Shown: positions 1 through 22,476 of the stretch, one piece after another
Layout of the letters: each line of letters opens with the position of its first letter
Position numbering within the stretch: the stretch's first letter is position 1
IMG/VR virus record: IMGVR_UViG_3300042290_000219
Coordinates: 1-22,476 of that record
DNA length: 22,476 nt
Direction: 5' to 3' (one strand)
Origin: a virus
Position numbers and translations under genes: made by a program
The notes under the pieces: generated by a model
Told to the model about the DNA's origin: nothing
Databases searched by the model: none
What the model saw: only the letters and a program-made list of their open reading frames with translations

Positions 1-128
1 AGGATGCATCCTCGTGGGTCACATACGAGCGGGCTGTCGCTGCGGCGCGAGTTGTTGCTGAGTGCACTAACAGTCCTGTTGCTGTGCATAGCGTTGATGA
101 ACCCACCTATCCCCGGTCATGGAAATAG
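1..128 (+). CDS. 3' end of an unknown protein (partial, cut by window edge)
   Basis: An open frame beginning at base 3 runs to a TAG at 126-128 and gives the last 41 residues of a protein starting upstream of the window. The visible part begins DASSWVTYERAVAAARVVAE and ends in a Pro/Arg/Trp/Lys tail; its composition is that of a soluble globular protein. Its stop codon lies inside the start of the next plus-strand gene (ATG at 119), a 10-base overlap that suggests translational coupling. The other two frames are less convincing. I do not recognise a family and assign no function. Confidence 0.5.
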   Translation, partial: DASSWVTYERAVAAARVVAECTNSPVAVHSVDEPTYPRSWK

Positions 129-442
129 TGTCGTTCCAGGAACAGCAGGATCCCGAACTCAGGCTCGGTGAAGGTCGCTCTCGTACCAGTGCGGAAAAGG
201 CTTGGCTATTTGAGCTGAAGATCTGGTTGCCTGGGCAGGGGGCGATGCGGGATCTAGTGCGGGCTGAGTCGCTCCAGCAGGCGATTGAGTTTGCGCAGAA
301 TCGTTATCCGAACTGCAAAGTCGAGGTGCCGGCAACGGCAGCCAAAAAACCTAAGCTGGCTCGTGCCAAAAATGGGCCGCGTGAAGCTGCCCGGCGTCGT
401 CTCAAACTCGTGGAGAAAAAAGGTGAGTCAACCAATCGCTGA
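119..442 (+). CDS. Small unknown protein with basic C-terminus (107 aa)
   Basis: A 107-residue protein. Its middle (FELKIWLPGQGAMRDLVRAE, then an AIEFAQNRYPNCKVEV stretch) looks like a compact alpha/beta domain. The C-terminal third is rich in Lys and Arg (KKPKLARAK, REAARRRLKLVEKK), which could mean nucleic-acid or protein contact. No membrane segment or known motif is visible. The ATG overlaps the previous gene's stop by 10 bases and has no clear Shine-Dalgarno, so translation is probably coupled. The gene runs into the next frame, whose GTG at 423 lies inside its last codons. Proteins of this look occur next to cyanophage or cyanobacterial prophage genes as far as I recall, but the function is unknown. 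Confidence 0.7.
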   Translation: MEIVSFQEQQDPELRLGEGRSRTSAEKAWLFELKIWLPGQGAMRDLVRAESLQQAIEFAQNRYPNCKVEVPATAAKKPKLARAKNGPREAARRRLKLVEKKGESTNR

Positions 443-593
443 CTGGGCACGCCAGAGCTGGGGGCGAGTCATCGTCGACCAAAATCGCGCTGACCTTCTC
501 GACAGGCTGTATTTCTGGGACGGACGGGACAAAAAGGACCATCCGCTGCACAGCACCTACACGGGGTTGTACCAGAAGTACAACATCAACTAG
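423..593 (+). CDS. Very small unknown protein (56 aa), GTG start
   Basis: A GTG at 423 is preceded by GGAG (412-415) at a good 7-base spacing and opens a 56-residue frame, starting VSQPIADWARQSWGRVIVDQ and ending GLYQKYNIN. The sequence is rich in Trp, Tyr, Asp and Arg, unlike a random shadow frame. It overlaps the preceding 107-aa gene by 20 bases, the third member of a coupled plus-strand set. Its TAG stop at 591-593 shares the CTAG tetramer with the stop of the convergent minus-strand gene, so the two transcription units meet with no spacer and no visible terminator. Function unknown; no membrane segment or recognised motif. Confidence 0.65.
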   Translation: MSQPIADWARQSWGRVIVDQNRADLLDRLYFWDGRDKKDHPLHSTYTGLYQKYNIN

Positions 594-811
594 GCGGAAT
601 CGCGGTCCATACCAAAGTGATCGGCCAGGTTATCTGCGGCTTCGCGGATAGCCCAGGCCGATTTTGTGCGTTCCAGCTGGTGGAGAGTGTTCAGGACAAG
701 GGCGGCTTCCAGCAGGGCGCGATAGTCCTGTTTGTTGAACAGGCTGACTAGCCACTGGTCCGTGGCTGCCTTGTGGAAGCTGGACTCGGGCGTGTGTTCG
801 ATGGGGCGCAT
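590..811 (-). CDS. Small unknown helical protein downstream of the lysin (73 aa)
   Basis: A 73-residue soluble protein, predicted mostly helical from stretches such as DYRALLEAALVLNTLHQLER and SAWAIREAADNLADHFGM. It has no signal peptide, membrane segment or catalytic motif. The ATG at 811 lies two bases after the lysin stop, so it belongs to the same operon and is its last minus-strand gene. Its stop codon overlaps the stop of the convergent plus-strand gene through a CTAG. A lysis accessory role is possible by position only; I do not recognise a family. Confidence 0.7.
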   Translation of the reverse strand: MRPIEHTPESSFHKAATDQWLVSLFNKQDYRALLEAALVLNTLHQLERTKSAWAIREAADNLADHFGMDRDSA

Positions 812-813
812 GG

Positions 814-1941
814 CTAGTTTTTGCGGATTCGCATGAACCAGCCTGTGTCGTTGCCTTCGATGAGCCAGCGAGGCAGCCAGTTCTTTCTGGAGTAGGCAAT
901 GCCGGCTCCTCCTTTGTTGCTGGCGTAGCCGCCGTTTAGGAGGTCGGCTTCACCGAATGGGTCGTTGTGGATGAAGTGCGTTGGGGTGTAGCCCACCACT
1001 ACGGTCCAGTGGCCTGTGCCGCTGGGTTTTGCTATGGGCCCCTTGTGTAACCAGCCGGTTGGAACGGGGCGACCGTTGGCGATTTCGTTTTCGAGATCCT
1101 CAACTGTGCCATCCATTTCGAAGGTGGCAGTTAGTCCCAGTGCTTTGAGGGCGGCGATTTGTGCTTTGGGATCGGTTGTGTCACCAAAACGGGCACGAAG
1201 ACGGTTGTATTCGTAATCGCCTGAGATCTTGCCGTAGTAACGAGCCACCATCGCGCAACTGGAGCTAAAGCACTGGCGGTAACCGGTTGCTCCATCGTCA
1301 GCGCCCAGCTGGTACTCGTATGGAACTTTTAGTAGCTTTTGATCTGGTGGAACGGCAGGTTTAGCTCCAGCGTGCTGTTCCATCAGCCGAATCAACTTCT
1401 CCGGGTATGTAGGGTCTGTTGCGTAACCTTCTTTGTGTAACCACTTAGCGGCTTCTTCGCGGGTGGAAGCGTTATTGCAACCTTTGTAGTTTTTGTAATC
1501 TTTGTACCAGTGGTCGACAAGGTACATCACGCAAGACAGCAGATCGGGAAAGTCGATGAAGCTGTCGGTGATTGTGATCCATTGATTGTTTATAAATTCT
1601 TGTGTTTTCTTGTCGCTACCTTCGCCTTTTAGGCCGAAGAAGTTGTTTCTGCCGGATACGAGTTTTCCGTAGTTGGATTCCAAAGCCCATTGGGCGGCTA
1701 CGAGTTCTGGGAATTTGGCGCCAGCGACGCGGGCGGCTTCGAGGATGCCTTCCCAGCTGTTGGGGAAGTTGGTTTGCTTGCCGGCAACAGCCCAGGTTTT
1801 GAACCAGCCTTGGTCGCGGCCCAGGATGTGCGGATTGGCTTTGTTGATAGCGCGTTCCAGTTCGGTGAGGGCCGCCATCTGGTGAGGCAGTCCTTTGTAG
1901 AACCGGAATAGATCGATCAGTCGGATCGTGTTTTGCGCCAT
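814..1941 (-). CDS. Two-domain phage lysin: glucosaminidase plus C39-like cysteine peptidase
   Basis: A 375-residue cell-wall hydrolase and the probable endolysin. Residues about 60-190 match the mannosyl-glycoprotein endo-beta-N-acetylglucosaminidase (FlgJ-like) fold: a WEGILEAARVAG lead-in, AAQWALESNYG with the likely catalytic Glu88, and SGRNNFFGLKG. This domain is expected to cut the glycan strands of peptidoglycan. Residues about 205-370 resemble a papain-like C39_2 peptidase: Q223 and C229 in the YRQCFSSSCAMVARYY segment, H311 in GHWTVVVGY and D327 in HNDPFG form a plausible oxyanion Gln plus Cys-His-Asp set, suggesting cleavage of the peptide stems. There is no signal sequence, so export would need a holin. 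The start has a strong GGAGG five bases upstream. It sits among small membrane proteins that could be the holins. The order of the two catalytic domains is clear; actual substrates are inferred. Confidence 0.88.
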   Translation of the reverse strand: MAQNTIRLIDLFRFYKGLPHQMAALTELERAINKANPHILGRDQGWFKTWAVAGKQTNFPNSWEGILEAARVAGAKFPELVAAQWALESNYGKLVSGRNNFFGLKGEGSDKKTQEFINNQWITITDSFIDFPDLLSCVMYLVDHWYKDYKNYKGCNNASTREEAAKWLHKEGYATDPTYPEKLIRLMEQHAGAKPAVPPDQKLLKVPYEYQLGADDGATGYRQCFSSSCAMVARYYGKISGDYEYNRLRARFGDTTDPKAQIAALKALGLTATFEMDGTVEDLENEIANGRPVPTGWLHKGPIAKPSGTGHWTVVVGYTPTHFIHNDPFGEADLLNGGYASNKGGAGIAYSRKNWLPRWLIEGNDTGWFMRIRKN

Positions 1942-1968
1942 TGCCGCCTCCTGCGTTGTTGTTTGGGG

Positions 1969-1989
1969 CGCCGCCGTTCTGGGGCGGCG
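1969..1989 (-). other. GC-rich hairpin upstream of the lysin
   Basis: CGCCGCC at 1969-1975 pairs perfectly with GGCGGCG at 1983-1989 around a 7-base loop. It lies between the stop of the 45-aa gene and the ribosome-binding site of the lysin. No T-run follows on either strand, so it is not a standard terminator; it may stabilise or process the lysin message. Confidence 0.4.
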
Positions 1990-1990
1990 G

Positions 1991-2128
1991 TCAGCGCTTT
2001 GGGAAAATCACCTTTAGCGCTTTGAGTACCAGCTGGATCCAGCTGTTTTCTTTGATGGGAAGCAGTGCGATGACTTCAGAGCCGGCGGCCACGATGATGG
2101 CGATGGTTGCTGCCGTGGTCGGATCCAT
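1991..2128 (-). CDS. Very small single-span membrane protein (45 aa)
   Basis: An ATG at 2128 opens a 45-residue frame ending at TGA 1991-1993. It begins MDPTTAATIAIIVAAGSEVI and continues with a Trp-containing linker and a basic end (KALKVIFPKR). Residues 5-23 form one hydrophobic helix with small residues, followed by an amphipathic basic tail, so it is probably an inner-membrane or virion-associated peptide. It lies 49 bases upstream of the lysin start, a place where holins or antiholins are common. Similar short proteins occur in cyanophage genomes as far as I recall, without an assigned role. The Shine-Dalgarno is weak. Holin is a hypothesis, not a recognised match. Confidence 0.72.
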   Translation of the reverse strand: MDPTTAATIAIIVAAGSEVIALLPIKENSWIQLVLKALKVIFPKR

Positions 2129-2227
2129 GCGAAATAGGGAATCTGCAGGAAGCTTAGCTGTACTAGACAAGAGTTCCTGCGCACGTAAGAGTTTCTACCG
2201 CTACATTCCGTGTAGCCACTGCTGGGT
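2129..2227. promoter_or_regulatory. Divergent intergenic region with two inverted repeats
   Basis: These 99 bases separate the minus-strand 45-aa gene from the plus-strand HNH gene. GCAGGAA (2145-2151) and TTCCTGC (2174-2180) form a perfect 7-base inverted repeat with a 22-base loop. GCTACA (2200-2205) and TGTAGC (2211-2216) form a tight 6-bp hairpin ending 11 bases before the HNH start codon, close enough to affect its translation. Promoters for one or both genes should be here, but I cannot define clear -35/-10 boxes. Confidence 0.45.
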
Positions 2228-2548
2228 ATGGACCATCGGATTGAGGATGGCGAATACTTAAACAAGAAGGAAGCAAAAGCAAGATTTAGACAATCAATTC
2301 TTAAACAGTGGGGCAATTCGTGCGCCTATTGCGGTACGGATTTGGGACGTTCTGCCACGCTGGATCATGTGCACCCGAAAATTCGGGGCGGCCATACGCA
2401 CCAGCAAAATTTGGTGGCTTGCTGTTTTGGGTGCAATATCTCAAAGTCAGCGGAAGACTGGCTGGAGTGGTACAGGGACCAGCCGTTCTGGGAGCCGCAT
2501 CGGGAAGATGCGATTATTACGTGGATTACTGAGGGGCTTGTTGCTTAG
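2228..2548 (+). CDS. Free-standing HNH endonuclease
   Basis: A 106-residue HNH nuclease. The zinc-ribbon cysteines C32/C35 (CAYC) and C66/C69 (CFGC) flank the core. The first HNH element is LDHVHPKIRGG (D46-H47), with N61 in QNLVACC and a final CN..K (N70, K73). The N-terminal KKEAKARFRQSILKQWG helix is typical of the small HNH proteins I recall from cyanophages. It is expected to nick or cut DNA with a divalent metal, probably as a homing-type element. It is on the opposite strand to its neighbours, splits the lysis/accessory operon, and its 3' end overlaps the convergent 61-aa gene by 23 bases. A packaging-associated HNH is less likely because no terminase is adjacent. No strong Shine-Dalgarno is visible, and a hairpin sits just upstream of the start. 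Confidence 0.88.
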   Translation: MDHRIEDGEYLNKKEAKARFRQSILKQWGNSCAYCGTDLGRSATLDHVHPKIRGGHTHQQNLVACCFGCNISKSAEDWLEWYRDQPFWEPHREDAIITWITEGLVA

Positions 2549-2711
2549 GGTCCCAACCCATGCCTTCGAGGTACATCATTGCGATGTAGTGGTCTTCGGC
2601 GTAGCGGCAGATGCTGTTCTTGCAGGCGCGGTAGTACAGTTCGCCGCGCTCGTTTTCCAGCTGATCCAAGCTGAAGCCGTTGCCGTAGTCGGTGGTGTTT
2701 ACGACGCTCAT
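2526..2711 (-). CDS. Small acidic unknown protein (61 aa)
   Basis: A 61-residue soluble protein (starts MSVVNTTDYGNGFSLDQLEN) with two Cys residues and a conserved-looking CRYAEDHYIAMMYLEGMGWD segment near the C-terminus. Its ATG overlaps the stop of the upstream 83-aa membrane protein by four bases (ATGA), a typical coupled junction, so both are co-translated. Its 3' end runs 23 bases into the convergent HNH gene. No known motif; function unknown. Confidence 0.68.
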   Translation of the reverse strand: MSVVNTTDYGNGFSLDQLENERGELYYRACKNSICRYAEDHYIAMMYLEGMGWDPKQQAPQ

Positions 2712-2959
2712 CTTTTGTTGCCGACGGTCATTTCGATGTGGCGGACTCTATTTTCTAGGTCGCTGAGACGCTCTTTTGAGTCGTTCTTAAGTTCTTGAAT
2801 ATCTGCTGCGACAGTTCCAACCGATTGATCGAGTTTGGCAACTTGCATGAAAAGACCGCCCAGTCCGATGACTGCGGCGGTCAGTAGAGCTGGGACAGCT
2901 TGGTTAAAGGGGTTGGGGTGCTCAGGCGATGCGGTGTAAGCCTCTTCGTGGTTGTCCAT
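2708..2959 (-). CDS. Single-span membrane protein with coiled coil; holin or spanin candidate (83 aa)
   Basis: An 83-residue protein with a short polar N-terminus and one hydrophobic helix at about residues 22-40 (VPALLTAAVIGLGGLFMQV). A heptad-like charged helix to the end (IQELKNDSKERLSDLENRVR) is probably a coiled coil. This layout matches small phage membrane proteins often called holin or hemolysin XhlA-like, where a membrane anchor is joined to an oligomerising helix. It overlaps the next gene by ATGA and lies in the lysis region. Membrane topology is clear; the lysis role rests on context. The Shine-Dalgarno is weak. Confidence 0.72.
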   Translation of the reverse strand: MDNHEEAYTASPEHPNPFNQAVPALLTAAVIGLGGLFMQVAKLDQSVGTVAADIQELKNDSKERLSDLENRVRHIEMTVGNKR

Positions 2960-2977
2960 TGCGAGGCATACTGCCGA

Positions 2978-2997
2978 CCTTTTTTATAGGTTAGCGC
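2978..2997 (-). promoter_or_regulatory. CTAACCT motif copy 1 with TATAAA, possible promoter
   Basis: Minus strand reads GCGCTAACCTATAAAAAAGG. TATAAA (2983-2988) is a good -10 candidate 24 bases before the start of the 83-aa membrane protein. The CTAACCT heptamer recurs upstream of the 103-aa gene (near 3559) and the tail tube gene (near 18795). Here its left part overlaps the stop codon of the 44-aa gene. No clear -35 box, so confidence is low. Confidence 0.3.
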
Positions 2998-3125
2998 CCT
3001 TGCCCCCGTAGCTTTTTGCGTCCGTGATTAGGCAGGCTGTTTTGTCCTTGCCCTTGGCGCGTTTTCTTGGGTTTGCCGGGCTGGTGCTCGACACGTCCCA
3101 GGGCTGTCTTTGACTTAACTGCCAT
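2991..3125 (-). CDS. Very small highly basic protein (44 aa)
   Basis: An ATG at 3125 opens a 44-residue frame ending at TAA 2991-2993. It is rich in Lys, Arg, Gly and Gln with no hydrophobic core: it starts MAVKSKTALGRVEHQPGKPK, has a KTRQGQGQNS centre and ends KKLRGQGR. It is probably disordered and nucleic-acid or virion binding. Short proteins of this pattern recur in cyanophages in my memory, always without known function. It starts one base after the stop of the 35-aa membrane peptide gene, so it is translated from the same message. A GGTGA just upstream may act as a weak ribosome-binding site. The composition makes it unlikely to be a random frame. Confidence 0.7.
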   Translation of the reverse strand: MAVKSKTALGRVEHQPGKPKKTRQGQGQNSLPNHGRKKLRGQGR

Positions 3126-3126
3126 G

Positions 3127-3234
3127 TCACCAATAGCGATCTTGCCAATCAGAAGTGTGGCACCATTGCCAAGCCATCATTCCAAGAATGGCGATAGCTA
3201 GCAGCAGTGCCAGTCCTGCAATCAGGAAGCCCAC
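3127..3234 (-). CDS. Tiny single-span membrane peptide (35 aa), GTG start
   Basis: A GTG at 3234 starts a 35-residue peptide: MGFLIAGLALLLAIAILGMM, then a Trp-rich polar tail (AWQWCHTSDWQDRYW). One strong transmembrane helix covers residues 2-22. It overlaps the end of the 103-aa gene by 13 bases and ends one base before the 44-aa gene, fitting an operon packed without gaps. There is no clear Shine-Dalgarno, so translation would rely on coupling. It could be a holin, a spanin-like peptide or a membrane accessory factor; none is proven. The alternative is chance, but the aromatic-rich tail and tight spacing argue for a real gene. Confidence 0.52.
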   Translation of the reverse strand: MGFLIAGLALLLAIAILGMMAWQWCHTSDWQDRYW

Positions 3235-3533
3235 GGTACACCAGCGGCTTTGCTGGGAGCGTGTTGTTCGTCCAGTTGGCTTTGGAGGGCGGCTTCGATT
3301 TCGGCAACTTTTTCGTCGCCGCCGAGGGCTTCTTTGACCCAGCTGATCACGGTGTCTTCCGTGAGGTCGCTGTAAGGGACCAAGTTGTCGGGGCGTTGGA
3401 AGCCGATAGATCCATACGCCGAGCTGGAATACGTGCCGTCATTAGCCGAAATTCCATAATGAGCCACGAACACGAAGCCGTCGTCGGTCTCGCGCTCGAG
3501 GGTGTTGATACCCCAAACAAAGTTGGTGGCCAT
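3222..3533 (-). CDS. Conserved cyanophage-type protein, possibly DUF7936 (103 aa)
   Basis: A 103-residue protein with an N-terminal beta-rich region (MATNFVWGINTLERETDDGF, VFVAHYGISANDG) and a C-terminal helix pair (TEDTVISWVKEALGGDEKVA, EIEAALQSQLDEQ). From memory this matches a family common in phages of marine bacteria and cyanobacteria, catalogued I believe as DUF7936; no function is established. It is encoded directly after the tail-fibre gene and before the small membrane peptides, so it is a late protein. No Shine-Dalgarno is visible next to the ATG. The 73-base leader contains two mutually exclusive hairpins. Confidence 0.8.
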   Translation of the reverse strand: MATNFVWGINTLERETDDGFVFVAHYGISANDGTYSSSAYGSIGFQRPDNLVPYSDLTEDTVISWVKEALGGDEKVAEIEAALQSQLDEQHAPSKAAGVPWAS

Positions 3534-3549
3534 GGTAAAAACCGTGTGC

Positions 3550-3594
3550 AGTAGCAGGTTAGTAGTAATGCAACCTGTTAAGTAGGCCGGTTGC
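3550..3594 (-). promoter_or_regulatory. Leader with two mutually exclusive hairpins and CTAACCT motif copy 2
   Basis: CAGGTT (3555-3560) can pair with AACCTG (3572-3577), while GCAACC (3570-3575) can pair with GGTTGC (3589-3594). The two pairings share 3572-3575, so only one can form. The segment also carries the CTAACCT heptamer (rc of 3556-3562). It lies between the fibre stop and the 103-aa gene. It could be an attenuator-like switch, a processing site or part of a promoter. No T-run follows, so it is not a plain terminator. Confidence 0.35.
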
Positions 3595-3606
3595 CCGCCT
3601 CATGAA

Positions 3607-5595
3607 TCAACTCAAGCGATAGCTAACAAACGTATTAGCAGCAGTCCGGCGTGATGCAAAGCGACCTGATGCGCCAGCGGCAACAGTGGCGCTGCCTGTC
3701 ACGGTATGGCCGGTGCCGTTGCCAATGGTGCAAGTGCCAGAGCCAGTGTTGATCACGGACCACTCAAATGTCATGTTGGTGTAAATGCCGGAGAAACCGC
3801 CTTCTGTCAGGGTGCCTGTGGGCAGCGTGAGGTTGGCAGCAGCTCCGGTGTATTGGACCAAGCCGTTTTTCAGATCGCCAATAACGAGAGTGGCGGCAGC
3901 GGCGTAAGAAACAGGAGCGGCTTGGTCATAACACTGCACGCCATCGTTGGTGATGCGCAGGCGCTCGGTGGGGCTTGAGGCCCCATCCGCAGTAGTGGAG
4001 AGCTCTAGGCGGCCGGGATGACTAACTCCAGGTGTCCAGGTGCCTGTATCTCTACGAGCTGCAACACTTGCTGCTGCATCGTGATTACTGTCTCCAAATT
4101 CAATAACCCCTAGTGCCTGATTGATAGCAGGGCTAGCAGAGCCTCTAGCAAAGAAAAGAACGGACTGAGTTGTTGCGCTAGTGCTGTTTCCTTGAAGTAT
4201 TTGTGTAACAAGTCTAGAGCTGCTAGACGTACCAACTAAGAGCCTGCCGGAGCTGTCGATGCGGGCTACTTCACTAGCACCAATGTTGGCAATGAATGGT
4301 GCAGTAGATGCGGCAGATGTCAGTGTGGTGGTGCCTGCATTGTTAATCCTCATCGCCTCAGTTAGCGATGCCTGGCCATCCCGTGTAACGGAGAATACAA
4401 GGCGCCCTGGCATGTCATTAACGCCAGGGGTGCCGTCTACTTCTGCAATAATTCGAGCAGCATTAATGTAAGTTGAGCCGTCAGCACCTGAAAAATTAAC
4501 AAAACCTAGCGTTTGTCCAGATGCAACTAGGGTATTAACTCCTAATGTAGCTGAGTTAGATCTGGTCAAGCTTAGCGATGAAGCACCTCCTCCAGTATTA
4601 AAAGAATAAATACTTTGATTAGTACTGACTCCGGTTGCACTGGCAGCAGCAATCTGCAACTTATCATTTACGCTACTACTAAGCGCACTAGACGTACCAA
4701 CCAAGAGCCTGCCGGAGCTGTCGATGCGAACACGTTCTGTGTTGGCGTTATCAAGAACAGGAGAAAAAGCGATGTAACCATCTGCAGAAGTGAACGTGTT
4801 CCAGTCGAGTCCATTTTCTCGGCCAAAGACAATCTCGCCGCCGTTTCGGGCTGCTTGCCCTGCTTTAATCTTTACAGTGGCGTCTGCATCGCTGTTTTGC
4901 GCATTGATAATTGCAATTGATGTATCTGCGGCGGGGTTTACTTGTCGAATACGCAAGTAAGCAGACACATTGCTAGTGACACTTGCCAAATCATTAATCA
5001 GGACATTCCCACTCGCATCAATAAACAACCGCCCCGTGCCACCAGTTGAGATGGCTACTTGATCTGCGCCGGGAGAGTAAACGCCGGTGTTAGTGTCGCC
5101 GGTAAATGTAATTGTGGGCGCAGCAGCAGTACCGAGCGGATGCTGCGCAATGCTGTCGAATGTTGCAGTGCTGGTTACATCGAGGGTGCCAGGAACGTCG
5201 ACGTTGCTGGTCCATTCGACGCCAGTGCCGGCGGCGTCAGTTTGGATGAGCTGGCGGGCAGCACCGTCCTGCAGTTTGGAGACAGGCAGTTCGTCGGCGA
5301 CAACACCGACCCAAGTGCTGCCGTTCCAGACTTTCATCTGGGCAGGGCTGACACTAGTGTCGAGCCACTGTTCGCCGAGGTAGTTGCCGGTACTGCCGCC
5401 AACGGCAGGGGATGAGTTCGGCGCTGTAGTGCCTACATGGACAGGGCCGACCTTGACGATGCCAGTGCCAGCAGAGTCCTTGAAGAAGAGGCCGGGGCTT
5501 GCGGTGTTGGTATTGATCGCAAGCTGGCCGTCGGCAATACTTGTGGTCGGACGCTTATTTGCGGTGCCGCTACGAAGATGCTTGTAGGTGGCCAT
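3607..5595 (-). CDS. Tail fibre / receptor-binding protein (662 aa)
   Basis: A 662-residue fibrous protein. The N-terminus (YKHLRSGTANKRPTTSIADG, then QLAINTNTASPGLFFKD) is the attachment-type domain typical of cyanophage fibres, and a GEQWLDTS / MKVWNGSTWV motif follows at about 74-95. The middle has low-complexity beta-repeat segments, including two copies of RIDSSGRLLVGTSS near residues 290 and 445. The C-terminus (LVIGDLKNGLVQYTG... ending FVSYRLS) is probably the globular tip. Its role is host recognition at the distal tail. A good AGAAGGAAG lies about 7 bases before the ATG. It follows a 52-aa gene and precedes the lysis block. Roughly 4040-4650 is AT-richer than the ends, suggesting domain exchange. 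The exact tip ligand is unknown. Confidence 0.85.
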   Translation of the reverse strand: MATYKHLRSGTANKRPTTSIADGQLAINTNTASPGLFFKDSAGTGIVKVGPVHVGTTAPNSSPAVGGSTGNYLGEQWLDTSVSPAQMKVWNGSTWVGVVADELPVSKLQDGAARQLIQTDAAGTGVEWTSNVDVPGTLDVTSTATFDSIAQHPLGTAAAPTITFTGDTNTGVYSPGADQVAISTGGTGRLFIDASGNVLINDLASVTSNVSAYLRIRQVNPAADTSIAIINAQNSDADATVKIKAGQAARNGGEIVFGRENGLDWNTFTSADGYIAFSPVLDNANTERVRIDSSGRLLVGTSSALSSSVNDKLQIAAASATGVSTNQSIYSFNTGGGASSLSLTRSNSATLGVNTLVASGQTLGFVNFSGADGSTYINAARIIAEVDGTPGVNDMPGRLVFSVTRDGQASLTEAMRINNAGTTTLTSAASTAPFIANIGASEVARIDSSGRLLVGTSSSSRLVTQILQGNSTSATTQSVLFFARGSASPAINQALGVIEFGDSNHDAAASVAARRDTGTWTPGVSHPGRLELSTTADGASSPTERLRITNDGVQCYDQAAPVSYAAAATLVIGDLKNGLVQYTGAAANLTLPTGTLTEGGFSGIYTNMTFEWSVINTGSGTCTIGNGTGHTVTGSATVAAGASGRFASRRTAANTFVSYRLS
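4223..4263 (-). repeat. 41-bp direct repeat, copy A, in tail fibre gene
   Basis: Begins CTAGACGTACCAACTAAGAG on the plus strand. It matches the segment at 4688-4728 with one difference (T versus C at the 15th base). It encodes the RIDSSGRLLVGTSS repeat (about residue 445). Confidence 0.9.
4688..4728 (-). repeat. 41-bp direct repeat, copy B, in tail fibre gene
   Basis: Second copy of the same repeat, encoding RIDSSGRLLVGTSS at about residue 290. The near-identity at DNA level between copies 465 bases apart (exactly 155 codons) points to recent duplication or ongoing gene conversion. Confidence 0.9.
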
Positions 5596-5643
5596 GCCTT
5601 AACTTCCTTCTGGAACGGCGTTACGGCTCAAGTCTACTGAGAC

Positions 5644-5802
5644 TCAATACTCACCCTCGTCGATTTCGACGTCGTACTCGGCGATGACTTGCGTCAGTGT
5701 CTTGTACTGAACGTAGTAGTCAGCATTGGAGACCTTGACAAGGATTTCACCCTCGATCCCACCACGAGGAAGGTTTTCGCCGTTGTAGTTGAAGCTGGAC
5801 AT
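5644..5802 (-). CDS. Small fibre-associated unknown protein (52 aa)
   Basis: An ATG at 5802 opens a 52-residue acidic frame (MSSFNYNGENLPRGGIEGEI..., ending YDVEIDEGEY) with a stop at 5644-5646. The ATG shares its A with the stop of the upstream 846-aa fibre gene (TGATG), so translation is coupled. The predicted structure is short beta strands (EILVKVSNADYYVQYKTL) and it has no membrane segment. Its position between two fibre genes suggests a fibre assembly factor or connector. I know of no characterised homologue. The acidic pI and coupled start make a chance frame unlikely. Confidence 0.7.
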   Translation of the reverse strand: MSSFNYNGENLPRGGIEGEILVKVSNADYYVQYKTLTQVIAEYDVEIDEGEY

Positions 5803-8342
5803 CAGTAGGTGCCTTCATCGACCACTCCGACTGTCATTGCTCCGGTGGTGTTGTTGACCGCAATTTCGGTCGTTTCGAGAACGATGCCCAATGTTGACGG
5901 CGTTGCAATTTGGCTACGGCCCCACAGTGTTGTTAGCGCGGCTTCGGCATCTGCCACACCCGTCATCGGGGGGCTGAGTGCGCCACCACTGAAAGTCACG
6001 TCGCCAGCGTCAATAACGCTGATACCAGCGCCGACGATGTTTACGTGCGTCCATGTCGTACCAGAGCCAGGGCTGAGGATCCAGTCACCGACGTCCAGTG
6101 CAACAGCAGGCGCTGGTGATGTGCCAGTGCCTGCTGTAGTCACGAGCAAGTAGAGACCAGAGCTTGCAGCAGTTGGTGCAACAAGAGCGGTGTTAACAGT
6201 TAGGCCGGAGGATGATCCATAAGTGTTGAGGCTGGAAATGGTATTGGTGCTTGCGTTATAGGTGCCACCGAATCGAAGGTTGGCTTGAGCGCCGAACTCG
6301 TTGTTTAGGGGTAGGTAGTAACCCTGAGCTGGGGAGACTTGGCCGACCCAGACGTAGGCGGTGCGGTCAGTGGGGTTGATCCAGAGCTGGCCCGCGAACT
6401 CGGGAACTGGCTGGCTGCTACCAACCTGCGCGATGCCGTAGTCAGCAAGTTGAGATGCGGTAACGCTGTTGGGGGCGAGGCGCTCCGAAGCAAACGTGCC
6501 GGTCGTGATCTTGCTGGCGTCAAGCTCGGGGATGTCGGTTGCTGTGAGTGCCAGAGCTGCGACGACGTGACCTTCACCGTCGTAGGTGACTTTGGCTGCG
6601 CTACCTGGAGTGATCGAGTTGCTGTGGTTCAGCGTGCCAGCGCCGTCAACACCGAGGCCGGAGCCGGGGCGGACGACACCAATGCTGCTGGCGCTGGCGA
6701 CGGGTACGTCGGCCCCAATAATCTGCCGGCCACCGGTGATGAGACCTTTGTTGTTGTATTGGACGACGTGGAAATTGCTGGTTTCAGCGGTAACAGTGTT
6801 ATCGACGGCGATGGTGTCGCCGCTCATCACTAAGCCATTACCGTTGACGACGACACCACCTTTGGCTCCAGTCGTAGCTGTCGGCAGGTCCACGCCGGCA
6901 ATGGTGCGATATGTCACCGCACCCGCTGCCGAGGACGGCCCAGCAAGAAACTGTCCGGCCGCACTCGTGTTATCGAGTGTGGTGCCGATGGTTACGGTAT
7001 CACCTGAGGCAGTGGCGGTGACATTAACGACGCCTGCTACGCCACCAGTAATGGTGTTAACACTGCCGGCGGCTCTGATGCTGACCCAAGTGGCGCCATC
7101 CCAGCAGTAGAGCTTGTCGTCGCTGGTTACGCGGGCTAACTGACCCAAGTACTCGCCGCTGGCGGGAAGCGTCGTGACGAAGTCGACCGTGGATTCGTTG
7201 GCGAGCTTCGCAGCAGTTACCGCGTCGTCTTGGATTAAAGCTGTACTGACTTGGTTTGCTGTGGCAACAGAGCCAAGACCAAGAGTGGTGCGTTGATCAG
7301 CAGCGGTGGCGTCATCCAAGAGTGCTCGACCGGCAGCGGTGAGCCCAGTGACGGCATAGGTATCTGCACCTGTGGTGTAGACGGTTTGATCGGCGGTGGT
7401 GGTGAGTTCCGCGATTGAGTTGAGACCGGCGTCGTATGCCTGGACGTTGGTGCCGATGGTCAGCCCGAGGTTGCTACGGGCTGTGGCGGCGTCGCTCGCG
7501 CCGGTACCACCGTCAGCTACAGCCAGATCGGTGATGCCGGTGATGGTGCCGCCCGAAATCGTTACGGAATTGGCGCTCAGACTGCTAAGCGTTGCTGTAC
7601 CGCCAGTAACTGCAACAGCGTTGGCGTTCTGCGTGGCAATCGTGCCAAGGCCGAGCGTGGTGCGTTGGGCTGCGGCATTGGCGTCATCGAGCAGAGCGCG
7701 GCCAGCAGCGGTGCAAGCGATCTCTTCGACATTGCCGCCACCTGCGCTACTGCGCCCAAGAACAACATCAGTAGTTGCTGTGTTTTGGATTTTTGCGTAA
7801 GTAACCGCATCGTTTGCGATGGTCGCTGCAAACGAACCTGTGCCGGATCCAGTTACATCACCGGTAAGGGTGATGATTTGGTCACCTGTGTTTGTACCAG
7901 AGCTAGTGCCTGAGTGTGTACCAGAAAACGTGCCGCTTTGCGTGGCTAGAGTTCCAAGTCCGAGCGTTGTGCGTTGGGCTGCAGCATCGGCGTCATCCAG
8001 GAGTGCTCGACCGGCAGCGGTGAGCGGAACCTCTTCGACGTTGCCAGCACCAGCACTGCTACGACCAAGCAGTCGATCGGTGGCGCTGACGTTTTGCAGC
8101 TTGGCGTAGGTGACCGCGTCGTCAGCAAGAGCGGTAGTGCCGAGTTTGGTGGCGCTGTTCTGATCGAGCTTGGCGAGGTCGATCTCGCCGTTGTCCACCA
8201 AGTCGATGCCAGCGGCAACAAGATCCTTGGCGGTTACTTTTTTGGTCTCGCTTGCCGAGATATCGGCAATGGGTAGGACGTCAGTGGCGGCGACCCCGGC
8301 CTTAGGCAATGCGTTTAGCTGGGTAATCCGCTGGTCAGCCAC
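5802..8342 (-). CDS. Large repetitive tail fibre protein (846 aa)
   Basis: An 846-residue fibre protein. The N-terminus (MADQRITQLNALPKAGVAAT, DVLPIADISA) is the domain used by many phage fibres to attach to the tail. Two 62-residue repeats follow at about 74-135 and 177-238 (each with DDAVTYAK/NDAVTYAK, LLGRSSAG/VLGRSSAG and AAGRALLDDA..AAQRTTLGLGT), and a shorter third at about 337-361. Residues 277-295 carry ADGGTGASDAATARSNLGL, a lambda-type fibre repeat. Later come TTLPASGEYLGQLARV, DKLYCWDGATWVSIRAAG and QLWINPTDRTAYVWV modules found in many fibres. It is expected to form a trimeric fibre at the tail tip. The GTG start is favoured by GGAG seven bases upstream. The neighbouring fibre at 3607-5595 may be its distal partner. 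Confidence 0.85.
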   Translation of the reverse strand: MADQRITQLNALPKAGVAATDVLPIADISASETKKVTAKDLVAAGIDLVDNGEIDLAKLDQNSATKLGTTALADDAVTYAKLQNVSATDRLLGRSSAGAGNVEEVPLTAAGRALLDDADAAAQRTTLGLGTLATQSGTFSGTHSGTSSGTNTGDQIITLTGDVTGSGTGSFAATIANDAVTYAKIQNTATTDVVLGRSSAGGGNVEEIACTAAGRALLDDANAAAQRTTLGLGTIATQNANAVAVTGGTATLSSLSANSVTISGGTITGITDLAVADGGTGASDAATARSNLGLTIGTNVQAYDAGLNSIAELTTTADQTVYTTGADTYAVTGLTAAGRALLDDATAADQRTTLGLGSVATANQVSTALIQDDAVTAAKLANESTVDFVTTLPASGEYLGQLARVTSDDKLYCWDGATWVSIRAAGSVNTITGGVAGVVNVTATASGDTVTIGTTLDNTSAAGQFLAGPSSAAGAVTYRTIAGVDLPTATTGAKGGVVVNGNGLVMSGDTIAVDNTVTAETSNFHVVQYNNKGLITGGRQIIGADVPVASASSIGVVRPGSGLGVDGAGTLNHSNSITPGSAAKVTYDGEGHVVAALALTATDIPELDASKITTGTFASERLAPNSVTASQLADYGIAQVGSSQPVPEFAGQLWINPTDRTAYVWVGQVSPAQGYYLPLNNEFGAQANLRFGGTYNASTNTISSLNTYGSSSGLTVNTALVAPTAASSGLYLLVTTAGTGTSPAPAVALDVGDWILSPGSGTTWTHVNIVGAGISVIDAGDVTFSGGALSPPMTGVADAEAALTTLWGRSQIATPSTLGIVLETTEIAVNNTTGAMTVGVVDEGTY
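7260..7334 (-). repeat. Partial fibre repeat, copy 3
   Basis: Encodes residues 337-361 (AGRALLDDATAADQRTTLGL...). Only the second half of the unit is kept; a DDAVTAAKL element follows at about 372-380. Confidence 0.8.
7629..7814 (-). repeat. 186-bp fibre repeat, copy 2
   Basis: Encodes residues 177-238, 309 bases from copy 1, with the core AGRALLDDANAAAQRTTLGL. The amino-acid sequence is better conserved than the DNA, so the duplication is not recent. Confidence 0.85.
7938..8123 (-). repeat. 186-bp fibre repeat, copy 1
   Basis: Encodes residues 74-135 of the 846-aa fibre. It aligns without gaps to 7629-7814; the core is AGRALLDDADAAAQRTTLGLG. Confidence 0.85.
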
Positions 8343-8374
8343 TGCCCAACTCCATTTCAGGGATATGTCCCAGT

Positions 8375-9250
8375 TTAGTCGTCAACCTCTTGAAGCAGGA
8401 AATCGAGTGATTGCTGCAACTGGATGCGGTCGTCGTCTTCCTTGAGGATGTAACCAGCTGGTTCACCAATCAGAAGGCGGACTTCGCCCGTAGTAACAAA
8501 GTCAATACTGCATTCGATGACGCTTTCTGTGTTGAGAGTGATTCCAGCGCGAGTGACGAGGGCCGTCATCTCGTAGTAAACCGAAGTCAAGGAAGAATCC
8601 AAGCTGCGGTCGGTTACGTACAAAGCAAGGTCAAACTCGCTGCCGATATCCACTCGTTGGATTAGCTGGAGCATTAGCAGCGGTGTTTCTTTAACACCAG
8701 TGCTTTTGTAGTCGAATAGGCAGTCGATGCTGCCGTTACCGCTGATAAGCCCTGCGCTGTACTGCTGTTTGAATTTATCGCTTAGCGCTGTAACGTCGAT
8801 GGATTCTCTGTCTGTGTTGAACGTATAACCGGTTACGTTGCCGAGAACGTTGTTACGCAAATCACGAACAATGTAATCAATAGCGATCGGATCGCCTGTA
8901 AACGCGGCCAAAGAGAGTTCGCTGGCTCGCACGTTGTTGACGGCGTCCTCAAATAAGGGAAAGAAGCGGAGGCCGCCGGCAGCGTTGACGTTGACGTACG
9001 CGCTGATGGTGTCTTCGACTGTTGCGGAGTCCCAGGCGGATGGAGCAAAGCACACCAGTCCGCGAGGGTCACTCGTCGAGATCTCTAGGCGGTCGCCCGT
9101 CAGTAGATTGTCCAGCGACGAGGTGAACCCCAGGCGGTTTAGGGACGTGTTGACGTCGTCGGGCTCGATGCGATCCGAAAACGAGCCGTAGCTCAGGCTA
9201 GAACCACGGCGTAGACGGATGTTGCCTGTATTGCCTAGAAAGACAGCCAT
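8375..9250 (-). CDS. Tail-tube-fold protein at the tail tip, long form (291 aa)
   Basis: A 291-residue protein that I read as a paralogue of the tail tube protein at 17970-18743. Shared features are an N-terminal MAVFLGNTGNIRLRR strand and a GDRLEISTSD segment resembling the tube's GDPVKFRV. The core (VTGYTFNTDRESIDVTALSD) matches the tube's VRDWSFEISRAEIDVTTIG. A closing sheet VYYEMTALVTRAGITLNTES, IECSIDFVTTGEVRLL, matches the tube's SISFDAVLTSASLNINPDDA, VTVNF. Its start overlaps the previous gene as TAATG. Position after J and before the fibres suggests a distal ring or fibre attachment collar. Homology is inferred by eye; the structural role is a hypothesis. Confidence 0.65.
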   Translation of the reverse strand: MAVFLGNTGNIRLRRGSSLSYGSFSDRIEPDDVNTSLNRLGFTSSLDNLLTGDRLEISTSDPRGLVCFAPSAWDSATVEDTISAYVNVNAAGGLRFFPLFEDAVNNVRASELSLAAFTGDPIAIDYIVRDLRNNVLGNVTGYTFNTDRESIDVTALSDKFKQQYSAGLISGNGSIDCLFDYKSTGVKETPLLMLQLIQRVDIGSEFDLALYVTDRSLDSSLTSVYYEMTALVTRAGITLNTESVIECSIDFVTTGEVRLLIGEPAGYILKEDDDRIQLQQSLDFLLQEVDD

Positions 9251-9684
9251 TACGCGGTGACGACCTCGGTAAAGTCGCCATCCATGGTGAATTGGATCGG
9301 TACGACGCTTAACTCACCTGTACTGACGCTGACCTGAGCGTTGGTGATATATGCGTTGAATTTGAAATCGTCTTTATTGTCACCGCCCACATTCAGCTCG
9401 AGCAGTACCCTGTCGCTTTCAGTAATAGCTCCGCCTTTCATCACCCTCGAAAGGATTGTGGTGAACTGCTCATAGGTGGTGCTTTCGCCCGGCTCCAAAC
9501 GGTAGTAGATAAGCGTGGCGCTGCCCGTGGCACCTTTTACGCCAGGGGTAAAAGTATTAACCGTGCTGTCGATGGCGTTGGTACTGAGCAGTTCAACTGT
9601 TGTGTCTACTGACCAGTCGCGGATTTTGGCGACAGGCTTGCCACCAATAACAAGAGACCCGGTACGACCTGTGAAAAATGCCAT
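9250..9684 (-). CDS. Tail-tube-fold protein, short form (144 aa)
   Basis: A 144-residue protein with a tail tube-like pattern: N-terminal MAFFTGRTGSLVIGGKPVA, core VAKIRDWSVDTTVELLSTNA, a glycine turn VKGATGSATLIYY and closing strands FKFNAYITNAQVSVSTGE, LSVVPIQFTMDG. The same order is seen in the major tail tube (QVRDWSFEIS, GDGTGTATVYM, SISFDAVLTSASLNIN) and in the neighbouring 291-aa protein. At 144 residues it has the size of a minimal tube subunit. The stop overlaps the start of the 291-aa gene (TAATG), so the two are made together. It may form a ring at the tail end or be a second tube subunit. No known lambda gene sits at this place. Confidence 0.7.
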   Translation of the reverse strand: MAFFTGRTGSLVIGGKPVAKIRDWSVDTTVELLSTNAIDSTVNTFTPGVKGATGSATLIYYRLEPGESTTYEQFTTILSRVMKGGAITESDRVLLELNVGGDNKDDFKFNAYITNAQVSVSTGELSVVPIQFTMDGDFTEVVTA

Positions 9685-9712
9685 TGCTCGCGCCTAAGGG
9701 CTTTGCCCCATT

Positions 9713-10093
9713 CTAGGCAACGGCTACAAGGCTTACTTGCACACTACTGCGACCTTTGTAGATCGACTGAACGCGAGGTTCAGACTCGTAGCGCCAGCGA
9801 GTTCCAGGTGGTGCATCAATCGCAGCGGCTGTGCCTTCCCATCCGGCACGGGTGTTCGTGCTGGCTGGCAAGGTAAACGTGCGCAGCGTTCCGAGCTGTG
9901 CGGCGTAGTCGTCGAGAAACAGTTGGGCGTTGGCGTCTGTGATGTTGTCGTAGCCAAGCGTGAGCTTGGCGTTAACACGACGGCTGCCGTACAGAATGCG
10001 GACTTCGCTGCCGGATTGCGAGCTGAAGTTTTTGACCGGCCACGCGCCAGGGCTGAACTCTCGTGCGGATGGCTTGAGGTTTGGAAACGGCAT
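9713..10093 (-). CDS. Minor tail protein at the tail tip (126 aa)
   Basis: A 126-residue beta-rich protein. The N-terminus (MPFPNLKPSAREFSPGAWPV) is followed by SGSEVRILYGSRRVNAKLTL and then a helix and loop (ANAQLFLDDYAAQLGTLRTF). The end (RVQSIYKGRSSVQVSLVAVA) is a beta hairpin. Proteins of this pattern accompany lambda-like J proteins in cyanobacterial phages as minor tail proteins; the fold may resemble lambda gpM or a distal tail domain, but I cannot assign it firmly. The ATG overlaps the J-like stop as TGATG; a GTG three bases earlier (10096) is an alternative start. Confidence 0.68.
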   Translation of the reverse strand: MPFPNLKPSAREFSPGAWPVKNFSSQSGSEVRILYGSRRVNAKLTLGYDNITDANAQLFLDDYAAQLGTLRTFTLPASTNTRAGWEGTAAAIDAPPGTRWRYESEPRVQSIYKGRSSVQVSLVAVA

Positions 10094-13000
10094 CACTCCA
10101 GCACCCGGAAGTTTTCTTCAGTCAAAACGTCCTTAGCAACAATGCTAACGCCGGTGGAATCGACGGGTACTTCCACGGCGCTGATGTTGACGAGACCGTC
10201 CTCGTCCAGCGTTAGCTGCTCCACTTGGTAGACGGAGGCGCTGGTTTGCAGGCTGAGCAGGGTGAAAAGGCAGCCGCGTAGGGCGGTGTCTGTGACGGTT
10301 TTGTTTTGGATCGTGATGCGTTGTTCGGTTACAGCGCTCGTGGTGGGGTTGTAGATGAGGGCGTCATAGCTGCCGTTGGCGATGGATGTGACGCTGACGA
10401 GGGTGCCAGCATCTGTGATTCCTCCGTTGTTGGTGGCGCTGTAGGTGGTGGCTTCGGTGATGACGCGAATGTACGAGCCGGGTTGGATACCGAGGGCGTC
10501 GGGCACGGTCTTGAAGCTGACGGTGTGAGTGACGCGGCGGCGGATGCTCAGCAGGAAACGTGCAGTCTTCAGCGCTTGGGCGCGATTGGTGCAGAAGTCG
10601 GTCAGGTCAAAGGTCTGCTGGGTGGTGGAGCGGCTGCCTTCGGCGATGTCCGCCCAGTCGACCAAGGCAGAGGCTTGTGTGGGTAGATCGTTCTCGACAG
10701 TGACGCGCCAGGTGACCAAGGCCCGGAAGTTGGCCCGCTGAGCGGCGTCGATGTACTGGACCTGCAGGCTGTCTTGGATGATGTTGCCCGAGGTGAAGAT
10801 TTGCTCGATTGCGATGGGCGTGGTGCTGATCTGGTAGCTGTTGTCGTAGGGCAACGCCGGCATCATGCCGAAGCGGCCGTTTTTGATAGTGAAGTTGCAG
10901 AGCTGGAGTGCTGCGTTGTCGTAGAGGAATGAGCGCAGGCTGTCGCTGTCTTCCACCACGCCATCAAAGAAGATTCTGTTGGCGCGTAGGTATTGGGCTG
11001 TTGTGGTGAGCGATTCGATGTCGATCAGTTCTGTTGGGACGACGTTGCCGACACCTTGGCTCTTGCTGGTCAGCAGGTAATAGACGAGGTCGGCAAACAG
11101 GTTGCTGGGTTTAATGTCACGCTCGATCAGGCGGTAAACGTTGATGCCGGTGGGGACCCAAGCGCGGATCTGGCCAATGCCGCCGAGCTGACCACTGGAT
11201 TTGACGGTGAAACCCAACGTAGACATCCCGTAATACTCAGCGAGAGTTTCGTTAGATACAAACTCGTTGACGTAAACGATCTGGTGCTCTGGACCGCTCT
11301 CGTTGGACTTGGTTAGTTCCAAGTAGTGGCTACAGTCCGAGACCTGCGAGTTTTCCTCGAAAATGCGTTCGGCAGTGCTGATGACCGAGGTATCTACCGT
11401 AGATGCAGCTTGAACAGCAGAAACCTGCCATGCTACATAAACAATTGAATAGCCACCATAGTTAGAAAATCTGTTGCTTACTGGTATTTCAATAGTGAAA
11501 GCGTGCGTAGTGTTCCATGTGCCAGTTGCGGAAACAATGGTATACTGAACGTTTTTCCATATGTAAGGACTATTGTTATTGAGATCCCGGTACACGGCTC
11601 CGTAGTCAACCCCGAAAGTACCTGCAACTGAATCTGCGGTCACAGTAAATACAATCTGACCTACACCAGATTTGTTTTTTGTTAACGTGGCACTTGCGGA
11701 TTGACCAGGTTTATCTTTTGCTAAACCTAAAAGTTCTGTGAGCCAAGCATTTACAACTTGTTGTACACTGCCGTTGTTAGAGCTTTGGTCGTATTGAGAC
11801 AGCGCTGAAGGAATCGTTGTTTGAGTTGTTGTTACACTGCTGCCTTCTTGTGGGTCAGTAACAAGCTCGTCGTTCAGGCGAATGTCGGCAATGGATATGA
11901 CCTCGCCATTTGTTGTAATACGGAAAGCGCCGTAATCTGTGGAAAAATCCTGTCCGTATTCAGCACCAGTGTTTGCATTAAGACGGATGACTTGATTTGT
12001 GTCGATACTGTTAGTTGCAATATCAGATCCAGTGCGGGGGATAAAGCGGTATTCGTAGTAACCAGCTTGACGTGGGCGGATTCGGATGTAGTTGTATTGA
12101 TCAACTGGTGCGTTGCCAGTTACGCAAAAGACTTGTGGCATTCGCCGCCAAGGTTTTTGAGCTTGGCCATACACCTGGACTGGACGTACCCAGATAGAAA
12201 AGCATGATGTCCGCTCGAAGTATTTATCCATTCGAGGCGTCGTAAGCGTGATGTCTTGTTTATCGAGTTGGTGAAGTTTGAAAGGTGTTGGAATTGCGTT
12301 AAAATTACAAAGGCCGTTGGCGCGGTTCCAGACTTGGCTGCGCAGCCCAATCTCAATGACTTGAGCATCGCGTCGCACAGGGCGAATGCTTGCCATGTGC
12401 AGACGGCAAATGTTGAAGAATGCAGCGCCACAGTGTTTGTTGGGGTTAAAGACGCTGCCCTCGTAGCCGCCTAGCGGTTCTTCTACTGTTTTTCTACCGG
12501 CTAGACCGACAGTTGCTACGCCCGTGATTGCGGTGCACCTGAACGTAATCCGCTGGGTTTGAAACTGCGTCCAAGTGGCAGGACTTCTGCTTTCAACAAC
12601 CCAGACTGAAGCGCCGATGATCCACTTTGAGCCTATGGCTAGCAAATCAGAAGCTCTTGCCCGCCAAGAGTCAGCAGAAGACTTCAGGTCTTTAACGTTG
12701 ACTTCTGTGTCTTTGAAATCAGACTGGTTAAAATCTTTCCAGTTATTGCCGTTAATCTCAAAGATCAGGGTATCGTTTTCTGCGACAGTAATGATTGTTC
12801 GATTAGCGACGTCGTTACCTCCATTGGTGCCGCTGTGTGCAACAAAACCCATGCGGCGAGAGTAGGCGCGACCTACGCCAGGCATTCCTACTTGCCCGAT
12901 GTCTTCCTTCGGTTGACCTGTATATATGTGAAGAACATCAGCATCAGAACCTGCAATTTTGCGGCGGCGGGCTTGAGTCTCGTAGCGTGCTTCTTTGTTA

Positions 13001-13962
13001 TCGGGGCCTTCTGTTGCTGCGTAGGGGGCCGAGATGATTTCCCAGTTGAAGCGGAAGGCTGTGCCGTTGTGGATGGGCTCGGCTGTTCCAAACGAAGTAT
13101 CTGCTTGGGGGCTGTACGCCATGGAAAATCCTTGGCTGAACTGCCCGTCCTCGGTTGGGGCGGTAAAGATCTGGCGTCCGACGGAGCCGGTGGTGCCGTC
13201 CCCTTCTTTATGTGTGCCTGCGACTAAGCGTGCTGTCGTTGGCCTGTTCTCCCCTAACTGGCTGGACCAGAACACTGCATAGTCGCGATTGCCGAGGCTA
13301 TTGAGGGCTGTGGTGCCAACCCGGATGCCACCGAGTTCGGGCGCAGCGATGCCGTATTCGCCGGCAACGTAGATACCTTCAAAAGCTTGGTAGCTGCCGT
13401 AGCTGTAGAGGCGGCTCCACACCAATGCTGGAGCGAGGATCAGGCCGCCGGTCAGGGCGCCGTCAGCACCAGTGCCTCTCTTGCCGAAGGGAATGGGAAT
13501 TGGCTGGCCGTACTCGGCAAGAGCACTGACGTTGTCAAAGCTAGTGGTTTGATTGAAGCGGGTAGGGCCGATTTGATCCGCTAGCTTTTTGCCGCGAATT
13601 TTGGCAGGTGATTCAAGCGCTGGTGCTTTTGGAGACAGCAAAATGCTGACGGCTGTTAGTGCCAGGCCAATGGCAACGTTTACGGCAATAGTTGTTGCGA
13701 CTGATTTTGCACCGGCAGCCGCAGCGACGACGACCGGAACCATTGCTGCATAAATTTCAGGGATATTCTCATATTCAGCAGGGCGTACGTATGTGCGCTG
13801 TACAGCGTGACGAACAAAAGTCTTGTATTCTTCTTCACTGCAACCCAGCGCTTCGATTAGCGCGATTTCATACGGTAGGAGCGGCGGATCGTAAAGCTTG
13901 CCACCGGTTTCCAGTCCACTGCGGAAATCAAGTGGTTTATGAACAGGATGCCACTCTGCCAT
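10093..13962 (-). CDS. Lambda J-like central tail tip / host-specificity protein (1289 aa)
   Basis: A 1289-residue protein at the J position of a siphovirus tail, expected to form the trimeric tip that closes the tail tube and contacts the host. Residues 1-60 are a polar, partly helical lead (LYDPPLLPYEIALIEALGCS). Residues 71-110 are hydrophobic (PVVVAAAAGAKSVATTIAVN and following), as in the N-terminal membrane-active segment of J-type proteins. About 145-165 holds SALAEYGQPIPIPFGKRG, resembling the conserved YG...PFGK hub entry. Long beta-rich stretches follow. The C-terminal part (CTNRAQALKTARFLLSIRRR, GIQPGSYIRVITE) matches the hub domain III/IV signature. It starts with GGAG four bases before the ATG and overlaps the K-like gene by 106 bases. 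The stretch 11400-12050 is AT-richer, suggesting an exchanged segment. Confidence 0.85.
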   Translation of the reverse strand: MAEWHPVHKPLDFRSGLETGGKLYDPPLLPYEIALIEALGCSEEEYKTFVRHAVQRTYVRPAEYENIPEIYAAMVPVVVAAAAGAKSVATTIAVNVAIGLALTAVSILLSPKAPALESPAKIRGKKLADQIGPTRFNQTTSFDNVSALAEYGQPIPIPFGKRGTGADGALTGGLILAPALVWSRLYSYGSYQAFEGIYVAGEYGIAAPELGGIRVGTTALNSLGNRDYAVFWSSQLGENRPTTARLVAGTHKEGDGTTGSVGRQIFTAPTEDGQFSQGFSMAYSPQADTSFGTAEPIHNGTAFRFNWEIISAPYAATEGPDNKEARYETQARRRKIAGSDADVLHIYTGQPKEDIGQVGMPGVGRAYSRRMGFVAHSGTNGGNDVANRTIITVAENDTLIFEINGNNWKDFNQSDFKDTEVNVKDLKSSADSWRARASDLLAIGSKWIIGASVWVVESRSPATWTQFQTQRITFRCTAITGVATVGLAGRKTVEEPLGGYEGSVFNPNKHCGAAFFNICRLHMASIRPVRRDAQVIEIGLRSQVWNRANGLCNFNAIPTPFKLHQLDKQDITLTTPRMDKYFERTSCFSIWVRPVQVYGQAQKPWRRMPQVFCVTGNAPVDQYNYIRIRPRQAGYYEYRFIPRTGSDIATNSIDTNQVIRLNANTGAEYGQDFSTDYGAFRITTNGEVISIADIRLNDELVTDPQEGSSVTTTQTTIPSALSQYDQSSNNGSVQQVVNAWLTELLGLAKDKPGQSASATLTKNKSGVGQIVFTVTADSVAGTFGVDYGAVYRDLNNNSPYIWKNVQYTIVSATGTWNTTHAFTIEIPVSNRFSNYGGYSIVYVAWQVSAVQAASTVDTSVISTAERIFEENSQVSDCSHYLELTKSNESGPEHQIVYVNEFVSNETLAEYYGMSTLGFTVKSSGQLGGIGQIRAWVPTGINVYRLIERDIKPSNLFADLVYYLLTSKSQGVGNVVPTELIDIESLTTTAQYLRANRIFFDGVVEDSDSLRSFLYDNAALQLCNFTIKNGRFGMMPALPYDNSYQISTTPIAIEQIFTSGNIIQDSLQVQYIDAAQRANFRALVTWRVTVENDLPTQASALVDWADIAEGSRSTTQQTFDLTDFCTNRAQALKTARFLLSIRRRVTHTVSFKTVPDALGIQPGSYIRVITEATTYSATNNGGITDAGTLVSVTSIANGSYDALIYNPTTSAVTEQRITIQNKTVTDTALRGCLFTLLSLQTSASVYQVEQLTLDEDGLVNISAVEVPVDSTGVSIVAKDVLTEENFRVLE

Positions 13963-14201
13963 TGGACTCCGAATTCAGGTGGCTTGGCGCCGAACAGAAT
14001 GATGTCCCCATCGTAGGCGGGCGCGTCTAGTGAATCGCAGAAAAGTGCCAGCTCGCGCAAGATCCCACGAGGAGTGAGTTCGTACCAGTGGTTGGCAACG
14101 TCTGGCGGGGTTTTGCCGAGGGCTTTGAGGGAATCGACAACAAGGTGGATGCAATCGTCTCCGCCGTACTCGTAGCGGCGACCGATCAGATGCTCACACA
14201 C
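13857..14201 (-). CDS. NlpC/P60-like tail protein (lambda K-like), apparently degenerate (114 aa)
   Basis: A 114-residue protein in the K position between the L-like and J-like genes. RRYEYGGDDCIHLVVDSLKA carries the NlpC/P60 nucleophile motif with C17, and DGDIILF (64-70) matches the strand before the catalytic His. Where a HVGI-type His is expected (about 76-80) the sequence is EFGVQ, so the His appears missing; H90 is too far along to be an obvious substitute. It may therefore be a structural or inactive hydrolase relative. The expected role of active homologues is local peptidoglycan cleavage at infection. It overlaps the L-like gene by 8 bases, and its last 34 codons overlap the J-like start in another frame. 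Confidence 0.75.
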   Translation of the reverse strand: MCEHLIGRRYEYGGDDCIHLVVDSLKALGKTPPDVANHWYELTPRGILRELALFCDSLDAPAYDGDIILFGAKPPEFGVQWQSGILFINHLISAVDWKPVASFTIRRSYRMKSR

Positions 14202-14646
14202 TGATCTGCGCTGTGAACGGGATGCTGCCGACTTGCCAGCGGTGCAGCCTGCGGCCGGGGATGTTGGACTGCACAGCGTCGAGCACCGAGTTCAGGCTGA
14301 CCTGGATGTTGACTTCGTCCCAACCGCCGCTTGAACAGGTGCCCCAGTAGTTGTAAAGGGTGCGCTGGACTGCTCCAGTGGAGGGTTCCCAGAGCACCGT
14401 GGTGACCTTGGCAACCCATAGGTTATCGAGTGCCTCGACAATCCAGGCGCGTGTCATCTCGATATTGGCGAACTGAAGCGTCGCGTCGAGGTTGTCGCCT
14501 TGGAGTGTGGCTACCGCTCCACCGAAGCTGAACGGCAGAAACAAGTAGCCGTCTACGTTCTGGTTGATCGCGTAATTCTGGAAGCGGTACTGTGCCGCTT
14601 GGCCGCTGGGGCCGATGTCGAGGAGGTGGCCGTAGGCGTATTCCAT
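14194..14646 (-). CDS. Minor tail protein, lambda L-like (150 aa)
   Basis: A 150-residue protein directly after the tape measure. It shows MEYAYGHLLDIGPSGQAAQY, then DGYLFLPFSFGGAVATLQ, EMTRAWIVEALDNLWVAKVT and a C-terminal NIQVSLNSVLDAVQSNIPGR with GRRL. The last part is typical of gpL-type proteins, which sit at the distal end of the tail and connect the tube to the J hub. I see no four-cysteine cluster of the iron-sulfur type described for lambda gpL; only one Cys is present. Its ATG shares the A of the tape measure stop (TAATG). The assignment rests on order and the general pattern. Confidence 0.72.
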   Translation of the reverse strand: MEYAYGHLLDIGPSGQAAQYRFQNYAINQNVDGYLFLPFSFGGAVATLQGDNLDATLQFANIEMTRAWIVEALDNLWVAKVTTVLWEPSTGAVQRTLYNYWGTCSSGGWDEVNIQVSLNSVLDAVQSNIPGRRLHRWQVGSIPFTAQISV

Positions 14647-17291
14647 TAGATGCCGACTCCTCTACGTGTGGCGGCGCTGTTTTTCAGGCTGCGCATGGCG
14701 CGGCGTTCGCCTTGGATAGCGCCCTGTTGGGCAGCTTGTGCCATGCCGGCCCTGAACTGGTCAGCCGTAACGTAGTCCACATTGTTGATGCGTTCCACGC
14801 TGTAGCGGACGTCGATAGGCTCCATTGCGGAGGTTGCTGTGCCACCGCTTCCACCGCCGATGCCGTTGCCAAAAACAACAGCCTCGCCACGGGCGCCACG
14901 CGAGTAGCGGGACATGGCGGCGGACATCTTGGATCGTGGAATGACGTACTCGGGCTCGCCGCCTTCGCCGATCAGAGCGCGAGTGGGGCCAGTAACAAAG
15001 CCGCCTTCGGCAAAAGCTCCGCCGGGGAACAAGGGTGTAGTGGATAAAGCACCTGTTCCCTGTAAACCAGGAGCGCCCATGGATCCAATGCCAAATCCCC
15101 CTAGTAGAGGAGAAAGTAGGCTTTGAAGTAACTGAATAGCTTGAAGTTTTAGTGCTTCGGCCGCAATACGCGCTGCCATGTCAATAAAATAATCTCCAAC
15201 ACTCTTGAAAAAATTAGATAGTCCTTCTCTAGCAGTCATTGCGCCAGAAATAATGCCTTTGAAAGACGCAGAAAAAGCATCGCCTATGGCACTAGCTGCG
15301 CCGATAATTTGATTTATTGGGTCGGTTAAAGCGGCTAGATTTTCTTTTATTTCTTTTATAGCGTCTGGTAGTCGCATATCAAAAATTTCGCGCATACCAG
15401 TGTCGTCCCATGTAATGCCGCCGCGCAAGTCATCTAAGGTGTTTTTTACTGCTTCGTCTATGTCACGAGCAAGCTCACGCAACTCGTCGTCACGTTGTAG
15501 TTGCGCATCTTTTAAGCGCACAATTTCTTGCGCGCGTATTACAGTCTTTTCTGTTTCATAGTTTGCGTTAAGTAGGGCTTTAGCTGTATCACGATTGATG
15601 TCAGCTACCTTTTGATCGTATTCCAAGCGAATTGCTAGTTCTTTATTGCCTTCGAAGAGTGCGTCGCGTATACCGTCTTGGGTGACGGACATCAGTTTCA
15701 TTGCTTCAAGATCTTCACGGAGTAAAGCCGTGCGATCTTCGGGCGGTTTCGGTCCTTTTTTACCGGCGCCACCTGTAGGGCCGAATTCGCTTGGTACCGT
15801 GAACGATTGGACTGGTGTACCAGGGCGTGGTATTCCGGCAGGCCAGTTTGCGCCATCCATTCCGGCGTTCAGGTTTAGTGAAGTAGCTAAACCGCCCCTA
15901 TTTTCACCTACGCCTCCTCTAAGCTTGTCTATTGAAGATAGAGTCCAATAAATAGCATTGAGTCCTGGGATCATGTTTAAGATTGCTGTGCCTACAGCTT
16001 GAATAGTCCCGGGAATGCTGTAAAAAGCAGTAGCAAATTTAACGCCTAGTTCTACAATATAAGCACCTAGTGAAATAACTTTTCCGGTAATTTCAGCTAG
16101 CTTTATAAGCGCGGGTGACATCGCTTTGACTATGCGGTCAAATGCTGTTACGACTGTATTTTGCGTGTTAGTAAAGCTGGTGTTTATTCCTGTGGTGGCG
16201 TTTGCAAACGCATTGGTCATTGCGGTTGCAGTTTCTTCGTAGCTGCTTCTAACTTTTGTAGCTCCTGCGGTGCCTGCGTTGGCTACCTCGACAAGAGTGT
16301 CGATCAAACTTTGGACGGATATTTCACCGTCTTTAGCCATTTTCAAGATTTCGGATCTGCTTACTTTGTACTTATCTGCAAGTGCTTGTTGGATATTTAT
16401 GCCTTGGCTTGTGAGTTGGTTAAGAGTTGCTTGGGTTACTTTTCCGGATTCCAGTGCGCTGGTGATTGAGTTGCCGGTTTTTTCAAATGACCCGCCGTAC
16501 GCTTCTGTGAGACGGGTTACGAGCTGGATTGCTTTTGCCTGATCTTCAAGGGCTAAGCCAACACCACGGATATTTTGAATAACAGCGGTAAATTTATCTA
16601 CATCGGTATTTGCAACCTTAAAAGCGTCGGAAAGTTGTTTTGTTTGTTGAGTAGAAAAGCCGATGTCATCACCAAGCTGTTTTATAGCTTGCCCCTTAGA
16701 GGCAATTTCACCTAGAAGTGTGCCAAGCAGCGAACCAGCGAAGCTACCGCCGGGACCTGCAAGACCACCAACTAGACCGCCGATGGCGCCACCGGCTGCT
16801 GCTCCACCGCTTTGGCCGAACAGTAGAGGGAATGCACCGCCGATAATGCTGCCGCTAATAGCTCCACCAATACGTCCGCCAACACCCCCACCACTTCTGG
16901 ATGCTGCTACTGCTGCAGAAGTTCTTGGCGGTAATGCCGGACCTTGGACGCCAACACCTGCATTTGCTGTTGGAACAGGTTTACGTTGTAGGATTATCTG
17001 TTGTTGAATTAACCGATTCTGACGATCTCTTGCTGCATTAGCTTGACCTAGTGCTTGCACATATTGGCGCACTGCATCTGCTTCAGCGATTGTTCCGGCT
17101 TTTACTTTATTAAGTGTTGCAGCAGCTTGTGCAAGATTTGCGTCATACGCATTAATACTTTGAGATGCGCCAGCTAGACGTTTGTTTACACTATCTACGC
17201 CTGTAGCAAGAGTATTTATCTGCTTAGTTAAAGCTTGGAGCTGCTGTACGCCCTTTACGCCAATCTCGATATCGGCTCTGTAGGCAGCCAC
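14646..17291 (-). CDS. Tail tape measure protein (881 aa)
   Basis: An 881-residue tape measure that sets tail length and is ejected with the DNA. The N-terminal helix (IEIGVKGVQQLQALTKQINT) and coiled-coil-like region reach about residue 105. A Gly/Ala-rich hydrophobic segment spans 135-195. A TMP_3-like domain follows at about 200-340, with LTSQGINIQQALADKYKVSR and ILKMAKDGEISVQSLIDTLV. More membrane-active helices lie near 390-450 and 730-755. A helical rod (AKALLNANYETEKTVIRAQE) lies in the third quarter. The end has AEGGFVTGPTRALIGEGGEP, a motif common at the C-terminus of phage tape measures. At about 0.15 nm per residue the tail would be near 130 nm (inference). The GTG start is read with a weak GGAA upstream. 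The region 15100-16650 is AT-richer than its flanks. Confidence 0.93.
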   Translation of the reverse strand: MAAYRADIEIGVKGVQQLQALTKQINTLATGVDSVNKRLAGASQSINAYDANLAQAAATLNKVKAGTIAEADAVRQYVQALGQANAARDRQNRLIQQQIILQRKPVPTANAGVGVQGPALPPRTSAAVAASRSGGGVGGRIGGAISGSIIGGAFPLLFGQSGGAAAGGAIGGLVGGLAGPGGSFAGSLLGTLLGEIASKGQAIKQLGDDIGFSTQQTKQLSDAFKVANTDVDKFTAVIQNIRGVGLALEDQAKAIQLVTRLTEAYGGSFEKTGNSITSALESGKVTQATLNQLTSQGINIQQALADKYKVSRSEILKMAKDGEISVQSLIDTLVEVANAGTAGATKVRSSYEETATAMTNAFANATTGINTSFTNTQNTVVTAFDRIVKAMSPALIKLAEITGKVISLGAYIVELGVKFATAFYSIPGTIQAVGTAILNMIPGLNAIYWTLSSIDKLRGGVGENRGGLATSLNLNAGMDGANWPAGIPRPGTPVQSFTVPSEFGPTGGAGKKGPKPPEDRTALLREDLEAMKLMSVTQDGIRDALFEGNKELAIRLEYDQKVADINRDTAKALLNANYETEKTVIRAQEIVRLKDAQLQRDDELRELARDIDEAVKNTLDDLRGGITWDDTGMREIFDMRLPDAIKEIKENLAALTDPINQIIGAASAIGDAFSASFKGIISGAMTAREGLSNFFKSVGDYFIDMAARIAAEALKLQAIQLLQSLLSPLLGGFGIGSMGAPGLQGTGALSTTPLFPGGAFAEGGFVTGPTRALIGEGGEPEYVIPRSKMSAAMSRYSRGARGEAVVFGNGIGGGSGGTATSAMEPIDVRYSVERINNVDYVTADQFRAGMAQAAQQGAIQGERRAMRSLKNSAATRRGVGI

Positions 17292-17330
17292 GGCGTTCCA
17301 CGCATACTCTGGTACTTCAGTTTACGGTGT

Positions 17331-17356
17331 AAAAAAGCCGCCGGGTTAGCGGCGGC
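17331..17356 (-). terminator. Rho-independent terminator between chaperones and tape measure
   Basis: On the minus strand GCCGCCG and CGGCGGC form a perfect 7-bp stem with a 6-base loop (17344-17349), followed by TTTTTT (17331-17336). The TAA that ends the G-T fusion (17346-17348) lies in the loop. On the plus strand only TTT follows, so it acts in one direction. Confidence 0.88.
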
Positions 17357-17872
17357 GTTTGGCCTTGTCCATCTCCTTTTGCTGGTCTTCGTTTAGGATT
17401 TGGAAGTAGGCGCTCCAGCCGAGTAGTTCTTCGGCGGTCATTGCGGTCCGAACTTCGGTAAGGGTTAGGCCCAGCTCCTTGGCGACGCCGAATTGGAGCA
17501 TGAGCCAGTTGTCCTTGCGGAGTTCGGCGCTCAGGATTTTGGGTCGATGGGCTCGGCGTCGTCGGTCAGGATCGCCAGCATCAGAGCTTGCAGGTCTTTG
17601 TCCTTGACTTCGTTTTTCAGGACGTCGACTTCGCCGACGTTGAAGAGTTTGGCGCCAGATTCGTCGAGGGCCTTGGCGATCAGCAGTTGAAGTGCGAAGG
17701 CGTTGGCGTCGTCGGACTTGGCTTGTTTCTGGGCGCGTTCGCGCTCAGCCATCGTCAGCGGTGCCACCCACATTTCAAATGTACTCCCATCGGACAGGTC
17801 TACTACTTTTTTGACTGGCTCCAGGTTGGCGGCCTTGCGGAGACGGTCGATTGCGCGTACAGGAACGGGCAT
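17346..17872 (-). CDS. Tail assembly chaperone G-T, made by -1 frameshift
   Basis: This is the long form of the tail chaperone, made when ribosomes slip back one base on CCCAAAA near the end of the G frame. It shares the first 112 codons with the short form. After the slip, translation continues ILSAELRKDNWLMLQFGVAK, with further EELLGWSAYFQILNEDQQKE, and ends at TAA 17346-17348, about 175 residues in total. In lambda the T domain binds tail tube subunits while G binds the tape measure. The T frame has no start codon of its own near the junction and is rich in real-looking residues (Trp, Tyr, Glu), which supports the frameshift reading. The stop falls inside a terminator hairpin. Confidence 0.85.
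17531..17872 (-). CDS. Tail assembly chaperone G (113 aa)
   Basis: The short chaperone between tail tube and tape measure genes: 113 residues, with a beta N-terminal part (VVDLSDGSTFEMWVAPLTMA) and helical remainder (ANAFALQLLIAKALDESGAK, KDKDLQALMLAILTDD). The VAPLTMAERERA segment resembles gpG-like phage tail chaperones. It stops at TGA 17531-17533, just past the slippery heptamer. It is expected to coat the tape measure during tail assembly and is absent from the virion. The Shine-Dalgarno is weak. The tube gene terminator ends 44 bases upstream, so a promoter or read-through must supply its mRNA. Confidence 0.88.
   Translation of the reverse strand: MPVPVRAIDRLRKAANLEPVKKVVDLSDGSTFEMWVAPLTMAERERAQKQAKSDDANAFALQLLIAKALDESGAKLFNVGEVDVLKNEVKDKDLQALMLAILTDDAEPIDPKS
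17537..17543 (-). promoter_or_regulatory. Programmed -1 ribosomal frameshift site CCCAAAA
   Basis: In the G reading frame the codons are GAC CCA AAA TCC TGA, giving the canonical X XXY YYZ heptamer C CCA AAA. Slipping back one base keeps both tRNAs well paired and enters the open T frame. A weak stem (TCCT/AGGA with GCG/CGC) can form just downstream. Position and product match the G/G-T arrangement known from lambda-like tails. Confidence 0.85.
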
Positions 17873-17915
17873 ACCAGTGCTTGGGGTATGGGATTAGTGT
17901 AGCGGAGTAGAAATG

Positions 17916-17940
17916 AAAAACCCCGGCTGGGAGGCCGGGG
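17916..17940 (-). terminator. Rho-independent terminator after the tail tube gene
   Basis: On the minus strand CCCCGGC and GCCGGGG form a perfect 7-bp stem around a 6-base loop (17928-17933), followed by TTTTT (17916-17920). It begins 30 bases past the tube stop, as expected for a strongly expressed structural gene. Confidence 0.9.
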
Positions 17941-17969
17941 GTTGCTGAACTGGCTGCGACAGCAGACTA

Positions 17970-18743
17970 TCAGGCGGCGCTGCTGAAGTCGAAGGTCGGG
18001 GTGCCAGCAGGGCGGAAGTTGACGGTCACCGATTGGGCGTCGTCGGGGTTGATGTTCAAGCTGGCCGAGGTCAGCACTGCATCGAACGAGATCGAGCGGC
18101 TCAGGGTCTCGCTCAGGGTGCCGCCGCTGAATACGCGGTCGGTGTAAAGCTTGAAGGCGGCGCCAGTCTGTTGGCGCTGGAGCACGTCCTCGATCATGCG
18201 GTTGGACAAGGCGGCGTCCTCGTTGGTCATGTAGACCGTGGCGGTGCCGGTGCCATCGCCAAAGCCGCTGATGTAGCTGCGGAAGGGCACGTACTGGCCG
18301 GGGGTTTGGCCGATGGTGGTGACGTCGATCTCAGCGCGGCTGATTTCGAAGCTCCAGTCGCGGACTTGGCCGACAACAGCGAAGTCGGCGTAGTACACCT
18401 CAAACTCGTTGGGGGCGACGGCAGTGCCGTCGTCGGTGATGGCGAGAATGGTGCCACCTGCAGAGGTCGAGACTGTCAGTGCGCCAGTGGCGGCGGTGTA
18501 GGACAGTACGAAGTAAGTGGTGGCAGCACTGATCGGGGCAGGCAGGGTGCCGGAACCTGCTTCGCCGGTTTGGCTGTTGATGACGCGGAATTTCACCGGG
18601 TCACCAGGCTTGAAGTTCAGGAACGGTTGAACGGTGATGACATCGGTGCTGATGTTAACGCCAGTCTCCGGGAAGTTGCCGTTGGTGCCGGCGGGTTTGT
18701 AGTAGAGAGCGCCGGACGTGCCGGACAGAACGGTGGTGGCCAT
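17970..18743 (-). CDS. Major tail tube protein (257 aa)
   Basis: The tube subunit that polymerises around the tape measure. N-terminal MATTVLSGTSGALYYKPAG is followed by an inserted beta segment (LNFKPGDPVKFRVINSQTGE, AATTYFVLSYTAATGALTVS) up to about residue 110. The tube core (VGQVRDWSFEISRAEIDVTT) is followed by SYISGFGDGTGTATVYM and closing strands RSISFDAVLTSASLNINPDD, SVTVNFRPAG. The ATG at 18743 is preferred; a TTG at 18755 would add four residues but begins an unlikely VRP leader. Location between tail terminator and chaperone genes fits. Two tip genes (8375-9684) encode proteins with the same pattern. A hairpin in the leader (GGGC/GCCC near 18770) and a strong terminator frame it as its own expression unit. 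Confidence 0.88.
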   Translation of the reverse strand: MATTVLSGTSGALYYKPAGTNGNFPETGVNISTDVITVQPFLNFKPGDPVKFRVINSQTGEAGSGTLPAPISAATTYFVLSYTAATGALTVSTSAGGTILAITDDGTAVAPNEFEVYYADFAVVGQVRDWSFEISRAEIDVTTIGQTPGQYVPFRSYISGFGDGTGTATVYMTNEDAALSNRMIEDVLQRQQTGAAFKLYTDRVFSGGTLSETLSRSISFDAVLTSASLNINPDDAQSVTVNFRPAGTPTFDFSSAA

Positions 18744-18784
18744 AGGGCGTACCAAGTGAACGTTGTTGGGCGGGCACTGCCCGG

Positions 18785-18804
18785 CTTAATACAGGTTAGC
18801 GCTC
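18785..18804 (-). promoter_or_regulatory. CTAACCT motif copy 3 with TATTAA, possible promoter of the tail tube gene
   Basis: Minus strand reads GAGCGCTAACCTGTATTAAG in the 75-base gap between the tail terminator gene and the tail tube ATG. TATTAA (18786-18791) is a plausible -10, 42 bases before the ATG. The sequence shares GCGCTAACCT with 2978-2997. There is no well-spaced -35, so a phage-specific or activator-dependent promoter is a guess. Confidence 0.35.
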
Positions 18805-18818
18805 AACACAAACATTTC

Positions 18819-19250
18819 CTATGACAACACAGTCGCTACGTAGGAAGTTTCGATGCGTCCCATAAAATGGGGAGACTCTTCCGTAGTGGAAAATGTTGGA
18901 CCGTTAATTTCACCGACTTTGAAATAAACACCGCTAGTGCTTTTTGTACTGTTGTTGATGTTTTCCAGCACGTTTACGGCAGTGGTCAGCAAAGTTTGGT
19001 TGCGGGCGGGGCCGCGTCCTTTTTCTGTAAAAATGCGGATGACAACTGCGCCACGAGCGTTGTCCACGCTGGAGGTAAGAGTGGGTTCGTTGGTAATGCC
19101 GAAAGTAACATTTACGCGGACGTATTCAGTGGTTGTGTTGGGTGGGACGGCCGTGATGTTGTCGAAGTAAACGGGTACTGCTGGGGTTAAAGCACCAAAT
19201 GCTGTAAGCAGTGGATTTTCGACCGCGGCGCGGATGGCTTGGTAGTTCAT
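18819..19250 (-). CDS. Tail terminator protein (lambda U-like, 143 aa)
   Basis: A 143-residue alpha/beta protein: MNYQAIRAAVENPLLTAFGA, a strand EYVRVNVTFGITNE, GAVVIRIFTEKGRGPARNQT, a helix LLTTAVNVLENINN and a closing strand MGRIETSYVATVLS. This fold order is that of tail terminators, which cap the finished tail and connect it to the head. It overlaps the upstream neck gene by ATGA and precedes the tube gene, the usual position. The subfamily is not certain. Confidence 0.8.
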   Translation of the reverse strand: MNYQAIRAAVENPLLTAFGALTPAVPVYFDNITAVPPNTTTEYVRVNVTFGITNEPTLTSSVDNARGAVVIRIFTEKGRGPARNQTLLTTAVNVLENINNSTKSTSGVYFKVGEINGPTFSTTEESPHFMGRIETSYVATVLS

Positions 19251-19852
19251 CGGGGGCTTCTTAGCGCGGCGTCCATTTCTATTTTGACTGCACGGTTTAT
19301 TCCGGCGGATGCGTAGGTAGCTAACCAGTCCAAGGGGGCTGTACGACTGGCACTTCCGTTTGGTCTACCGCCTGTTGTTTGGCCCCTATACGTGTTGGGT
19401 AGGCGAGTTGTGTCTTGGGGATCCCACTTACTTAAACCGAGTTGTGTTTGAGGAATTACAGCATCCTTGGGACGAATAAATGTCCCTTGTACTTCATCAG
19501 TGGCTTCAGCGGCGTAAGGGGAAAAATTGGAGATCCTGTAGACGATTTTGTCTTTTAAGACTGTTGTTCTGAATAGTGTTGCTGTGGCTTGGCGACCGGT
19601 AAATGGGGTAGATGCAAATTCGACTGGGCGGGGTTCGCCGGACTGGCCGTCGCCTTTGACGAGTTGACCTTGGGGGCCTTCAATTTGCCAGGAGTTTGAA
19701 AACTTTCCGGTCCAGCTTGGGCCGGCTTGCTGTACTTCTCGGACAACGCGCTCGGCTGCCAACGTAGGGCCAACCAATGCGAGTGATCCGCCTAGCCGGT
19801 CAAGTTCCTCTGCGAGTTCTTTGCCTCCTTGCCAGAAACCTTTTTTAGCCAT
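19247..19852 (-). CDS. HK97 gp10-like neck / tail completion protein (201 aa)
   Basis: A 201-residue protein. VVREVQQAGPSWTGKFSNSW and KIVYRISNFSPYAAEATDEV are the two signatures of the HK97 gp10-like family: a helix with a G.F..SW turn, then the strand and N.spYA.. loop. It is usually around 130-150 residues; here a Pro/Gly-rich insertion follows the second motif (KWDPQDTTRLPNTYRGQTTG) before the C-terminal helix. It joins the connector to the tail. Its ATG overlaps the previous stop as TAATG and its own stop overlaps the terminator gene start. Confidence 0.8.
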   Translation of the reverse strand: MAKKGFWQGGKELAEELDRLGGSLALVGPTLAAERVVREVQQAGPSWTGKFSNSWQIEGPQGQLVKGDGQSGEPRPVEFASTPFTGRQATATLFRTTVLKDKIVYRISNFSPYAAEATDEVQGTFIRPKDAVIPQTQLGLSKWDPQDTTRLPNTYRGQTTGGRPNGSASRTAPLDWLATYASAGINRAVKIEMDAALRSPR

Positions 19853-20229
19853 TACTGCGGCCTCGCAATAAAGGTGTGCATGACCGGATTGTCGCCGCGA
19901 TAAGACGTGATGTTGATGATCTTGGCTTCGCGGGTGGCGCCGTCTTGGGTGTATTGGATGCGGTCGGCTTCAGTGGGGTAATACGTCCCAAGCTCACTGG
20001 TGCCAATGATGACCTTGAGGTCGGTGGTTTGGTACAAACCTTCGGATTCGCGCGGGTTGAGGCGGGTGATGACGGCTTTGACTGTGACGGTGGTGTCGGA
20101 GCCAGTGACTGCTCCAGTTGTTGGGTTGTAGGTGCGTGGGGTGGCGGTTTTGATGTACGTGATGTTCTGGCCCCAGTCGGCGAGGAGTGAGGTCGGGATG
20201 GGGGCGAAGGTGGTGTCGATTAGGCCCAT
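19852..20229 (-). CDS. Head closure (head-tail joining) protein (125 aa)
   Basis: A 125-residue beta-barrel-like protein: MGLIDTTFAPIPTSLLADWG, TYIKTATPRTYNPTTGAVTG, VKAVITRLNPRESEG, LKVIIGTSELGTYYPTEADR and REAKIINITSYRGDNPVMHT. Length, predicted fold and position between connector and gp10-like genes match head-closure proteins that plug the connector after packaging. It starts one base after the connector stop and ends in a TAATG overlap. Family assignment is from pattern and order. Confidence 0.75.
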   Translation of the reverse strand: MGLIDTTFAPIPTSLLADWGQNITYIKTATPRTYNPTTGAVTGSDTTVTVKAVITRLNPRESEGLYQTTDLKVIIGTSELGTYYPTEADRIQYTQDGATREAKIINITSYRGDNPVMHTFIARPQ

Positions 20230-20230
20230 G

Positions 20231-20767
20231 TCAACCTCGGCGGAGGCGGACGGCGTAATTGGTGGCGCCGCCCATGCAATAGGCGCCGAGGTAGGTCTGG
20301 AGCCAGGGGTATAGGTCGAAGACGTTGTTCACCATGCCTGGCGTGGTGGAGCTGGATTTGTATTTGACCTTCAGTTCGCCGAGTTCCACTTGGTCGTAGA
20401 GGCCGGTCGTGCCGGTGCTGCCGGTGATGGCGTCGGTGTCGTTGGCGAGGGCGCGTGCCAGTTCGTAGGTGGCGACTTTGATTTCGGTTGGGATGACAGT
20501 GCAAACCAGTTCGATGCCGTCAACCTCGAAGTCTTCGCGGGGCCACTTCAGGGCTTGCGTGGTGGTGCAGCGGTCGCCGTAGAAGCTGAGGGCGTCGATC
20601 CAGCGGGTGGCGCTGATCAAGGCGCGGTTCTTTTGGTCGTCGGTTTTGTCGGTCCAGGTCGCGGAGTCCGGGACGGTTTCGAAGTAGGTGTTGGCGGCGG
20701 CCAACGTCACGTAGCTGTTGGCTGACGCGCCGGCAACAGTGGCATCAATGACGGCAGCCACAATCAA
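20231..20767 (-). CDS. Head-tail connector (HK97 gp6-like / DnaT-like domain, 178 aa)
   Basis: A 178-residue mainly helical protein. It has a SANSYVTLAAANTYFETVPD lead (the SYvs...A..Yf pattern), then KNRALISATRWIDALSFYGD, a QALKWPRE core and PTEIKVATYELARALAND. This is the pattern annotated in many phages as DnaT-like ssDNA-binding protein, but in structural operons it serves as the head-tail adaptor below the portal. The start is uncertain: a TTG at 20767 overlaps the previous stop (TGATTG) and a GTG at 20761 gives 176 residues; an AAAGGA lies upstream of both. The GC-rich sequence has no odd insertions. Confidence 0.8.
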   Translation of the reverse strand: MIVAAVIDATVAGASANSYVTLAAANTYFETVPDSATWTDKTDDQKNRALISATRWIDALSFYGDRCTTTQALKWPREDFEVDGIELVCTVIPTEIKVATYELARALANDTDAITGSTGTTGLYDQVELGELKVKYKSSSTTPGMVNNVFDLYPWLQTYLGAYCMGGATNYAVRLRRG

Positions 20768-20958
20768 TACATCCTTTGTTTGAGTCTAGCGCCAGTGCGT
20801 GATTTCCTTTGTTTGGCTGTTTCGCGCAAAATCATTGAGTGGTAAACCTTGGCGCCAAACATTTCCAGCTCGGCTTGGGCTTCTAGGTGTTGGCCGTATT
20901 GGACGTCAACAAAGCTGCGACAGTTATCCTGTAGTACGAAGAGACGCACTGTACTCAT
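20764..20958 (-). CDS. Small unknown protein in the head module (64 aa)
   Basis: A 64-residue protein: MSTVRLFVLQDNCRSFVDVQ, a helix HLEAQAELEMFGAKVYHSMI and a basic tail KQRKSRTGARLKQRMY. An ATG at 20958 is chosen; the frame remains open further upstream, but only as the antisense of the divergent HTH-like gene. The start overlaps that gene's ATG within CATG. It ends overlapping the connector start. The ribosome-binding site is weak (AGCAGG). Function unknown; the position suggests a head or neck accessory protein. Confidence 0.6.
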   Translation of the reverse strand: MSTVRLFVLQDNCRSFVDVQYGQHLEAQAELEMFGAKVYHSMILRETAKQRKSRTGARLKQRMY

Positions 20959-21232
20959 GCCTGCTCGCAAAGCTGCTGACAGCCTAGAAGTAAAGGAGGA
21001 ATCCGCACCATCCGCGTTGCCTGGTGACACTGTGCGCTCACTGGAGCCCGTTGCTGAGGCAATCCGCGAAATGTTTGCTGCGGGTAAAGATGCAGAGACG
21101 ATCCAGCAGGAATTGGCGGTTAGTCCGCATGTATTTCGTGAGTTGATTAGCCACTCGTACAAACTGGTGGGGCGTGCTCCAGAGATTTTTGAGTATCAGG
21201 AGCGGATGCGGATTGGTGAGATTGAAGGTTGA
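20957..21232 (+). CDS. HTH-like protein, plus-strand cargo gene (91 aa)
   Basis: A 91-residue protein on the opposite strand to the head genes. Residues 1-30 are polar and likely disordered. Residues 31-65 (PVAEAIREMFAAGKDAETIQ, QELAVSPHVFRELISHSYKL) fit a short helix-turn-helix of the kind seen in small DNA-binding proteins and terminase small subunits. The C-terminus is charged (EIFEYQERMRIGEIEG). It is followed 15 bases later by a bidirectional terminator, giving it a self-contained transcription unit, as in moron genes. It could be a regulator or an unusually placed packaging factor; no specific family is recognised. The ATG at 20957 is the first credible start, with poor Shine-Dalgarno. 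Confidence 0.68.
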   Translation: MPARKAADSLEVKEESAPSALPGDTVRSLEPVAEAIREMFAAGKDAETIQQELAVSPHVFRELISHSYKLVGRAPEIFEYQERMRIGEIEG

Positions 21233-21243
21233 GTAGATAAAAG

Positions 21244-21272
21244 AAAAGGCCCCCGGTAATGGGGGCCTTTTT
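21244..21272. terminator. Bidirectional terminator between major capsid gene and HTH-like gene
   Basis: GGCCCCC (21248-21254) and GGGGGCC (21261-21267) form a 7-bp stem with a 6-base loop. TTTTT follows on the plus strand (21268-21272), and TTTTCTTTT follows on the minus strand. It can end both the capsid transcript and the plus-strand gene's transcript. Confidence 0.92.
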
Positions 21273-21289
21273 GATGCCTTGCTGAAGGA

Positions 21290-22396
21290 TCAGTAGGCAG
21301 TGGTATCGAACGGGGTGTTGACCAGCAGGCGGCAGATGGGGACTTGCCGGGTAGTGGTGTAAGCCAGTGCCCAGCTGGCGGTGTCGGCCAGGTTGCCGGT
21401 GGTGGCAGCGTTGGTCGGGTTGTCGCCGGCAACGGCCCAGCGGGTGCCAATGACGTGGTAACCGTAGTGGTAGTCGACGGCCAGGATGTCCTGCATGGAC
21501 AGGATGTTGCGGTCGGCGCCGAGGCGCAGATCCTGCTGAATACCCTCGGAAACAACCCCACTCTTGAAGAGATAGACGGGGTACTTCCGGGCATGGGTGG
21601 AGGTGCCGCCAGCCAGGAAAGTCAGCTGGTCGTCGATCACCACGCGGAGACCAGCGAAGGTCGCCACTTCGGTTTGGGTCACGCCCACACCGCCGCCGCC
21701 CCACACAACGGCACCGCCGGTAGACAGTGCAGAAGTGCTGAAGGTCAGCATCCCCACCTGCTGCAGGTAGTAAGCCACGTTGGAGTGCATGGCGATGGCG
21801 TCGAGTTCATCGCCGCGCTCACCCAGCAGAGCCTTGGTGCCTACAACGTTGGCCACGTTCAAGAAGTTGGCCTCGGTCATCGAACCGGGCACACCAGCAA
21901 ACGTTTTGTTGCTTTGGTTGGGGCCGAGGACGCCGGTGCCGCTGATGCCGCCGAACAGACCCAGCAGTTGGGCTGCCAGGGTGGCGGTTTTCAGCTTGTT
22001 GATGGCGGCGGTCAGCTGGTTGCGGACGTGGGCCAGAGGGTCAGCGCCAGAGCCGAGCTTGCTCAGGTCGTCTGCGGCGTAGGCGAAGCCACGGTGCAGA
22101 AGCGTCATGATCTGCTCGTCGGCAGTGACGTTCTGGGCGGTCAGATAACCCAGGCCACCGTTCCAGCTGGAGGTGGAAAGGATTTGGGTCTCGGTCGGGT
22201 TGATCGGGTCGAAGAAAGGCACGCGCACCCGGGTGCCGCCAGCACGAGCGTCGAGGGCAGCGTTGCGTTGCACAATGCCGCTCTGAATCCACTTCGATTG
22301 CTCGAAGATTCCTTGGGCGGTGTACTCAAGAAACTCGGGACGAGTAATCAGGTTCGAGAGAAAAGTTCCCCCGAAGTTGCTGTTAGATGCAGACAT
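21290..22396 (-). CDS. Major capsid protein (368 aa)
   Basis: A 368-residue coat protein, probably of the HK97 fold and close to the 'major capsid protein 13-like' type. Signs are RPEFLEYTAQGIFEQSKWIQ with SGIV after it, GTRVRVPFFDPINPTE, a LHRGFAYAADDLSKLGSGAD DPL helix start, TLAAQLLGLFGGI, and the later LDAIAMHSNVAYYLQQVGM and FAGLRVVIDDQLTF strands. The C-terminus has NILSMQDILAVDYHYGYHVI. There is no long N-terminal delta domain, so a separate scaffold is likely upstream. GGAG lies seven bases before the ATG. The gene is followed by a terminator, as expected for the most abundant virion protein. Confidence 0.9.
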   Translation of the reverse strand: MSASNSNFGGTFLSNLITRPEFLEYTAQGIFEQSKWIQSGIVQRNAALDARAGGTRVRVPFFDPINPTETQILSTSSWNGGLGYLTAQNVTADEQIMTLLHRGFAYAADDLSKLGSGADPLAHVRNQLTAAINKLKTATLAAQLLGLFGGISGTGVLGPNQSNKTFAGVPGSMTEANFLNVANVVGTKALLGERGDELDAIAMHSNVAYYLQQVGMLTFSTSALSTGGAVVWGGGGVGVTQTEVATFAGLRVVIDDQLTFLAGGTSTHARKYPVYLFKSGVVSEGIQQDLRLGADRNILSMQDILAVDYHYGYHVIGTRWAVAGDNPTNAATTGNLADTASWALAYTTTRQVPICRLLVNTPFDTTAY

Positions 22397-22431
22397 TGGG
22401 TAGCTCCAGTGGAGTCAAGGTTGGGGAGGTT

Positions 22432-22470
22432 GCCCCACAGGGGCTAGAGGCCGGCTTCTGCTTTAAGCAG
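22432..22470 (-). promoter_or_regulatory. Leader hairpins upstream of the major capsid gene
   Basis: GCCCCACAGGGGC (22432-22444) is a 5-bp hairpin with a 3-base loop. CTGCTTTAAGCAG (22458-22470) is a 13-base palindrome inside the end of the upstream frame. They may protect or process the capsid message. No clear promoter boxes were found. Confidence 0.35.
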
Positions 22471-22476
22471 CCTGGC
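22444..22476 (-). CDS. 3' end of an upstream gene (partial)
   Basis: On the minus strand the first frame reads ARLLKAEAGL and stops at TAG 22444-22446, 47 bases before the capsid start. The rest is outside the window. In this gene order a scaffold or another head protein would be expected, and the helical Ala/Leu/Lys end would suit that, but ten residues are too few to say. Confidence 0.4.
   Translation of the reverse strand, partial: ARLLKAEAGL

Follow-up and report, generated by a model that had tools for sequence, protein, structure and literature searches.

Two tail tube paralogues encoded between the J-like protein and the fibres of a lambda-type tail: candidate rings of the distal tip

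What are two further relatives of the tail tube protein doing after the J gene of a lambda-type tail? The question is raised by the window, the whole stretch of 22,476 nucleotides of viral DNA analysed here (IMG/VR record IMGVR_UViG_3300042290_000219), in which proteins of 144 and 291 amino acids are encoded between the J-like protein and the fibres. The original prediction, made from the DNA letters, took both for proteins with the fold of the tail tube and suggested that they might build a specialised distal ring or a fibre-holding collar.

Tail genes of the window

All the tail genes discussed lie on the minus strand, and their transcription order runs from the head genes through the tail terminator, the main tail tube protein (TTP), a 113-aa protein, the tape measure, proteins of 150 and 114 amino acids, the J-like protein, the 127-aa protein (p127), the 144-aa protein and the 291-aa protein to the two fibres. 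Both open reading frames under study were found where they had been placed, downstream of J and p127 and upstream of the first fibre gene:

18819-19250, minus strand: tail terminator (PF13554)
17970-18743, minus strand: main tail tube protein (TTP), 257 aa, with its own distinct insertion; between the terminator and the 113-aa and tape-measure genes
14646-17291, minus strand: tape measure
10093-13962, minus strand: J-like hub/central fibre protein, 1289 aa (phrog_31, central tail fiber J, E 4e-15)
9713-10093, minus strand: 127-aa minor tail protein, p127 (phrog_15525, minor tail protein, E 3e-23)
9250-9684, minus strand: 144-aa tail tube paralogue, tube core only, without insertion (ORF, hhalign, AF2, Foldseek, PHROG)
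9248-9251, minus strand: overlap of the 144-aa stop and 291-aa start codons, TAATG (sequence)
8375-9250, minus strand: 291-aa tail tube paralogue (ORF, hhalign, AF2, Foldseek, Pfam, PHROG)
5802-8342, minus strand: first fibre gene (phrog_24210, tail fiber, E 2e-18)
3607-5595, minus strand: second fibre gene

The TAATG overlap is expected to couple translation of the 144-aa and 291-aa genes. The TTP matches phrog_158 (major tail protein, E 2e-4) and is 69.5% identical to the TTP of cyanophage KBS-S-2A, and p127 may have a gpM-like or distal-tail-like role, as proposed from the position of its gene. The closest named relatives of the window phage are cyanophages and its candidate host is probably a cyanobacterium; a scan of bacterial genomes with the 144-aa family gave a single short match, to a Bacteroidetes MAG contig.

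The J-like protein contains a segment similar to lambda I at residues 74-166 (phrog_32, tail assembly protein; weak, E 0.0017), and no separate I gene was seen in the window. The J at L341:701-4453 opens with a glycine-rich stretch followed by an intein/Hint-like region (Pfam Intein_splicing and Hint matches, below cut-off), and the J at L343:764-4453 resembles it by eye. The 150-aa protein of the window (14194-14646, minus strand) occupies the L position; having a single cysteine and about the length of the first domain only of lambda gpL, it is probably devoid of an iron-sulfur domain. The place of the p127-like gene varies (noted with the relatives L161, L175 and L075): it follows J in the window and in 43 loci, in 70 others it has the tape measure on one side and the 150-aa gene on the other, which is the lambda M position, and the cyanophages S-CBS1, S-LBS1 and S-CBS3 (L239, L240, L241) encode two p127-like proteins after J as against one in the window. 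An HNH endonuclease gene is located at 2228-2548 on the plus strand (phrog_2214, E 5e-26), opposite to the tail genes.

Homology and predicted fold of the two proteins

Scanning the window with the 144-aa protein gave a match to the TTP (E 1.8e-4), and pairwise BLASTP yielded E 7e-4 for the 144-aa protein with the TTP and 0.002-0.003 for the 291-aa protein with the TTP. Relatives were collected from viral contigs (365 stretches for the 144-aa protein, 214 for the 291-aa protein and 595 for the TTP), and from them the families compared by hhalign were built, the TTP set without L144, which is a 291 sequence. The TTP and 144 families aligned with E 1e-10 (probability 97%), the TTP and 291 families with E 4.6e-10 (97%, over the core) and the 144 and 291 families with E 1.5e-6 (90%); five other tail families taken as controls gave E of at least 0.05 and reversed profiles E of at least 0.017. 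The profile-profile check thus upholds, against its controls, all three pairings of the predicted kinship, and the common N-terminal motif on which that prediction drew is also real, its GxxG being at least 98% conserved in each of the three families. No profile similarity of the 144 or 291 families to p127 was detected by hhalign. The 144-aa and 291-aa proteins are therefore supported as divergent paralogues of the TTP, whose acidic character they share (predicted pI 4.2-4.5).

Comparison with named proteins leads in the same direction. The HMM of the 144 family matched two proteins of Synechococcus phage S-H1, AZB50578 (E 4e-16) and AZB50577 (E 1e-12), and that of the 291 family matched AZB50578 (E 2e-10), which occupies the gene position expected of a TTP. 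Major tail protein entries were matched by 34/40 (phrog_10528) and 18/40 (phrog_1407) members of the 144 family and by 21/51 members of the 291 family (phrog_1407), 25/51 members of the latter also matching weakly Pfam Phage_TTP_11. Divergent relatives reached E 3.5e-11 with phrog_1407 and 1.9e-11 with phrog_10528; the PHROG matches of the window's own 144-aa and 291-aa proteins were weak (E 0.0012 and 0.0096) and their Pfam matches under the cut-offs, and searches of PDB sequences with these proteins returned chance matches or none, hence no homologue there. The gene position characteristic of the TTP family, between the terminator and the chaperone or tape measure, is filled in the window by 17970-18743, and the 144-aa and 291-aa genes lie after J, which makes their products paralogues and not the main TTP.

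The fold check that had been called for was carried out on AF2 monomers of both proteins, and tail tube folds dominated the Foldseek matches. The model of the 144-aa protein (pLDDT 79, pTM 0.72) matched in the PDB, among named entries, tube, baseplate and neck proteins of phages and related particles, including lambda gpV, monocin, phi812 and T5, and also neck or neck-tail-junction entries of phi812 and GTA. For the 291-aa protein the model quality is moderate (pLDDT 69), with the C-terminal tail left unfolded; the top matches were tail tube, neck and baseplate tube proteins, including those of T1, lambda (gpV) and 80alpha, and a fold search of BFVD added several major tail proteins. TM-scores were modest for both models, 0.2-0.5 by query length and at best 0.5-0.6 by target length. 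An Ig/BppU-like fold of the T5 p132 type was not found for the 291-aa protein, whose core matches tube folds. As far as the models go, a tube beta-sandwich is thus the supported fold of both proteins.

The two differ in anatomy. The 144-aa protein is a bare tube core with no insertion, and in the 291-aa protein four parts can be told apart:

residues ~1-16: N-terminal strand
residues ~17-130: variable insertion
residues ~133-260: tube core
residues ~262-291: acidic C-terminal tail

The insertion of the 291-aa protein had been taken for the one found in the TTP. Its place is indeed the same, in both cases after the N-terminal GxxG strand and ahead of the core; homology of the two insertions, on the other hand, could not be detected by profile comparison (probability 0.7-2.3%), and in the relatives L233 and L235 the 291 homologue, of 378-383 aa, has the insertion replaced by a longer, different segment of ~220 aa. 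Such replacement gives the 291 insertion the look of an exchangeable decoration. The C-terminal tail is conserved and acidic in the 291 family (GYILKEDDDRI.LEQSLDFLLQE.ED), remoter members retaining a related LLQE...LLLED pattern, and is absent from L233 and L235. As regards the TTP itself, the second half of its insertion is similar to a portion of a small tail protein (L089:9159-9749 and similar; i-Evalue ~3e-5), which suggests that this half may be a mobile decoration domain.

In a tree of the cores, the TTP, 144, 291 and short S-H1-type TTP sequences each formed one group, recovered in 95-98% of bootstraps, and the branches were long. The split of the 144 group and short TTPs from the 291 group and TTP was supported only at 85/73, so that any order of duplications read from it is tentative. 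Judged from the tree, the 144-aa and 291-aa proteins are old, specialised paralogues and not recent copies.

Inheritance with the tip and with the fibre gene

Loci were selected by their TTP alone, that is, without bias towards the 144 and 291 genes, and two types of tip were found downstream of TTPs sharing, for the most part, 85-94% identity. Type A follows the classical M-L-K-I-J plan of lambda, with M (PF05939), L (PF05100), K (JAB-NlpC/P60), I, and J with PF24801/PF13550. Type B, to which the window belongs, combines a J containing an I-like segment with proteins of 127, 150 and often also 114 aa. Where type B loci extend 8.9 kb or more beyond the TTP, the 144 gene was present in 23/23 and the 291 gene in 22/22 (one 291 detected by HMM only; the L216 sequence stops inside 144), and either gene in 0/5 of the type A phages readable past J (L173, L195, L167, KBS-S-2A and S-2L), where the fibres follow directly after J; the loci being related, with a few near duplicates, these counts are not independent trials. 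In L075 the pair is present, with its 144-aa protein at 77%, behind an unrelated short TTP, and the divergence of the TTP showed no positive correlation with that of the 144-aa and 291-aa proteins (rho -0.20 and -0.22; n = 31). The restriction to one tip type, together with L075, indicates that the pair goes with the tip and not with the tube, so that its inheritance, as read from sequence comparison, supports assigning it to the tip/fibre end of the tail. On the type A contig L211, an extra bare TTP-like gene for 134 aa lies between the tape measure and gpM (L211:5887-6291; phrog_10528, E 4e-13), and its product is possibly another tip ring.

The pairing itself is conserved: the 144 and 291 genes are nearly always adjacent, and in 116 of the 147 relatives with both genes the reading frames overlap by 1 or 4 bases. 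Among loci selected on the first 100 residues of the fibre, the 291 gene was immediately upstream, at 12-46 nt, in 78/78, and the 144 gene was there too in 77/77. Over 45 loci, the divergences of the 144-aa protein, the 291-aa protein and the fibre N-terminus were correlated with one another (rho 0.50-0.58); with J the values were 0.17-0.23 (J-144 and J-291, 0.21-0.23) and with p127 0.21-0.38, even though the pair has J or p127 as its immediate upstream neighbour. In the TTP-containing subset (n = 31) p127 reached rho 0.58-0.62 with both proteins, and the weak link with p127 is thus not uniform. Individual loci illustrate the exchange: in identity to the window, L171 has 51% for J and 65% for p127 but 32% for the 144-aa protein, 34% for the 291-aa protein and 39% for the fibre N-terminus, and L213 has kept J at 88% with the 144-aa protein at 33%. 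By these patterns of divergence, the 144-aa protein, the 291-aa protein and the fibre N-terminus are a block exchanged independently of J and the TTP. Neighbouring genes can be inherited together through linkage alone, and the correlation with the fibre is for this reason no proof of contact. Moreover, in KBS-S-2A a fibre whose N-terminus is similar (50% over 52 aa) follows directly after J without the 144 or 291 gene; such an N-terminus does not strictly need the pair, which weakens a strict reading of the pair as the fibre anchor.

Proposed role and comparison with known systems

We propose, at a probability of roughly 0.5, that the 144-aa and 291-aa proteins add rings of tube fold to the distal tip, where they help to hold the first fibre. 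In the model, the 144-aa protein, being the bare fold, would resemble T5 p140 in making a ring without decoration, and the 291-aa protein, with its exchangeable insertion turned outward, would form the neighbouring ring or dress it. The flexible acidic C-terminal tail of the latter would then dock the N-terminus of the first fibre. The computation shows the tube fold, the paralogy, the conserved pairing, the confinement to one tip type and the joint exchange with the fibre N-terminus, whereas entry of both proteins into the virion, their assembly into rings, their place at the tip and their contact with the fibre are what we infer; of the distal ring or collar originally predicted, the tube fold and the link by inheritance with the tip/fibre end have held, and the ring or collar itself is made plausible by the analogy with T5 p140 and p132. 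A bolder version, in which bare and decorated tube paralogues make up a hetero-ring collar serving lambda-type phages as a portable module for fibre attachment, must be considered doubtful. If it were true, neither J nor the tube would be tied to the exchange of whole fibre sets, which would rest on an anchor that evolved from the tube protein itself.

Other arrangements have to be weighed against these rings. Placed in line after the tube and before the gpM-like protein, the 144-aa protein, the 291-aa protein or both could add a ring or two to the DNA channel, where they would start tube assembly in the manner of T4 gp54 or T5 p140 and not hold a fibre directly. The bare core of the 144-aa protein, the restriction to one tip type, the precedents of p140 and gp54, the type A contig L211 with its bare TTP-like gene directly before gpM and the high p127 correlations of the TTP-containing subset are all in keeping with such in-line rings; however, in the larger set the pair tracks J and p127 weakly and the fibre N-terminus more, and the co-evolution with the TTP that might be expected of them finds no counterpart in a positive correlation, so that we regard this arrangement as rather unlikely, though as a serious rival. 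A place along the tube, as minor isoforms or decorations, or in the neck is improbable. It would suit proteins that have the fold of the tube and match neck and neck-tail-junction entries of phi812 and GTA, but these entries also hold ordinary tube-fold proteins and the matches therefore do not discriminate, while inheritance follows the tip type and the fibre instead of the TTP and, in L075, the pair coexists with an unrelated TTP.

It is very improbable that the proteins are assembly factors outside the virion, chaperones or templates derived from tube proteins, given the conservation of the N-terminal GxxG and of core residues, the TTP-like acidity and the fact that the TTP-derived proteins of other tails, T5 p140 and T4 gp54, are structural (PMC10038345). 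A chance resemblance between unrelated folds could be suspected from the shortness of the motifs first noticed and the modest pairwise BLAST scores, but profiles, the PHROG matches of relatives and the fold search agree, and this explanation is extremely improbable.

A tube-fold protein in the tip is known from lambda, where gpM (PF05939) makes a six-copy ring joining tube and tip and its gene is placed upstream of J. In topology, lambda gpM and gpV are identical (PMC10721106). The window differs in having a separate protein, p127, proposed as gpM-like, and in that its 144-aa and 291-aa proteins are closer to the TTP family. Hence, of the contrast with lambda drawn in the original prediction, the unusual part is the presence of two TTP homologues after J; the tube-fold tip protein as such is not new, and extra TTP-like tip rings are likewise known already from T5 p140 and T4 gp54. 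The latter resembles the pair as an extra TTP-like ring next to the baseplate, in a tail that is contractile and with one gene, and we know of no linkage of gp54 to a fibre cassette. It has been described as TTP-like (PMC10038345). The closest named homologues of the 144-aa protein, AZB50577 and AZB50578 of S-H1, are tandem TTP-like proteins annotated as hypothetical (L237:15582-16423), but they are encoded upstream of chaperone-like and tape-measure genes, in the TTP position, and the window pair after J. Two old TTP paralogues after J in an exchangeable fibre cassette of lambda-type tails were not found in the open-access literature searched.

The nearest parallel is offered by T5, in which p140, a duplicate of the TTP without the decoration domain, is a ring with the TTP on one side and the distal tail protein on the other; around p140 runs a collar of p132, to which the lateral fibres are anchored (PMC10038345). 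As described, p140 is a bare core encoded in the tip region, and in this the 144-aa protein is like it. T5 (p140, p132 and the lateral fibre pb1) combines one paralogue with an Ig-fold collar, whereas the window, with a lambda-type tail, encodes two TTP-derived proteins downstream of its J-like protein, the second of them decorated. p140 and p132 have been called a landmark of T5-like phages, and another form of anchoring was expected in lambda-like phages (PMC10038345). The cassette of two tube-derived proteins and a fibre gene, widespread in hundreds of viral contigs, would be a candidate fibre anchor for lambda-type tails; if this is correct, tube proteins are reused as parts of the tip and fibre sets can be exchanged without changing J.
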